DNA of 64,000 bases from an uncultured Elusimicrobia bacterium (GTDB taxonomy: Bacteria; Elusimicrobiota; Elusimicrobia; Elusimicrobiales; Elusimicrobiaceae). The notes beneath the pieces were generated by a model. That model searched no databases. It worked only from the letters and a program-made list of their open reading frames with translations, and was not told where the DNA came from. This document shows positions 1 through 64,000 of this stretch, piece by piece. Positions within the stretch are counted from its first letter, which is position 1, and each line of letters begins with the position of its first letter. Location of the stretch: NCBI GenBank assembly GCA_947306425.1, contig CAMZGO010000006.1, forward strand, positions 1-64,000, in the 5' to 3' direction. A program made the position numbers and the translations under genes.

Positions 1-170
1 TCAGAGACGTAAAATGTATTAATGGGCAACCCCCACCCCTAACCCCTCCGCCCTTGCAAGCAAAGGGGCGGGGAATATAAGGAAATAATTTTTATTTTGT
101 TTTTGGCACTACAAGAGCGTAAAATCGTAGCGCGCGAGGATACTCACGCATCGCGCAGTAGATTTAATGG

Positions 171-262
171 AATTTTCAATTTTCTCTGCGACGACGTGTA
201 CCAAGAAGTAAAACGAACGAAGTGAGTTTGCGGTACTCTAGGAGCAGAAAAATTGAAAAATT
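171..262. repeat. Repeat element copy 1: 54-bp core in a palindrome
   Basis: The core at 190-243 is identical, base for base, to 21523-21576. It begins GACGACGTGTACC and ends GGTACTCTAGGA, and its GTACC and GGTAC ends can pair. The 19-bp arms on either side (171-189 and 244-262) are nearly perfect inverted repeats of each other but unrelated to the arms of the other copy. No coding capacity is visible. It may be a tiny non-autonomous mobile element or a transcribed long hairpin. Confidence 0.75.
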
Positions 263-321
263 ACTTAAATATACAAGCGCGTTTTATGCGTTTGTGGACA
301 TAATGCGGAACATCAACACGT

Positions 322-355
322 AAAAAAACTCCCTGCTAAAAAGCAGGGAGTTTTA
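322..355 (-). terminator. Rho-independent terminator of the hydrogenase operon
   Basis: ACTCCCTGCT (328-337) pairs with AGCAGGGAGT (342-351) around a four-base loop. On the minus strand the stem is followed by a run of seven T (plus-strand A-run 322-328). It lies just after the hydA stop codon at 367. Confidence 0.9.
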
Positions 356-366
356 AAATAGTTAAA

Positions 367-2112
367 CTATTTTTGATATTTCTTTCTTGCCGTATAATGT
401 GTATGCAATAATTCATGGGCTTTGCCGTGTAAGGGCTGGCCTAAGAAATCTTTATACAATTTTTGTACAGCAGGATTTTCGTGGCTGCAGCGGAGTTTCA
501 TGTGTGCATCTTCATTATATAAGCCTTTTGCTCTTGCTGCGCGAAGTTCATCAGTTACACCGAAAGGCTGACCGCCGCCGGCAACACAACCGCCTGTGCA
601 TGCCATAACTTCAATGAAATGATAAGGAATTTCCTTTCCTTCCGCTTTGGCTTTCTTGACAATTTGCATAAGTTTTTCAACATTACCAAGGCCGTGGGCA
701 ACCGCAACGCGGACTTCTGTGCCTTTGACGTCAATTTTGGCTTCTTTAATACCTTTCAAGCCGCGGACTTTTTTGAAGTCAATATCTTTTGCATTTTCGC
801 CGGTAACTAAATAGTATGCGGTTCTTAATGCAGCTTCCATAACACCGCCGGTAGCACCGAAGATTGTGCCTGCGCCGGTATATTCTGCCAAGATATGATC
901 GCCTTTGCGCGGTGTGAGTTTGTTAAACTCAATGCCTGCTTGTTTGATCATACGGGCAATTTCGCGGGTTGTTAAAGAGACATCAACATCCGGGTAACCG
1001 CTGCTTGACATTTCCGCACTTCTGCCGATTTCAAATTTCTTTGCTGTGCAAGGCATAACCGAAACCACAAAAACATCTTTGGGGTCTAAATTATGTTGTT
1101 TTGCATAATAGGTCTTTGCAAGTACGCCAACCATTTCATGCGGAGATTTTGCACTTGAGAAATTATCTAACATATCGGTATGATATTTTTCAAGGAAGTC
1201 TACCCATGCAGGGCAGCAGCTTGTAATTAAAGGCAAAACGCCGTTGTTTGTTAAGCGGTGTTTAAACTCTGAAGCTTCTTCCATAATTGTTAAATCAGCA
1301 CCAAAGTTCGTATCTAAAACCGTATTAAAACCAAGTTCATAAAGTGCGGCAGTTAATTCGCCGGTTAAATTTTTGCCTACGGGGTAACCAAAAGCCTCTC
1401 CGATAGCAACACGTACTGCCGGCGCAAATTGTACAACACAATGTTTGTTAGGATCGCGTAAAGCATCCCAAACTTTTTGTGTATCATCTTGTGCTACGAT
1501 TGCACCAACCGGGCAGTGTGCCGCACATTGACCGCAGTTAACGCAGGGTGAATCTTTTAAGTCAACACCTGCAGGGCGGAGTGTGGTTTTTATACCTCTG
1601 TGTTGGAAAGATAAAGCCCAAACATTTTGAACTTGCTGGCAAACTTGCACGCAGCGGCCGCATTGTATACATTTTGCCGTATCAATGCAAATACCTTTTG
1701 CACTGTTATCTTTATAATGGGGGCGGATATTTAAAATATTCGGGTAGTGATTTTCCCTAATACCGAATTCCGCACACAAATTTTGGAGTTCGCATTGTTG
1801 GTTTTTTGCACAAGTCAAACAATCTTTTGGGTGGTTTGACATGATAAGTTCAAGAACGCTTTTCCTGACAGCAATAAGTTCCGGGTCATGGGTAATAATT
1901 TTCATACCTTCGGTTATTGCTGTGGTGCAAGCGCGGAGCATTTTGTTTGAGCCTTCTACCCTTACGATACAAAGCCCGCAACCGCCGTTTGCTTCAAGGT
2001 CCTCATGTTTACACAAAGTAGGAATTTTTACATTCGCTTCTTTTGCTGCTTCTAAAATTGAAGTGCCTTCTTTTACTTCTACAGGTTTTCCGTTTATAGT
2101 TGCTTTAATCAT
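367..2112 (-). CDS. hydA: [FeFe] hydrogenase catalytic subunit (HydA)
   Basis: Catalytic subunit of a cytoplasmic multimeric [FeFe] hydrogenase that makes or oxidises H2. Domains in order: a plant-type 2Fe-2S ferredoxin domain (C34, C45, C48, C62), the His-Cys3 cluster (H94, C98, C101, C107), two 4Fe-4S motifs (C148 to C158 and C190 to C200), then the H-cluster domain with TSCCPAW (C299/C300), MPCTAKKFE (C355) and MACTGGCVAGG (C505/C509). All H-cluster cysteines are present. The 581-aa length fits the trimeric NADH-linked type. It is last in the operon, 9 nt after hydB. Whether the complex bifurcates electrons (NADH plus ferredoxin) is inferred from its HydABC make-up. Confidence 0.96.
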   Translation of the reverse strand: MIKATINGKPVEVKEGTSILEAAKEANVKIPTLCKHEDLEANGGCGLCIVRVEGSNKMLRACTTAITEGMKIITHDPELIAVRKSVLELIMSNHPKDCLTCAKNQQCELQNLCAEFGIRENHYPNILNIRPHYKDNSAKGICIDTAKCIQCGRCVQVCQQVQNVWALSFQHRGIKTTLRPAGVDLKDSPCVNCGQCAAHCPVGAIVAQDDTQKVWDALRDPNKHCVVQFAPAVRVAIGEAFGYPVGKNLTGELTAALYELGFNTVLDTNFGADLTIMEEASEFKHRLTNNGVLPLITSCCPAWVDFLEKYHTDMLDNFSSAKSPHEMVGVLAKTYYAKQHNLDPKDVFVVSVMPCTAKKFEIGRSAEMSSSGYPDVDVSLTTREIARMIKQAGIEFNKLTPRKGDHILAEYTGAGTIFGATGGVMEAALRTAYYLVTGENAKDIDFKKVRGLKGIKEAKIDVKGTEVRVAVAHGLGNVEKLMQIVKKAKAEGKEIPYHFIEVMACTGGCVAGGGQPFGVTDELRAARAKGLYNEDAHMKLRCSHENPAVQKLYKDFLGQPLHGKAHELLHTHYTARKKYQK

Positions 2113-2121
2113 AATTCACCT

Positions 2122-3981
2122 TTATTTTTTAACTATTGCTTTAAATTTGCAATTATTGAAACAAAGCCCGCATTTAATACATTTTTCTTGATTAATTACG
2201 TGTTTTTGTTTGACTTCGCCGGTAATAGCATTTGCAGGGCAGGCGCGTTTACACATACCACAGCCGATACATTTATCTGTTATCTCATAGCGGACAAGTT
2301 TGGAACATTTACCTGTTTTACAATGTTTTTCATTAATATGTTCCGCATATTCTTCGGGGAAGAATTTTAAAGTTGATAATACCGGGTTCGGTGCTGTTTG
2401 CCCTAATGCGCAGAGGGAAGCTTTTTGCATTGCATGGGCAATGTCTTTAAGCTTATCAACATCTTCGGGTTTACCTTTGCCTTCGGTAATTCTGTTAAGA
2501 ATTTGAAGCATTTGGTATCCGCCGATTCTGCAAGGGGCGCATTTACCGCAAGATTCATCAACACAGAAATCAAGATAGAATTTCGCAATATCTACCATAC
2601 AATCTGTTTCGTCCATAACGATAAAACCGCCTGAACCCATAATTGCGCCGATTTCTTGTAAAGATTCATAAGTTATCGGCATATCAAAGTGTGCAGGGTC
2701 AATAACACCGCCGGACGGACCGCCGGTTTGGACTGCCTTTGCTTTATCGCCTTTCAATGGGCCGCCGCCGATATCATAAACGATTTCTTTGACGGTAATA
2801 CCCATAGGAACTTCAACAAGACCTGTATTTTTAACTTTACCGGTCATAGCAAAAACTTTTGTACCTTTAGATTTACCAACACCCATTTGTGCATACCAAT
2901 CTCCGCCTTTTACCATGATATAAGGAACATTAGCGAGTGTTTCAACATTGTTGATAGCTGTCGGTTTACCCCAAAGCCCGCAAGTTGCAGGAAATGGCGG
3001 TTTCGGTCTTGGCGTACCGCGGTTACCTTCAATTGAGGTAATCAAAGCGGTTTCTTCTCCGCATACAAAAGCACCTGCACCGTATCTGATTTCAAGGTCA
3101 TAACTAAATTTTGAACCCAAAATATTTTTACCTAAAAGGCCCATTTTGTAGCAGTCATCAATTGCTTTTTGAATGCGTTTAATGGCAAGAGGATATTCGG
3201 CACGGATATAAAATAAACCGCGAGTTGCACCGATAGTGTAACCGGCAATAATCATACCTTCTACAACAGAGTGCGGGTTACCTTCAAGTAAGGAGCGGTC
3301 CATATAAGCACCCGGGTCCCCCTCGTCACCGTTACAAATCATATATTTTACTTTGCTTTTAGGTTTTCTTGTTAAATCCCATTTAAGCCAAGTGGGGAAA
3401 CCTGCACCGCCGCGTCCGCGAAGGCCGCTTTTCTTCATTTCTTCAATTACGCCCTCAGGGCCGATTTCAAAGGCTTTAAGTAAACCCTGATAACCATTAT
3501 GGCCGATATATTCATTAATATCTTCCGGATTAATTTTACCGCAGTCCGCAAGTAAAATGCGGTGTTGTTTTTTATAAAAAGGAATATCTTCGTGTGTTTT
3601 ACAATGTTTACCGTCAACGGGGTTTACATAAAGTAAACGTTCAACGACTTCGCCTTTCAAAACTGTTTTTTCAACAATTTCTTTTACATCTTCCGGTTTA
3701 ACTTTTGTATAGAAAATTTCACCGACGCTTACAAGCGGTCCTTGTGCACAAAAGCCTTGGCAGCCGCTTTTTGAAATATAAGTAGAATTTTCACGGCAGC
3801 CGTCTGTAATTTCTAAGCAGAAATCTAAACCGCGATTTTTATATTCTTCCTGGAAGGCCTCATAAACCTTTTGAGAACCGCCGGCAATACAACCTGTGCC
3901 GCCGCAAATAACAACACGGTTTTTGATTTTGGCGTATTGTTTATTAAAGTTTTCTTTAATTTTATTGATTTTGTTAGTCAT
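2122..3981 (-). CDS. hydB: NADH-binding hydrogenase subunit (HydB, NuoF-like)
   Basis: Diaphorase subunit that binds NAD(H) and FMN and passes electrons to HydA. The N-terminal thioredoxin-like 2Fe-2S domain has C26, C31, C74 and C78. The NuoF core shows GLRGRGGAGFPTWLKW, GDEGDPGAYMDRSLLEGNPH and GEETALITSIEGNRGTPRP. The 4Fe-4S motif SCGKCAPCR follows, and the C-terminus carries two ferredoxin-type 4Fe-4S motifs (CIGCGMCKRAC and CIKCGLCFNNC). This extended form (619 aa) is typical of HydB of trimeric hydrogenases rather than complex I NuoF. It starts 2 nt after the hydC stop. Confidence 0.95.
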   Translation of the reverse strand: MTNKINKIKENFNKQYAKIKNRVVICGGTGCIAGGSQKVYEAFQEEYKNRGLDFCLEITDGCRENSTYISKSGCQGFCAQGPLVSVGEIFYTKVKPEDVKEIVEKTVLKGEVVERLLYVNPVDGKHCKTHEDIPFYKKQHRILLADCGKINPEDINEYIGHNGYQGLLKAFEIGPEGVIEEMKKSGLRGRGGAGFPTWLKWDLTRKPKSKVKYMICNGDEGDPGAYMDRSLLEGNPHSVVEGMIIAGYTIGATRGLFYIRAEYPLAIKRIQKAIDDCYKMGLLGKNILGSKFSYDLEIRYGAGAFVCGEETALITSIEGNRGTPRPKPPFPATCGLWGKPTAINNVETLANVPYIMVKGGDWYAQMGVGKSKGTKVFAMTGKVKNTGLVEVPMGITVKEIVYDIGGGPLKGDKAKAVQTGGPSGGVIDPAHFDMPITYESLQEIGAIMGSGGFIVMDETDCMVDIAKFYLDFCVDESCGKCAPCRIGGYQMLQILNRITEGKGKPEDVDKLKDIAHAMQKASLCALGQTAPNPVLSTLKFFPEEYAEHINEKHCKTGKCSKLVRYEITDKCIGCGMCKRACPANAITGEVKQKHVINQEKCIKCGLCFNNCKFKAIVKK

Positions 3982-3983
3982 GG

Positions 3984-4469
3984 TTATTTAGCCTCGCCTT
4001 TTGTTGTTTCTTCTATAATACCTTTGATATCGGCAGGTTTAACTTGCCCGTGGATTTTACCGTTGATTGAAATGACCGGTGCAAGCCCGCAGCAGCCGAT
4101 GCATCTGAGTGCTTGTACGGAAAATTTACCGTCTTCAGAAGTTTGGCCTGCTTTTACGTTGATAACTTTTTCAAGTTCTGCCAAAAGTTGCGGTGCGCCT
4201 TTTAAATAGCATGCTGTACCGGTACAAACAGAAATTTGATATTTAGCCGGGGGGGTTAATTTAAAGAAGTGATAGAAAGTTAACACTTCATAAATTTTTG
4301 CTAAAGGAATATTAGTTTGTTTAGCAATTTCCATAGCCGTTTCCCTAGGTACATACCCGCATGCATCTTGAACAGAATGCAGCATCATAACCAAACTGCC
4401 TTCAACATTTTTCCATTTGTTGATTATGGCAGAAAGGTCAACTTTTGAAGCTGTAGTTTCGTTTGACAT
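3984..4469 (-). CDS. hydC: NuoE-like 2Fe-2S hydrogenase subunit (HydC)
   Basis: Small thioredoxin-like ferredoxin subunit of the NADH-dependent hydrogenase. The four 2Fe-2S cysteines appear as CTGTACYLKG (C82, C87) and RCIGCCGLAP (C123, C127). An N-terminal helical region precedes the fold, as in NuoE. The length (161 aa) is normal. A Shine-Dalgarno-like GGAGGA lies ahead of the start on the minus strand. It is the first hydrogenase gene after the lipoprotein gene, with a 22-nt gap, and is probably cotranscribed with hydB and hydA. Confidence 0.94.
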   Translation of the reverse strand: MSNETTASKVDLSAIINKWKNVEGSLVMMLHSVQDACGYVPRETAMEIAKQTNIPLAKIYEVLTFYHFFKLTPPAKYQISVCTGTACYLKGAPQLLAELEKVINVKAGQTSEDGKFSVQALRCIGCCGLAPVISINGKIHGQVKPADIKGIIEETTKGEAK

Positions 4470-4491
4470 TTAATGTCCTCCTAATTTAAAA

Positions 4492-4947
4492 TTATTTTTC
4501 CCGCTTGACGAAAGTTACGGGAATAGGTAACTCTCCGATTGGCGTTTCAAAATAAATTGTTCCAACGACTTTATATTGTATCGTTTGAGAATTTGCTAGA
4601 ACCAACCCTATAATATTTTTACCCACTTTTGTAAAAGGTACATTTATGCTGACTTTTTCAATTTGGGTTGTTTTCGGTTCTATTAAAAACTCCCCTAAAC
4701 TAATATCTGTTATGGGGGTGTTATTAAGGTAAACTTTACCTGTAAATCTTTTCATTTTTGCATTGGTGGTTTTGCTCTTGTTTGTAATTGCAAGAGCAAT
4801 ATCCGCTGAAAGATTATCTAAGGAATATTCCGTTACTTCAACACCTGCCAAATCATATTGGCAATTTACCGTCTGCTGCATTTCTTGAACGGTAGTACAA
4901 GCACAAAAAAACGAAATGGACATCAAGAAAATAAGTATGCTTTTCAT
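4492..4947 (-). CDS. LEA14-like lipoprotein
   Basis: A 151-aa envelope protein with a lipoprotein signal peptide: basic start, hydrophobic run, and a lipobox-like FFCAC with the modified Cys near residue 17. The rest (about 30-145) resembles the LEA14 / water-stress-hypersensitivity fold, a beta sandwich with phrases such as ALAITNKSK and LGEFLIEPKTTQIEKVSINV; this match is by eye. A GAGGTC ribosome site precedes the ATG. It is upstream of hydC with a 22-nt gap, so it may share the hydrogenase promoter, although no functional link is known to me. Confidence 0.75.
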   Translation of the reverse strand: MKSILIFLMSISFFCACTTVQEMQQTVNCQYDLAGVEVTEYSLDNLSADIALAITNKSKTTNAKMKRFTGKVYLNNTPITDISLGEFLIEPKTTQIEKVSINVPFTKVGKNIIGLVLANSQTIQYKVVGTIYFETPIGELPIPVTFVKREK

Positions 4948-5022
4948 TTTGACCTCAAAATGTTTTATAATATTACTATAACTATTATACGAAATTTTTA
5001 AACATATTGAAACAGAGGATTT

Positions 5023-6270
5023 ATGACAAACTTCAAAAATCAGGTACTTGAAACATTTACAAAATACGCGCAGATTGAAAGCGGCAGTGATTTTAAATCA
5101 GAAACTACACCTTCCACACAATCACAAGTGGAATTTGCCAAAATACTTAAAGCGGACTTGGAACTTTTAGGATTAAAAGAAATAAAATTGTCTTCAACAT
5201 GCCATTTAACGGCTAAATTGCCAGCTAATATTGAGGGTAAACATCCTGTTATTGGTTTTCTTGCCCATATGGATACTTATCCTGAAGGTACGATAGGAAG
5301 GAAAGTTCAAGTTTGTCTGCATCCAAATTATAAAGGCGGAGACCTTACCATAAATAAAGAAAGAGGAATAATTTTAAAGCCGAGTGTCGCCCCGGCACTT
5401 TCAAAATGTATAGGGCATGATTTGATAACCTCTGCCGGTGATACTTTACTTGGTGCCGATGATAAGGCAGGTATTGCTATAATAATGGAAATGCTTAAAT
5501 ATCTTATTTCCAATCCGGAAATTAAACATGGTGATATTAAAATTGCTTTTACTCCGGATGAAGAAATCGCACGCGGGCCGGATAATTTTGATGTTCCCGC
5601 TTTTGCTGCTGATTTCGCATACACTCTTGATGGCGAGTGCGGTGATGGAATTGCCTACGAAAATTTTAATGCGGCCACCTTAAATATTGACATTAAAGGC
5701 GTGCAAGCGCATCCAGGTCAAGCAAAAGGAATAATGGAAAACCCCGTCCGAATTTTGGCAGATATTATTTCAAGATGGCCTGAAAATAAACTTGCGGAAA
5801 CAACTGAAGGACGCGAAGGTTTTTTAACTTTTACAGAAAGTAAGGCGGATTTTGCAACCGCGAGTGCAAGTGTTATGGTCCGTTCTTTTGAAGAAAAAGA
5901 ATTACGTGCTATGATTGCCGAAATGGAAGATATCCTTGTTGATATTCGTAAAAAATATCCGGGTTCTGAAATAGATTTAAAAACTACTTATACCTATAAA
6001 AATATGCGCCCCGTAATTGATAAGGACCCTCGTGCTGTTAAACTCGCTAAAGAAGCTTTTGAAGAGTGCGGTCTTTGTGCGGATGGTGCGCCTATTCGCG
6101 GCGGTACCGACGGCGCGCGTTTAACTTATATGGGCTTGATAACACCTAATTTAGATGCCGGGTATGCTACTCCGCATGGGCCTTTTGAATGGGCCTCTTT
6201 AGATCAAATGAGCAAAATCATAAATGCTTTAGTTTGTATTTGTCAAAAGACTGTTGAAAGGGAACCTTAA
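5023..6270 (+). CDS. pepT: Peptidase T (tripeptide aminopeptidase)
   Basis: Cytoplasmic M20-family zinc aminopeptidase that removes the N-terminal residue from tripeptides, which fits an amino-acid or peptide fermenter. Metal and catalytic residues are visible: HMDT (H82, D84), DDKAG (bridging D146), PDEEIARG (general base E180, ligand E181) and a late ATPHGPFEW histidine. The dimerisation domain lies between about 205 and 320. The 415-aa length matches the family. An AGAGGA ribosome site sits 5 nt before the ATG. It is divergent from the lipoprotein-hyd operon. Confidence 0.95.
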   Translation: MTNFKNQVLETFTKYAQIESGSDFKSETTPSTQSQVEFAKILKADLELLGLKEIKLSSTCHLTAKLPANIEGKHPVIGFLAHMDTYPEGTIGRKVQVCLHPNYKGGDLTINKERGIILKPSVAPALSKCIGHDLITSAGDTLLGADDKAGIAIIMEMLKYLISNPEIKHGDIKIAFTPDEEIARGPDNFDVPAFAADFAYTLDGECGDGIAYENFNAATLNIDIKGVQAHPGQAKGIMENPVRILADIISRWPENKLAETTEGREGFLTFTESKADFATASASVMVRSFEEKELRAMIAEMEDILVDIRKKYPGSEIDLKTTYTYKNMRPVIDKDPRAVKLAKEAFEECGLCADGAPIRGGTDGARLTYMGLITPNLDAGYATPHGPFEWASLDQMSKIINALVCICQKTVEREP

Positions 6271-6298
6271 TAAAAAAATTATACATAAAGCAAAAAAA

Positions 6299-6318
6299 TT
6301 TGCTATCATTAATACATG
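6299..6318 (+). promoter_or_regulatory. Extended -10 promoter, leaderless start of the 163-aa gene
   Basis: TTTGC-TATCAT (-10 at 6304-6309) is followed by exactly six bases and then the ATG at 6316. Transcription would begin at or next to the A of ATG, and no ribosome-binding site is present. It shares the pattern with 18919, 21673 and 57911. Confidence 0.65.
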
Positions 6319-6807
6319 GTTATATACGCACTTGGTTTTTTATTTTGTTTAGGATTACTCTTTTACTTCATAGCAAAGTATAAAGAAAGTGATTTACCCG
6401 AAGAAGATTTTGTTTGGGATGAGGCTTCTACTTCCCTAAAACCAACCCAAGCAGAGTCAGATAAGGCCGACATCACAACCCAGCAAGCAGCTGTACAAGA
6501 TTTTTTGCAAGAAGTTAAAGAAGAATCAACGGCAGTTCAACAAGTGCAGCGTTTGTTTGCTAAAGCAGATGCTTTACCGGCGCGTGAAATTTTTGATTTA
6601 AAGGATAAAGTTAAGGATTTCAGTTATAATTTAGAAGAAAACCGCTTGCTTGAAGAAAAACATTATAATGAACTAAAGACATTAGTACATAGCATTGAAA
6701 AGCGTTTGGCTTCTTTTGAAAACGAGTACATTAATAATTTGCATCCAACTTTAACTACTTTAATCAAAGAACTTGAAAACTTACAAAATAAAGATAAAGA
6801 CGCATAA
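6316..6807 (+). CDS. Single-pass membrane protein with coiled coil, unknown function
   Basis: I do not recognise this 163-aa protein. Residues 1-20 form a hydrophobic N-terminal membrane anchor. A charged linker rich in Glu, Asp, Thr and Gln covers about 25-75. The rest (about 80-160) is strongly helical with heptad-like spacing, such as the stretch around NLEENRLLEEKHYNELK. It probably sits at the inner membrane with a cytoplasmic coiled coil. The start codon lies six bases after a -10 box and has no ribosome site, so the mRNA is predicted to be leaderless. It stands alone between pepT and the sensor kinase. Confidence 0.7.
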   Translation: MVIYALGFLFCLGLLFYFIAKYKESDLPEEDFVWDEASTSLKPTQAESDKADITTQQAAVQDFLQEVKEESTAVQQVQRLFAKADALPAREIFDLKDKVKDFSYNLEENRLLEEKHYNELKTLVHSIEKRLASFENEYINNLHPTLTTLIKELENLQNKDKDA

Positions 6808-6910
6808 ATTCTGCTGCCTCTTTAAGTTAATGCCGTAGATACAAATTAATTAGAATTATTTTTAAAAAGGGTTACTTTTTGTAATCAAAATATAGTACAA
6901 TATTCTATAT

Positions 6911-7987
6911 ATGAAATCAAATAATAACGGGCAGTTCTTAGGCAGTTATAGTGATAATTATATACCCTATGTTGTTAAAGAAGGGTCGCCGGAGATATCG
7001 CTATCCGGGCGCTATATTTGCGTATATATGCGTGACAAAATAGGTAATTATTCTTATATTTACGGTTCGCATCAGTTTTTTGAAAAACATTTTAAGCAAA
7101 ACATTAAGACAAGCGATGTTCATAAATATGCTTGTGAGGCTGCTTTTACAGGAAAAAGGGTTTCTTATGACTGGTTTGATAATAATCCTATACCAACTTT
7201 TTTCAATACGGTGATTATTCCTTTAAGTGACAGTAGGGGGAATATATCTTCATTACTTTTTGCGATTAAAGCATTAGATGAATTATTAGTTCAGAAAAAT
7301 AACACTATGGTAGTAGCGGAAAAGACCGGTCAAAGTTTTGTCCGCATTATTATGCAGGCAAGGGAAGAAGAAAAGCGCCTTATGACATCAGCAATTCATG
7401 ACCAACTTGGTAATTTTTCGGTTAGAAGCAACTCCTTAATTGAACTGTTAAGGGAGGATATAGAAACCAAAACCTATGATAAGGCTCTTGAAAAATTATA
7501 TCTTTTGCAGCAGACCTTTCAAGAATCGGTACACGCAATGAAGGAAATTATAACTTCCCTGCGCCCTATTCAGATTGATTCAGTAGGTTTGAATGCGGCC
7601 ATTAAAGAATTAGTTGATAAAATACAACAAACAACACCTGTGAAAATAAAGTATTGTTATAAGATAAAAGAAAAAACCTTACTGTCTAAAAATACGAAAT
7701 TGGTTTTGTACAGGGCTGTTCAAGAAGCATTAAGTAATACCATTAAATATGCACAAGCAAAGAATTTGAAAGTAGAATTGAAGGAAGACAGCACTTCTCT
7801 GTATCTTTTTATAAAGGATGACGGGAAGGGCTTTAAGCCACAAGTTCATAGAAGTGTCAAGAGTTTGGGGCTTGCAGGAATGAAGGAAAACATTGCATCT
7901 TTAAAAGGTACAATGAAATTAACAAGCAAACCGGGCGAAGGTACGGCAATTTTTATTAAATGCCCTAAGTTTGTTTATTCAAGGTAG
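6911..7987 (+). CDS. NarX/DegS-type sensor histidine kinase
   Basis: Two-component sensor of the HisKA_3 family, paired with the response regulator 3 nt downstream. The N-terminal half (1-135) has no membrane segment and looks like a PAS/GAF-type cytoplasmic sensor; its ligand is unknown. The dimerisation and phosphoacceptor helix carries AIHDQLGN with H163. The ATPase domain shows YRAVQEALSNTIKYA (N box), DDGKGF (G1) and GLAGMKENI (G2). At 358 aa it is compact. A TACAAT -10 lies 9 nt before the ATG, so the leader would be nearly absent. Confidence 0.92.
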   Translation: MKSNNNGQFLGSYSDNYIPYVVKEGSPEISLSGRYICVYMRDKIGNYSYIYGSHQFFEKHFKQNIKTSDVHKYACEAAFTGKRVSYDWFDNNPIPTFFNTVIIPLSDSRGNISSLLFAIKALDELLVQKNNTMVVAEKTGQSFVRIIMQAREEEKRLMTSAIHDQLGNFSVRSNSLIELLREDIETKTYDKALEKLYLLQQTFQESVHAMKEIITSLRPIQIDSVGLNAAIKELVDKIQQTTPVKIKYCYKIKEKTLLSKNTKLVLYRAVQEALSNTIKYAQAKNLKVELKEDSTSLYLFIKDDGKGFKPQVHRSVKSLGLAGMKENIASLKGTMKLTSKPGEGTAIFIKCPKFVYSR

Positions 7988-7990
7988 ATT

Positions 7991-8635
7991 ATGATAAAAG
8001 TAGTAATGGCTGATGACCACGTCATCGTTAGGCAGAGTATACGCTCTGTTATTGAAAGAAAAAATGAAGATATAAAAGTTGTTGCTGAGGTTTCAAACGG
8101 CAAGGAACTTTTACAGGCGGTACACGAGCATAAAGCCGATGTGTACATAATAGATATTTCCATGCCGCTCTTAAATGGTATTGATGCCACGCAAAAAATT
8201 ATGAAAATACAACCCGGGGCAAAGGTTATCATTTTGAGTATGTTTGATGATAGAGTTTCTGTTGAGCGTGCTATAAAAGCCGGTGCTTGCGGTTTTGTGG
8301 TTAAGGAAGCTACTATTAACGAGATTATTGAGGCAATAAAAGAAGTCAGCGCCGGTAAATTCTTTCTTTGTTCACAAGTGGCAAGATTTTTAGTGCAGGG
8401 CTTTTTGTCAAAAACAGAAGGCAGGCATGGTAATAAAGGGAGTTTAACTAATAAAGAGAGAGAGATTTTGCAACTTATTGCTGAAGGTTTTAGCAGTAAA
8501 AAAATTGCTGAAGAATTTAAACTTTCTTTAAACACCGTGCATGTGCATAGAAATAATATTATGAAAAAACTTAATATTCATAAACAAGCAGAACTTATCC
8601 GTTATGCTTTAAAAGAGGGTATTGCCCACATTTAG
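7991..8635 (+). CDS. NarL/LuxR-family response regulator
   Basis: Transcription factor partner of the preceding kinase. The receiver domain (1-120) has the acidic pocket D8/D9, the phosphoacceptor D55 in IIDISMP and the conserved lysine in VVKEA. The C-terminal LuxR-type helix-turn-helix (about 150-210) reads LTNKEREILQLIAEGFSSKK and continues with the NTVHVHRNNIMKKL recognition helix. The 214-aa length is standard. Target genes cannot be told from the window. Confidence 0.94.
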   Translation: MIKVVMADDHVIVRQSIRSVIERKNEDIKVVAEVSNGKELLQAVHEHKADVYIIDISMPLLNGIDATQKIMKIQPGAKVIILSMFDDRVSVERAIKAGACGFVVKEATINEIIEAIKEVSAGKFFLCSQVARFLVQGFLSKTEGRHGNKGSLTNKEREILQLIAEGFSSKKIAEEFKLSLNTVHVHRNNIMKKLNIHKQAELIRYALKEGIAHI

Positions 8636-8638
8636 TTT

Positions 8639-9214
8639 ATGAGAATTATTGCCGGTTCAGCGCGCGGGAGAAAGTTGTTTTCTGTTTCAAAGAAACTTCC
8701 CGTAAAGCCGATTTCTGATAGGATAAAACAGTCCGTTTTTGACATTTTGCGTCCCAGAATAACGGGGGCAGTCTTTTTGGATTTATTTGCCGGAACGGGA
8801 AATGTTTCTATGGAGGCCTTATCACGCGGTGTGCTGAAGGCCGTTTTGGCAGAGAAAGAAATCGCCTGCCTAAAAGCTATAAATCGCAATTTGGAACATC
8901 TCGGTTTTGGGGAAAGGGCGACGGTTTTGAAAGCAGATCTTTTAAAACCGCTTGCATGGCTTTCTGCTTATGCCGAGGGGGGAGGTTATGATATTATTTT
9001 CATGGGCCCCCCTTACCGTGATATTAAAAATACACCTTTGTTTTTTACAGGGCCGGTTTTAAAACAAATTGCCGAAGCCAAATTGTTGGCGGGTAATGGT
9101 ATAATAGTTGCACAACATCATAAAAAAGAAACATTTACCTTACCTGAAAATTTGCAAATTATAAGGGAAGAAAAGTATGGGGACACAATCGTCCACTTTT
9201 TACAGTACAAATGA
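8639..9214 (+). CDS. rsmD: RsmD-like 16S rRNA guanine-N2 methyltransferase
   Basis: SAM-dependent enzyme expected to methylate G966 of 16S rRNA. The family start RIIAGSARGRKL is present, followed by KPISDRIKQSVFDIL and the SAM-binding motif DLFAGTGNVSMEALSRG. The catalytic motif, normally DPPY/F, reads MGPPYRD here, so the usual Asp is Gly (codon GGC near 9005). The length (191 aa) is normal. It starts 3 nt after the response regulator and overlaps the next gene by 4 nt, which suggests one transcript from 6911 onward. Confidence 0.88.
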   Translation: MRIIAGSARGRKLFSVSKKLPVKPISDRIKQSVFDILRPRITGAVFLDLFAGTGNVSMEALSRGVLKAVLAEKEIACLKAINRNLEHLGFGERATVLKADLLKPLAWLSAYAEGGGYDIIFMGPPYRDIKNTPLFFTGPVLKQIAEAKLLAGNGIIVAQHHKKETFTLPENLQIIREEKYGDTIVHFLQYK

Positions 9215-9960
9215 TACCAAATAACTATCACGAACTTAATTATTCAAAAATAGCGACTTACCTATTCTGTCCTTTTTTGTACAAAATGAAATACATTGAA
9301 GGTAAAAGGGAGGGTTTAGTAGCGGTAACTTCTTTGGGGGTATCAATTCACAGAACATTGGAAGAATATCATACTTATTCTAATAATCCGGAGGATTTAC
9401 TTGTATATTATAACCGTTGTTTTTTGGGTGCGGGTTATTTTAATGCTGCCGAACAAATGGAGTTCTATCTAAAAGGCAAAAAAATAATTGAGGATTACGC
9501 CAAACGTGAACAATATCGTGAAAGTGAAATACTCGGTTGTGAAAAAGAATTTATTTTTGAACATCAGGGCTGGAAATTCCGCGGCAAAATTGACCGGTTT
9601 GAAAAATTACCTGACGGTTCTTATCATGTGATTGATTATAAAACAGATGCCAGAATAAGTGATGATTTTGATGTTCATAAGTCCCTACAACTTGCTTTAT
9701 ATTCCATTGGCGTAAGGCGTGCTTGGGGCAAAAATCAGGGTAAAGCAAGCATTTATTTTGTGGCTTTAAATAAAATATTTTCAATTCCCTTTGAAGATGT
9801 AAATGACGATATCATTTTAGAAAAGTATATAGAAATCGGCAACAAATTGGAAGGGACGGACTTTCCGCCTTGCACGAGGTCCTGTGCACAATGCTTAATG
9901 CGTATGCGTTGCCCGCATTCAATACATCCGGAGCGCCATATAAAGTTTAAAAAGTTATAG
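9211..9960 (+). CDS. Cas4/RecB-like PD-(D/E)XK nuclease with Fe-S cysteines
   Basis: Probable single-strand DNA exonuclease of the RecB/AddB/Cas4 group. Visible residues are an N-terminal Cys (C20, LFCPFLYK), H47 in SIHRTLEEY, D128 in GKIDRF, D142-x-K144 in VIDYKTD, a QLALY motif, and a C-terminal set C221, C225, C228 and C234. The four cysteines, one N-terminal and three or more C-terminal, match the 4Fe-4S arrangement of this group. No CRISPR array or cas gene is nearby, so this is a repair-type homologue rather than a CRISPR Cas4. It overlaps rsmD by 4 nt. Confidence 0.85.
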   Translation: MIPNNYHELNYSKIATYLFCPFLYKMKYIEGKREGLVAVTSLGVSIHRTLEEYHTYSNNPEDLLVYYNRCFLGAGYFNAAEQMEFYLKGKKIIEDYAKREQYRESEILGCEKEFIFEHQGWKFRGKIDRFEKLPDGSYHVIDYKTDARISDDFDVHKSLQLALYSIGVRRAWGKNQGKASIYFVALNKIFSIPFEDVNDDIILEKYIEIGNKLEGTDFPPCTRSCAQCLMRMRCPHSIHPERHIKFKKL

Positions 9961-9968
9961 GTTATCTT

Positions 9969-11735
9969 ATGAAAAAGTTTATTTTGGGTATTTTATTAGG
10001 GATTTTGATTGCCGTTGTTACAGTTTCCTTTTTTAAAAAACAGGATGGTGATGGTACTGCCTTGCAAAAACCCGCTCCGACCGCTTTAAGTAAAATAAGG
10101 AATAATCAGGCAAAACCTATAAATAATATTCAGGAAAAATTTCAGCAAGCGGCCGCTAAGTTAATGACCGCAAAAAGCCCTCAAGATATGTTGAGTGCAC
10201 TTGAAGATATCATTAAAATTCGCCCGCAAGACCCAAATTTATATGCATTAAAAGCGCAGCTCCTTCAGAAACAAGGTAATTTAGCGGGAGCATTGGAAGC
10301 ATTAAATAAAGCAATTTCAATAGAACCTAAAAATCCCAATTATTATCAACTTCGTGCGGAGACGGAATTTACTTTACAAAATTATCAGGCGGCGGAACGG
10401 GATTTCACTGTAGCTGCCCAGCTTTCCGGCAAAGCAGATAATTATTATAACCGTGCAATAACTAATTTAAATTTGGGCAATTATCAGGCGGCAAATCAGG
10501 ATTTTAAAACTGCCCAAAAACTCTATAAACAGGAAGGCAATTTAGGGGCATCAAAACAAACCCAGAATATAACTAATGTTTTATCAAAAGTTATGCCTAA
10601 AGCAGCAGTCCCGCAAACTAATGTAAAACAAACCACGACGGCACCAAAACAACAAAGTAATAAAGAAATTGACAAGGAAGTTACAAGTAAAATTTCCCAA
10701 TCTTTAAAACATTTTTCGCAAAGCGAGACTTTGTCCCAGTTCAAGGATTTGTTACCAAATCACGGTGAGGGTTTGCCGGATTTTGAAGATATCGTAGCAG
10801 AACAAAGCACTAAAGCACCGAAAATTAAAAAACAGGATTTAATAAAAGGCACAGCTTTGGAAAGTATACAGAAAGCAAAAAAACAAATTGCCCAAAAGGA
10901 CTTTGACGGTGCAAAGCAAATATTGGATAAGGCTATTTCCGAGAATCCGGAAAATGATTCTTTATATTACAATCGCGCACAGGCAAATTATCAGCAGGGC
11001 AATTATCAGGAGGCTTTTCAGGATTTAAACAAAGCATTGGAATTAAACCCTAAAAATTACCAAGCGGCCTCAAGTAAGGGGGATTTGTATCAGGCGATGG
11101 GGCAGACAGAAAAAGCTAAAAAAGCATATCAAGAAGCCGCCCAAACAGCTGAAGAAGCCGGAAATAAAAAAGGTGCCGAGGAAGCTAAAGCCAAGTATCA
11201 GTTATTAGAAGGAAAAGAAATTACCGCCAAAACAAATCAACGCCTTGCCGAAGCAGCAAATGCTTATTATAAAAAAGATTACGACACAGCCGCAAATATT
11301 TTTAATCAAATTTACCGGGAAAATCCTAATGCCGATAATGCCTTTAATTTAGGTTTGGCATATCAAGGTCAGGGTAAAACTAAGGAAGCAAATCAAATGT
11401 TTTCCGTCGCAGCAGAACAAAAACCACAAGACATAAACACCCAAATGCTTGCAGCGCAAACTGCGGTGCAGCTTCAAGATTTTAATTCCGCCGCTCAATA
11501 TGTGGAAAGGGCTAAAAAGATAGATTCAACCAACCCTGATATTTGGGCTTTATCTGCACAAATTAATAGTAATAACGGTGATTTTGACAGCACAAAACGT
11601 GATTTACAAAATGCTTTAGACGGTTATGATAAAAAACTTTCTGAAACCACTGAAGAAACGGAAAGGCAAAGAATAGAAAGTCAGGTTAAAGAAATTAATA
11701 ACTATTTACAACAGTTGGAGCAAGCAGGAAAATAA
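9969..11735 (+). CDS. Membrane-anchored TPR-repeat protein
   Basis: A 588-aa protein with an N-terminal signal anchor (about 4-22) and at least two blocks of tetratricopeptide repeats. One block spans roughly 55-200 (PNLYALKAQLLQKQGNLAGA, PNYYQLRAETEFTLQNYQAA). The other spans about 300-540 (DSLYYNRAQANYQQGNYQEA and later units). A Gln/Thr/Lys-rich, low-complexity linker separates them. It probably acts as a periplasmic or membrane scaffold. It lies between two RecB-like genes with gaps of 8 and 3 nt, so it is in their operon; a role in nucleic-acid work is only suggested by position. Confidence 0.82.
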   Translation: MKKFILGILLGILIAVVTVSFFKKQDGDGTALQKPAPTALSKIRNNQAKPINNIQEKFQQAAAKLMTAKSPQDMLSALEDIIKIRPQDPNLYALKAQLLQKQGNLAGALEALNKAISIEPKNPNYYQLRAETEFTLQNYQAAERDFTVAAQLSGKADNYYNRAITNLNLGNYQAANQDFKTAQKLYKQEGNLGASKQTQNITNVLSKVMPKAAVPQTNVKQTTTAPKQQSNKEIDKEVTSKISQSLKHFSQSETLSQFKDLLPNHGEGLPDFEDIVAEQSTKAPKIKKQDLIKGTALESIQKAKKQIAQKDFDGAKQILDKAISENPENDSLYYNRAQANYQQGNYQEAFQDLNKALELNPKNYQAASSKGDLYQAMGQTEKAKKAYQEAAQTAEEAGNKKGAEEAKAKYQLLEGKEITAKTNQRLAEAANAYYKKDYDTAANIFNQIYRENPNADNAFNLGLAYQGQGKTKEANQMFSVAAEQKPQDINTQMLAAQTAVQLQDFNSAAQYVERAKKIDSTNPDIWALSAQINSNNGDFDSTKRDLQNALDGYDKKLSETTEETERQRIESQVKEINNYLQQLEQAGK

Positions 11736-11738
11736 TTT

Positions 11739-13283
11739 ATGGAAACAACTTCATTAGTACAGCAACTTTATAATACTTTCAGCGCAGGCAGAACCCCATG
11801 TAAAGAAGATTTACCTGCCGGTAAAATGTATCAAATTTTGGAAGACCCTTTTGGGGTTTGGTGCCAATTCCATGCACCTGCAGAAGAAGCTGTAGAAGAA
11901 CCCAATCTGTATGAACATTTGCGCGGTAAAACAGATAAAACCATAAGAGACCATTGGATTTTGAAACATTGTTCTAACCCTGTAGTTATGACCGGTACTG
12001 AAAGTGAAAAATTTTTAAACACTTTGCAAGCGATGCAAGACGGTGCAGGCGGAATAATCGGCGGGAATTTATGGGATTTACGCCAAAATGAAGGTGTTTA
12101 CGGCGGTGTAAATTTCCTTTTAAAAGTGGATAAAGGGCAAAGTATTTTTGGCAATTATCATTATAAAATAGTACAACTTAAACGTGCCGGCGAAATGAAG
12201 GAACATTATGCTTTACAGACGGCACTTCTAAATCAAATCTTAACGGCTATACAAGGCTATGATGCCGGGGAAGCTTTATTTATTTTTAAAGCAAAAGAGC
12301 AGATTTTGACTTGCGCGCGTGTTTTGGAACGTGCCCAAAAAGCAGGGGCGCTATATCAGTCTATAAGAAGGGGGGAAATTGTTCCTGAAGCTAAAAAACC
12401 GCCAAAGGCCGCATTGGCCCCTTGGCGTGTTTATGCAAATAAATATGTTTTTGATAAACATGATTTGATTTTAATTCCCCACTTGAATAATACTATGCGT
12501 GCAATTTTGCGGTCAAACAATATTAATACTTATGATGATATTGTTGCCGCCGGTTTTGAAAAAATAAAACTACTTTTATCGGACCCCGCTTACCCTGAAA
12601 ATACCCCCGTTTTAACTTATGCTCATGCTTTGGCTTTTATTAAAAATAAACCTGTTTTACGTGCAAGGGGTAAATTCCCGCTGCCTGTTAAAAAACGTAA
12701 TTTATATTTTGATTTTGAAGCAACGGAAACATTTAAGGAAAATAATATTTCCTTTATTTATTTAATCGGAATATGGGATAAAGAAGAAAATAAATTTATT
12801 TCGTTTATTGCAAAAGAAGAAAAGGAAGAAGAAATAATCTTCAAACAATTTGCCGACTATGTTGCAAGTTGCGGCACTGATGTCGCGCTTTATCATTGGA
12901 CGGAATATGAAGTTAAAAAAATGAAAGCCCTTCAAAATAAATACCCAAATATTAAAGAGAGTTTGCAAAAACTCGTTGCCGCTTGCGTGGACCTTAAAAT
13001 TGAAGTGGAAAAATCTTTTTATTTACCGTCGCCCAGTTTATCTTTAAAGGCCGCCGCGCCTGCTTTGGGTTTTAATTGGCGCCAAAAAGACTGCGGAGCT
13101 ATGGATAGTATGGTTTATTTTACCAAGTGGCTTAATACGGGTGATGAAGCCGCACTTAAAAAAGTTTTGATGTACAACGAAGATGACTGTATCGCCATGC
13201 TTAAAGTTGAACTTGCATTGTGTGATTTACAATCCCGTGGCGAAGTATTGGAAATCCCCGAAGTTTTACCTTCTTATAATTAA
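11739..13283 (+). CDS. TM0106-family protein: degenerate RecB-like domain plus RNase H-like domain
   Basis: A 514-aa protein with the family order: RecB-like nuclease fold (about 30-220), helical/HhH-type linker (about 240-310) and RNase_H_2-type 3'-5' exonuclease-like domain (about 320-500). The second domain keeps its acidic residues: LYFDFEATE (D325, E327) and YNEDDCIAM near the end. In the first domain the expected metal-binding acids read as amides: GVNFLLKV (N125) and IVQLKRA (Q146, K148 retained), so that site looks inactive. The role is unknown; it may be a structure-specific nuclease or a DNA/RNA-processing factor. It is the last gene of the 9.2-13.3 kb run. Confidence 0.78.
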   Translation: METTSLVQQLYNTFSAGRTPCKEDLPAGKMYQILEDPFGVWCQFHAPAEEAVEEPNLYEHLRGKTDKTIRDHWILKHCSNPVVMTGTESEKFLNTLQAMQDGAGGIIGGNLWDLRQNEGVYGGVNFLLKVDKGQSIFGNYHYKIVQLKRAGEMKEHYALQTALLNQILTAIQGYDAGEALFIFKAKEQILTCARVLERAQKAGALYQSIRRGEIVPEAKKPPKAALAPWRVYANKYVFDKHDLILIPHLNNTMRAILRSNNINTYDDIVAAGFEKIKLLLSDPAYPENTPVLTYAHALAFIKNKPVLRARGKFPLPVKKRNLYFDFEATETFKENNISFIYLIGIWDKEENKFISFIAKEEKEEEIIFKQFADYVASCGTDVALYHWTEYEVKKMKALQNKYPNIKESLQKLVAACVDLKIEVEKSFYLPSPSLSLKAAAPALGFNWRQKDCGAMDSMVYFTKWLNTGDEAALKKVLMYNEDDCIAMLKVELALCDLQSRGEVLEIPEVLPSYN

Positions 13284-13335
13284 GTTTTTATTTGTAGCCC
13301 TAATTTTGAGATTTTTTCGTCTTATAAAATTTCAC

Positions 13336-13364
13336 TTGACTTTTTTTTTTGTTTTTTCTAAAGT
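13336..13364 (+). promoter_or_regulatory. Promoter of the pilin-like gene at 13398
   Basis: TTGACT (13336-13341) and TAAAGT (13359-13364) are separated by 17 bases of almost pure T. A GAGG ribosome site at 13388-13391 then precedes the GTG start at 13398. Confidence 0.7.
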
Positions 13365-13397
13365 ATTAATATAAATTATATTTTTGTGAGGTAATTT

Positions 13398-13880
13398 GTG
13401 TTAAAAAATATTATAAAAAATCAAGGTTTTACTTTAATTGAACTTATGGTTGTAGTTTTGATTATCGGTATTTTGGCAGCAGTTGCCTTACCCCAATATC
13501 GTAGAGCTGTTGATAAATCAAAATTTTCAGAAGCATTTAACACATTGCGTGCAATATATAATGCCCAAGAAATGTGTAGATTAGCAAGGGGTGATGATAG
13601 TAATGAATGTAATAAAATGCAAAATCTTTCGTTAGAATTCGATAATATGGATACTTATGGTTTTGATACAAAAGATTTCTATTATAGTACTAGTGGTTCT
13701 GGAATTTTTGCACCGATTGCTTGGTTTAAGAAATATGATGTTTGTATATGTATAGATGATAATGGAAAATTTGTTGGTAGCAATGAAGGCTCACAATGTG
13801 GTGATAATAGTGTTACTCCATATAATATTTTAGAGATGTTGGGTATAGAAGATGTAGGAGCTGACTGTTGGATGTGTTAG
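13398..13880 (+). CDS. Type IV pilin-like protein (orphan)
   Basis: A 160-aa prepilin with a short leader and the prepilin-peptidase site G10-F11, followed by [20 protein letters not shown]. Glu5 of the mature protein (E15) is present, as is the long N-terminal helix. The C-terminal half has Cys pairs that probably form disulphides, as in pilin D-regions. The start is GTG with a good GAGG site. No pilus ATPase, platform or peptidase gene is nearby, so it stands alone and may be a minor or alternative pilin or pseudopilin. Many scattered pilin-like genes are, as I recall, a trait of Elusimicrobium. Confidence 0.92.
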
Positions 13881-13891
13881 TATTTTAAAAC

Positions 13892-13925
13892 AAATATATC
13901 CCTCTAGTATTATAGGGATATATTA
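13892..13925. terminator. Bidirectional terminator between the pilin gene and dnaJ
   Basis: AATATATCCC pairs with GGGATATATT around a roughly 14-nt AT-rich loop. It lies between the pilin stop (13880) and the dnaJ stop (13941), so it could end both convergent transcripts. T-tracts are short on both sides. Confidence 0.6.
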
Positions 13926-13940
13926 TAAAATATTAGACCT

Positions 13941-15074
13941 TTACAAAAACCAGCCAAATAATTTGTCAAATAAACCTTTTTTCGTCGGTTTAACTTGTTC
14001 GTCAAAAGTCTTTGCAAGTTCTTCCAAAAGTTCTTTTTGGCGCGGTGTAACTTTTTTTGGCACTTTAATGTTAAGTACAACACGCATCGCACCCTTTTTG
14101 TTTGCGCGCTCTAAAACCGGCATACCTTGCCCGTCAAGTGAAAGAACGCTGCCGTCGGTTGAGCCTTTTGGGATTTCCACAGTCAGTTCTTCTTTCATTA
14201 AATTTTGAACTTTAATTTCGCCGCCTAAAACCGCTTGCGGGTAAGAAATTTCTGCGTTCAAAATTAGGTCATTTCCGTCGCGTTCAAAAATTTTGTGCGG
14301 CTTGACAGCAACTTGTAAATATAAATCCCCATAACCGCCGTCATTTGTGCCGATATCGCCGCCGTTAGCGACGCGCAAAACGCTGCCTTCTTTTATGCCG
14401 GCAGGGAGTTTAACTTTTAAAGTATTTTTCTTTTTTGCGCGCCCGCTTCCGCGGCACGCTTTACAGGGGCGCTCTAAAATTGTGCCTTGACCGCCGCAAT
14501 CAGGGCAGGCTTGGCGCATAGAAAAGAAACCTTGGCTAAATTGAACAACGCCCGAACCTTTACAAGTGGGGCAAGTTTTTGTTGATGAGCCTTCTTCCGC
14601 GCCTGTACCGTGGCAGACGTCGCAAGTATCAATGCGGGTGTAGGAAACTTCTTCTTCTATGCCGGTATAGGCCTGCTCTAAAGTAACTTCAACTTTTTGC
14701 TGCAAATCATTACCGCGGCGGGCGCGTTTGCGTTTCGCGCCGCCAAAACCGCCGCCAAATGAGCCGCCGAACATATCGCTGAAAACTGAACTGAAAATAT
14801 CTTCAAAACCGCTAAAACCGCCGCTCTGAAACCCCCCAAAACCTGCCCCGTTATTTACTGCATCGGCGCCGTAATTATCATAAATTTGTCTTTTTTTAGT
14901 GTCAGATAAAACCTCATAGGCCTCATTAATTTGTTTGAACTTTTCTTCAGCCTCTTGTGAGGGGTTACGGTCCGGGTGGTATTTCATTGCCAAACGCCGG
15001 TATGCCGTTTTTAATTCTTGAGCGCTTGCATTTCTGTTTACGCCTAAAGTTTCATAATAATCTGCTTTTGCCAT
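13941..15074 (-). CDS. dnaJ: Chaperone DnaJ (Hsp40)
   Basis: Co-chaperone that stimulates DnaK ATPase activity. The J domain has the HPD motif (YHPDRNPS, about 32-38). A Gly/Phe-rich region follows at about 75-110. The four zinc-binding repeats are [24 protein letters not shown] and CKACRGSG. The C-terminal substrate domain completes 377 aa, a usual length. It is last in the hrcA-grpE-dnaK-dnaJ order, separated from dnaK by a hairpin. Confidence 0.97.
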
Positions 15075-15097
15075 AATTACACACTTAACATAAATAA

Positions 15098-15122
15098 AGC
15101 CCCTGCGTTTGCAGCAGGGGCT
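15098..15122 (-). terminator. Hairpin between dnaK and dnaJ
   Basis: AGCCCCTGC (15098-15106) pairs perfectly with GCAGGGGCT (15114-15122) around a 7-nt loop. On the minus strand the stem is followed by TTTATTTA, a weak T-tract. It may partly terminate or stabilise the hrcA-grpE-dnaK transcript so that dnaJ is made in smaller amounts. Confidence 0.7.
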
Positions 15123-15132
15123 ATTTTATAAC

Positions 15133-17007
15133 TTATTTACCATCTACTACTTCAGCTTCAACAACATCATCTTTTTTTGCTTCGCCTTGCGGGTTTTCCT
15201 GTGCTTGTGCACTTGCTGCGCCGTTGGCGGCATTACTTTGCGGGTTTGCTTTTGCTTGGGCCTCTTTATAAATAATTTCCCCAAGTTTTTGGCTTGCCGC
15301 TAAAGCTTCGTCTTTTGCCTTTTTGATGCGTTCTGTGTCGTCTGTTTTGACTGCTTCTTTAAGTTCGGAAAGAGCCTGATCAATTTTAAGGCGTTCTTCT
15401 TGGCCGATTTTATCGCCGTGTTCTTTTAATGCTTTTTCAGTAGAATAGAGCACGGTATCTGCCTCATTCTTAGCTTCAATTCTTTCCTTAGTTTTCTTGT
15501 CTTCTTCGGCAAATTTTTCCGCTTGTTTTACGAAGTTATTAACTTCTTCTTCGCTTAATTTATTTGGGGCGCTGATAGTAATGTGTTGTTCTTTATTTGT
15601 ACCCAAATCTTTTGCGGAAACTTTTAAGATACCATTTGCGTCAATATCAAAGGTAACTTCAATTTGCGGAACGCCGCGCGGGGCTGGCGGAATGCCGTCA
15701 AGGTCAAATTTCCCGAGTGGAACATTGTCTTTTGCCATAGGGCGTTCGCCTTGTAAGACATTAACTGTTACTGCCGGCTGATTATCTGCCGCAGTTGAAA
15801 ATACTTGTGTTTTTCTGACGGGGATTGTGGTGTTTCTGTCAATAAGTTTTGTCATAACACCGCCCAATGTTTCAAGCCCGAGTGAAAGAGGGGTAACATC
15901 CAATAAAAGAATATCTTTTACATCACCCGTCAGAACACCGGCTTGAATTGCGGCACCGTCTGCTACGCATTCCATAGGGTCAATACCGCGTTCAATTTTT
16001 TTGCCAACGTGTTTTTCAACATATTCTTGCACGATAGGCATGCGGGTAGGACCGCCGACCATAATGATTTTATCAATATCGTTCATTGAGAGTTTACTGT
16101 CACTTACAGCCCTGTCTATAGAAGCGCCGCAGCGTTCAACTGTAGGGCGGACTAAACTTTCAAGTTTAGCACGTGAGAGTTTTGTTTCTAAGTGTTTAGG
16201 ACCGTTTTGGTCAGAAGTAATGAAAGGTAAGTTGATATCTGTTTCCATTGTGGTGGAAAGTTCAATTTTTGCTTTTTCTGCAGCATCTTTCAAGCGCATC
16301 ATGGCTTGTTTATCGTGTGCTAAATTGATACCGTTTGTTTTCTTAAAATCATCAACTAACCAATCAATTATGGCATTATCCATATCAGTTCCGCCGAGTT
16401 TCGTATCGCCTGAAGTTGCAAGTACGTCAAAAGTACCTTCTTTACCCATTTCCATGATCGTAACATCCAAAGTACCGCCGCCGAGGTCAAAAACTAAGAT
16501 TTTTTGGTCGCGCCCTGTTTTATCAATACCGTAAGCGAGAGCAGCAGCCGTAGGCTCATTTAATAAGCGGACGACTTCAAGACCTGCAATTTTACCGGCA
16601 TCTTTTGTTGCTTGTCTTTGGTTGTCATTGAAATAAGCAGGAACGGTAATAACTGCTTTTTCAACGGTTGTACCCAAAAAGGCTTCGGCATCTTTTTTAA
16701 CTTTTTGTAAGACGAAAGCTGAAAGTTGTTGGGGGGTAAACTCATGCCCACGTAAATCAAATTTATAATTTTCACCCATGCGGCGTTTAAAGGCGGTTGC
16801 TGTGCCTTCCGGGTTTAAAACGGCTTGTTTTCTGGCCGGTTCGCCTACTAAGCGCTGCCCGTCTTTTGTAAATGCTACATAAGAGGGAAATGCTTTCCCG
16901 CCAATAGAATTACCTTCCGCTGAAGGGATGATGGTTGGCTTTCCGCCTTCCATAACGGCTGCTGCCGTGTTTGATGTTCCTAAGTCAATACCAATAATTT
17001 TAGACAT
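15133..17007 (-). CDS. dnaK: Chaperone DnaK (Hsp70)
   Basis: ATP-dependent Hsp70 chaperone. The N-terminus [17 protein letters not shown] is the phosphate-1 motif, followed by [38 protein letters not shown] and VGGPTRMP. The substrate-binding domain follows after about residue 385 with the linker [11 protein letters not shown]. The C-terminal tail is low-complexity, rich in Ala, Gln and Asn, and ends in charged residues ([10 protein letters not shown]). At 624 aa it is standard. It starts 18 nt after the grpE stop. Confidence 0.98.
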
Positions 17008-17025
17008 AATTTGTTCTCCTTAAAT

Positions 17026-17640
17026 TTATTCTTTATCTTTATTTGTTTCATCATTTTGTGCTTTGCCTTCTTTTGATTCTGCCGTCTTACAAACAACTAC
17101 TTGGGCCGGCCTGATGATTTTACCGTCAAGTTCCACTGCCTTTACCAGTTCTTGCAAGACCTTGCCGTCATCTTTAGCCGGGCAAGGCACAGTTGTGATA
17201 ACTTCTTGGGTCATTGGGTTATAGGGCTTACCTAAGCCGTCTAAAACCTTTAGGCCTTGGGCTTTGAATGATTTTTCTACTTCTTCCATAATCATTGTAA
17301 GCCCGTGTTTTAAATGTTTTAAGTCAATACTTTCTTTACTAAACTCCCCCTTTGCTTTGAGTAAATTGTCATACATCGGCAAAAGTGCTTTTAGGACCTC
17401 CGCTTTACCGAAAGAAATCAGTAACGGCTTTTCTTTTTCCATACGCTTTCGGTAATTTTCAAAGTCGGCTTGAAGGCGAACAAGTTGCTCCAAATAATTT
17501 TTTGATTTGGCTTTTTCTTCTTCAAGTGCTTTGTTGTTTATAGTTTGGGGTTCCTGCTCTTGCGCTGCGTCTGTTTGAAGAGGCTCCCCCTCTTCAACTA
17601 GTTCTTCTTCCAGTTCCTCTCTAAGTTTCTTTTTTGACAT
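17026..17640 (-). CDS. grpE: Nucleotide exchange factor GrpE
   Basis: Dimeric exchange factor that releases ADP from DnaK. A long acidic N-terminal segment (1-45) precedes the coiled-coil helix with LVRLQADFENYRKRMEKEK, the family signature. The C-terminal beta domain follows (GKPYNPMTQEVITTVPC, DGKIIRPAQVVV). Length 204 aa. It starts 1 nt after hrcA and lies between hrcA and dnaK. Confidence 0.95.
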   Translation of the reverse strand: MSKKKLREELEEELVEEGEPLQTDAAQEQEPQTINNKALEEEKAKSKNYLEQLVRLQADFENYRKRMEKEKPLLISFGKAEVLKALLPMYDNLLKAKGEFSKESIDLKHLKHGLTMIMEEVEKSFKAQGLKVLDGLGKPYNPMTQEVITTVPCPAKDDGKVLQELVKAVELDGKIIRPAQVVVCKTAESKEGKAQNDETNKDKE

Positions 17641-17641
17641 G

Positions 17642-18739
17642 CTAACCTTCCTCTTCCTCTGGTTCCGTACGCCAATTGTTTATGGTAGTACCAAGCATTT
17701 GCCCTATAAAATTGACTAAGGAAATCATCTTAGTATACTCCATATGTTTTGGCCCGACTATGCCGATAAGGCCCACGGTCTTACCCCCGACCTTACAGGC
17801 AGAGGAAATTATGCTCAAGTTTTTAAGTTCCTGCATTTGGTTTTCAGCCCCGATGGTGACAGATATTTGGTTTTGGCTGTTTGATTTTTGCAAATTTTGC
17901 ATTTTTTCGTTTAAGAGCAAAGCAAATTTATTGCGCTCTTCCATAACACGCATCATTTGGCCGAAATCCATAAAGTCCTCAGGGGAGACTGTATCAATTA
18001 ACTCGCTTAAACCTTCAATATATAATTGGTCTGCATTTGTTTGATTTTCAGACAATTCCTTTAATATATTGTAGGCGAGTTCCGTTAAACCGTCCGGGTC
18101 ACATTGCCCTTGGTTTAAAGCAGTCCATAAAATACGTTGTGCCGAACGGTAACTTTTACCAGATATCTGTTCATTAATAAAAGCGTTCACTATCACTAAA
18201 CGTGCCGGCGAAATTGGTTTTCTTATTCTTACCGGCCAATGTTTTATGGTGCCTTCTTCTGTAACTAATACTGCTAAAATATTACAAGGCCCAAGCGGAA
18301 TAAAATCAAGGCGTTGTACGGTGGATTCTTCCACACTGTTTTGCAGGACAAACCCTGCCGAGTGAGTTAAAGCAGACAGCATTTTGCAGGTCTGCGTCAT
18401 CAGGCGGTTTACTTCGCCTATATTTCGTTTATACTCATCCTCTATTCTTTGACGCTCTTTTACCGCTATTTTTTGTATTTTTGAAAGGTAGTCAACATAA
18501 AACCTGTAAGCTTTGTCGGTCGGTATTCTTCCGCCGGAGGCATGCGGCTGATATAAAAAGCCGTCCTCTTCAAGCTTTTTCATTATGTTTCTTATAGTCG
18601 CGCTGGAAACACCTTTTAAGCCCTTTTGGGCTACAAGTTCCGAGCCAATGGGTTTTCTGTTTTCCACAAATTCTTGAATAATCATTCTAAGAATTTTTTC
18701 TTCCCTATCTTTTACAACTTCCGGTTTTAGTATTCTCAT
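17642..18739 (-). CDS. hrcA: Heat-inducible repressor HrcA
   Basis: Repressor that binds CIRCE operators and senses free GroEL. The winged-helix N-terminus shows KGVSSATIRNIMKKLEEDGF and YQPHASGGRIPTDKAYRFYV, both typical. A GAF-like dimerisation core follows. At 365 aa it is slightly longer than many homologues. It is the first gene of its operon and lies downstream of the CIRCE sites at 18798-18874, so it should repress itself and groESL. Confidence 0.95.
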   Translation of the reverse strand: MRILKPEVVKDREEKILRMIIQEFVENRKPIGSELVAQKGLKGVSSATIRNIMKKLEEDGFLYQPHASGGRIPTDKAYRFYVDYLSKIQKIAVKERQRIEDEYKRNIGEVNRLMTQTCKMLSALTHSAGFVLQNSVEESTVQRLDFIPLGPCNILAVLVTEEGTIKHWPVRIRKPISPARLVIVNAFINEQISGKSYRSAQRILWTALNQGQCDPDGLTELAYNILKELSENQTNADQLYIEGLSELIDTVSPEDFMDFGQMMRVMEERNKFALLLNEKMQNLQKSNSQNQISVTIGAENQMQELKNLSIISSACKVGGKTVGLIGIVGPKHMEYTKMISLVNFIGQMLGTTINNWRTEPEEEEG

Positions 18740-18797
18740 AACTCAACCTTTCTTTTAATGGGTTTTTTATTTTTTACCCGTGCCTTGCCGCTTATTT

Positions 18798-18824
18798 TTA
18801 GCAACCTGTTTAAGCGACTGCTAA
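18798..18824 (-). promoter_or_regulatory. CIRCE operator of hrcA-grpE-dnaK-dnaJ, proximal site
   Basis: On the minus strand this reads TTAGCAGTC-N9-GGTTGCTAA, close to the consensus TTAGCACTC-N9-GAGTGCTAA. It directly follows the -10 box and covers the expected transcription start, the usual place for HrcA. Confidence 0.85.
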
Positions 18825-18825
18825 T

Positions 18826-18874
18826 ATTGTATATAATATTTTCAAAATTGTCAATCCCCTTTTTAGAGTGCTAA
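18826..18874 (-). promoter_or_regulatory. Heat-shock promoter with an upstream CIRCE half-site
   Basis: On the minus strand TTGACA (plus 18849-18854) and TACAAT (plus 18826-18831) are spaced 17 bp apart. A perfect CIRCE half, TTAGCACTC (plus 18866-18874), lies upstream. Nine bases later the second half is replaced by GATTGACAA, which contains the -35. The same layout occurs at groES (46741-46767). Confidence 0.8.
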
Positions 18875-18913
18875 TTTAGATTTTAGTTTTTCAGAGGTTA
18901 AAATAAACAAAAA

Positions 18914-18933
18914 CTTGCTATAATATTAGTATG
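18914..18933 (+). promoter_or_regulatory. Extended -10 promoter, leaderless start of the DUF2207 gene
   Basis: CTTGC-TATAAT (-10 at 18919-18924) is followed by six bases and the ATG at 18931. There is no ribosome site. The -10 is perfect and extended by TGC. Confidence 0.7.
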
Positions 18934-20667
18934 AAAAAATTTCTTAAGTTATTTATATTTGTGCTTTGTTTATGTTTTTCTTTGCCTGTTTTGGCGGAAG
19001 AAAAAATAAATAATTTTGAAGTATATTTTACTTTAAATGAAGATGCTTCCGCTACCGTAAAAGAATATATTACCGTTACGGCAGAACACGACAAAATCAA
19101 ACGCGGTTTGTACCGAAATATCCCGCAAGACAGCGGCAGAAATATTAAAATAGAATCTCTTTATTTAGATGGGAAAGAACATCCTTATGTCGTAAAAAGT
19201 GAAGCAGGTGTTATAAATGTCAGTTTCGGTACGGAGGAACTTCTACCCTTTGGCGAACATACTTATGTATTAACCTATGCTTTGGAGCATACACTTTCAA
19301 CGGGTTTCTTTCGCGATTTTCTGCTTTGGCCCGTCACCGGAGGTTCTTGGACTTTGCCTATAGATAAGGCCTCTTTCTTTTTAAGCGTGCCTTACGCTGT
19401 TACGCCGATAAAAGAAAAAATTATTTCCTACACCGATGGTAAAAAAACAAAAGATTTTGTTCAAACAGAAAGTAATGTCTTTACTTTTCATGCTGCCAAA
19501 CCTTTAAAAGAGGGGGAGATGTTCAGTATATATTTCCCGATGAAAAAGGGCATATTCCAATTTAAATGGTATGAAATAGAATATATGCCTGCTTTTCTTT
19601 GTTTTCTGATTGTCATATACTACTTTATTATATGGTACCTAATCGGGCGCGATCCGGCAAAAAGTAAATTGCCTTATCGTATAAAACCTCCGAAGGGCGT
19701 TTCCGCCGGTTTTGCAAGTTATTTTTTAAACGGTCCTTTTAGTCCTAAAAATTTGGCAACGGTATTTGCTTCTTTAGTTGTCAAGAAAAAAATAAAACTT
19801 ACTTTCCCTAAATGGAAACCTGCCGAATGCGAAAAAATAGACGATGCATACGGGGATTTAGAGGAAGACGAAATCCGTTTAATGATGTCCATACCGGACG
19901 AATTTAAATTTAACAAAGAGGGTTTAAAGTATTTGCACAAAGGATTGGTATCTATCAATTATTATTATGAAAATAAAATAGGAGATTATGTCATAAATAA
20001 TTTTATATATATGATTTTCCCTATAGTATTTTTTGTTGTTATTTTGTTTTATTTTAATGAGCAAGGGGTTATACCTGAAATTTTGCTTGCACTCATTGTA
20101 AATTTTTTGGTACCTATAATAATAGGAGTGTATACAAAAAATATAAGAAAAATTATATGGATAGTTGCAGTTTTTATAATCGGTACCGGGGCTTTGTTTT
20201 CTTACATAACATCTTCCGTTTTTTTACTTAACCCAAATGTTTTGGCCATATTAATTACAACTTTTCTTACGGCACTTTTTACACATTTAATGAATAATTT
20301 AATGTTTGAAGGTGTGGTCTTGCGGGATGAACTTGATGCCTTTAAAGAATATATGAGCATAGCGGAAAGGGACCGCGTTGCCCTTTCTAATCCGTCGGTA
20401 GCAGGAAGAATATTTTGCGATTATTTACCCTATGCTTATGCTTTTGGGATGGAAAGTATTTGGTTTAAAAAGTTTAAAAATAAAATTGATTTCCGCTTAA
20501 GAGATATATATGAACCGATGGCTACCAAATCTGTTTTAAGCGTAGGGCTTTTAGTAACGATTACTTCTGCTATGAACTCCGGTAAAGTGGGTGATAGTTT
20601 GATAGGTAAATTCGGCGGCGGTGGTTTTGTCGGCAAAGGCCGCTTTGGTGGTGGCGGCGGAAGGTAA
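18931..20667 (+). CDS. DUF2207 membrane protein
   Basis: A 578-aa envelope protein of the DUF2207 family. The signal peptide (1-22, ending VLAEEK) leads to an extracytoplasmic beta-rich domain with the family phrase IKRGLYRNIPQDS near 55. A membrane segment lies at about 222-240 (FLCFLIVIYYFIIWYLI), with further hydrophobic segments at about 350-450. The C-terminus is Gly-rich (GGGGFVGKGRFGGGGG), also usual for the family. The function is unknown. The gene is divergent from hrcA and its start lies six bases after a -10 box. Confidence 0.88.
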   Translation: MKKFLKLFIFVLCLCFSLPVLAEEKINNFEVYFTLNEDASATVKEYITVTAEHDKIKRGLYRNIPQDSGRNIKIESLYLDGKEHPYVVKSEAGVINVSFGTEELLPFGEHTYVLTYALEHTLSTGFFRDFLLWPVTGGSWTLPIDKASFFLSVPYAVTPIKEKIISYTDGKKTKDFVQTESNVFTFHAAKPLKEGEMFSIYFPMKKGIFQFKWYEIEYMPAFLCFLIVIYYFIIWYLIGRDPAKSKLPYRIKPPKGVSAGFASYFLNGPFSPKNLATVFASLVVKKKIKLTFPKWKPAECEKIDDAYGDLEEDEIRLMMSIPDEFKFNKEGLKYLHKGLVSINYYYENKIGDYVINNFIYMIFPIVFFVVILFYFNEQGVIPEILLALIVNFLVPIIIGVYTKNIRKIIWIVAVFIIGTGALFSYITSSVFLLNPNVLAILITTFLTALFTHLMNNLMFEGVVLRDELDAFKEYMSIAERDRVALSNPSVAGRIFCDYLPYAYAFGMESIWFKKFKNKIDFRLRDIYEPMATKSVLSVGLLVTITSAMNSGKVGDSLIGKFGGGGFVGKGRFGGGGGR

Positions 20668-20689
20668 AAGTTATGTTATTTTTACTTAA

Positions 20690-20718
20690 TTGAAAATACC
20701 TTTAAAAATTGTTATTAT
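20690..20718 (+). promoter_or_regulatory. Promoter of structured RNA copy A
   Basis: TTGAAA (20690-20695) and TATTAT (20713-20718) are separated by 17 bp, putting the RNA 5' end near 20725. It lies within the gap after the DUF2207 gene, so the RNA can be transcribed by itself. Confidence 0.6.
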
Positions 20719-20724
20719 AAAAAT

Positions 20725-20967
20725 AAAGGAGATTTTTTATGTAGGGTTAAGGGCCCTAAAAAAATTTATCTGTTTTTGGAACCGTATGTAGAATACGGAA
20801 GGCATTTGAGAAATCAAATGCGTCTTTAGTCGTCCAAAACAGTCGTGTCTTTGAATATATAAGTATCCGACGGGAGAAAGTATATTTAATTCTGCCGCCT
20901 TTATGGCGGCAGATACGGCTGTCGTGCTTGGGCTTGACTAAAGACCTCAAATATGACAGCCGTTTTT
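20725..20967 (+). ncRNA. Structured RNA copy A (unrecognised family)
   Basis: Visible pairings in order: 5' hairpin TAGGG/CCCTA (20742-20758); P1 CTGTTTTTGGA (20770-20780) with TCCAAAACAG (20833-20842), closing a domain with two hairpins, P2 (20782-20798) and P3 (20802-20821, GAAA loop); P4 (20851-20859 with 20881-20889); P5 CTGCCGCC/GGCGGCAG (20892-20912); and the terminator ACGGCTGTC/GACAGCCGT (20915-20963) with T5. The strand GTCTTTAGTC (20822-20831) exactly complements GACTAAAGAC (20936-20945) in the terminator loop, giving a pseudoknot. The same plan recurs at 30014 and 50026 with different sequence in the stems. The ATG at 20953 overlaps the terminator and is not taken as a start. Confidence 0.85.
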
Positions 20968-20994
20968 AATTGGCTGAATTTAAGAGGTAAATTT

Positions 20995-21399
20995 ATGACA
21001 AACGATATTAAAGAACAAATAAAAGAGTTCAGCGATCTTATAAAAAGATATCCCCATATAGAAGAATTTTATGTATACCGTGCTCATTTATATGAAAAAA
21101 CCAGACAATATCAAAAAGCCATGGAAGATTATAAGAAAATATTACCCGCATATTATCTTAATTTTGATATAGCAGGTATTTGCGAAAAAAATGATTTACT
21201 CAAAGAAGCGGAAATATACTATACCAAAGCAATAAACGAAAATAAAGAGAGTATTTATAAATATATCAACAGAATACATTTTTACATGCGAATAAAGGAA
21301 ATAGATAAAGCAATATTAGATTGCAAAACCGTATTAGAAATATCCCCGGAAAAAGAAACTGTTGCAACCCTTAAAAGAATATTAACCGAAGAAATATAA
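20995..21399 (+). CDS. Small TPR protein, partner of RNA copy A
   Basis: A 134-aa soluble helical protein with about three tetratricopeptide-like units (FYVYRAHLYEKTRQYQKAME, EAEIYYTKAINENKE, IDKAILDCKTVLEISPEKET). No signal peptide. I start it at the ATG 20995, which has an AGAGG site at 20983-20987; an earlier in-frame ATG at 20953 lies inside the RNA terminator. It is a clear paralogue of the protein at 30260-30667, well over half identical by eye. Both genes follow a copy of the same RNA a few bases after its terminator. The function is unknown; RNA binding or regulation by the RNA is inference. Confidence 0.85.
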   Translation: MTNDIKEQIKEFSDLIKRYPHIEEFYVYRAHLYEKTRQYQKAMEDYKKILPAYYLNFDIAGICEKNDLLKEAEIYYTKAINENKESIYKYINRIHFYMRIKEIDKAILDCKTVLEISPEKETVATLKRILTEEI

Positions 21400-21502
21400 A
21401 GCCAAACCGTGCACAACATCCGGCAAGTATTTTTGAGAAAAATTTGATTTTTACTTTGACATAAAGTCAAATCGAAAACTAAAACCTGACAAGTATTTTT
21501 TA

Positions 21503-21596
21503 GATAATTTTAACTTTTCTTTGACGACGTGTACCAAGAAGTAAAACGAACGAAGTGAGTTTGCGGTACTCTAGGAAAAGAAAAGTTAAAATTAGC
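21503..21596. repeat. Repeat element copy 2: 54-bp core in a palindrome
   Basis: The core at 21523-21576 is identical to 190-243. The arms at 21503-21522 and 21577-21596 are inverted repeats of each other at 19 of 20 positions (AATTTTAACTTTTC against GAAAAGTTAAAATT). They do not resemble the arms of copy 1. The element lies in the gap between the TPR gene and cdsA. That gap also holds a small hairpin (TTTGACATAAAGTCAAA, 21455-21471) and two near-identical CAAGTATTTTT stretches (about 21424 and 21490). Confidence 0.75.
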
Positions 21597-21667
21597 AAAA
21601 AAGAATTTGACAGCAAAGAATAGTTTTTTGCAGACTACCTATTTTCGTAATGATAAAGTTGTTCAAA

Positions 21668-21687
21668 TTTGCTAAAATGTTTATATG
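21668..21687 (+). promoter_or_regulatory. Extended -10 promoter, leaderless start of cdsA
   Basis: TTTGC-TAAAAT (-10 at 21673-21678) is followed by six bases and the ATG at 21685. No ribosome site is present. Confidence 0.65.
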
Positions 21688-22506
21688 TTATTACCAAGAA
21701 TCCTAACCGCACTAGTCGGCATACCGCTAGTGATTGCTTCCATCTATTATGGCAGCATTTTCTATATGGCTTTTGTTGCAGCCATCACCCTGCTTTGTTT
21801 GTATGAATACGGGGTCATTTTATTTACTGCTAAAAAACCGATAAATCGTATATCATTAATTGTTTTTGGTTTTTTAATGATGGTTGGTGCTACGGTCGGT
21901 ACTCTACCTGTTGTAGAAGGTAGCGCGGCAGTATACTTGCCAAACTTTTTTATTGCAATAACTTTGTTCGGTATTTTATTTGTAGAAATTTTATCTCCTA
22001 AACGTTCGTTGGAGCGTGTGGCAAATACTTTTCTAGGCGTTATGCTTATACCTTGGGCTTTGGTGCATTTAGTGTCAATTCGTGAACTTGAACCGTATGG
22101 GGAATATTTTACCTTCATTTTATTTTTTACTATATGGGCAGCAGATATTTTTGCCTATTTTATCGGCACATGGCTTGGTAAGCACCGTCTTAATAAAGCA
22201 GTCAGCCCAAAGAAAAGTTGGGAAGGCGCCATTGCAGCAGTCGTTTTTGGTACAGCAACGACTTTGTTTTGCTGGGATTTATTTTTCCCGCATTATCTGA
22301 CTTTAAACCAAGTAATAATTTTGGGCGTCTTAATTTCGGTAATTTCCCAAATTTCCGATTTGGCTGAAAGTTTGATAAAGCGCAGTGTCGGTGTTAAAGA
22401 TTCTTCCGGCATTTTGCCCGGGCACGGCGGTATTTTTGACAGGTTTGACGGTTTTATTTTAACAGCGCCGATTATTTATTATGTTGCGCTTTATATGACT
22501 AAATGA
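21685..22506 (+). CDS. cdsA: Phosphatidate cytidylyltransferase
   Basis: Inner-membrane enzyme that makes CDP-diacylglycerol from phosphatidate and CTP, the branch point of phospholipid synthesis. It has about seven or eight membrane segments. The family signature is clear near the C-terminus: SPKKSWEGAIA and SLIKRSVGVKDSSG, followed by LPGHGGIFDRFDG. Length 273 aa. It overlaps dxr by 4 nt. The neighbouring CTP synthase (35061) would supply its substrate, although that gene is not in the same operon. Confidence 0.95.
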   Translation: MLLPRILTALVGIPLVIASIYYGSIFYMAFVAAITLLCLYEYGVILFTAKKPINRISLIVFGFLMMVGATVGTLPVVEGSAAVYLPNFFIAITLFGILFVEILSPKRSLERVANTFLGVMLIPWALVHLVSIRELEPYGEYFTFILFFTIWAADIFAYFIGTWLGKHRLNKAVSPKKSWEGAIAAVVFGTATTLFCWDLFFPHYLTLNQVIILGVLISVISQISDLAESLIKRSVGVKDSSGILPGHGGIFDRFDGFILTAPIIYYVALYMTK

Positions 22507-23681
22507 TGAAAAATATTGTTATTTTGGGTTCAACGGGCTCTATCGGTGTATCAGCTTTGGATGTAATCAAAAATTTAGGCCCTAATTTTAAGGTTCTTGC
22601 AATTACTGCAAACAAAAATACAAAATTATTTTTGGAGCAGGTCCAAACTTTTTCTCCGCTTTATGCTGTTGTTTACGATAAAGAAAGTTATAAAGAAATA
22701 AAACCCTTGATGCCTAAAACAACAAAATTACTTGGCCCGGATATTGAATCCCTTAACTTTTTGGCTTCTTTGCCTGAGGCGGACCTTATTATAAACGGTC
22801 TTGTCGGCAGCATTGGCTTTATGCCGTTAATTTCGGCAATTAAGGCCGGTAAAACTATTGCTCTTGCAAATAAGGAGCCGATTGTCATGGCAGGCGCACC
22901 TTTAATGCAAGAGTGTCAAAGGTGGAATGCAACTATTTTGCCGGTTGATTCTGAGCCTTCTGCCGTCTTTCAGTGTCTTGAAAATGTTGACAGCCGCACT
23001 TATCATAAAGCGAAAGGTGTTTCAAAGATTTTATTAACCGCATCCGGCGGGCCGTTTTTTAAATATCAGGGCCCGTTAGATGAAGTTACTCCGGCGCAAG
23101 CGTTGAAACATCCGCGTTGGAAAATGGGCAAAAAGATTACAATAGATTCCGCCACTTTAATGAATAAGGGTTTTGAAACTATTGAAATTATGCACCTTTT
23201 TAATTTGCCGCTTGAGAAGGTAAAAATTGTTATACATCCGCAATCAATAGTTCATTCCGCGGTTGAATATGAGGACGGTTCAATTTTGGCTGATTTATCT
23301 AACCCCGATATGCGTTTGCCGATACAGTATGCTATAACTTATCCGCAACGGTTTCCCTCACCGGTAAATAAATTAACTTTACTTGAAATGCAGCATCTTG
23401 ATTTTTATGAGCCCGATTTTTCGCGCTTTCCCTGCCTTGCGCTTGCGCTTGATGCAATTAAAAAAGGCGGCGGTTATCCTGCTGTTTTAAACGGTGCAGA
23501 TGAAGCGGCAGTAGCTGCATTTTTAGAAGGTAAAATTTTGTTTACTGATATTGCGAAAGTGATAGAAAAAGTTTTAAGTATTTTTAAGCCTTCAGCCGGC
23601 CCTTTAACCTTACACGGTGCTGCCGAAATTAATGAGTGGGCCAAGCTTACCGCCGCAGAAAAAATAAAAACGCTTGCTTAA
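22503..23681 (+). CDS. dxr: 1-deoxy-D-xylulose 5-phosphate reductoisomerase
   Basis: Second enzyme of the methylerythritol phosphate route to isoprenoids; uses NADPH and a divalent metal. The NADPH-binding start is ILGSTGSIGVSALDVI. Active-site segments are ANKEPIV, PVDSEPSAVFQCL and LTASGGPF, followed by TIDSATLMNKGFE and HPQSIVHSAVEY. The 392-aa length is normal. The 4-nt overlap with cdsA shows coupled translation. It converges with the gene ending at 23700, and no clear terminator is seen between them. Confidence 0.97.
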   Translation: MMKNIVILGSTGSIGVSALDVIKNLGPNFKVLAITANKNTKLFLEQVQTFSPLYAVVYDKESYKEIKPLMPKTTKLLGPDIESLNFLASLPEADLIINGLVGSIGFMPLISAIKAGKTIALANKEPIVMAGAPLMQECQRWNATILPVDSEPSAVFQCLENVDSRTYHKAKGVSKILLTASGGPFFKYQGPLDEVTPAQALKHPRWKMGKKITIDSATLMNKGFETIEIMHLFNLPLEKVKIVIHPQSIVHSAVEYEDGSILADLSNPDMRLPIQYAITYPQRFPSPVNKLTLLEMQHLDFYEPDFSRFPCLALALDAIKKGGGYPAVLNGADEAAVAAFLEGKILFTDIAKVIEKVLSIFKPSAGPLTLHGAAEINEWAKLTAAEKIKTLA

Positions 23682-23699
23682 ATTGTTGTATAAAATCTA

Positions 23700-25211
23700 T
23701 TATGATTTAGTGCAATTTTCATTTAAAGCAAAACATTGCCAGGCCATTTCATTGATATCATTTTCAACTTGCTCAAAGAAAGTAGCATAAAGTGCCTTTT
23801 CAAAATTGTAGTGCATTTGTAAATAATCTTTCTGTTGTTCTAAAGTCAAATTATCTTCTTCAAGATATTGTGCAAAAGCATTCGCGAAATTATTGTCATA
23901 TGTACTGTTATAAACCAATTTTAAAGTATTACCATTGGCTAAAGTATCGGAAATTTCATCAATGTTATCAAGATAAGCGGTGGAAGGATTATGGTCGGTA
24001 TATGTTCTTATAACTTCTTCTGCTATATTTACGGCAACCATTGCACTTAATGTCAAAATAGTGTTGCCTTTGGGTTTAATATTTTTTTCTGCCCATTTTG
24101 TAAAACTTTCTACCCACTCTTTTGCATCAGGTAATACTTTTTGCAATTCCTTTAAAGGGACATCTTTAAGCATTTTATTTAGTGTTTTTGCATTTTTAGG
24201 TGTAAGGTCTCCAAAATTATATTCCAAGGCATCTACTCTTAATAAGGTCCTTTCGCCTTTATTCCAAGGTATTCTGACGTGGCCTGATTTATTGGTTTGG
24301 TACACAGGGTCAGCAAGTATAGTCATATTTTGCAATACCGAAATTTTTGCAAGCATTTGGCGTTCGGCTCTGGGCAAGGATTTATCTGTAATCATTTCAC
24401 TTAACATATTGAGAAATGATTTTAATGAGGATTTGTCTGCCGATTCTTTTAAAATATCTTTAATAAGTTTTGCCTGATTTTCCGATACAAAATTTTGTAC
24501 GGAAAATTGCCACATCAAAGAAGGTAAAGTATTTCTGTATAAATTTTCCGTATAAGCGGAGGGGGTTTTTTCTGTAAATAATTTAAGTATAAGATTATTT
24601 TGTGTAAGTTCCGATAAAAATAAATTTAAAGAATATTGCCTGTGGCCGTAAATTAATGCTTGGTCATAATAAGCTTTTGTAAATGTTTCAATTAATTCCC
24701 TGTTATTTTCCTGTGACATTATTTTAACCATATCGGTTTTTATGGTTCTTGTTATGCTTGCTAAACTCTTTTCATTACCGATAAAAAGATTTTCTTGAAG
24801 TTTGTTAACTATTTTTTGTGCTTCGGTTTTTACCGTTATTAAAGTAAAGTCCTTTTTTGCTAGGCCTTCTTCCACCAAAAAATAGTAATCAATGCTTTTT
24901 AATAAGTCTTTATTTGCAGCGTGTTTTCTTAAAGATTTTAAAAATTCGGTTCTTTCTTTTTGCGGAATATTTTTTATTTCTTCTTTTAATACGTTTCCGA
25001 AATTCATTAAGGTTTTGTTATCTTCTTTTGTAATTTGTTCTAAGGCATTATAGATATTTTGTTTGGCAATTTCCGGTGTTTTAATTAATTCGCTTTCTAT
25101 TTGTTTTTGGGTTTGTTTTAAATCAAATTGAATGTCTATTGCCTTTGCCGAGCGTGCAAAGACAATGCAAAGTGTTAGAAGCGAGATAAATAAAAGGTTT
25201 TTTAATTTCAT
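23700..25211 (-). CDS. Secreted helical protein under the shared operator (E1)
   Basis: Not recognised. From the ATG at 25211, which has AGGAG 8 nt before it, the protein is 503 aa; an upstream in-frame ATG at 25247 lacks a ribosome site. It has a signal peptide (about 1-25, ending RSAKAID) and a long, strongly helical, charged body. One hydrophobic stretch lies near 375-390 (ILTLSAMVAVNIAEEVI) and cysteines near the end. Its promoter carries the palindromic operator at 25276-25297, shared with the genes at 39263, 48966 and 54848. Build and control suggest a group of envelope proteins acting together. Confidence 0.7.
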   Translation of the reverse strand: MKLKNLLFISLLTLCIVFARSAKAIDIQFDLKQTQKQIESELIKTPEIAKQNIYNALEQITKEDNKTLMNFGNVLKEEIKNIPQKERTEFLKSLRKHAANKDLLKSIDYYFLVEEGLAKKDFTLITVKTEAQKIVNKLQENLFIGNEKSLASITRTIKTDMVKIMSQENNRELIETFTKAYYDQALIYGHRQYSLNLFLSELTQNNLILKLFTEKTPSAYTENLYRNTLPSLMWQFSVQNFVSENQAKLIKDILKESADKSSLKSFLNMLSEMITDKSLPRAERQMLAKISVLQNMTILADPVYQTNKSGHVRIPWNKGERTLLRVDALEYNFGDLTPKNAKTLNKMLKDVPLKELQKVLPDAKEWVESFTKWAEKNIKPKGNTILTLSAMVAVNIAEEVIRTYTDHNPSTAYLDNIDEISDTLANGNTLKLVYNSTYDNNFANAFAQYLEEDNLTLEQQKDYLQMHYNFEKALYATFFEQVENDINEMAWQCFALNENCTKS

Positions 25212-25261
25212 AGTAAGTTCTCCTAAACCTACACTTATATGATGCAATAAAATGAAGATAT

Positions 25262-25298
25262 TTGCAAGGGAAAAAGGGCCTTTTTTAAAATAGGTCTT
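25262..25298 (-). promoter_or_regulatory. Shared operator and -35, copy E1
   Basis: On the minus strand, AGACCTATTTTAAAA leads into AAGGCCC, then five bases, then CCCTTGCA. The -35 TTGCAA occupies plus 25262-25267. It aligns without gaps to E2 (40504-40540), E3 (54769-54805) and E4 (48875-48911). The -10 is less clear (CATCAT at 17 bp). Confidence 0.7.
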
Positions 25299-25303
25299 TA
25301 GTC

Positions 25304-25657
25304 TTATATTGATAAAATTTTTATAAAGTCCTCTTGGTTTATTAAGGCAAGCAATTTGGGGCGAAGGGTTACGGCCTTTTTACATTTTTTCAACAGGAAA
25401 ACACATAATGCCGCACCGCTTGGCGTGAAAACATAAGGCAAGCGTTTTGCATAACGCAGACGTTCTGCGTGAGTTAAGCAATAATTTTTGACCAAATCCC
25501 GTTTTTCTTCTTCTGTTAATATAAAGTAAGTTTCCGCAGGAAAAACGGAAATATTTCTTTTAAAAAAGGAAATAAAACTTTTTGGCAATAAATCTAAAGA
25601 AATTGCTAAATCCGAATCGGTTATAACTTGTGTGTTTCTGATTATTCTGAAATTCAT
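25304..25657 (-). CDS. ORF6N-domain protein
   Basis: A 117-aa protein whose pattern matches the ORF6N domain of phage antirepressor-type DNA-binding proteins: IRNTQVITDSDLAISL at the N-terminus, FKRNISVFPAETYFILTEEE in the middle and LPYVFTPSGAALCVF near residue 80. Its start overlaps the receiver-protein stop (ATGA), so the two are translationally coupled. A DNA-binding output of the receiver is possible but inferred. No other phage gene is nearby. Confidence 0.72.
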   Translation of the reverse strand: MNFRIIRNTQVITDSDLAISLDLLPKSFISFFKRNISVFPAETYFILTEEEKRDLVKNYCLTHAERLRYAKRLPYVFTPSGAALCVFLLKKCKKAVTLRPKLLALINQEDFIKILSI

Positions 25658-26028
25658 TTTTGTTCCTTAGGTATAAATTTTAAAATCTCATTTAAAGTTT
25701 GTTTTAAATCATAGGGTTTGGAAATAAAATGGTCCGCGCCTGCATTTTTTGCCCGTTCAATATCTTCCTGCCCCGTTAAAGTGGACATTATAATTACCGG
25801 TATTTTCATTAAAGCCATGTCGCTTTTTACCGCTTCGCAAATTTCAAAACCGTTGACATGAGGCAGCATTAAATCAAGCAAAATAATTTCTGGCTTAAAT
25901 TTTTTTATTTCAAGAACAGCACGCCTGCCTTCATTAATCCAAAGCACCGTATGTCCTTTAAGTTCAAGGGCCGGTTTTAGGGCTTGTGCCAATACTTTTG
26001 AGTCTTCTATCAAAATTATTTTTGCCAT
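25654..26028 (-). CDS. CheY-like single-domain response regulator
   Basis: A receiver-only protein of about 124 aa. I start it at MAKIILIEDSK (26028), 1 nt after the upstream stop, rather than ten codons earlier. It has the acidic pocket E8/D9, phosphoacceptor D52 in LLDLMLPHVNG, the conserved Thr/Ser in MSTLTG and the lysine in SKPYD. It has no output domain, and its partner may be the ORF6N protein with which it overlaps by 4 nt. Its cognate kinase is not in the operon. Confidence 0.88.
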   Translation of the reverse strand: MAKIILIEDSKVLAQALKPALELKGHTVLWINEGRRAVLEIKKFKPEIILLDLMLPHVNGFEICEAVKSDMALMKIPVIIMSTLTGQEDIERAKNAGADHFISKPYDLKQTLNEILKFIPKEQK

Positions 26029-26029
26029 A

Positions 26030-27100
26030 TTATTCTGCCTTTTGTGCCTGTTTTTCAATATATTCCTTTGCTCTGTTTTTCCGCATCGGGTGCGGTTCGG
26101 ACAGTTTTAAACCCCAATATACAAAAATACTTATAATGCCGGGAATAATGTAATAAACAAAACGGTAAATTAAGGCAGCCATAAGGGCTGTATCCCAATC
26201 AATACCGGCTTGGGAAAATACGGTAGCCATAGCAATTTCCATAGCGCCGATACCGCCCGGTAAAACAGGTATTAAAGTTGTAGCCATACCGACGGCAAAA
26301 CCGGCGAGTAAAATACCTATGCCTATTTTTACTCCCACGGCCAAAAATGCCAAATATAAAACAAGTATGGTAAAAACCCAGTCCCCGCAAATATAAATAA
26401 TTGTTGCCGTCATCTTGCTTTTATTTTTGTGTATAGTTTTTATTCCGTTATCAAGTTGTGAAGCAAAAGCGGAAAAATTATTTTTTGGTATCAAAGCGCC
26501 GAAAAGTTTATATATTACCTTATTTGTATACATAAACATTTTGCGAAGCCCTTTGTAGCGGAATTCACTGTTAAAGAAAAATGCCGTTACCGCAGCACCT
26601 ATTAAAGCAATACCGATAACCGCGGCAAAATTCCTGATAATTTGTTCCCTTGACATTCCGCTTGATAAAATTAAAAGTAAAGTCCCCTGCAATATTATTG
26701 CAAATAAGACTACATATAAAAGTACGGTTATTACTATGCTTGCCATAACACTGATACCTAAAGGAATCCCGCGTTTACCGAGCAGGTGCGCCCGCAGGGC
26801 AAAACCGCTTACACCCATAGTGGAAATTAAATAGTTTACCGTAGTAGAAACAAATGCTATGCTTATGCTGGCACCGATATTGATTTTACGGCCCAAAAGT
26901 TTCAATGTTTCCCAAAGGGACATACCCATAAAAACATAAATTACCGCAGAAGCAATAAAGGACAAGATTAAATAAAAACTGTTTACTTCACGCCAGATTT
27001 TAAGAAAATTATCTTTTCCGTTATATATGAACCATACCAAAGCCGATACGGAAATAAGGCAGCTAAGTATAACCCAAATATTTTTTTTTATAGTGTTCAT
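26030..27100 (-). CDS. Flippase-like membrane protein (LPG synthase TM region family)
   Basis: A 356-aa multi-pass protein of the UPF0104 / lysylphosphatidylglycerol synthase transmembrane-region family, with about eight hydrophobic segments. Family phrases include GVSGFALRAHLLGKRGIPLG near 95-115 and VLPGGIGAMEIAMATVFSQA near 280-300. There is no C-terminal aminoacyltransferase domain, so it is not a complete MprF. Lipid or polyprenyl-linked substrate movement is the usual guess. GGGAG precedes the ATG. It is first in the operon with the receiver and ORF6N genes. Confidence 0.82.
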   Translation of the reverse strand: MNTIKKNIWVILSCLISVSALVWFIYNGKDNFLKIWREVNSFYLILSFIASAVIYVFMGMSLWETLKLLGRKINIGASISIAFVSTTVNYLISTMGVSGFALRAHLLGKRGIPLGISVMASIVITVLLYVVLFAIILQGTLLLILSSGMSREQIIRNFAAVIGIALIGAAVTAFFFNSEFRYKGLRKMFMYTNKVIYKLFGALIPKNNFSAFASQLDNGIKTIHKNKSKMTATIIYICGDWVFTILVLYLAFLAVGVKIGIGILLAGFAVGMATTLIPVLPGGIGAMEIAMATVFSQAGIDWDTALMAALIYRFVYYIIPGIISIFVYWGLKLSEPHPMRKNRAKEYIEKQAQKAE

Positions 27101-27144
27101 AAAACTCCCTTTTATAAATTATATAATTTAATTAGGGGTTTGTT

Positions 27145-29979
27145 ATGGATAATATTTTAATTTCAGGTGCAAGGACCAATAATTTAAAGAATGTTAATCT
27201 AAAATTGCCGCGCGGTAAAATGATTGTGATGACAGGTTTATCCGGTTCCGGCAAAAGTTCGCTTGCCTTTGATACAATTTATGCCGAAGGGCAAAGGCGG
27301 TATGTTGAAAGTATGTCCGCTTATGCAAGACAGTTTTTAGATTTGATGCAAAAGCCGGATGTAGATTTGATTGAGGGTTTATCGCCTGCTATTTCAATAG
27401 AACAACGCGCACCTGCACGTAACCCGCGTTCAACCGTTGCAACGGTTACCGAGATTTATGACTATCTGCGCCTTTTGTTTGCGCGTATCGGTAAACGCTA
27501 TTGCCCGGAGTGCGGAAGGCCTGTTGAGCAATATTCTTTGCAGGCAATTTGCGAAGATATTTTAAAAAAATATAATAATAAAACCGTTTTAATTTTAGCA
27601 CCGTTAGTGCAAGGTAAAAAGGGTACATATGAGGAACTTTTTGTCCGTCTTAAAAAAGAGGGTTTTGTTAAAATTTTAGCAAACGGCGAGGAATATGATT
27701 TGTCAAATCCGCCTGTTTTGGCACGCTACAAAAAACATAATCTTGACTTAATTGTTGACGAAATTTTAATTTCCGCAGAAGAAAAAGAGCGTTTAACCGA
27801 AGCTTTGGAACTTGCAACAAAATATTCAAAGGGTTTGGTGCGTATTAAAGAAGATTTAAAAATTTTTACTTACAGTGAAAATAATGCCTGCGCGCATTGC
27901 GGTATAGGTTTTACCGATTTGGAGCCGCGTTTATTTTCTTTTAATTCGCCGCAGGGCGCATGCCCGGAGTGTAACGGGCTTGGCCTCAAAATTGAAATTG
28001 ACGAAGATTTAGTTGTGCCTGATAAAACAAAATCAATTTCGGAAGGTGCAATTTATGCTTGGGATTCGCCTATAACAAACAAAACAAACCGCTGGAAAAA
28101 TTCTTGGGCAGGTTATTATTATGAAATTTTAACATCAGTTTGCCGCCGCCAGCATATATCTATGACAAAACCCTGGAAAGATTTAACCCGAAAAGAACAA
28201 GAAATTATTTTATTCGGCGGTGAAGGGGTAGAATATAGAGTTTCATGGACAGGTAATGATGCACCTTTTGAAGGCGTAATAAATAATTTAAAACGCCGTA
28301 ACAGCGACAGTGAAAGTGAGTTTGTACGTGAAGCCGTTTATGAAAGATTTATGCGTGAAATTGAGTGCCCGTCTTGCCACGGCGCCCGCTTAAATAAAGA
28401 GGCTTTGGCAGTTAAAATTGAAGGCAAAAATATTGCGGAAATTTCGCAAATGCAAGTTGGGCAAGCACTTGATTTTATCAATAATCTTAAATTAACCGAA
28501 CGTCAGGAACTTATAGCAAAACAGGTTTTAAAAGAAATACGCGCCCGTCTTGGTTTTTTAAACAGCGTGGGGCTTTCTTATTTAACTTTGAACAGAAAAT
28601 CTCAAACACTTTCCGGCGGTGAAGCGCAACGTATACACCTTGCAACGCAAATAGGAAGCGGTTTAACAGGCGTTCTTTATGTGCTTGATGAGCCGACGAT
28701 AGGCTTGCATTCCCGCGATAATGACCGCCTTATTGAAACCCTTAAAAAATTGCGTGATTTGGGTAATACTTTAATCATAGTAGAACACGATAAAGACACT
28801 ATGCTTGCGGCGGACCATCTTGTTGAACTCGGCCCTGCGGCAGGTTTAAACGGCGGTCAAATTGTTGCCGAAGGCAATTTACAAGAATTTATTAAAAATA
28901 AAAATTCCATAACTGCTGCATACTTAAACGGAACAAAGCAGATTTTACCTAATTTAAATCCTAAAAAACCTTCAAAGAAATGGCTTGAAGTGCGCGGTGC
29001 AAAGCAGTTTAACTTAAAAGATATAAATGTAAAAATTCCGCTTGGTTTATTCGTTTGCGTAACCGGTGTTTCCGGTTCGGGTAAATCAACTTTGGTACAT
29101 AATGTTTTGTATAACGCACTTGCTAAAAAGTTTTACGGTGCTAAAGAGCCGGCAGGAGTACATAAAGATATTAAAGGGCTTGAAAATATAAATAAGGTAA
29201 TTATTGTTGATCAAACCCCGATTGGCAAAACACCGCGCTCAAACCCTGCAACTTATACAGGTGTTTTTACCGCAATACGCGAACTTTTTGCCCAAATGCC
29301 GGAGGCCAAAAGGCGCGGTTATAAAGCGGGGCGCTTTAGTTTTAACATCAAAGGCGGGCGTTGTGAAAAGTGCGAAGGCGACGGTATTATAAAAATCCAA
29401 ATGCAATTTTTGCCTGATATTTATGTTAAGTGTGAGGAGTGTCAAGGTAAAAGATTTAACGAAGACACTCTTTCCGTTAAATTCAAGGGTAAAAATATTT
29501 CCGATGTTTTGGAAATGACAGTTGACCAAGCAGTTGACTTTTTTGCTGATATTCCGAAAATCAAAAAAACTTTAAAGACTTTGCAAGATGTCGGCCTTGG
29601 TTACATTAAACTAGGGCAAAGTGCCACCACTTTATCGGGTGGTGAAGCGCAAAGGGTTAAACTTGCTGATGAACTCTCCCGCCGTGCGACAGGAGATACG
29701 CTTTATATTTTGGATGAACCTACAACAGGTTTACATTTCGCAGATATTGATAAACTCTTAAAAGTTTTACACCGCTTAAGCGACCAAGGTAATACTGTTT
29801 TGGTTATTGAACATAATCTTGATATTATTAAGACTGCTGATTGGATAATTGACCTTGGCCCGGAAGGGGGGGACAAAGGCGGTTATATTGTTGCTGAAGG
29901 TTCTGTCCCGAAGTTAGCGCAAAGCCCGAGTTATACGGGGAAATATTTAAAAGCTGAACTTGAAAATCTTAAGAAATAA
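27145..29979 (+). CDS. uvrA: Excinuclease ABC subunit A (UvrA)
   Basis: DNA-damage recognition ATPase of nucleotide excision repair. Both ABC modules are complete: Walker A GLSGSGKSSLAFDT (N-terminal) and GVSGSGKSTLVHN, signatures LSGGEAQR twice, Walker B LYVLDEPTIGLH and LYILDEPTTGLH. Zinc sites are visible: CPECGRP early, CAHCG with CPECNG, and CEKCEGDG with CEECQGKRF. The 944-aa length is standard. The AGGGG ribosome site precedes the ATG. It is a single-gene unit, divergent from the flippase-like gene. Confidence 0.98.
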   Translation: MDNILISGARTNNLKNVNLKLPRGKMIVMTGLSGSGKSSLAFDTIYAEGQRRYVESMSAYARQFLDLMQKPDVDLIEGLSPAISIEQRAPARNPRSTVATVTEIYDYLRLLFARIGKRYCPECGRPVEQYSLQAICEDILKKYNNKTVLILAPLVQGKKGTYEELFVRLKKEGFVKILANGEEYDLSNPPVLARYKKHNLDLIVDEILISAEEKERLTEALELATKYSKGLVRIKEDLKIFTYSENNACAHCGIGFTDLEPRLFSFNSPQGACPECNGLGLKIEIDEDLVVPDKTKSISEGAIYAWDSPITNKTNRWKNSWAGYYYEILTSVCRRQHISMTKPWKDLTRKEQEIILFGGEGVEYRVSWTGNDAPFEGVINNLKRRNSDSESEFVREAVYERFMREIECPSCHGARLNKEALAVKIEGKNIAEISQMQVGQALDFINNLKLTERQELIAKQVLKEIRARLGFLNSVGLSYLTLNRKSQTLSGGEAQRIHLATQIGSGLTGVLYVLDEPTIGLHSRDNDRLIETLKKLRDLGNTLIIVEHDKDTMLAADHLVELGPAAGLNGGQIVAEGNLQEFIKNKNSITAAYLNGTKQILPNLNPKKPSKKWLEVRGAKQFNLKDINVKIPLGLFVCVTGVSGSGKSTLVHNVLYNALAKKFYGAKEPAGVHKDIKGLENINKVIIVDQTPIGKTPRSNPATYTGVFTAIRELFAQMPEAKRRGYKAGRFSFNIKGGRCEKCEGDGIIKIQMQFLPDIYVKCEECQGKRFNEDTLSVKFKGKNISDVLEMTVDQAVDFFADIPKIKKTLKTLQDVGLGYIKLGQSATTLSGGEAQRVKLADELSRRATGDTLYILDEPTTGLHFADIDKLLKVLHRLSDQGNTVLVIEHNLDIIKTADWIIDLGPEGGDKGGYIVAEGSVPKLAQSPSYTGKYLKAELENLKK

Positions 29980-29998
29980 TTTTTTAATTACTAAAAAA

Positions 29999-30007
29999 TG
30001 CTATACT
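29999..30007 (+). promoter_or_regulatory. Promoter of structured RNA copy B
   Basis: Extended -10 TGC-TATACT with the -10 at 30002-30007 puts the start near 30014. No strong -35 is visible. Confidence 0.5.
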
Positions 30008-30013
30008 AAATTT

Positions 30014-30245
30014 AGAGGTTATTTTATAATACGTAGGGCTTATACCCCTAATAATAATTAAATGTTTTTGGAATCCGAAAGGATATATTTTGCTTTTATA
30101 AGCAAAGGACGAATTAACCGAAAACGTCGTATAGGCATAAAGTACCCGGCAGGGGAAATATGCTAATGTCAATTATCTTTAAGATATTGGCTACGGCTGT
30201 TTGTTTTAGGTATTAATTCGTCCTTAAAATAGATCAGCCGTTTTT
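30014..30245 (+). ncRNA. Structured RNA copy B (unrecognised family)
   Basis: Same plan as copy A. 5' hairpin TAGGG/CCCTA (30034-30050). P1 GTTTTTGG (30064-30071) pairs with CCGAAAAC (30118-30125). P2 is ATCC-GAAA-GGAT (30073-30084) and P3 TTTGCTT/AAGCAAA (30089-30106). P4 GCATA/TATGC (30135-30163) has a loop resembling copy A (AAGTACCCGGCAGGGGAAA against AAGTATCCGACGGGAGAAA). P5 spans 30170-30189. The terminator is ACGGCTG/CAGCCGT (30193-30241) with T5. The pseudoknot pairs AAGGACGAATTAA (30105-30117) with TTAATTCGTCCTT (30213-30225): 13 perfect base pairs unlike those of A or C. Confidence 0.85.
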
Positions 30246-30259
30246 ATTTGGGAGGAAAT

Positions 30260-30667
30260 ATGCTAAAAGATATCAAAGAAAAAATAAAAGAATTTAATAA
30301 ACTCATAAAACAATACCCCTATGTAAAAGAACTTTATATTTACAGAGCTGCATTATATGAAAAAAGCCTGCAATATAAAAAGGCCGTTGACGATTACAAA
30401 ATGATATTACCGGAGCAATATATGTGTTTTGATATGGCGGGTATTTGTGAAAGGAACGGCTTAAACGAAGCGGCAGAAGAATTTTATACTAAAGCAATAA
30501 ACGAAAACAAAAAAGATATTCAAAATTATATCTGCAGAATCTGTTTTTACATACGTATCAAAGATATTGAAAAGGCAATTTCCGATTGCAAAACCATATT
30601 AGAACTTTCCCCTAAAAATGAAACTGCTTTAACCCTTAAAAGAATATTAACAGGTAAATTAGATTAA
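30260..30667 (+). CDS. Small TPR protein, partner of RNA copy B
   Basis: A 135-aa TPR-like helical protein, paralogue of 20995-21399, with the same length and units (LYIYRAALYEKSLQYKKAVD, EEFYTKAINENKKD, EKAISDCKTILELSPKNETA). I start it at the ATG 30260, with a strong GGAGGA at 30251-30256, only five bases after the T-tract of the RNA terminator. That spacing means readthrough of the terminator would directly deliver the ribosome site, so cis control by the RNA is possible. No signal peptide or catalytic motif is seen. Confidence 0.86.
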   Translation: MLKDIKEKIKEFNKLIKQYPYVKELYIYRAALYEKSLQYKKAVDDYKMILPEQYMCFDMAGICERNGLNEAAEEFYTKAINENKKDIQNYICRICFYIRIKDIEKAISDCKTILELSPKNETALTLKRILTGKLD

Positions 30668-30694
30668 TAAAATAAAGCCAACCCAAGCCGTTTT

Positions 30695-30712
30695 TTGTAT
30701 AATGTATATATG
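30695..30712 (+). promoter_or_regulatory. Promoter with leaderless start of the LpxL-like gene
   Basis: TATAAT at 30698-30703, preceded by TG one base away, is followed by six bases and the ATG at 30710. No ribosome site is present. Confidence 0.55.
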
Positions 30713-31645
30713 AAGAGATTTTGCCACTACGTTCAGTACCTGGGGCTCAGGTTTTTAATTTTTATTTTAGGTTTAATGCCGGAAAGTGTCCTCATCAAAT
30801 TTGGGGAGTTCATGGGGTTCGTTCTCACCAAAGTTATGCCAAACCGTTATAAAAGAAGCATAGTAGATATCAAGAAAGTATTCCCCAAAAAAACGAATAA
30901 AGAATGTCAAGATATTGCTAGAAATTCCTGGATAAATATGGGGCGTATTATCGTGGAATTTGCCAAAGCAAGTAAAATGACAGAAGGAAAAATACTCTCC
31001 AAATTCCGTTTTGAAAATTGCGAAGGTTTTTTTAAGGATAATCACGAGGGTAAGGGCGGTATTTTACTTTTAGGGCATTTTGCAAATTGGGAATTACTTG
31101 GCCTTGCAACCGCAATAAAAGCCAAAAAAATGGCTTTTGTAGCATACCCGCAAAATAACCATTATGTTGATGAATATATCACAAAACTCAGAAGTGCTTT
31201 CGGCAGTACTATGATAAGTTCACGGAATCCCTTTTTTGCATCCTGCCGTGCTTTAAAACGCGGCACATTGTTGGCGGTATTACCGGACCAAAGCGTAGGT
31301 GCCTCAAAATTGTATATGAATTTTTTAAACAGGCCGGCGGAGATTTCTCCGTTACCGGCAATGCTTTCTTTAAAGGCCGGTGTGCCCATATATTGTTTGG
31401 ATGTTTTCAGGGAAGGTAAACAAATTGTTGCAAGATGTACAGATGTTTTATATCCGCCCAAAGAAAAATATTCAACACAAGTTCTTTACGATTTTTCAAA
31501 AGTTATAAAAAACAAAATTGAAAGCAATATAATTAAACATCCGTCGGACTGGTTGTGGGCGCATAATAGATGGAAAAGGGAAAATGAAGTTCGTGCGGAA
31601 ATGGAAAAGGATAAAATTCGTGACCATCAAAAAACGACAAAATAA
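30710..31645 (+). CDS. Lipid A acyltransferase (LpxL/HtrB family)
   Basis: Inner-membrane lysophospholipid-type acyltransferase that adds a secondary acyl chain to lipid A. From the ATG at 30710 the protein is 311 aa. An N-terminal hydrophobic helix is followed by the HX4(D/E) motif in LLLGHFANWELLG. Family landmarks RNPFFASCRALKRGTLLAVL, LPDQSVGAS and the late WLWAHNRWKRE are visible. It opens a run of LPS genes (heptose phosphatase, heptose kinase, KdsB). Position specificity (first or second secondary chain) cannot be assigned. Confidence 0.9.
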   Translation: MKRFCHYVQYLGLRFLIFILGLMPESVLIKFGEFMGFVLTKVMPNRYKRSIVDIKKVFPKKTNKECQDIARNSWINMGRIIVEFAKASKMTEGKILSKFRFENCEGFFKDNHEGKGGILLLGHFANWELLGLATAIKAKKMAFVAYPQNNHYVDEYITKLRSAFGSTMISSRNPFFASCRALKRGTLLAVLPDQSVGASKLYMNFLNRPAEISPLPAMLSLKAGVPIYCLDVFREGKQIVARCTDVLYPPKEKYSTQVLYDFSKVIKNKIESNIIKHPSDWLWAHNRWKRENEVRAEMEKDKIRDHQKTTK

Positions 31646-32210
31646 AATTTCAAAACAAGTACATAATAAAGCCGTTTTTTTAGATAGAGACGGCACTATT
31701 ATTTTTGAAAAGCCAGGCGTATATTTGGCTGACCCTAAAAAGGTTGTTCTATATAAAAATACCTTAACCGGCTTGAAAAGTTTGTACAAGGCCGGATATA
31801 AATTATTTGTAATTTCAAATCAGTCAGGTATCGGGCGTGGTTATTTTGATGAAGATACAATGCTTTCGGTAATGGCTTCAATGTTAAAAAAATTAAAGGG
31901 TGTTAAAATAGAAGGTATTGCTTATTGCCCTCATGCCCCAAATGTTAATTGCGACTGCCGTAAACCTTTGCCCAAAATGGGTAATGAAATCATAAAAGGT
32001 TACAAATTGGACCCACAAAAATGTTTTATGGTGGGAGATAAAAAAAGCGACATGGAATTTGCCCGAAATATCGGTGTGGAAGGTGTATTAGTCCTTACCG
32101 GTAACGGGAAAAGGCAATCCGCAAAATATGCCTCTTATCTAAAAGATTTCAAACATTGTTCTAATCTTAGGGGTGTAGCAAATTATATTTTAGCTAAGGA
32201 ACAATTATGA
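31584..32210 (+). CDS. gmhB: D-glycero-D-manno-heptose 1,7-bisphosphate phosphatase-like (GmhB)
   Basis: HAD-superfamily IIIA phosphatase expected to remove the C7 phosphate in ADP-heptose synthesis. Motif I is FLDRDGTII, motif II SNQSGIGRGYF, the zinc loop is CPHAPNVNCDCRKP, and motif III/IV is FMVGDKKSDMEFA. The start at 31584 has AAAAGGG just before it and overlaps the previous gene by 62 nt; a GTG at 31620 is an alternative. At 208 aa it is slightly longer than usual because of that N-terminal stretch. The heptose kinase gene nearby supports the role. Confidence 0.9.
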   Translation: MKFVRKWKRIKFVTIKKRQNKISKQVHNKAVFLDRDGTIIFEKPGVYLADPKKVVLYKNTLTGLKSLYKAGYKLFVISNQSGIGRGYFDEDTMLSVMASMLKKLKGVKIEGIAYCPHAPNVNCDCRKPLPKMGNEIIKGYKLDPQKCFMVGDKKSDMEFARNIGVEGVLVLTGNGKRQSAKYASYLKDFKHCSNLRGVANYILAKEQL

Positions 32211-33304
32211 AAAAATATCTCATAATTTTTCTGTTTTTCGTTTTTGTCATATCTTGTGAAAATACACCAAAACAAAATTTAGAGAAGGAACTTTTACTTA
32301 ATACGAAACAAGAAGAAACTATAAAGGAAGAACCCATTGTTAAAGCAGAAATTAAAGAGGAAAAACAAGAAACAAAAACAGTTAGCACAAATGCTTTAAA
32401 AACTAAAATAAAGCAGGAAGAAAAACCGGTAGTTAAAGAAACAATAAAACAAGAAAGCAAAAAAGTACAGCCGACAGAAATAAAAACTACTGAAGTTAAA
32501 CTTGACCCGAAAAATCTACCAAAAGAAATTGTAAAAACCGATGACGGGCGTTTAACACATCCCTGGTATTTTATGCAGATCTCAACTGCCGTTCCGCAAG
32601 GCACAAAACCGCTTTGGTTCGGGGAGGAATTAAATTATAAAATTTCCTGGGCCTTTTTAACCGTTGGGGAAGCAACAATAAAGGCAGATAAACTTTTATA
32701 TAACGGTAAAGAATATGCTTATCAGATTGAAACACATGCCAAATCTTACTCTGTTATAGACAAGATGTTTAAAGTGCGTGATATAAATATGTCTTGGATA
32801 AAATCTGATTTATCCAAATCTTTAGGTTATTGGCAAAGCGTCAGGGAAGGTTCTTATAAACGTGATGAGTGGTTGAATTTTGACTACAAAAATAATTTTT
32901 ATAACATGTATAAGCAAAATAAAAAAGGCGAACTTTATAAGTATACCACACCTTTTACCGGTACTGAAGTTTTTGATGTGTTGAGTGCTTTATATTATGT
33001 CAGAAATCCTAAAATCTCTTTGCAAGATACCGTTTATTTTGATATAGTTAATGTAAACAAGCAATATCCACTAAAAGTAATTGTTCACGGTAAAGAAAAA
33101 ATTAAAACCAAAGCAGGTACTTTTGATTGTATAATTGTGGAACCGATGATCAACGGGGAAAGTATTTTTGTAGTGAAAGGGAAAAGTTTAAAGGTTTGGC
33201 TAACCGATGACGAGTACCGTTTGCCTGTAAAATTAGAGGTGGAAGTTTTTATCGGCTCAGTTAAAGCGGAGCTGTACTCTTACAAAAAAGGAAGTAATTT
33301 ATGA
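32207..33304 (+). CDS. DUF3108 lipoprotein
   Basis: A 365-aa envelope protein. It has a lipoprotein signal with the Cys in VFVISCENTP (about residue 18). A long Lys/Glu-rich low-complexity linker (about 25-105) leads to a DUF3108 domain (about 135-360), which starts LWFGEELNYKISWAFLTVGE and ends near WLTDDEYRLPVKLEVEVFIG. The family is a beta-barrel-like periplasmic fold of unknown function. It overlaps gmhB and the heptose kinase gene by 4 nt on each side, so it is cotranscribed with LPS genes and may serve in envelope transport. Confidence 0.87.
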   Translation: MKKYLIIFLFFVFVISCENTPKQNLEKELLLNTKQEETIKEEPIVKAEIKEEKQETKTVSTNALKTKIKQEEKPVVKETIKQESKKVQPTEIKTTEVKLDPKNLPKEIVKTDDGRLTHPWYFMQISTAVPQGTKPLWFGEELNYKISWAFLTVGEATIKADKLLYNGKEYAYQIETHAKSYSVIDKMFKVRDINMSWIKSDLSKSLGYWQSVREGSYKRDEWLNFDYKNNFYNMYKQNKKGELYKYTTPFTGTEVFDVLSALYYVRNPKISLQDTVYFDIVNVNKQYPLKVIVHGKEKIKTKAGTFDCIIVEPMINGESIFVVKGKSLKVWLTDDEYRLPVKLEVEVFIGSVKAELYSYKKGSNL

Positions 33305-34296
33305 CAAAAACAGAACTTAAAAAGTACAATTCTTTAATAGATAAATTTAAGGGACAAGAGATAATAGTAATAGGTGATGTTATGCTTGACCATTTTGTTA
33401 AGGGCAGTGTAAGCCGTATTTCACCTGAGGCACCCGTTCCTGTAGTTAATGTTGAGAGGGAGGACTTTGTTGCCGGCGGTGCGGGTAATGTTGCGGTAAA
33501 TTTGGCAGCTTTGGGGGCAAAACCGACGGTCATTTCTGTTTTAGGGGATGACGCCAACGGAATAATATTAAAACAATTTTTAGAAAATACAGGTGCTGAC
33601 ACTTCCAAAATAGTTACCGATGAAACCCGCCCCACAACCCAAAAAGTGCGCGTTATTGCCGAGCGTCAGCAAGTAGTAAGGGTAGACAGGGAAAGTAAAA
33701 TGCGTATAAGTAAAGATATTGCATCAAAGTGTTTTGCAAATTTTAAAGAGGCCTTAAAAACTGCCAAAGGGGTAATAATGTCAGATTACGGAAAGGGTAT
33801 GTTGTCGGATTATAATATTCAGGATATCATCAAGGCCTGCCGTGCAAAAAATATTCCCGTTTGCGTAGACCCTAAGATTGATAATTTCCTAAAATACAAA
33901 AGTATTACTTGTATGACACCTAATACCAAAGAGGCTTGGGAAGGCATGGGTTTACCTCCTAAAAAAGGGGAAAAAGATATTTTAGATTTGGGTAAAAAAA
34001 TATTAAAAACATTAAAGGCTGATTCTATTTTAATCACGCGCAGTGCACAAGGTATGAGTTTGTTTGAGAAAGGTAAAACAACTAAAGTTACTACCATAAA
34101 GGCAACTGCCAAAGAAGTATTTGATGTAACCGGTGCAGGGGATACCGTAATTTCCGTTTTAACGCTTGCGCTTGCATGTAAGGCATCTTTAAAAGATGCA
34201 TCCTTTATTGCAAACGAAGCAGCCGGCCTTGTAGTTGCAAAACTCGGTACGGCAACTGTTACTGTTGATGAAATCAAAGGAGTTATAAACAAATGA
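33301..34296 (+). CDS. rfaE1: D-glycero-beta-D-manno-heptose-7-phosphate kinase
   Basis: PfkB/ribokinase-family kinase that makes heptose 1,7-bisphosphate. The sugar-binding start is GDVMLDHFVKGSVSRISPEA with APVPVVNVER; the C-terminal PfkB signature is DVTGAGDTVISVL with the catalytic Asp. At 331 aa it has only the kinase half; the adenylyltransferase half found in fused HldE is absent and must be encoded elsewhere. It overlaps kdsB by 4 nt. Confidence 0.94.
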   Translation: MTKTELKKYNSLIDKFKGQEIIVIGDVMLDHFVKGSVSRISPEAPVPVVNVEREDFVAGGAGNVAVNLAALGAKPTVISVLGDDANGIILKQFLENTGADTSKIVTDETRPTTQKVRVIAERQQVVRVDRESKMRISKDIASKCFANFKEALKTAKGVIMSDYGKGMLSDYNIQDIIKACRAKNIPVCVDPKIDNFLKYKSITCMTPNTKEAWEGMGLPPKKGEKDILDLGKKILKTLKADSILITRSAQGMSLFEKGKTTKVTTIKATAKEVFDVTGAGDTVISVLTLALACKASLKDASFIANEAAGLVVAKLGTATVTVDEIKGVINK

Positions 34297-35051
34297 AAGA
34301 CACTTTAATTGTTATTCCGGCCCGTTACGGTTCAACGCGTTTGCCGGCTAAGGTCTTGGAAAAGATTGACGGCAAATCCATTATTGAATGGGTTTATAAT
34401 GCCTGTAAAAATGCAAAAGTCGGCGATGTTTTAATTGCTACTGAAAATGAAAAAATCGTTGAAGCAGCTAAAAAATTTAATGCAAAAGCCATATTGACAA
34501 GTCCCAAGTGCCAAAGCGGAACAGATAGGGTTTTTGAAGCTTATAAAAAGACTAATCATAATTACAAATATATCGTTAATGTGCAAGGGGATGAACCCTT
34601 TGTGCAGGCCGCTACGATAAAAAATGTAGTGGCTCTTTTGAAAAAAGATAAACAGGCAGATATTTCTACTGCTTGTTATCCGTCTTTAGATGAAAAAACA
34701 GTTCTTGAACCCAGCCATGTAAAAGCCGTTTTAACAGGCAAGATGCAAGCACTTTACTTTTCACGTTCCGTTGTGCCTTTTAAAAGGGAGATAACAAATG
34801 AAACTAAAAAAGTACCTTTTTATATTCACTGCGGTATTTACGGTTATAAAGAAAAAGCTTTAAAGAAGTTCGTTAAATTACCAAAAAGTACTTTGGAAAA
34901 TTTGGAGAAATTAGAACAACTCAGGGCTTTGGAAAATGGTTTGATAATCAAATCAATTTTGATTAAAAAATCAGGCCCTGCTATTGATACACCTGCCGAC
35001 TTAATTAAGGCAAGGGCTTATGCAAAAAAACAAATTAAAGGAAGAGATTAG
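34293..35051 (+). CDS. kdsB: CMP-Kdo synthetase (KdsB)
   Basis: Activates Kdo with CTP for LPS inner-core synthesis. N-terminal nucleotide-binding motif IPARYGSTRLPAKVL, then NVQGDEPFV, the substrate segment FSRSVVPFKRE, HCGIYGYK and LEKLEQLRALENG. Length 252 aa is usual. It lies just before pyrG, whose product CTP it uses, with a gap of 9 nt. Confidence 0.96.
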   Translation: MKDTLIVIPARYGSTRLPAKVLEKIDGKSIIEWVYNACKNAKVGDVLIATENEKIVEAAKKFNAKAILTSPKCQSGTDRVFEAYKKTNHNYKYIVNVQGDEPFVQAATIKNVVALLKKDKQADISTACYPSLDEKTVLEPSHVKAVLTGKMQALYFSRSVVPFKREITNETKKVPFYIHCGIYGYKEKALKKFVKLPKSTLENLEKLEQLRALENGLIIKSILIKKSGPAIDTPADLIKARAYAKKQIKGRD

Positions 35052-35060
35052 GAAAGTATT

Positions 35061-36641
35061 ATGTCAAAATTCATTTTTGTTACAGGTGGTGTTGTAAGTT
35101 CTTTAGGTAAAGGTATTTCCGGCGCAAGTATTGCAAAACTTTTGCAGCTGCGCGGCTTAAAAGTAAATATGGTTAAATGCGACCCTTATATAAATATTGA
35201 CCCAGGTACTTTAAGCCCTTATCAACATGGTGAAGTTTATGTAACCAAAGACGGGGCAGAGGCGGATCTAGACCTTGGTACTTATGAACGTTTTTTGGGC
35301 GTTGAGATGACACGCCACAATACCAATACTTCCGGCGCGATTTACCAAACTGTTATAAACAGAGAGAGGAAAGGTGAATATAACGGTACAACAGTACAGG
35401 TAATTCCGCATATTACCAACGAAATTAAAGCCCGTTTCACGCCTTTTGAAAAAGATTATGATGTTACCGTAATTGAAATAGGCGGAACTGTGGGGGATAT
35501 GGAAAGTTTACCCTTTATTGAAGCTGCCCGCCAATTTAAACTTGAACGCGGTTGGGCAAACGTTATGTGTGTGCATGCTACCTTGATACCTTACATAGCA
35601 AGTGCAGGAGAATTAAAAACAAAACCTACGCAGCATTCAGTAACAAAACTTAGAGAAATCGGGCTTGAACCGGATGTTTTGATTTGTAGGTCTGAACGAA
35701 CATTACCGCAAAGTATGAAATCAAAAATTTCCTTATTTTGCAGCGTTCCCGTTGAGGCAGTTATAGAAGCCAAAGATGTGCCGTCAATTTATTTGCTGCC
35801 TGAAAATTTTGAACGCCAAAATTTAACCGATTTAATAATAAAACGTTTAAATTTGAAACCGAAAACTAAAAACGACGGTAAATGGTTTGATTTCGTAAAA
35901 AAAGCAATAAAGCCGAATAAAGAAATAACTATTGCTATTGCCGGTAAGTATGCGGAGTTGCATGATGCTTATAAATCAGTTGCTGAATCACTTAATTTGG
36001 CAGGTATGTCTAATGACGTGAGTGTAAAGATAAAATATGTAAATACCCAAACTGACAATATCCCTTCTTCTTTAAACGGTGTACAAGGTATTATTGTACC
36101 CGGCGGTTTTGGGAAGCGCGGTGTAGAAGGTAAAATTGAAGCCATAAAATACGCACGCGAAAATAAAATACCGTTTTTAGGCATTTGCCTTGGCATGCAA
36201 TGTACTGTTATTGAAGCAGCACGTAATTTGGCTGGTTTAAAAGGGGCTAATTCCGCAGAATTTGAGGCCAAAACCCCTTACCCTGTTATAACTATGATGA
36301 AAGAACAAAAGGAAGTAAAAATGCTCGGCGGAACCATGCGTCTTGGTAATTATCTTTGTGAACTTGAAAAAGACTCTTTGGCATATAAACTTTACAAACA
36401 GGAAAATATTGAGGAACGTCATCGTCATCGTTATGAATATAATACCGAATTTGTTGAAAAATTAGAAAGTGTTGGTCTACATATTACCGGTTGGCACAAA
36501 CACACTTTACCTGAGATTGTTGAATATAAAGACCATCCTTTTTTTGTTGCGGTTCAGTTTCATCCGGAGTTTAAAAGCAGTCCTATGAATCCGCATCCTT
36601 TGTTTGACGGTTTGGTTAAGGCTGGTTTAAGAGCAAAATAG
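35061..36641 (+). CDS. pyrG: CTP synthase
   Basis: Makes CTP from UTP, ATP and glutamine. The synthase domain begins FIFVTGGVVSSLGKGISG and has CDPYINIDPGTLSPYQHGEV. The class I glutaminase domain (about 290-520) has GICLGMQ with the nucleophile Cys, and the His-Glu pair in QFHPEF. At 526 aa it is a little shorter than the common 535-550. Next to kdsB, it would serve LPS synthesis as well as general needs. Confidence 0.97.
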   Translation: MSKFIFVTGGVVSSLGKGISGASIAKLLQLRGLKVNMVKCDPYINIDPGTLSPYQHGEVYVTKDGAEADLDLGTYERFLGVEMTRHNTNTSGAIYQTVINRERKGEYNGTTVQVIPHITNEIKARFTPFEKDYDVTVIEIGGTVGDMESLPFIEAARQFKLERGWANVMCVHATLIPYIASAGELKTKPTQHSVTKLREIGLEPDVLICRSERTLPQSMKSKISLFCSVPVEAVIEAKDVPSIYLLPENFERQNLTDLIIKRLNLKPKTKNDGKWFDFVKKAIKPNKEITIAIAGKYAELHDAYKSVAESLNLAGMSNDVSVKIKYVNTQTDNIPSSLNGVQGIIVPGGFGKRGVEGKIEAIKYARENKIPFLGICLGMQCTVIEAARNLAGLKGANSAEFEAKTPYPVITMMKEQKEVKMLGGTMRLGNYLCELEKDSLAYKLYKQENIEERHRHRYEYNTEFVEKLESVGLHITGWHKHTLPEIVEYKDHPFFVAVQFHPEFKSSPMNPHPLFDGLVKAGLRAK

Positions 36642-36687
36642 TTAAAGTTTTGATATAATATTCTAGGATTGAATTTTAGGAGGTTGT

Positions 36688-37215
36688 ATGAAGAAAATAT
36701 TTTTGCCGTTATTTATCGTTATGCTTTTTTGTGCTTGCGCAAGTGAGCAAAATAAAAGTTATGATGACCAAGAAGAATTATTGACTAACAGTGCTTTATG
36801 TCCGTCAAGAAAAGATGAAAATAAATGGGCTAAACAAACCCCAAAAGAGATGAAGGAAAGCAATAAGATTCCAAGCATCAATTTTGAATTTGATAGTACA
36901 GTAATTAAAAATAGTTCTTATGAAGTTTTAGATAAAGTAGCTGAGGTCTTAAAAACAACGCCTAAAATAAAACTTGTTATTGAAGGGCATACGGATATTG
37001 TTGGTTCTTATGAATATAATGATTGGCTTTCCGGTGCGCGTGCTTCTGCCATAAAGGATTATTTAGTTTCAAGAGGCGTACCTTCTGAGTCAATTAAAAC
37101 ATTCGGGCATGGTAAGCGTATGCCTTTAACAAATGATGATTCACCGGAAGGAAGGGCCTGTAACAGACGCGTTATTTTAAAGTTTACAAACCGTTCTTGG
37201 GGTTCTGTTTTTTAG
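36688..37215 (+). CDS. OmpA-family (Pal-like) lipoprotein
   Basis: A 175-aa outer-membrane lipoprotein. It has a signal peptide with lipobox FCAC (Cys17) and a linker to about 65. The OmpA/Pal peptidoglycan-binding domain follows: [40 protein letters not shown], and [18 protein letters not shown] ending NRRVILKF. It differs from classic Pal in the NDWLSGARA region but keeps the binding Asp and Arg positions by eye. AGGAGG precedes the ATG. It is followed by clpP after 10 nt. Confidence 0.88.
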
Positions 37216-37225
37216 GAGATTAATT

Positions 37226-37807
37226 ATGATACCTACCATAGTAGAAAAAAATAATATTTATGATATTTATTCACGGCTTTTAAAAGACAGGATTATATTT
37301 GTCGGCGGTCCGCAAGGGGAGATTGGCACTGAAATTGCCAACATTATCATTGCGCAGCTTTTATATTTGGATGCTGAGGATTCGTCCCGTTCCATCAATT
37401 TATACATAAATTCACCGGGCGGTGTTGTTACGGCCGGGCTTGCCATTTATGATACCATGCAGTACATTAAAGCGCCGATAACCACGATTTGTATGGGGCA
37501 AGCAATGAGTTTTGGCGCCGTATTGCTTGCGGCCGGTTCAAAGGGTAAACGTTATGCTTTGCCTCATGCAAGGATTATGATACATCAGCCATTGATTTGG
37601 GGGGGCTTATCAGGCCAAGTAACAGATATTGAAATTGAGGCAAAAGAGTTGCGCGAAAATAAAGAACACTTGTTGGATATATTGGCGCACCATACAGGCC
37701 AATCAAAGGAAAAAATCAGGCAAGACAGTGAACGCAATTATTATATGTCTGCCCAAGAAGCAAAAGAGTACGGCATAATTGATGAGATTTTACCTCTTAA
37801 AAAATAA
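37226..37807 (+). CDS. clpP: ATP-dependent Clp protease proteolytic subunit
   Basis: Serine protease barrel subunit working with Clp ATPases. The catalytic triad is visible: S95 in [11 protein letters not shown]120 in RIMIHQP, and Asp in the [13 protein letters not shown] segment near 169-172. [20 protein letters not shown] is typical. Length 193 aa. No clpX follows. AGGAG precedes the start. Confidence 0.97.
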
Positions 37808-37808
37808 A

Positions 37809-39266
37809 ATGCGCCGTTTAATTTTAACCCTGTTTTTAAGCAGTTTATGTTTTGCACCTGTATGTGCAAAGCAAGAAGGCAGGGTTAATTTTTTGCAAAA
37901 TTTAGCAAATGAACCCGCTTTAAAAAATGCACAGTACAGCGTTTATGCAAAATACGTCAACGGTAAAGATATAGTCGTTAAAGATAAAAATATTTTGTTT
38001 GTTCCTGCAAGTGTTTTGAAACTTTTTACCACTGCTGCCGTCTTAGATATTTTGGGCCCTGACAGGGTTTTTGAAACTAAGGTCTATTACGACGGAAAAA
38101 TAAATAAAAGTATTTTAGAAGGGGACATTTATCTGCTCGGTGCCGGGGACCCGAGTTTCGGCAGTAAAGATTTTGAAGATAAGCCATTTTATACTGAACT
38201 TTTTATTTCATGGGCCGCTGCCTTAAAAGAAAAGGGGATAAAAAAAATACAAGGCAATATTTATGTTGATAATTCTTTATTCAGCGGTGTGTTGTTGCCA
38301 TGGCGTGCAAGTTTTAAGAATGTAGGGAATTATTTCGCCCCTAAAGCTGATGCTTTTAGTATCGCAAATAATAAGTATAAAATTATTTTTCCTCCAACAA
38401 AAGAAGGGCAGGTAAATATAACTCCTGTTTCTGTTGAGCCGAGAATTGAAGGCCTTGCCTTTAAAAGTTATGTAACAGTATCTAAAAAGATAAAAAGGGA
38501 AGATGTCTATGTTACTTTTGAACCGGCAAGTAAAACTGTAAATTTAAATGGTATATTACCATTGAGTGACGAGCAAACTGAAATTTATGCCGCCTTGCCA
38601 AATCCGGCAAAGTTCGCAGCGGAAATGTTTTTTAATACTCTGCAAGATTCTGGTATAAAAGTCCTTGGTAAAGCAGAGGTTAAAAAAGGGGAACAATATG
38701 AAAAAAAAGAATTACTGTTTTCTTATACTTCCCCAACTGTTGCAGAACTGGTCAAACACACTAATAAAAAGAGCGATAATTTGTATGCCGGGGTTCTACT
38801 CAGGAATATCAGTGCTTATACTGAAGGTGACGGCAGTGCAAGAGATGGCTTTAAAAAAGTTAATAAGTTTTTGGAAAAATTGGGTTTGCAGGCAGATTCC
38901 TTTGATATTTATGACGCAAGCGGACTTTCTTATACAAGTAATGTATCTTGCCATGCGACAGTTACTTTGCTTGAAAATATTTTATCTGCACCGTATGCGG
39001 AATATTTTAAAGACAGTTTGATTATTGCCGGTAATGAAGGGGAAAAAAGTTTATTTGCCGGCAGGGTTAAAAACAGTTCTTTTGCTTTCAAAACACTTCT
39101 TAAAACCGGCGCTTTGGACAAGGCACGTACTATAGCCGGTTATACTAAAGATAAAAAAGGCAAAGATATTGCTTTTTGTTTTTTTATAAATAATTTTAAA
39201 ACTAAAGGGCGCAATATAACTGCTTTGCAAGATAAGTTTTTGGAATATTTAGCGGATTATAATTAA
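37809..39266 (+). CDS. dacB: D-Ala-D-Ala carboxypeptidase/endopeptidase (PBP4, DacB)
   Basis: Periplasmic class C penicillin-binding protein that trims peptidoglycan. I start it at 37809, 1 nt after the clpP stop, where a signal peptide (MRRLILTLFLSSLCFAPVCA) begins. An upstream in-frame ATG at 37779 lies inside clpP. The active-site motifs are complete: PASVLKLFTTA (S68-V-L-K71), KKSDNLYAG (SDN) and LLKTGALD (KTG). An inserted beta domain lies between the first two. About 485 aa, normal for DacB. It converges with the minus-strand gene ending at 39263, with a 4-nt overlap. Confidence 0.94.
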   Translation: MRRLILTLFLSSLCFAPVCAKQEGRVNFLQNLANEPALKNAQYSVYAKYVNGKDIVVKDKNILFVPASVLKLFTTAAVLDILGPDRVFETKVYYDGKINKSILEGDIYLLGAGDPSFGSKDFEDKPFYTELFISWAAALKEKGIKKIQGNIYVDNSLFSGVLLPWRASFKNVGNYFAPKADAFSIANNKYKIIFPPTKEGQVNITPVSVEPRIEGLAFKSYVTVSKKIKREDVYVTFEPASKTVNLNGILPLSDEQTEIYAALPNPAKFAAEMFFNTLQDSGIKVLGKAEVKKGEQYEKKELLFSYTSPTVAELVKHTNKKSDNLYAGVLLRNISAYTEGDGSARDGFKKVNKFLEKLGLQADSFDIYDASGLSYTSNVSCHATVTLLENILSAPYAEYFKDSLIIAGNEGEKSLFAGRVKNSSFAFKTLLKTGALDKARTIAGYTKDKKGKDIAFCFFINNFKTKGRNITALQDKFLEYLADYN

Positions 39267-40474
39267 AAACTTAATTGATAATTTTTAAGATTTTGTTCAG
39301 CTTGATTCTTTACTTTGTTATCAAACAATTTACCCATTTTGTTGATTTTGTAATTATTGGTATGTATAAGCATGAGACGTTTTAAAGTCTTTTGCATTTC
39401 CGGCGTTCTTTCTATTAAACGTGGCATAGTCGGAATAGTTATACTTTCGCCTGTTTCATAACCGAAAGTAATAGTACTTTGGCTTTGGAGAAGAGCAGAT
39501 AAATCCATTAAAGCCCAAAGGTATTTTTCAGATTTTTCACCGAATTCAAGATATGTTTTGATATAGTTCAGGGCGTAAATTTTTATTATCGCTTCCTTAT
39601 ATCTTGTTTGAATGCGCATTTCTTTTTGTGTTTCTGATAAGTCCTTATTATTTTCAACATCCTTTATCTGTTCTTCTAATTTAAAATTATTTTTTAATGC
39701 AGTTAAAATATTTTTTTGCGCACCTAATATAGTTTGGTCTTCTTCAAGTATGCCCCAAACATTTTTTATTTGAGAATTAAATTTATCCAATATGATAATA
39801 GAGGAGCCAAATCCTATGGAAAAACTACCAATTTTTCCTATAGTACTAGTGCCTACTAAATTAAAAGGTGTTGTAAATAAAGGTGAAAAATCCCATGCAA
39901 GGCCTGATATCGTAGCATATTCCGTAACTGTAGTGGCTGCAGGCAAAGCCGTACTTGCAATTTGTGTAATTCCTATAAAAGTGGCGAAATCAGATAAAAT
40001 AAGGCCCATCTGGTCACATTTTGAAGCAAAATTATTTGCCTTATAAAATGGATTTTTTCTAAGTAATGTATGTATTTCGTCAAAAAGAGAGTTTATTTCT
40101 TTGCTTATATTTTCCGGTTTACTTTTTGCGTAAGAAGATTCTTTCCAGTTCGTTCCAATACGAATTTTATCATATTCTTCAAATTTCTTGCGTAACAATA
40201 TTTGAACTTCTGGATTGTCTGAAAAAATATTATTTTTATTTAACTTAGGATAAGTGTTTGGTATGTTTTTTGCTTTTTCTTCAAAATTTTTGGCTAAAAA
40301 ATCGGAAATTGTATTTCTAATATTTTCAATTTCCTTTTCTGATAAAGGTCTGCAGCTGTTTGCCTCATTTTTCGTAATTTTTACACGGGGACCACTAACT
40401 TGTGCCAAGGTAATACCCTGCACGAAAACACAAAGGCATAGAGCCAAAATAATTTTATTTATGAAAGCCGTCAT
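39263..40474 (-). CDS. Secreted helical protein under the shared operator (E2)
   Basis: Not recognised. 403 aa with a signal peptide (about 1-25, cleavage after TLAQ). A helical, charged N-terminal half is followed by a mostly apolar region (about 150-235, Ser/Thr/Gly-rich with one or two membrane-like stretches), then a long helical C-terminal half. This build resembles the products at 23700, 54848 and 56513. The promoter has the palindromic operator, TTGCAA, 17 bp and TAAAAT, and the ATG falls six bases after the -10, so the mRNA is predicted to be leaderless. Confidence 0.7.
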   Translation of the reverse strand: MTAFINKIILALCLCVFVQGITLAQVSGPRVKITKNEANSCRPLSEKEIENIRNTISDFLAKNFEEKAKNIPNTYPKLNKNNIFSDNPEVQILLRKKFEEYDKIRIGTNWKESSYAKSKPENISKEINSLFDEIHTLLRKNPFYKANNFASKCDQMGLILSDFATFIGITQIASTALPAATTVTEYATISGLAWDFSPLFTTPFNLVGTSTIGKIGSFSIGFGSSIIILDKFNSQIKNVWGILEEDQTILGAQKNILTALKNNFKLEEQIKDVENNKDLSETQKEMRIQTRYKEAIIKIYALNYIKTYLEFGEKSEKYLWALMDLSALLQSQSTITFGYETGESITIPTMPRLIERTPEMQKTLKRLMLIHTNNYKINKMGKLFDNKVKNQAEQNLKNYQLSF

Positions 40475-40480
40475 ACTATT

Positions 40481-40540
40481 ATTTTACCGCTATAAAAGGT
40501 ATTTTGCAAGGGAAAAAGGACCTATTTTGAAATAGGTCCT
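40481..40540 (-). promoter_or_regulatory. Shared operator and promoter, copy E2
   Basis: This is the cleanest copy. On the minus strand GGACCTA-N8-TAGGTCC (plus 40518-40539) is a perfect palindrome arm pair, followed by five T, CCCTTG, a -35 TTGCAA (plus 40504-40509), 17 bp and -10 TAAAAT (plus 40481-40486). The ATG is six bases further on. Confidence 0.78.
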
Positions 40541-40572
40541 TTTGGTAATATGTAGCGGTATCGTACAAATAT

Positions 40573-40601
40573 TTGACAAGTGCTGTATATCATTATATAA
40601 T
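40573..40601 (+). promoter_or_regulatory. Consensus sigma-70 promoter of the YkvA-like gene
   Basis: TTGACA (40573-40578), 17 bp, TATAAT (40596-40601): a perfect housekeeping promoter. The ATG at 40609 is seven bases beyond the -10 and has no ribosome site, so the transcript should be leaderless or nearly so. Confidence 0.85.
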
Positions 40602-40608
40602 AAATATT

Positions 40609-40965
40609 ATGCCTGGGGAAAAACAAGAGAGACAAAAATTTTCCGTAAACCCGCTTAAATTATGGCGCGATTTAAAAGATGCGTCTGCTATGTTTTTCAG
40701 TGCTATTTGCGGGAAATATCCTTTTCCTAAAAGAAGTTTTATTTGGTTATTGTTGTTTTTTGTTTATGCAATTATTCCCTTTGATTTGATACCGGATCCG
40801 TTAATTGCGTTTTTAGGCCTTGGTGCGGCGGATGATTTGTTGGTTCTTGTATACGTTTTAAATAAAATGTCGCCGGATTTAGAGAAATTTAGATTTTCTA
40901 AAAATACGGGAATGAGAAAAGATATTACAGAAGCAGAAGTAGTAAAAGATGAAAAAGATTATTAA
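40609..40965 (+). CDS. YkvA/DUF1232-like small membrane protein
   Basis: A 118-aa protein of the DUF1232 type. The core (about 45-85) has the family pattern FPKRSFIWLLLFFVYAIIPF followed by DLIPDPLIAFLGLGAADDL, a hydrophobic helix pair. Charged N- and C-terminal tails flank it. I place the start at 40609 because an apparent TTG start at 40573 is the -35 box of a perfect promoter. It overlaps the AsmA gene by 17 nt, so the two are coupled. The function is unknown. Confidence 0.85.
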   Translation: MPGEKQERQKFSVNPLKLWRDLKDASAMFFSAICGKYPFPKRSFIWLLLFFVYAIIPFDLIPDPLIAFLGLGAADDLLVLVYVLNKMSPDLEKFRFSKNTGMRKDITEAEVVKDEKDY

Positions 40966-43075
40966 ATTCTTCAAAATAGCCTTATTATCCGTTATAATTT
41001 TGATGATAGCGGGTTTTGGGGTTTTGTATTTAGTTTTTCCTCCGAGCAAAGTAAAAAATATTGCACAGGAATTTGTGCGTAAGAATTATAACAGAGAGAT
41101 TGATTATGATGATCTTTCTTTGACTTTGCTTGGTGCAAAAATAACCGATTTTAAATTATCCGAAACAAGTAATTTTGATAACGGAACTTTTGTGTCGGCA
41201 AAAAGAGTAGTTATCAAATTAGATATTATGCCTTTACTAAAAGGGAATTTACAAATAAAGGAATTGTTATTGGATGGTATATCCATAAATGTTATAAGAG
41301 AAGAAGACGGTAAATTTAATTTTGATGATTTTGTTTCTGCTGATAAAGAAGTAATATCAGAAAAAGGGGAAACCGGTTCAGCAAATACTTCCGCTTTTGC
41401 TTTTATTGCAGAAGTCATAAATTTAACTGATACTGCCGTTACATATATTGATAGACAAGAGGATATGAATTTTACCGTAGATAAGTTAAATTTGACGGTC
41501 AAGAATTTTTCGTTAAATGAAGCGTTTTCTTTCGCTCTAGGTCTGCAGACATCTTTGAGGGTTGGTAACTCAAAAATTAACCCTTTGCTCGTTAATCTAC
41601 AGGGTAAAGCGAATTTAGCAGATTTGAACATGGAACATGCAAGTGTTGATATTTCTCCGTTATCACTTGCTTATAGGACTGCAAAGATTAGTTTTAACGG
41701 CGAAATTAAAAATTTTTTGAATCCCGTTTTATCATTAGACGGTAAAATTGAAGGTGTAAATGATACTATAATCACTTCAGTAACTCCTATGGATTTGCCG
41801 TCTTTTGCATTACCCCCGGCAGATTTGGTTATTAGGGCAGATATGGATTTAGAAAAGCAAAAAGCAACTGTTAAACAGGCCGATTTGCTTATAGGAAAGT
41901 CCTATATTAAAAATAAGGCTGATTTTGATTTTTCTTCTGATGATGTGGCTTATAAATTAGACACGGATTTGAACTTATCTTTAACAGATATACACGAAAG
42001 TGCAAAAGAAATGCTAAAAGAAATAGCACCAAAGGGGGGAATATCTGGGTATATAAAAGCTGTTTCCGCAAAGCCGTATCCCCAAGTAAAAGGTAAAATA
42101 AATTTTAAAAATATCGGGGGAATTTTGCTTAAAAAAGAGTTAAAGAATTTTAACGGGGAAATTAATATTTCTTCCATTAAGGATATAAGAACAAATATTA
42201 TGAGCGGAAATTACAATAATTCCTCTTTTAAGACTTCCCTTGTTTATACTCAGCCGTCAAAGCCAATAAATATTGACTTTATGCTTGATTTAGATAAGTT
42301 CACATTAGATGATATAAATTTTGATGAATTTTTTAATAATAAAGATGCCGAAAATATAAAAAAGTCAGAACAAGCCGGGAAAAACAATACAACATTTAAG
42401 ACGGCAGATTTTGGTACTTACAACATAAAAGTTGATGTAAAGATTAAAGAGGTTTCAAATAATGTTTTAACCGCGAATAATCTTTTACTTAAAGCAGACC
42501 TTAAGAATTTTTCCAATGATTTAAGTAAATTGCAAGGTAATTTAAGTTTTGTTTCAAGTAATGGGGAAATTAGGGATATTGATAAGATTATGAAGAGTTC
42601 AAAAATAATGCGTGCTGCATTAGCGGTGGTAAAAGTTGTAAAACAGGTTTTTTCCGTCGCTAAACTTGATGGTATTAGTTTAGGTAAAGGAGATGTAATA
42701 AAGTATAGCGAGATTGAGGGTATTTATACGATTACAAACGGTATGATAAATTTAGATAAATCAAGCATAGTAAGCAATTTATTAACAGTGAAAGCAAGTG
42801 GAACCATAGACCTTGTTACGGAAAAGTTAGGTATGACGGTTAATACGCATTTTGGTAAAGTTACTTCCGGCTCTGCGTTTAAACCGGTAGTTTTGAAAAT
42901 TAAGGGTACTATGAATGAACCTAAATATTCAGTAGATGTTCTTTCTACAGTAACGTCTATAGCGAGTGTTCCCGGGAATGTTTTGAAGGGAGGGGTTAAA
43001 ATGTCCACAAATACGGCTTCAGGTGTAACAAACGGAATAAAAGGTGTGGCTTCTGCCATAGGTAAATTATTTTAA
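40949..43075 (+). CDS. AsmA-family envelope protein
   Basis: A 708-aa protein with an N-terminal membrane anchor (about 8-30) and a long beta-rich periplasmic body. The AsmA features are the N-terminal segment with FVRKNYNREIDYDDLSLTLL and LDIMPLLKGNLQIKELLLDG, and the C-terminal part with VKASGTIDLVTEKLGMTVNT. AsmA-like proteins are bridge-like lipid carriers between inner and outer membrane, so a role in envelope lipid balance is likely; this is by family, not shown here. It is followed after 14 nt by the PC4-domain gene. Confidence 0.88.
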   Translation: MKKIIKFFKIALLSVIILMIAGFGVLYLVFPPSKVKNIAQEFVRKNYNREIDYDDLSLTLLGAKITDFKLSETSNFDNGTFVSAKRVVIKLDIMPLLKGNLQIKELLLDGISINVIREEDGKFNFDDFVSADKEVISEKGETGSANTSAFAFIAEVINLTDTAVTYIDRQEDMNFTVDKLNLTVKNFSLNEAFSFALGLQTSLRVGNSKINPLLVNLQGKANLADLNMEHASVDISPLSLAYRTAKISFNGEIKNFLNPVLSLDGKIEGVNDTIITSVTPMDLPSFALPPADLVIRADMDLEKQKATVKQADLLIGKSYIKNKADFDFSSDDVAYKLDTDLNLSLTDIHESAKEMLKEIAPKGGISGYIKAVSAKPYPQVKGKINFKNIGGILLKKELKNFNGEINISSIKDIRTNIMSGNYNNSSFKTSLVYTQPSKPINIDFMLDLDKFTLDDINFDEFFNNKDAENIKKSEQAGKNNTTFKTADFGTYNIKVDVKIKEVSNNVLTANNLLLKADLKNFSNDLSKLQGNLSFVSSNGEIRDIDKIMKSSKIMRAALAVVKVVKQVFSVAKLDGISLGKGDVIKYSEIEGIYTITNGMINLDKSSIVSNLLTVKASGTIDLVTEKLGMTVNTHFGKVTSGSAFKPVVLKIKGTMNEPKYSVDVLSTVTSIASVPGNVLKGGVKMSTNTASGVTNGIKGVASAIGKLF

Positions 43076-43089
43076 AATAGGAGAATATT

Positions 43090-43548
43090 ATGCCAAATAC
43101 AACATTTGAGATTTTGCACGTTATCGGTGTTTTACCGATCGATGAGGGGGCGGAAATAAAAATTTCCGTTGATTCATTTAAAAACCACAAGTATATTTCA
43201 GTAAGAAAGTACTTGAAATCGGATACTTATACCGGTCCGACAAAAGCAGGGATTACCTTGTCTCCTGAAATGATAGGAAAAATTTCCCAAACAATTAATG
43301 CTTTGCCGGACAATGTAGCAGAAATTGAGGATAAAGAACTAGGCCGTTTTGCTAAAAGGAAAGGTTTAAATATTGTTTTAAGGATAAGTTCTTATATGAA
43401 TTCAAAGGGTTTAGATTTAAGGCAGTATCAGGAGGATAGCACTTATACAGGTTGGACTAAAAAAGGTATACGCCTGCCCTTAGAGAAATTAAAAGAAATA
43501 AAAGAAATTTTTACAAAAACAGCGGCATATTTTGCCGAAACTAAATAG
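43090..43548 (+). CDS. Double PC4/p15-like nucleic-acid-binding protein
   Basis: A 152-aa protein that appears to hold two copies of a PC4 (transcriptional coactivator p15) type domain. The first, about 15-70, includes SVDSFKNHKYISVRKYL, SDTYTGPTKAGITLS. The second, about 85-145, includes RISSYMNSKGLDLRQY, DSTYTGWTKKGIRLP. Bacterial PC4-like proteins bind single-stranded DNA or RNA. A tandem form in one chain would mimic the dimer. AGGAG precedes the start. The neighbours (AsmA, Ser/Thr kinase) do not point to its target. Confidence 0.82.
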   Translation: MPNTTFEILHVIGVLPIDEGAEIKISVDSFKNHKYISVRKYLKSDTYTGPTKAGITLSPEMIGKISQTINALPDNVAEIEDKELGRFAKRKGLNIVLRISSYMNSKGLDLRQYQEDSTYTGWTKKGIRLPLEKLKEIKEIFTKTAAYFAETK

Positions 43549-43584
43549 TTATAATTTTTAATTAAGGTATAGAGGTTCTACATT

Positions 43585-45900
43585 ATGGAAAATAATCAAG
43601 GTGAAGTAAAACCTTCTGTTACGCCGCCTCCGGTTAAACCGGAGTTGGCTTTGATTGGTCAAGAAATTTCCGGTTGTATTGTTTTGGAAAAGATAAGTCA
43701 AGGCGGTATGGGGATGGTATTTAAGGCAAAACATAAGGCCTTAGACCGTATAGTATGTGTCAAAATTTTAAGTCCTAATTTAGCGAAAGATAAAAAAGCC
43801 GTTGGCTTGTTTTTAACTGAAGCACGTGCAGTCGCAGAACTTGACCACCAAAATATAGTGCAGGTTTACAATGTTGGTAAAGAAAAGGGCTTTTATTTTA
43901 TAGTCATGTCTTTTATTGAGGGAGAACCCCTTTCTTATATCGTCAGAAAGCGTCCTAATTTACCTATCGGTTTCGTTGTAGATACTTTTATGGGTGTTTT
44001 AAGCGGCTTGCAGGCAGCACATCAAAAAGGTATAGTGCACAGGGATATTAAGCCGTCAAATATTTTAATTACAAAACAACTACAGGCAAAAATTGTAGAT
44101 TTTGGTATCGCTAAAAAAGTTGATCAAGATAAAGGTTTTACTAAAACTGCTGAATTAGCAGGGACGGCATATTTTCTGTCCCCTGAACAGGCCTGTGGAA
44201 AGGAAATAGATGTTAGGGCTGATTTATATGCTGTTGGCGCAAGTATCTTTTATGTTCTTACCGGAAAATATCCTTTTGTCGGCAAGAATTCAATGGAGAT
44301 AATACAGAAGCATATTAATGAACCGTTACCGGATATCAATAAATATCGTAAGGGCATTCCTGCTTGGCTCGTACAAGCTATTGAAAAATTGATGCAAAAA
44401 AATCCGGATGATCGTTTCCAAAGTGCTGCAGATACTTTAGCTTTTTTCCAAAAAGGCAGGGCTGATGAACAATTAAATTCAGCAAAGAATCTTAATATTG
44501 ATGATGAAGTCGGTTTTACTATAGGGCGGGAGGACATTAAGGAATCACCAAGGGTAAATGCCGTTTTAGCTAATGAAAAAGAAAATCCTGTTGAACCACA
44601 ACCGCAGCAGGTGGCTATGCCCTCTCTTGACGATATAAATAAAGTGAAGCCACAAGGGGCAAAAGCAGAAAAAGAAAGTGACGGGGTTCAAATGATGTCT
44701 TTGGATTCTGCCGGTACTATGGGCAATACTAAGACAGATGAGTATATAACAAAGAGAAAGAAAGAACTTAAGGATATGAGTTCCATAACAAATAGTTCGG
44801 TTGATCCGTCAGGGGCCTTTTCTCTGAAGAAAAATAATTTCTTAATTTCCGCATTTTTTAATACTATTATTGCAACCGTTCTTTTAATATTTGGGGTTAT
44901 ATCGTTCTTAAAACTTGGTACGATATGTTCTACTTCATTAAATAAAGATACCGGTTTTATAGCTTCATTATTCAGCCCCTGGACGGCCAGCCCGATGCCT
45001 TCAGGACAAATGTTATGGGCAGGTATTTGCGTCGGTTATTTTATTATCCTTACAATCTTAAGTAATAAGCTTAAGCTTTTAAGGAAGATTACGATTTATG
45101 CTTCATTGTTGGCAATAATCTCTTATATATTCGGCGTATTAGGTCTTGTTCCTTTGGGATTTCAAATCATAGATTTTGCTGCCTATTCTTACTTGCCGGT
45201 TTATGCATTGTTATTTGTTTTAATGGCAATAGTTATAGATGATTATGATGTTTTGCCGATTTATTATCGTATTGTGACAATAGTTTTGTTTGGATGTTCT
45301 TTAGGGGCTTTATATAAATTTTTCACGCCTCAAGAATTTTTATCAGGAGAACTTACTACTTCTTTGTTATACTCAATAATATTTACGATATGTGCTTTAT
45401 TGGTAATGCCGTTTATGAGAGATAATTTTTTGATGAGAATGGCAACAATGGTTATTTTTGTTTTTTCCGCTATTGCAATATGGCTGTATCAAGGTGTCGG
45501 CGGTGCTTATGCTATAATGGATAAAATGCCTGATTCGGCGCTCGTTGAATATGAACCAAAAACAGAAGGTCTTTCAGAAGAAGCAAAGAAACTTTTTGAG
45601 GTAAATGATTCAAATACAGACGTAATTCATTCTTATACTGACCTTAATGAATTGAATCCTGATGAAAGGCAGAAGGTGTTTATAGAACGTTTAAAGAAAA
45701 GTTATTCTCCGGAATATAGAACGAATATTGAAACCTTGGTGTGGAATTACGCTTTAACCGAACCAATATTTAAATTCCGTTATTATTATAAAACACAGGG
45801 TTTATTCTTCTTTATTTTAACAATGGGCGTAATGTACGGTATATTTATATTTATAATCAAGATGTTGGTATATAGAGAGGAAAAATGGAATTTGATATAG
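43585..45900 (+). CDS. Membrane Ser/Thr protein kinase
   Basis: A 771-aa Hanks-type kinase with a multi-pass C-terminal region. The kinase domain (about 28-290) has the Gly loop SQGGMGMVFKA, catalytic K60 (VCVKIL), VHRDIKPSNI with D154, DFGIAKK with D172, and an APE-like SPEQA. A charged linker (about 290-415) follows. Residues about 418-640 form several membrane helices, and a soluble tail with a final helix ends at 771. No PASTA or other sensor repeat is present. It overlaps the PP2C gene by 16 nt, a classic kinase-phosphatase pair. Confidence 0.93.
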   Translation: MENNQGEVKPSVTPPPVKPELALIGQEISGCIVLEKISQGGMGMVFKAKHKALDRIVCVKILSPNLAKDKKAVGLFLTEARAVAELDHQNIVQVYNVGKEKGFYFIVMSFIEGEPLSYIVRKRPNLPIGFVVDTFMGVLSGLQAAHQKGIVHRDIKPSNILITKQLQAKIVDFGIAKKVDQDKGFTKTAELAGTAYFLSPEQACGKEIDVRADLYAVGASIFYVLTGKYPFVGKNSMEIIQKHINEPLPDINKYRKGIPAWLVQAIEKLMQKNPDDRFQSAADTLAFFQKGRADEQLNSAKNLNIDDEVGFTIGREDIKESPRVNAVLANEKENPVEPQPQQVAMPSLDDINKVKPQGAKAEKESDGVQMMSLDSAGTMGNTKTDEYITKRKKELKDMSSITNSSVDPSGAFSLKKNNFLISAFFNTIIATVLLIFGVISFLKLGTICSTSLNKDTGFIASLFSPWTASPMPSGQMLWAGICVGYFIILTILSNKLKLLRKITIYASLLAIISYIFGVLGLVPLGFQIIDFAAYSYLPVYALLFVLMAIVIDDYDVLPIYYRIVTIVLFGCSLGALYKFFTPQEFLSGELTTSLLYSIIFTICALLVMPFMRDNFLMRMATMVIFVFSAIAIWLYQGVGGAYAIMDKMPDSALVEYEPKTEGLSEEAKKLFEVNDSNTDVIHSYTDLNELNPDERQKVFIERLKKSYSPEYRTNIETLVWNYALTEPIFKFRYYYKTQGLFFFILTMGVMYGIFIFIIKMLVYREEKWNLI

Positions 45901-46697
45901 AGTTAGCTTCGTATACGGATATCGGGAAAATACGGGAAAAAAATGAAGATTCTATTTTAATTTCCCCGGAATTATGTTTGGGTGCTGTGGCTGACGGAAT
46001 GGGCGGGCATAATGCCGGCGAAATTGCCAGCAATTTGGCTGTTAGTATCTTGGAAAAGACTTTGATTGATTTGAGGGAAAAGAAAATTGTTTTACCAAAA
46101 GATTATGAAACAAATTATTCTCCTGTAGGCCGCAAACTTTTGTATGCATCTTCCTTAGCCAATTACAGAGTGTATACTTTGGCTACAGAAAACATTAAAA
46201 GAAACGGTATGGGAACTACTTTGAGTGCCATATATATAGAAGATGAAAATAATGCTGCTGTTGTGCATATAGGGGACAGTAGGGTTTATGTATATCGTGG
46301 TGATATATTTTCTCAAATTACTACTGACCATTCCTATGTTCAACAACAAGTTACCCTTGGAAATATGACCAAACAAGAGGCTGAAAATTCCCGTATACAA
46401 AATATTTTGATGAAAGCACTCGGTTTAAAGCGGGATGCAAAATGCGATATCATAAATATAAAACCGAAAGTTGGGGATGTTTATATTTTGTGTTCCGACG
46501 GTGTTAACAAAGGAATAAGTGATGAGGATATTCTTGTTCTCTTAAGACAGAAATTAAGACCTACTGAACTTTGTAAAAAGATAGTTCAGATTTCTGCTCA
46601 AAAGGACGGAAAAGATAATACATCTTGTGTGGTTTTGCATGTCTTGCCTAAGCAAGAAAAGACATTTTTCAGCCGCTTAAAATCCTTCTTTAAATAA
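45885..46697 (+). CDS. PP2C-family protein phosphatase
   Basis: A 270-aa metal-dependent Ser/Thr phosphatase expected to reverse the kinase encoded just upstream. Motifs: DIGKIREKNEDSILIS, ADGMGGHNAGEIAS, HIGDSRVYVYR, TDHSYVQQQV, and CSDGVNKGISDEDI, all with metal-binding Asp. GAGAGGA lies before the ATG inside the end of the kinase gene. Confidence 0.95.
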   Translation: MEFDIELASYTDIGKIREKNEDSILISPELCLGAVADGMGGHNAGEIASNLAVSILEKTLIDLREKKIVLPKDYETNYSPVGRKLLYASSLANYRVYTLATENIKRNGMGTTLSAIYIEDENNAAVVHIGDSRVYVYRGDIFSQITTDHSYVQQQVTLGNMTKQEAENSRIQNILMKALGLKRDAKCDIINIKPKVGDVYILCSDGVNKGISDEDILVLLRQKLRPTELCKKIVQISAQKDGKDNTSCVVLHVLPKQEKTFFSRLKSFFK

Positions 46698-46740
46698 ACA
46701 AATAAATATTCAAATCCCCTTGTTTCAGACATTAAAATAA

Positions 46741-46789
46741 TTAGCACTCAAACAAGGGGATTGACAATTATCAAAAATAATGCTTTAAT
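46741..46789 (+). promoter_or_regulatory. groESL heat-shock promoter with an upstream CIRCE half-site
   Basis: TTAGCACTC (46741-46749) is a perfect CIRCE half. Nine bases later GATTGACAA (46759-46767) contains the -35 TTGACA (46761-46766); 17 bp later TTTAAT (46784-46789) is the -10. A 13-bp perfect inverted repeat, AATCCCCTTGTTT (46713-46725) with AAACAAGGGGATT (46750-46762), also overlaps the -35. Confidence 0.8.
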
Positions 46790-46815
46790 TAGCAGTGTAA
46801 GGTTTTGGCTGCCAA
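46789..46815 (+). promoter_or_regulatory. Proximal CIRCE-like operator of groESL
   Basis: TTAGCAGTG-N9-GGCTGCCAA lies at the same place relative to the -10 as the hrcA CIRCE. It is more degenerate than the hrcA copy but keeps the TTAGCAG...CTGC core. Confidence 0.7.
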
Positions 46816-46869
46816 AAAAGAATTATAACAGCCGAACTCAAAACTTAAATATATTGAACAGGAGGCAGT

Positions 46870-47163
46870 ATGGCAATTAAAATTAAACCTTTAGGCGACA
46901 GGGTAATTGTTAAACCCTCAGAACCAAAGGAAGTTGTTAAGGGGGGAATTATTATTCCCGACAGCGCAAAAGAAAAACCAATGCAAGGTGAAGTTATTGC
47001 AGTAGGTGCAGGCGCTTTAAGTAAAAAAGGTGAACGTTTGCCAATGGATGTAAAAGTCGGTGATATTGTTCTTTATGGTAAATATGCCGGCAGCGAAATT
47101 AAGATTGATGATGAAAAATATATTATCATGCATCAAGATGATATTTACGGTATTTTAGGTTAG
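46870..47163 (+). CDS. groS: Co-chaperonin GroES
   Basis: Lid of the GroEL chamber. Typical start [14 protein letters not shown], mobile loop region [18 protein letters not shown], and end [17 protein letters not shown]. 97 aa. AGGAGG precedes the ATG, and groEL follows after 12 nt. Two CIRCE-type sites and a strong promoter lie upstream. Confidence 0.98.
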
Positions 47164-47175
47164 GAGATTTATTAT

Positions 47176-48807
47176 ATGCCAAAACAAATTGTATTTTCAG
47201 AAACAGCCCGTGCAAAAATGAAAGCGGGTATTACAAAAGTAGCAGATGCGGTTAAAGTTACACTCGGGCCGCGCGGCAGAAGCGTAGTTCTTGAAAAGAA
47301 GTTCGGTTCACCCCTTATTATTGATGACGGTGTAACTATTGCAAAAGATATTGAACTTGAAGATAAGTTTGAAAATATGGGTGCGCAGCTCATTCGTGAA
47401 GTTGCTTCAAAAACTAATGATGTCGCCGGTGACGGTACAACAACGGCAACAGTTCTTGCAAATGCTTTATTAAATGAAGGTATTAAAAATATTACTTCCG
47501 GTGCTAATCCGACTCTCGTTAAAAAAGGTATTGAAAAGGCCGTAGAAACGGTTAAAGAAGAACTTAAAAAAATGCAGCATCCAGTCAAAACCAAACAAGA
47601 AAAAGCACAAATTGCTACAATTTCTGCCAACGATAAAGTTATTGGTGATTTGATTGCTGAAGCGATGGAAAAAGTTGGTTATGAAGGTGTTATTACCGTT
47701 GAAGAAGGTAAAACCGCAAATACCACTTTGGAAGTCGTGGAAGGTATGCAATTTGACCGCGGTTATATTTCCCCTTATTTTGTAACTGATTCAGAGCGTA
47801 TGGAATGCGTTTTGGAAGATTGCGCTGTAATTATTACCGATAAAAAAGTATCTTCCATGAATGAACTTTTACCGATTTTAGAAAAAATCGTACAAGGTGG
47901 GCGCCAATTTTTAATTATTGCCGAAGATGTCGACGGTGAAGCCCTTGCAACTTTAGTAGTAAACCGCTTGCGCGGCACGCTTAAAGGTTGCGCTGTTAAA
48001 GCCCCCGGTTTTGGTGACAGACGTAAAGAAATGCTTGCCGATATAGCAGTATTAACCGGCGGTGAAGTGATTTCCGAAGAACGCGGTTTGAAACTTGAAA
48101 ATGCTACTTTGGAAATGCTCGGTAAAGCAAAACGCGTCATTATTGATAAAGAAAGCACCACAATCGTCCACGGCGGCGGAGATAAAAAGGCTGTTGAAGA
48201 ACGTGCTTCACAAATCAGAAAACAAATTGAAATGTCAACCTCTGATTACGACAAGGAAAAACTCCAGGAACGTTTGGCAAAACTTGCCGGCGGTGTTGCA
48301 GTGATCAATGTCGGTGCCGCAACCGAAACCGAACTAAAGGCCAAAAAAGCAAAAGTGGAAGATGCCAAAAACGCAACCAAAGCCGGTGTTGAAGAAGGTT
48401 TAGTTCCCGGCGGCGGTGTCGCTTTAGTCCGCTGTGAGAAAGCCTTAGAAGGTTTGAAAGGCGAAAATGAGGATATCCAAACAGGTATCAATATCGTTAA
48501 AAAAGCCTTAACAGCACCTTTACGCCAGATTGCCGAAAACTCCGGTTTAGACGGTAGTGTGGTTGTTGAAAGAGTCCGCAACTTAAAAGGTAATGAAGGT
48601 TTCAATGCAGATACCGATACCTATGAAGATTTGCTTAAAGCAGGTGTAGTAGACCCGGCAAAAGTAGTAAGAACTGCTTTAGAAAATGCTGCTTCTATTG
48701 CTTCAACAGTTCTTTTAACTGAAGCTTTAATTGCAGATAAACCGGAAAAGAAGGAAACCCCTGCAATGCCCCCTATGGGCGGTATGGGCGGAATGGGAAT
48801 GATGTAA
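47176..48807 (+). CDS. groL: Chaperonin GroEL
   Basis: 60-kDa ATP-dependent chaperonin. Landmarks: [51 protein letters not shown] and [16 protein letters not shown], with a C-terminal Gly-Met repeat tail ([12 protein letters not shown]). 543 aa, standard. It is the only groEL in the window. A terminator follows at 48832. Confidence 0.98.
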
Positions 48808-48831
48808 TTCCTTAATTCATGTTAATACTTT

Positions 48832-48862
48832 AAGCCCCTGCCTTGACGGCTGGGGCTTTTTT
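48832..48862 (+). terminator. groESL terminator
   Basis: AAGCCCCTGCC pairs with GGCTGGGGCTT around a short loop and is followed by a T6 tract. Confidence 0.9.
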
Positions 48863-48874
48863 ACTAATAGGTCT

Positions 48875-48934
48875 TTTGGGTAAATTTAAGTAGGTCTAAA
48901 TGCCCTTGAAAAACAGGTAAATAAGATTTACAAT
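48875..48934 (+). promoter_or_regulatory. Shared operator and promoter, copy E4
   Basis: The right half GTAGGTCT (48890-48897) is kept, while the left half is weaker. Five bases later comes CCCTTG (48903-48908), with -35 TTGAAA (48906-48911), 17 bp and -10 TACAAT (48929-48934). It is the most divergent of the four copies. Confidence 0.6.
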
Positions 48935-48965
48935 ATAAGTAACTCAATATTAAGGAGAGGTTGTT

Positions 48966-49898
48966 ATGAAAAAGTTGTTTATAACCTTGTTTTTTGTTTC
49001 CTTATTTTGTCCAATCATCGCGAATGATTTGATAGATAAGGAAGTAATATCTGAAATCGGTGAAATAGTTTCAGAAGGCGTTATAGATGTTAAAGAGGAG
49101 AAAGATTCTTCTTCAGGTGCTAGTGAAAAATCTGTTGCTAGAATAGTGTTCACTCAAACGGTGAATGCTGAAATGACTACGTATGATCGCCCTCTTGTAA
49201 ACAAATATAAAGACTGTGTGGCGGTTATCATAGATGATGCTTGGGCTATTGCTTCAAAAAAATGTAAATTAGCACCGGGTGATAAAACTTATGTCGCAGG
49301 TGAAGTAATAGATGTTTCTGTAAGCGATTTTAAAATTGAATTTAACAAAAAATTATACAAAGCGGATAATGTTGTAGAACTTACAAACGTTTTTCTTTTG
49401 AAGATTACTAATGAAAATGGTAATCCTCTTATGGTTAATACTCCTAAAGCAAGACTATTTTTTGTTCCGGTAAATAAAGTAAATTCTAGATGGTTTGCTG
49501 ATATTTTAGGTGAATATAAGGTAAATAGAACTGATAGAAATACTCCGGCTTATGATGCAGCCCATGACAAGATACAAGATAATTTCCAGCCATACAAAAC
49601 CGGCCGTACTTTATATACGAAAGGCATTAAAGATTTTTATGTAAAAGGTAATAATGTTACGGTAACTTTGGATTGGATAAAACAAGTTAGGGCAGGAGAC
49701 CCGCTATTTTATCTCGCAAATGGAAAAGAATATCTTTTAGGTTTTGGAAAAGCAGTTAATTTGGATGATAGAAAAGAAGAGGCCCGTTCCTATGAAGTAT
49801 CTTTGTTAACTGACTTAGATAAAAATGAAATTTTAAATAATATTTCCGCGATTGATAAAAAAGCAGCAAAACGGATTGAAGAAAATATAAAGAAATAG
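48966..49898 (+). CDS. Secreted protein resembling an inactive trypsin-like protease
   Basis: A 310-aa exported protein (signal peptide about 1-20). The middle looks like a degenerate chymotrypsin fold. DCVAVIIDDAWAIASKKC (83-100) parallels the usual ...WVLTAAHC region with Lys where the catalytic His should be. VVELTNVFLLKI (136-147) parallels DIALLKL with Asn for Asp. RAGDPLFYLANGKEYLLGFG (242-261) parallels GDSGGPL...LVGI without the Ser. All three catalytic positions are lost, so a binding role is likelier than proteolysis. The comparison is by eye. AAGGAGAGG precedes the ATG. The promoter has the shared operator (E4). Confidence 0.62.
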   Translation: MKKLFITLFFVSLFCPIIANDLIDKEVISEIGEIVSEGVIDVKEEKDSSSGASEKSVARIVFTQTVNAEMTTYDRPLVNKYKDCVAVIIDDAWAIASKKCKLAPGDKTYVAGEVIDVSVSDFKIEFNKKLYKADNVVELTNVFLLKITNENGNPLMVNTPKARLFFVPVNKVNSRWFADILGEYKVNRTDRNTPAYDAAHDKIQDNFQPYKTGRTLYTKGIKDFYVKGNNVTVTLDWIKQVRAGDPLFYLANGKEYLLGFGKAVNLDDRKEEARSYEVSLLTDLDKNEILNNISAIDKKAAKRIEENIKK

Positions 49899-49918
49899 TA
49901 TTTTTAGAACCTCAAAAA

Positions 49919-49961
49919 ATTCCCCGATAAAGGCAAATTGCTGAATTCGGGGAGTTTTTTA
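49919..49961 (+). terminator. Terminator after the protease-like gene
   Basis: TTCCCCGA pairs with TCGGGGAG across a long loop and is followed by TTTTTT. It lies 20 nt after the stop codon. Confidence 0.8.
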
Positions 49962-49991
49962 TTTCCGCTTTTATTTTCAATAAATGATTGA

Positions 49992-50019
49992 TTGGAAACT
50001 GTCCTAAAAAATTTATAAA
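49992..50019 (+). promoter_or_regulatory. Promoter of structured RNA copy C
   Basis: TTGGAA (49992-49997) and TATAAA (50014-50019) are separated by 16 bp, with the start expected near 50026. Confidence 0.5.
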
Positions 50020-50025
50020 ATATAA

Positions 50026-50286
50026 AAGAAGTTAATTTATGGAGGAATAGAAGTTCACCCTATAACCGGGTTTAAAATAATTTGATACTGTTTTTGGAAT
50101 CCTATATTAGTATAGGAGTTGCTTTGTAAAACAAAGTTCCATGAGAGTCCAAAAACAGCTGTTACAGGCAAAAAGATAAGAAGGTCGCTCCTGATTATCT
50201 TTTTGCCGAGTGTTCGTTTTTTTAACGAACCACGGCTGTTTTATGTTTTGAAACTCTCATGGACAAGGCATAAAAAGCCGTTTTTT
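50026..50286 (+). ncRNA. Structured RNA copy C (unrecognised family)
   Basis: This copy has the most regular stems. P1 CTGTTTTTGGA (50088-50098) pairs perfectly with TCCAAAAACAG (50148-50158). P2 is TCCTATA/TATAGGA (50100-50117) and P3 CTTTGT/ACAAAG (50122-50136). P4 GGCAAAAAGATAA/TTATCTTTTTGCC (50167-50207) is 13 perfect pairs, and P5 is GTTCGTT/AACGAAC (50212-50230). The terminator stem (50232-50280) is followed by T6. The pseudoknot pairs TCCATGAGAGT (50138-50148) with ACTCTCATGGA (50253-50263). No TPR gene follows; the next CDS starts 98 nt downstream. The rest of the 49899-50384 gap holds only terminator and promoter signals. Confidence 0.85.
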
Positions 50287-50341
50287 ATTGCTTATTAAAG
50301 TAATGTGAAATTTTGCCTGCTTTTTCTTTAACACTTCCTTA

Positions 50342-50363
50342 TTGACAGTTGAGAATTAGAAGA
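50342..50363 (+). promoter_or_regulatory. Probable promoter of the glycan gene pair
   Basis: TTGACA (50342-50347) is followed at about 16 bp by TACTGA, a weak -10. AAGGAG then precedes the ATG at 50385. Confidence 0.4.
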
Positions 50364-50384
50364 TACTGATATTAAGGAGAATTT

Positions 50385-51294
50385 ATGTTAAAGAAAAAAA
50401 TATATAAATTACACGAGCAGCTAATCAAAAAATATTTAATATTTACAAAAGGAAAAGATAGGGCCTATTCTTTTTCTTATTTCAACATAAATATAAGGGA
50501 AGGAAGAAATATTTATTATAAAAACAAATTTTTGTTTAAAGCCCAAAAAATTGAAAATTTATTACAGAAAGTTAATTCTAAAGACGGGGAAATATATATT
50601 TTGGGTTCTGGGCCTTCAGTAAAAACTCAAAATTTACAAATTTTACAGAATAAAAATGTAATTTTCCTTAACGGTTCCATAAATCTTGCTTCTAAATATC
50701 AAATAAAACCTTTTTGTTATATCATATTAGATGCAACTTTTATTATTAACAAACAGGACATTATTAAACAAATTCCGTCAAATACACCTTTGGTTTTATC
50801 CCTTAGTGCCGTGAATGCTATGTATACTTTTTGCCCCAAAATATTACAAAAACATCCTGTGTGTTTAATTTTAAATCCTTTAGAACCCTATAAAGGAACA
50901 AAGAAAAAAATTTCTGATTTGGAAAATGAATATTTTTATATTCCTCCGCAGAAAGATACTGCTTTCAGTTACTATCCTGATAAGGGGTTATTTGACGGGG
51001 GAACAGTAATGTCAAATGCCATACAAATAGCATTTTATTTGAATTTTAGGAAAATATTTTTATTAGGTTTGGATATAGGCAATGCTGCCCAACCCCGTTT
51101 TTACGAAAATGATAAGAATAAATTAAAAAGCGGACTTTTGAAAGATTATGAAACAAAAATTTTGCCGTTTATGAAAACAACAAAAACTTTAGCAGAAATG
51201 CAAAATAGGAAAATTTATAATTGTTCACCGATAACTAAACTTCCTTATGAAGTTATACCTTATTTTGATTTTAAAATTATTGAGGAGAAAAACA

Positions 51295-51305
<11 letters not shown>
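50385..51305 (+). CDS. DUF115/WaaZ-like glycan biosynthesis protein
   Basis: A 306-aa cytoplasmic protein. The N-terminal nucleotide-binding-like stretch IYILGSGPSVKTQNL and the later GGTVMSNAIQIAFYLNF with KIFLLGLDIG resemble the DUF115 / LPS-core WaaZ-like group, whose members modify surface glycans or flagellins with sugars. Assignment is by pattern only. The gene overlaps the next glycosyltransferase gene by 11 nt, which supports a glycan role. AAGGAG precedes the start. Confidence 0.65.
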
Positions 51306-53453
<2,148 letters not shown>

Positions 53454-53465
53454 CTTTTATGTTAG

Positions 53466-53497
53466 AAAAGGCGCTCACTTCGGGCGCCTTTTTTTAT
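53466..53497 (+). terminator. Hairpin between gap and pgk
   Basis: AAAGGCG pairs with CGCCTTT around an 11-nt loop and is followed by a long T-tract. The pgk ribosome site (AGGAG) follows within a few bases, so part of the transcription probably reads through. Confidence 0.85.
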
Positions 53498-53507
53498 AGG
53501 AGATTTT

Positions 53508-54710
53508 ATGAACTTAAATGATATTGTTAAAATTCAAGATATAGATTTAAAAGGTAAAACCGTTTTAATGAGGGTTGATTATAATGTTCCTTTAAAAGAC
53601 GGTAAAGTTGATAACCCGAAACGTATTACCGCTACAGAAAAAACGGTTAAATATCTTTTAGGGCAAGGCTGCAAATTGGTTTTAATTGCACACCTCGGGC
53701 GCCCGAAAGGTAAAGTCGCACCGGAATTTTCTTTAGCGCCTGTTGCACCCGAAGTTGAAAAAATTATGGGTACAAAAGTACATTTTGCAAAAGATTGCGT
53801 AGGCCCCGAAGCCTTAGCCGCTGTTGCCGCTGCAAAACAAGGGGAAATTGTTTTACTTGAAAATTTACGCTTCCACCCTGAAGAAGAAAAGAACGATGAA
53901 AATTTTGCAAAAGAACTTGCCAAACTCGGTGATGTTTTTGTTCAAGAAGCATTTGGTACAGTTCACCGTGCACATGCTTCCACAAGTGCAATAACCAAAT
54001 TTTTACCATCTGCTGCCGGTTATTTAATTCAAAAAGAAGTTGAATTTTTAGGCGGCGCCATTGAGACCCCTGCCCGCCCTTTTGCGGCAATTATCGGCGG
54101 TGCAAAAGTATCAGATAAAATTATGGTCTTAAATAATTTACTTGATAAAGTTAATGTCTTAATCGTCGGCGGCGGTATGGCCTTTACTTTCAATAAAGCA
54201 CTCGGTTATGATGTAAGTAACTCTTTGCTTGAAGCTGATAAAATTGAAGAAGCCAAAAAAATTATGGAGACAGCAAAAGCAAAAGGAGTAAAACTTTTAT
54301 TGCCTATTGATAATGTTTGCGCCCAAGAATTTAAGGATGGTATCCCGACTGTAACTACTGAAAACCCGAATATTCCTGCAGGATATATGGGGCTTGATAT
54401 CGGTCCTAAAACTATTAAATTGTTTGAAGAAGAACTACTTAAATGCAAAACAGTTTTTTGGAATGGTCCTGTCGGTGTTTTTGAAATGGAAAGTTATGCC
54501 AAAGGCAGTTTTGCAATTGCAGAAACTTTAGTTAAAATGACTGAAAACGGTGCCATTACCATTATTGGCGGCGGGGACAGTTTAAATGTTCTCAAAAAGG
54601 CCAAAATTTCATCAAGCAAGGTTTCCCATGCTTCTACGGGCGGCGGTGCAAGTATGGAGTTTGTTGAAGGTAAAGAATTGCCCGGCTTAACCGCTTTACT
54701 TAAGAAATAG
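53508..54710 (+). CDS. pgk: Phosphoglycerate kinase
   Basis: Glycolytic kinase making ATP. Typical stretches: VLMRVDYNVPLKDGKVDN, LIAHLGRPKG, LLENLRFHPEEEKND, AFGTVHRAHAST, and the ATP-site end TIIGGGDSLNVLKKA with HASTGGGASMEFVEGKELPG. 400 aa, normal. It follows gap after a terminator-like hairpin and ends at its own terminator. Confidence 0.98.
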   Translation: MNLNDIVKIQDIDLKGKTVLMRVDYNVPLKDGKVDNPKRITATEKTVKYLLGQGCKLVLIAHLGRPKGKVAPEFSLAPVAPEVEKIMGTKVHFAKDCVGPEALAAVAAAKQGEIVLLENLRFHPEEEKNDENFAKELAKLGDVFVQEAFGTVHRAHASTSAITKFLPSAAGYLIQKEVEFLGGAIETPARPFAAIIGGAKVSDKIMVLNNLLDKVNVLIVGGGMAFTFNKALGYDVSNSLLEADKIEEAKKIMETAKAKGVKLLLPIDNVCAQEFKDGIPTVTTENPNIPAGYMGLDIGPKTIKLFEEELLKCKTVFWNGPVGVFEMESYAKGSFAIAETLVKMTENGAITIIGGGDSLNVLKKAKISSSKVSHASTGGGASMEFVEGKELPGLTALLKK

Positions 54711-54723
54711 TTTGTTTGATAAA

Positions 54724-54759
54724 AAAATACCGCTTGTTTAACGACAAGCGGTATTTTTT
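54724..54759 (+). terminator. pgk terminator
   Basis: AAATACCGCTTGT pairs with ACAAGCGGTATTT around a 6-nt loop and ends in T6. Confidence 0.93.
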
Positions 54760-54768
54760 ATTCCCCAA

Positions 54769-54828
54769 AAGTCCTATATAAAAATAGGACCAAAAGCCCT
54801 TGCGGCATTAAAAATAAAACACTATAAT
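54769..54828 (+). promoter_or_regulatory. Shared operator and promoter, copy E3
   Basis: GTCCTAT-ATAAAA-ATAGGAC (54771-54790) is palindromic; then come CAAAAG, CCCTTG (54797-54802), -35 TTGCGG (54800-54805), 17 bp and a perfect -10 TATAAT (54823-54828). Confidence 0.78.
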
Positions 54829-54847
54829 ATGTTGTAAGGAATAGTTT

Positions 54848-56497
54848 ATGAGGAAAGTAATATCGTATATTTTATTATTTGTTATGACTTTTTTAACACC
54901 TATTCAATCATTTTCGCAAGGTGTTGCTTATAAGCGTGCGGCAGATTTTAATTATGATATCTATGCTTCAGGTGAAACAAATAAAGAACAATTTATTAAG
55001 AATTTGGAAGCGGACCTTAATACCATTGAATTAAATTATGAAACCGATTCGGATTTCCGTTCTGACCTTGTCAAAGCCCATCCGTCAAAGCAAGAATATT
55101 ATCATGCCTATGGTACACGTGAGAAATTAAAAGAGGCTTATAATGACTTCTTATACTTCAATATGTACCCGGAAAAATCCCCATATTGGAAGTTGACTTC
55201 CCTTGATGCAGATTTAGATATCCAAGACGGACAATACAAACAATATGGAGAAACACTTAATGTCTTGCATATTTTAGACTACTATGAACATCTTACTAAA
55301 GATATTGCCCGTTTGTCTTCCCAAAATCCTGTTTATAAAGAAGAACAAGCAGAAAAATGGGTTAGAAAGTCCCCTACAATATTGATACTTACTTTTTTGA
55401 CAGCTTTAAATTTTATAATTACAGACGGTTTGATGGCAGGGGTTACGGCTCCTGCTGTTGTTGCTAAACTCGCGAAGGCGGGTATCTTTGTATCACTAAT
55501 GGGGTTAGACATTTTTGTTACTGATTTGGTGGCCTATAAGTCAGATGTATTAAGTAAACGTTTAAACTATTTGGTAAACAGTACCGGTTTCTATAAACAA
55601 ATAATGATACAAAAACCCGATAGTACAAATATGTTTAAACCATTACAAGACCAACAAGCGTTAATGGATACTCCTTTAGATGCCAAAGCAAAAAAAATAT
55701 TGAAAAAGACATGGTTCTATCGGCAATTAAGGAAATTTTCCCCTAATTACCGTAATGCTGAACTTGATAAAGAAATAGACAATGCTAAAAATGTGGTTGA
55801 TTTTTTTGAAAAGAGAAAAATAACTAATTCCCCGGAATTCCGTTATATATTAGCAGGTATCTTAAAAGAAGCAGTTAATAATGACGAATACACCATACAA
55901 CTGATGAGGCAGGAAATGTTACGTCTATATTATGCTTTAAGGTTTGTTCGGGCAGAACTTGCTGATATAACAGACCCTTTAAGATATAACAGGGCCATGA
56001 TTGATTTAGCAACAATTTACAAAGTAATGTATATTCAAATTTTAGATAATCGTATCACAAGTTTAGGTAAGCAGCCGGAATATAAACAGTTTAGCGAAAT
56101 GCTTGAAAAAACGAAAGGTGTTAATCATTCTGTATTTGCTACTCCTTCTAAAATAGAAAAAGTTAAGACAGGCAATATTCAAAAGGACTTAGCATATAGG
56201 GCAGTACAATACGGACGGGAAGATGAAACAAAAATCGGTGCGGACCTAAATGCCTCGGTCAGTACTTATGATTCTTACCCTACATTGTTACCACGCGCTG
56301 AAGTTAATTATCTTGTTCAGATTATAGATATTGAAGAAAAGGATGAACAAAAAAAGATTAATGAGGAGCGTTTAGCTAAGTATCTTGAAAATAAAAACAA
56401 ATATAATCACTTGCAATCAAATATTTGGCTTGATAAAACAAATTTAAATGAAAAGGCAAAACAAGGGGCCTATATCGGCGGAAGTGCAACAAAATAA
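54848..56497 (+). CDS. Secreted helical protein under the shared operator (E3), first of a pair
   Basis: Not recognised. 549 aa with a signal peptide (about 1-23, ending SFSQG). A helical charged body is interrupted by an apolar hairpin of two membrane-like stretches (about 178-235, TILILTFLTALNFIITDGLM and GIFVSLMGLDIFVTDLV), then a long helical C-terminal part. The plan (signal peptide, helical arm, apolar hairpin, helical arm) matches the products at 39263 and, less clearly, 23700. AAGGA precedes the ATG. It is transcribed with the next gene (gap 15 nt). Confidence 0.7.
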   Translation: MRKVISYILLFVMTFLTPIQSFSQGVAYKRAADFNYDIYASGETNKEQFIKNLEADLNTIELNYETDSDFRSDLVKAHPSKQEYYHAYGTREKLKEAYNDFLYFNMYPEKSPYWKLTSLDADLDIQDGQYKQYGETLNVLHILDYYEHLTKDIARLSSQNPVYKEEQAEKWVRKSPTILILTFLTALNFIITDGLMAGVTAPAVVAKLAKAGIFVSLMGLDIFVTDLVAYKSDVLSKRLNYLVNSTGFYKQIMIQKPDSTNMFKPLQDQQALMDTPLDAKAKKILKKTWFYRQLRKFSPNYRNAELDKEIDNAKNVVDFFEKRKITNSPEFRYILAGILKEAVNNDEYTIQLMRQEMLRLYYALRFVRAELADITDPLRYNRAMIDLATIYKVMYIQILDNRITSLGKQPEYKQFSEMLEKTKGVNHSVFATPSKIEKVKTGNIQKDLAYRAVQYGREDETKIGADLNASVSTYDSYPTLLPRAEVNYLVQIIDIEEKDEQKKINEERLAKYLENKNKYNHLQSNIWLDKTNLNEKAKQGAYIGGSATK

Positions 56498-56512
56498 AAT
56501 TAAAGGGAGTAT

Positions 56513-57898
56513 ATGAAAAAAGTTTTCACTTTAACTTTATCTTTTATTTTATGCTTTCAGCATATTATTGCCGCGCAAACATTTTACCCGACTGCTAAAG
56601 ACGTAGAAATAATTTATAATAAAATTGCTGAGAGGGTCAATTCTTTATCTTCGTTAAAACAAATTGCGAAAGACACGAACACAACACCGTTGGTGGTTTT
56701 ATCGGCAATAGCCCCTTCTGTATCAATAAATACTAAAAAAAAGTTTGCTGCCTTTTTAAAAGAATTGCATATAAATGTAAAACCTGATGCCTCAATTTTA
56801 GATATATCCGAAGCCGCATACAGAGAATTAATAAACCAACGTAAGGCAGGGGAAGTATTATTGAATCATTTTGGTGAGGTTTATGAAAAAGCAGAAAAAT
56901 TAATTACTGATGCCGCAAATTTGGAACCGCAAATTTTAAAGCATTGCGAAGATTATTTAGATGTGTTTCAAAAAGATATGATTCAAAAGGAATTAAAAAA
57001 GTTAAATATTCAAAATTTAGGAGTAAGGCTTGAGAAATTAAATTTAAATGAGATAACTGACCGCTTCATAGAAACATGCGATAAGGCAGGGGTAGAGGTC
57101 TTTGATTTTTTACAGGCTTACCGCAATATAACCCAACTGCCGCAGGAGTCTGCAAATTTAATTACTCAGGAAAAGTATCTTACTAGTGTTGTAGAAGATT
57201 TTTTTGCATACAGAGGTGAATATTTGGCACTGAAAGATATTGAAGCCGCACTGGGCAGCAGTAAAAAACTTGCGGAATTAGCTGAGCGTTACTATAATGA
57301 AGCATATAATTTGGGATATGAATATTCTGAAGCATTAGATAAAGCGGCTTTTTATCTTGAGAAACAGGAAGCACAACCCATTGAATCCAATTATAAGAAA
57401 ATGCTTTATTCCCAATATAAAGCAGAGGATCTTGGTATTAAATATATTGAGAGTGAAGCAAAAAAACAGACTATTGATAATTTCTTCCTTGGCAAATCAC
57501 TGCCGCAATTTACTAAGAAAGGCGGTTTGTTCATAGGGATAATCGGGGTATTTGTTTTAGCTGATAAAATTATAGCAACAGAAAAACTTAAAAAACAACA
57601 AACTATGAAAATCCAAAATGTAAATAATTTGCAAGATATGCTGGCAGATAACAAAGATAATCTTTATGCTGTTTTGGAACTGTTGCCCGTTGAGCGGAAA
57701 ACGGTTTCTAATTATATCGCCGAAAGTTATTTCCCGGATTTTGAAGAACAAACCAATAATTTGCTTTTTGCTTTAGCCCTTATTGAAGATAAAGAAGACA
57801 GTTCGCATCAAAAGGCAGAACAAAAAATTGAACAAAATATTGATAATTCATATAAAGCGGCTGAACAAAAACTGCAAAAGCTTAATTTGCACTTGTAA
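56513..57898 (+). CDS. Secreted helical protein, second of the pair
   Basis: Not recognised. 461 aa with a signal peptide (about 1-21, ending IIAAQT), mostly charged helices, and one apolar segment near 343-356 (GLFIGIIGVFVLAD) followed by a shorter tail. It is similar in build to the product of the gene before it and likely shares its promoter and operator. AAAGGGAG precedes the ATG. A shared complex of the two proteins at the inner-membrane face or periplasm is plausible but unproven. Confidence 0.68.
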   Translation: MKKVFTLTLSFILCFQHIIAAQTFYPTAKDVEIIYNKIAERVNSLSSLKQIAKDTNTTPLVVLSAIAPSVSINTKKKFAAFLKELHINVKPDASILDISEAAYRELINQRKAGEVLLNHFGEVYEKAEKLITDAANLEPQILKHCEDYLDVFQKDMIQKELKKLNIQNLGVRLEKLNLNEITDRFIETCDKAGVEVFDFLQAYRNITQLPQESANLITQEKYLTSVVEDFFAYRGEYLALKDIEAALGSSKKLAELAERYYNEAYNLGYEYSEALDKAAFYLEKQEAQPIESNYKKMLYSQYKAEDLGIKYIESEAKKQTIDNFFLGKSLPQFTKKGGLFIGIIGVFVLADKIIATEKLKKQQTMKIQNVNNLQDMLADNKDNLYAVLELLPVERKTVSNYIAESYFPDFEEQTNNLLFALALIEDKEDSSHQKAEQKIEQNIDNSYKAAEQKLQKLNLHL

Positions 57899-57905
57899 TT
57901 TCCCA

Positions 57906-57925
57906 TTTGCTACAATTTAGTTATG
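57906..57925 (+). promoter_or_regulatory. Extended -10 promoter, leaderless start of the AmpG-like gene
   Basis: TTTGC-TACAAT (-10 at 57911-57916) is followed by six bases and the ATG at 57923. No ribosome site is present. Confidence 0.65.
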
Positions 57926-59215
57926 AAAAATATTTGGGCTTTTATTCCTTCCGCATATTTTATGGAAGGCCTTCCGTACGGCGTAATAAATATTTTATCG
58001 GCAATTATTTATACACGCTTAAACATACCTAATGATGTTTTTATTTTTTGGACTTCCTGGCTATATTTGCCTTGGGTTTTAAAAATGTTTTGGGCGCCTT
58101 TAGTGGAAGGTAATAGCACAAAACGCCGTTGGGTTGTGTGTATGCAGTATCTCTTGGCTTTAACATTTGTGCTTATTGCTTTAACTTTACAAACAAATGC
58201 TTTTTTTACTGCTTCTGTTTGCGGTTTTTTTGCGGGGGCCTTTTTGTCCGCTACACATGATATCGCACTTGACGGATTTTATCTGATTGCTTTAACAGAG
58301 AAAGCACAGGCATATTTCGTCGGTTGGCGTACGGTATTTTACAGGTTTTCTTTAATTTTTATCAGCGGTCCTTTGGTAGTTTTGGCCGGCAAATTTGAAA
58401 AGTATTTTGATGATATCGCTTTCGCCTGGTTCTTGATTTTAGGTATAACGGCCTTAATTACTGTTATGCTTGCTGCTTATCATAATTTTATATTACCCAG
58501 GCCGCAAGGAGACGCGCCGCAAAAAGGGGAAAATAAGGGTATTGCTTTTTATATGGAAATCTTTAAAAAATATTTTACCCAAAAACAAATTGTTTATATA
58601 TTGCTTTTTATTTTTTTGTATCGTTTCGGGGATGCTTGTTTGGAGAAAGTGGTAGTCCCTTTTATGTTAAAACCGTTAGCGGAAGGCGGTCTTGCTTTGG
58701 GGACTGAAACCTATGGTTGGATTAAAGGTACACTTGGGCTTATTGCCATAATTTGCGGAAATATAACCGGCGGCTGGGTGCTTGCGAAGTTCGGCTTTAA
58801 AAAATGTCTTGTTGCTTTTGCTTTATTTTTGGTTTTACCTAATTTCTTTTATGCCTATATGGCATATTTTCACCCTGGCTTAAGTACAATTACCGTTTTG
58901 CTTATTTTAGAAAATTTCGGCAACGGTCTTGCCATGATGGCTTTTAGTGTCTTCATTATGTATGTATCAGAGGGGGAATATAAGACCTCTTTCTATGCTA
59001 TATCTACCGGGCTTATGGCACTTGGTATGATGGTTCCAAATATGCTTAGCGGTAAAATGCAGGTTTTGCTTGGCTATGATAGATTCTTCCTATGTGTAAG
59101 TTTAATCAGTTTAGTAACTTTTGCCGTAATTCCTTTAGCATATAAAATACAAAAACTTACCAAAGCAGATGATTTCATAAAGCAAACAAAAACAACGGAA
59201 TTAATGGATAATTAA
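57923..59215 (+). CDS. AmpG-like MFS transporter
   Basis: A 430-aa inner-membrane carrier with about twelve membrane helices. The N-terminal pattern FMEGLPYGVINILSA and PWVLKMFWAPLVEG, plus ATHDIALDGFY, resembles the AmpG muropeptide permease group. The substrate could be anhydro-muropeptides for wall recycling, which would fit dacB in the same window, but other MFS substrates cannot be excluded. The mRNA is predicted to be leaderless. Confidence 0.78.
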   Translation: MKNIWAFIPSAYFMEGLPYGVINILSAIIYTRLNIPNDVFIFWTSWLYLPWVLKMFWAPLVEGNSTKRRWVVCMQYLLALTFVLIALTLQTNAFFTASVCGFFAGAFLSATHDIALDGFYLIALTEKAQAYFVGWRTVFYRFSLIFISGPLVVLAGKFEKYFDDIAFAWFLILGITALITVMLAAYHNFILPRPQGDAPQKGENKGIAFYMEIFKKYFTQKQIVYILLFIFLYRFGDACLEKVVVPFMLKPLAEGGLALGTETYGWIKGTLGLIAIICGNITGGWVLAKFGFKKCLVAFALFLVLPNFFYAYMAYFHPGLSTITVLLILENFGNGLAMMAFSVFIMYVSEGEYKTSFYAISTGLMALGMMVPNMLSGKMQVLLGYDRFFLCVSLISLVTFAVIPLAYKIQKLTKADDFIKQTKTTELMDN

Positions 59216-59270
59216 TTTTTTATATTTTGTATTAGTAGATAATTTGTTTAGAAATAGTTTCTCGGCTTGT

Positions 59271-59299
59271 TTGCCAAACAGGTCTAATTATGCTAAACT
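59271..59299 (+). promoter_or_regulatory. Promoter of the second pilin-like gene
   Basis: TTGCCA (59271-59276), 17 bp, and TAAACT (59294-59299) preceded by TGC. Here a GGGAGG site (59305-59310) lies before the ATG at 59318, so this transcript has a leader. Confidence 0.6.
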
Positions 59300-59317
59300 G
59301 TAACGGGAGGCGTATTT

Positions 59318-59755
59318 ATGAATCTACTAAAACAAAATAAAGGGTATACCCTTATGGAAATAATGGTGGTGGTTATTCTTATTGCCATTTTGTCGGCAGC
59401 GGGAGTACCTTATTATAAAGATCACATTGAAAGACAAAAAGCGGCTTTGGGTATCAGTAATTTAAAAATGTTCACTGACTCAGTTGAACGTTATATGGCT
59501 TTGCATAATGAAAATGTACCAACGGATTTAACCTTACTTGATTTAGATATTAGTAATGGAAATTTCAGTGATAATGGTAAAAAATATAATGACGGTACTT
59601 TCACTTTTAGCACAGACGGGGAATCATCGGTTTTGGCAGAGCGCAATACGGGGGAATATACTTTGTCCTTTTCTTTAGGGGATGATGGTAAACTCTCTTG
59701 TACACCTACAACATACTGCTCTGATAAACTAAATATATCTTGTTCGGAAAGTTAA
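59318..59755 (+). CDS. Type IV pilin-like protein (orphan)
   Basis: A 145-aa prepilin. The cleavage site is G9-Y10, with YTLMEIMVVVILIAILSAAG and Glu5 of the mature form in place. The C-terminal region has four Cys, probably two disulphides. No pilus machinery gene is nearby. It differs from the pilin at 13398 beyond the N-terminal helix, so the two are not recent duplicates. It is followed by marC after 15 nt. Confidence 0.92.
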   Translation: MNLLKQNKGYTLMEIMVVVILIAILSAAGVPYYKDHIERQKAALGISNLKMFTDSVERYMALHNENVPTDLTLLDLDISNGNFSDNGKKYNDGTFTFSTDGESSVLAERNTGEYTLSFSLGDDGKLSCTPTTYCSDKLNISCSES

Positions 59756-59770
59756 GAAAAGAATAAAATT

Positions 59771-60373
59771 ATGGAACTAATCACAAGTTATGTCATTACT
59801 TTAATTTTGGTAATGGACCCTTTTGGAAATATACCGCTTTTTATTACTGCTCTAAAAAGGGTACCTTCTGAACGGCGTACAAAAGTTCTTTTAAGAGAAC
59901 TAATAATAGCCCTGTTTATAATGGTAGTATTTTTGTTTGCCGGTGCTAAATTGCTTGCTTGGCTTGGTATAGCAAAACACTCGTTGGGGGTATCAGGGGG
60001 TATTGTGTTGTTTATAATGTCAATAAAACTTGTTTTTAATTCTTTAGAGGATGAACAAGCACATATAAACCAAAGGGACGAGGAACCATTTGTGGTACCT
60101 TTAGCCATTCCCTTAATTGCCGGCCCTGCCAGTTTGAGTATGCTTCTCATCTTATCCGCCGGGGCGCCCTCAAAAGTGGCCTATTTATTTATAGCGGTTT
60201 TGGCGGCTTCATTTCTAAATGGTCTTGTTTTATTGCTCTCTTTTCCAATAAGTAATATACTGGGCAGGCGCGGGTTAATTGCTGTGGAAAGATTAACCGG
60301 TTTGCTTATGGTTTTGATTTCCGTAAATATGATAATGGGCGGTATTTCTGATTTTATACATACTCTTTCTTAA
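59771..60373 (+). CDS. MarC-family membrane protein
   Basis: A 200-aa protein with six hydrophobic segments. The family start LILVMDPFGNIPLFI and the middle PLAIPLIAGPASLSMLLIL are clear. MarC proteins have no settled function, although the family was once linked to antibiotic resistance. The nearest neighbours are a pilin gene before it and a ClC gene 23 nt after. Confidence 0.92.
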   Translation: MELITSYVITLILVMDPFGNIPLFITALKRVPSERRTKVLLRELIIALFIMVVFLFAGAKLLAWLGIAKHSLGVSGGIVLFIMSIKLVFNSLEDEQAHINQRDEEPFVVPLAIPLIAGPASLSMLLILSAGAPSKVAYLFIAVLAASFLNGLVLLLSFPISNILGRRGLIAVERLTGLLMVLISVNMIMGGISDFIHTLS

Positions 60374-60396
60374 AGGTAAATAAGGTAAAATAAGTA

Positions 60397-61845
60397 ATGA
60401 AACAAATTGCCGTTTTACAGCGTAAAATCGCTTTTTTGAATATTTTAAAATGGTTTTTACTCGCCCTGCTAATAGGGGTTGTAGTTGGCATTTTTAATGC
60501 CCTATTTTTAAAATTATTGGAATTTTCTATAGGTGTTACAAATCAATTTGAATATTACTTTCTGGTTTTACCTTTTGCTTTATATTTGGTAAATAAACTT
60601 GCAAAAATTTCGCCGAAAGATAATGATTATTCCACAAATCAGGCTATTGCTTCAATAAATGACAGAAAAAGTATTTCTTTGGTATCTTCCCTAAAAGCAT
60701 TTTTTTTACCGGTAATTACTATTGCTTGCGGGGGCAGTGCCGGTAAAGAATCCCCTTGTGCTGATGTCGGAGCCGGTGTTGCAAGTACCATTTCAAAATT
60801 ACTTTCTTTTAATAAACAGGAACGCCGTAAACTTATGATTTGTGGGGTAAGTGCCGGATTTGCCGGTGTTTTCGGGGTACCTATTTCAGGGGCTTTGTTC
60901 GGGTTGGAAGTATTAAGCGTAGGTACAGTTTTTTATGAGGTTATGTTTCCGGCTTTTATTGCCGGGATTACCTCCTTTCAGGTAACACATGCTTTGGGGG
61001 TAAATTACATTTATCACCCTCTGAACTTACAGGCGATCTCTTTAGACGGCTCTTTATTTCAAGTAGTGCTATCAGGTTTATTTTTCGGAATTGTTGCTTT
61101 AATTTTAATTGAAACAATAAAATTAAGCGGTATTTTAATGCGTTATATCGGGCGTAAAACTAATACTTTTTGGCGTTGTTTTATTGCTTCCGGGGTGGTA
61201 ATTTTAATAGGGCTTTTAACTTCGCCGGACTATTTGGGGCTCACTATGAACAGGATAGATATTATTTTAAGCGGCGGTAAAGCGGCCAATTTCGGTTTTC
61301 TGCTTAAAATTTTTGCTACTGCTTTTACTTTCGCCGGAGGAGGGGTTGGAGGCCTTGTAACGCCTGTATTTTTTATAGGGGCAAATTCCGGCTATTTCTT
61401 TGCTAATTTAATTGGTTTAAGTACATCAACTTTTGCCGCGCTTGGGGTGGTAAGTGTTTTGGCCGGTGCAGCCAATACGCCGCTTGCTGCAAGCATTATG
61501 GGGATTGAACTCTTCGGTGCTTCAATAGCACCTTATGCGGCTGTATCATGCATTGTCAGTTTTTTGGTTACGGGCAAGCGTTCAATTTATCCGAAACAAG
61601 GCTTTTCTTTTGATAAAAATCTGATTGAAGATGATAAAAACGGAAGTTATAATTCAGTTACAAAAGAACAATTGGAAAGGGCTTTGATTAAGAAAAACTT
61701 TCTGCTATCTTCCGTGCGGCATTTAATACCAAGCACTTTAACTAAGAAAGAAGTTCAGGAAATAGTGGAAAAGTCAAAAAAAGATAAGAGAAATTTAGAA
61801 ATTTTAAAACATTTATTTCCGGACTTTACCGGTAAGAAAAAATAA
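60397..61845 (+). CDS. ClC-family chloride channel/transporter
   Basis: A 482-aa ClC protein with about ten or more membrane helices. The anion-path motifs are GGSAGKESPCADVG, where the gating Glu is kept in GKESP, GVFGVPISGALFGLEVL, and GGVGGLVTPVFFIGANSGY. No CBS domains follow; instead there is a charged tail of about 80 aa. The gating Glu suggests H+/Cl- exchange activity, a trait that in other bacteria helps acid tolerance (inference). Confidence 0.93.
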   Translation: MKQIAVLQRKIAFLNILKWFLLALLIGVVVGIFNALFLKLLEFSIGVTNQFEYYFLVLPFALYLVNKLAKISPKDNDYSTNQAIASINDRKSISLVSSLKAFFLPVITIACGGSAGKESPCADVGAGVASTISKLLSFNKQERRKLMICGVSAGFAGVFGVPISGALFGLEVLSVGTVFYEVMFPAFIAGITSFQVTHALGVNYIYHPLNLQAISLDGSLFQVVLSGLFFGIVALILIETIKLSGILMRYIGRKTNTFWRCFIASGVVILIGLLTSPDYLGLTMNRIDIILSGGKAANFGFLLKIFATAFTFAGGGVGGLVTPVFFIGANSGYFFANLIGLSTSTFAALGVVSVLAGAANTPLAASIMGIELFGASIAPYAAVSCIVSFLVTGKRSIYPKQGFSFDKNLIEDDKNGSYNSVTKEQLERALIKKNFLLSSVRHLIPSTLTKKEVQEIVEKSKKDKRNLEILKHLFPDFTGKKK

Positions 61846-61850
61846 ATTTT

Positions 61851-63191
61851 ATGTTAAAATTGAGAGGCATAAACAAAAGTTTTTTTGTTTGGATTGTGTT
61901 GTGCTTGGCATATTTGTCACTGATAGGATATTTGACTTGGCTTTATCCGTATGGGGGAGATGAACTATTTCCGTCTTCTTTAAATTTTACGGAACATCTC
62001 AAGCAATTGATTTTCAATCCTTATATGTCTTTAAGAGCCGGTTGTATTTTGGGTGTTTCTATATTTCATACAGGCAAATATTTATTTATAATACTCAACT
62101 CTGTTTTGCAGCTCTCCGTAATTTTCAGCGCGTTTTATTTAATATATATGCGCTTTCCGCTGTTTAACAGTTTCAATGATTTACCGGCATTTATTTTAAT
62201 TTTGGTATTGGGAACTTTTTTTGTAGCTCAACCAAGTGATGTTTTGATATGGTTTGGAGGGGCTACAAATTATGCTTGGGTGTTTATAGCTTTCATTTGG
62301 TTTTTAATCTATTTGCGTAAATTGGATGAGGGTAAATCATTTACCAACCGGTATTTTGTGTTTTTTTGTTTATTTTGGGGCATTTTTTTGGGGATGATGA
62401 ATGAGAATAATTCACCTATGATTTTATGTTTAATGTCGGCCTTTTTCGCTTATTCTTATTTCAAAGGAATAAAGTTGAAAAAGGATTTTCTTTTATTGTT
62501 TATAGGTTCGGCTATCGGGGTTTATTTTATGTTTGCATTCGGGGACAATGAAATTCGTTTAAAAATAGTTTCTTTTGGTTTTCCTATACATCACACTCTG
62601 TCTGAAAAACTTATTATACATTTGCACCGTATGAACGAATTTTCTGCATCCAATTTGTGCCTTATTTATTTGCTTCCTTTATTTTTGTTTTTGATAGGAT
62701 TAGATAAGCGGAAAATAGTCTTTAAGGAAAAACATTTTTATTTGTCTGTTATCTGTTGGTTAGTGGCATTAGGATTATCAGTAGTTTTATGTGCAGCTCC
62801 TAATTTGGCTAATCGTGCTTTTTATTCCGCGACTTGGTTTTGTATATTTTCCTTGATATTTATGTTAATGACGATAGAAAAATTATATCAAATTAAACTT
62901 ATAAAATATTTTGCATTCATTTTTGGGCTTTTATTTATTTATATATTGCCTTTGTTTATTATGCAAGTATCCACATTAAAGGAAAGTGTAAATTACAGAC
63001 AAAGTTTAATAAATAATGCAAAGCAAAAAGGCCGTCAAACGGTGTATGTGCCTTATGCTGAAGCCCAAAATTATTTGTCGGATAATTTAGAAGTTTTATA
63101 TTGGGATTCTTTAAAAATTAAAAAAACATGGAGTGCTATTGAAGGTATTAAAATTGAATCAGAATTAGGTGATAATATTCTTTATATGTAG
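61851..63191 (+). CDS. Multi-pass membrane protein (DUF6056-like)
   Basis: A 446-aa protein with about ten or eleven membrane helices and few soluble loops. The early loop TWLYPYGGDELFPSSLNFTE, the GGATNYAWVFIAFIWFLIYL segment and NENNSPMILCLMSAFFAY recall GT-C-like, DUF6056 membrane proteins linked to surface glycan genes. The match is by pattern only. It starts 5 nt after the ClC stop. The next, truncated gene is a paralogue. Confidence 0.7.
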   Translation: MLKLRGINKSFFVWIVLCLAYLSLIGYLTWLYPYGGDELFPSSLNFTEHLKQLIFNPYMSLRAGCILGVSIFHTGKYLFIILNSVLQLSVIFSAFYLIYMRFPLFNSFNDLPAFILILVLGTFFVAQPSDVLIWFGGATNYAWVFIAFIWFLIYLRKLDEGKSFTNRYFVFFCLFWGIFLGMMNENNSPMILCLMSAFFAYSYFKGIKLKKDFLLLFIGSAIGVYFMFAFGDNEIRLKIVSFGFPIHHTLSEKLIIHLHRMNEFSASNLCLIYLLPLFLFLIGLDKRKIVFKEKHFYLSVICWLVALGLSVVLCAAPNLANRAFYSATWFCIFSLIFMLMTIEKLYQIKLIKYFAFIFGLLFIYILPLFIMQVSTLKESVNYRQSLINNAKQKGRQTVYVPYAEAQNYLSDNLEVLYWDSLKIKKTWSAIEGIKIESELGDNILYM

Positions 63192-63200
63192 GTGATGATT

Positions 63201-64000
63201 ATGAATAAAAATTATAAGAAAGATTATATTATTTGGGGTTTGTTTTTCCTTATTTACTTGTCGTTTATAGCGTTTTTTTCCTATTTATATCCTTTAACTA
63301 AAGATGAAGTATTATCCCATAAAGTTACGACGTTGCCTTTAGCATGGAAAGCAATAAAATTAACTTATCAGTATAATACCCTGCGGTTAGGGCCTTTTTT
63401 AGGTACATTTTTATTGATAGGCGGTAAGCCGTTTTTCATTTTAGCAAATCCTTTTGTCCAGCTTGCATCTGTTCTGAGTATATTTTATTTTATCTATTTG
63501 CGTTTTCCTTCTTTTAAGGGTTTAAAAGATTTCGTTCCTTTTACATTCTTAACTTTACTTTGTACTTTCTTTATCGCTAAGCCAGATAATACAATCTTTT
63601 GGATAGGCGGCGCTGCAACATATAGTTGGCCTTTCATAGTTTTTATGATATTTTTGATTTATTTGAGAAAGTATTATATAGCCAAAGTAACCTCTACACC
63701 GCTTTATTTGTTGCCGTTATATGGTATACTTGGTTTTTCAGTCGGATGGTTACATGAAAATACTTCGCCCATGGCTTTATGTATAATGCTGGCTTTTGCC
63801 GCTTGGTTTATATATAAAAAACGTAATTTAAATGGCTCTTTTTGGGCTGTATTTGTCGGTATAATAGGGGGCCTTATATTTTATTTTACTTCACCCGGTT
63901 TGCATATGCGTTTGAGTATACCGGAATTACAAAATTTCCTTAATTCACCCCTTTATATGAAATTATTTTGGCATATTAAAAATATGGATGATTTAATGGG
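63201..64000 (+). CDS. Paralogous multi-pass membrane protein, cut by the window end
   Basis: An open frame from the ATG 63201 runs to the end (about 266 codons seen, no stop). AGGTGA lies at 63190-63195. An in-frame ATG at 63195 is an alternative start. It parallels the preceding protein segment by segment: SYLYPLTKDEVLSHKVTTLP for the first loop, FWIGGAATYSWPFIVFMIFL and WLHENTSPMALCIMLAFAAW for the later ones. Together the two make a tandem duplication, with more copies possible beyond the window. Confidence 0.78.
   Translation, partial: MNKNYKKDYIIWGLFFLIYLSFIAFFSYLYPLTKDEVLSHKVTTLPLAWKAIKLTYQYNTLRLGPFLGTFLLIGGKPFFILANPFVQLASVLSIFYFIYLRFPSFKGLKDFVPFTFLTLLCTFFIAKPDNTIFWIGGAATYSWPFIVFMIFLIYLRKYYIAKVTSTPLYLLPLYGILGFSVGWLHENTSPMALCIMLAFAAWFIYKKRNLNGSFWAVFVGIIGGLIFYFTSPGLHMRLSIPELQNFLNSPLYMKLFWHIKNMDDLM

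Follow-up and report, generated by a model that had tools for sequence, protein, structure and literature searches.

A candidate transcription attenuator with a terminator-loop pseudoknot in gut Elusimicrobiota

The window analysed here, 64,000 nucleotides of contig CAMZGO010000006.1 from an uncultured Elusimicrobia bacterium, holds copies A, B and C of an RNA element that ends in an intrinsic terminator. The sequence-only reading had placed the partner strand of a long-range helix in the terminator loop of each copy. It left open whether this pairing helps or hinders termination, and so forms a switch, or simply locks the 3′ end of a stable RNA. What, then, does the long-range helix do to the terminator?

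Layout of the element

In copy A, on the forward strand like all the features below, GUCUUUAGUCG at positions 20822–20832 (PK1) pairs with UGACUAAAGAC at 20935–20945 (PK2), forming an 11-bp long-range helix whose complementarity is complete save for one terminal G–U pair. PK2 lies within the loop of the terminator (20915–20967), a hairpin with arms ACGGCUGUCGUGCUUGGG (20915–20932) and CUCAAAUAUGACAGCCGU (20946–20963) and then U5 at 20963–20967. The same layout, with different words, is present in copy B (30062–30245; PK1 30105–30117, PK2 30213–30225; 13 bp, word AAGGACGAAUUAA) and in copy C (50088–50285; PK1 50138–50148, PK2 50253–50263; 11 bp, word UCCAUGAGAGU), which confirms the terminator loop as the long-range partner in each copy. 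The TPR genes attributed to copies A and B are also in place: a small TPR protein gene follows copy A (20995–21399; likely start 20995, Shine–Dalgarno sequence AAGAGGU), and another, ending at 30667, follows copy B. Downstream of copy C is an MptE-like (PF01973) gene (50385–51305).

The 236-nt RNA of copy A folds with a z-score of −7.9 relative to shuffled sequences. Upstream, TGTTATTAT (20710–20718) is a putative extended −10 promoter element, assigned in copy A from its sequence; the motif occurs in 74 of 142 upstream regions, compared with 16 occurrences within 100 nt past the terminator. The 5′ hairpin P1 (20742–20758; UAGGGUU/GGCCCUA) is taken from the MFE fold, is preceded by AAGGAG…AUG-UAG, and recurs in other copies with altered stem sequence. 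Helix P2 (20770–20842), identified by covariation, joins CUGUUUUUGG (20770–20779) to UCCAAAACAG (20833–20842) and encloses hairpin P3 (20782–20798; 6/6 pairs changed on both sides), hairpin P4 (20802–20821; 7/7) and PK1, which directly adjoins the P2 3′ strand. The 5′ strand of helix P5, CAGUCGU (20840–20846), shares its CAG with P2 and is followed by the P6 arm (20853–20888) and hairpin P7 (20891–20913; 8/8 pairs changed on both sides). The strand ACGGCUG (20915–20921) serves two helices, completing P5 as its 3′ strand and forming the 5′ base of the terminator stem. P5 competes directly with the terminator and was absent from the sequence-only reading.

The 5′ leader of many copies, at 20727–20744 of the window in copy A, carries a Shine–Dalgarno-like AAGGAG and then an AUG with an immediate stop. 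These start–stop forms are AUG-UAG or AUG-UAA, at times AUG-NNN-GGN-UAA, and are present in some copies and not in others.

An RNA family with copy-specific pseudoknots

The element is approximately 250 letters long, and a DNA search located it, as many diverged copies, throughout the 1.44-Mb genome to which the window belongs (the home genome). A covariance model, R1, built from 29 extracted copies, found 48 copies there, of which L083 is doubtful, and misses at least one further variant (L211). Matches to R1 are present in 72 of 248 genomes of the phylum Elusimicrobiota and fall in two genera of the home family, g1 and g6, and in one distant family, f12, where several genera have them; those with names are gut, rumen and termite Elusimicrobiota and one Endomicrobium sp. 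contig. Copy number between species ranges from 1 to at least 41. No family of Rfam 15 scored above its gathering cutoff over the element in cmscan; skipping-rope RNA (RF02924) had no match in the home genome at E ≤ 10 and none in cmscan. Known Rfam families, including skipping-rope RNA, were rejected as its identity for want of any model match, and a viral origin was rejected because none of three viral pattern matches passes the covariance model. No paper on this RNA was found in the literature searched, mostly outside subscription journals. The RNA family is undescribed, absent from Rfam 15 and abundant in gut Elusimicrobiota.

In the first set, all 29 copies have an unbroken PK helix of 8–13 bp at both places, with a sequence private to each copy. 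The mean own-copy helix score is 24.1, compared with 13.9 ± 2.4 for cross-copy pairings, and own-copy pairing is the best in both its row and its column for 28 of the 29. On inspection, about 46 of the 48 home copies retain a PK of at least 8 bp at its usual position; the PK of L072 is broken in part and L083 is doubtful. When 73 elements are aligned, the structure comprising P2, P3, P4, PK, P6, P7 and the terminator has 92.2% paired cells and a covariation of 0.554, compared with 0.201 for shuffled and at most 0.121 for slid controls, the alignment having been fitted to the nested helices of the model, towards which the nested-helix counts are biased. PK is outside the model, and all nine of its counted pairs changed on both sides, most with five or six pair types. 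P2, P3, P4, PK, P6, P7 and the upper terminator all covary. The distance from PK1 to the P2 3′ strand is 0–2 nt across copies, a spacing that would correspond to H-type pseudoknot geometry.

The apical loop of P6 is self-complementary in most copies, over a hexamer or a tetramer (UAAUUA, UUAUAA, UCAUGA, UUGCAA, UUCGAA, UCUAGA, AGCU, GAUC). A hexamer palindrome is present in 23 of 30 distinct P6 loops of at least 6 nt, where 2.7 are expected, and in none of the loops of P3, P4 and P7. The loop covaries as a palindrome, as in a symmetric kissing-loop dimer, and its switching between palindromes suggests, at the level of sequence, that the RNA may form dimers; the same argument has been used for symmetric kissing loops in OLE and GOLLD (PMC12286853). 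A minority, non-palindromic P6 class, to which copy A belongs (20853–20888), has GAGUA…ACCGACGGGU…GAAAG in place of the palindromic loop, resembles a sarcin–ricin (loop E) internal loop, and is also found in L009, L010, L012, L014, L077 and L079.

Some PK words recur. Identical 10-nt words are shared by L045/L048, L053/L129, L117/L156, L037/L100/L127 and L055/L133, elements that are only 59–77% identical and mostly precede different genes; exact recurrence amounts to 7 pairs, with 0.09 expected. The words were rejected as flank or insertion-site matches, for which there is no excess (28 versus 26.8 expected). A strong reading of the recurrent words as addresses acting in trans was rejected as well: close backbones differ by paired substitutions only, for which slow compensatory change with exchange of cargo suffices. 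Recombinant-looking elements with mismatched PK strands were also observed (L071 and L072 in the home genome, L150, L192 and L043); in MAGs such elements, L150, L192 and L043 among them, may be assembly errors.

One strand with two partners

The ACGGCUG strand pairs at six or more of its seven positions with P5 in 128 of 141 elements and with the terminator arm in all 141. An A at its last position (position 7) is compensated in 9/9 cases in P5 and in 6/9 in the terminator, and in element L084 the shared block is replaced whole by GCGAUUAU, with both partners altered to match. P5 is the weaker partner because it often has G–U where the terminator has G–C. By their base pairing, P5 and the terminator are mutually exclusive on this strand, giving the element the conserved exclusive terminator and antiterminator of a transcription attenuator. 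PK is nested with P5 and crosses both P2 and the terminator.

Folding models address the order in which these helices form. In MFE structures of transcripts ending at PK2, before the terminator can form, 84% of home copies have P5 and 93% have PK, and in ensembles computed at growing length P5 and PK dominate until the last bases of the terminator 3′ arm emerge. Full-length nested models favour the terminator in 66% of home copies and 88% of those in relatives, and in the home genome the median excess of the energy of P5 plus PK over that of the terminator is just 2.8 kcal/mol. In models with PK1 replaced by its complement, terminator probability was 0.26 instead of 0.04 at 14 nt beyond PK2 and 0.91 instead of 0.63 in the full-length transcript. 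The full-length terminator is clearly favoured in relatives (modelled probability 0.84), and read-through could therefore be low there. The nested energy models are unable to score P2 with PK, or the terminator with PK, jointly, and PK and the terminator might therefore coexist. Of the two effects left open earlier, hindrance is the most likely, with PK delaying the terminator in the models.

Probable transcription attenuation and its alternatives

The first long open reading frame is co-oriented with the element in 130 of 139 cases, and a longer convergent one is present in 3. Co-oriented genes lie approximately 14–270 nt downstream, some copies having gaps of 180–270 nt; in the home genome the start codon follows U5 by a median of 38 nt, so that a separate promoter would hardly fit. 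A co-oriented gene directly downstream, without space for a promoter of its own, is the arrangement of a transcription attenuator. Across gut Elusimicrobiota the RNA stands before dozens of surface-type genes. In the home genome the elements precede 25 type IV pilin genes, every complete or near-complete member (11 in total) of one small TPR family, and single genes for SNase nucleases, LicD, glycosyltransferase 2, MptE-like, PLD-like and subtilase-like proteins. In relatives, the RNA also precedes outer-membrane, sulfatase, glycosyltransferase 8 and type III methylase genes. The downstream genes have no metabolic pathway in common, which weighs against an attenuator, and they point to no particular metabolite as ligand.

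We consider it probable that the element is a cis-acting transcription attenuator in which the pseudoknot supports the antiterminator and opposes termination. All the helices, their mutual exclusion and the genomic position have a comparative basis; the folding order and the anti-terminating effect of PK are modelled. RNA started at the promoter just upstream would fold its 5′ part into P2, with P3 and P4, and into the P6/P7 domain closed by P5. Once out of RNA polymerase, PK2 would pair with PK1, stacking beside P2 and closing over P5. P5 would then hold the ACGGCUG that the terminator needs, while the paired PK2 would keep the terminator loop open. Were P5 and PK to persist until polymerase clears the U-tract, the downstream gene would be transcribed; were they unformed or displaced, the terminator would zip up and transcription would stop. 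The element would in this way regulate expression, the balance being set by a signal or simply by chance, and candidate triggers are a protein, a small molecule, RNA dimerization via P6 and unregulated, probabilistic read-through.

The proposal of a switch thus gains from the two exclusive partners, the near-universal co-oriented genes and the models, and the 3′-end lock is the weaker of the two earlier ideas. As an explanation in its own right, it is unlikely: an independently transcribed, stable small RNA in which pseudoknot and terminator coexist to lock the 3′ end, acting in trans or as a dimer, with a gene downstream that is incidental or has its own promoter. The promoter-to-terminator unit of approximately 240 nt, its very stable fold and the palindromic P6 loop, which suggests intermolecular contact as in OLE, GOLLD and ROOL (PMC12286853), are consistent with such an RNA, but 130 of 139 co-oriented genes and a 38-nt median gap are unexpected for RNAs acting in trans, as is, in a simple 3′ end, a conserved helix P5 that destroys the base of its own terminator. 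It is decidedly improbable that the pseudoknot helps termination, with PK2–PK1 pairing pre-organizing the terminator loop or freeing ACGGCUG, so that the OFF state would be the folded RNA. With a terminator loop that hardly exceeds PK2 in length and an upper stem that covaries, both may be made to coexist, and a complete P2 would weaken P5 through the CAG common to them; against this, PK is nested with P5 rather than with the terminator, and its disruption favours the terminator in the models. A mobile single-gene cassette marked by the RNA, its fold serving recombination or mobility instead of expression, would account for the wide range of copy number, the unrelated accessory cargo, the recurrence of PK words in identical form on diverged backbones whose cargo differs and the chimeric elements, but is very improbable, as no recombinase or flanking repeat was found, PK words are not enriched in their own flanks, the terminator and U-tract would be superfluous and no viral contig match passes the model.

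The candidate attenuator can be compared with known RNAs. In purine and SAM riboswitches, one strand takes part in two exclusive helices ahead of an intrinsic terminator, with the gene directly downstream; in the present element, by contrast, what completes the antiterminator is a pseudoknot with the terminator loop, specific to each copy. The pseudoknot of skipping-rope RNA also involves a terminator hairpin loop. That RNA (RF02924) is likewise a pseudoknotted bacterial RNA in Rfam (PMC7779021), but its 80-position model does not match the element. In the HMP-PP (thiS motif) riboswitch, an alternative P1 helix and a pseudoknot disrupt an overlapping intrinsic terminator, the loop of which is unusually conserved (PMC6478431). 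However, that riboswitch is approximately 66 nt long, has a loop of conserved sequence and serves a single pathway (PMC6478431), whereas the element is approximately 250 nt long, with a hypervariable but self-matched loop and many unrelated genes. The palindrome switching of P6 resembles that of the symmetric kissing loops of OLE, GOLLD and ROOL (in OLE L9.3, GGCC, GAUC and AGCU; PMC12286853); those are larger RNAs, and the palindromic loop of the element sits in an attenuator-like leader with no Rfam match.

Possible control of a large pilin family

The home genome has 108 genes with the type IV pilin N-terminal signal (PF07963), and relatives in the family have 12–113, compared with 3–11 in the sister family. 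In 17 of 20 sampled pilin genes of the home genome that lack the RNA, a poly-T tract of 14–16 nt fills the −35/−10 spacer (examples are L197, L198, L200–L204, L206–L210 and L212–L216), an anatomy found in phase-variable promoters. This spacer is present in none of 48 RNA elements, and its strict pattern has 16 matches in the home genome and none in nine relatives. Such promoters hint at a possible stochastic role for the RNA as well. A SAM riboswitch is located near one element (L080, 1254–1377).

Tentatively, the family could be a device for controlling a large surface-protein repertoire, with dozens of attenuators per genome that have a palindromic, dimer-forming loop in common but each a private PK word, in which RNA–RNA contact or stochastic folding, and not a metabolite, would pick the pilin, TPR and envelope genes that are read through. 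The copy-specific pseudoknot in the terminator loop, together with the exclusive antiterminator, provides about 150 natural matched variants with which the relation of pseudoknot to termination can be tested, and the element suggests that a very large pilin family, of 108 genes in a 1.44-Mb genome, may be under a further level of control.
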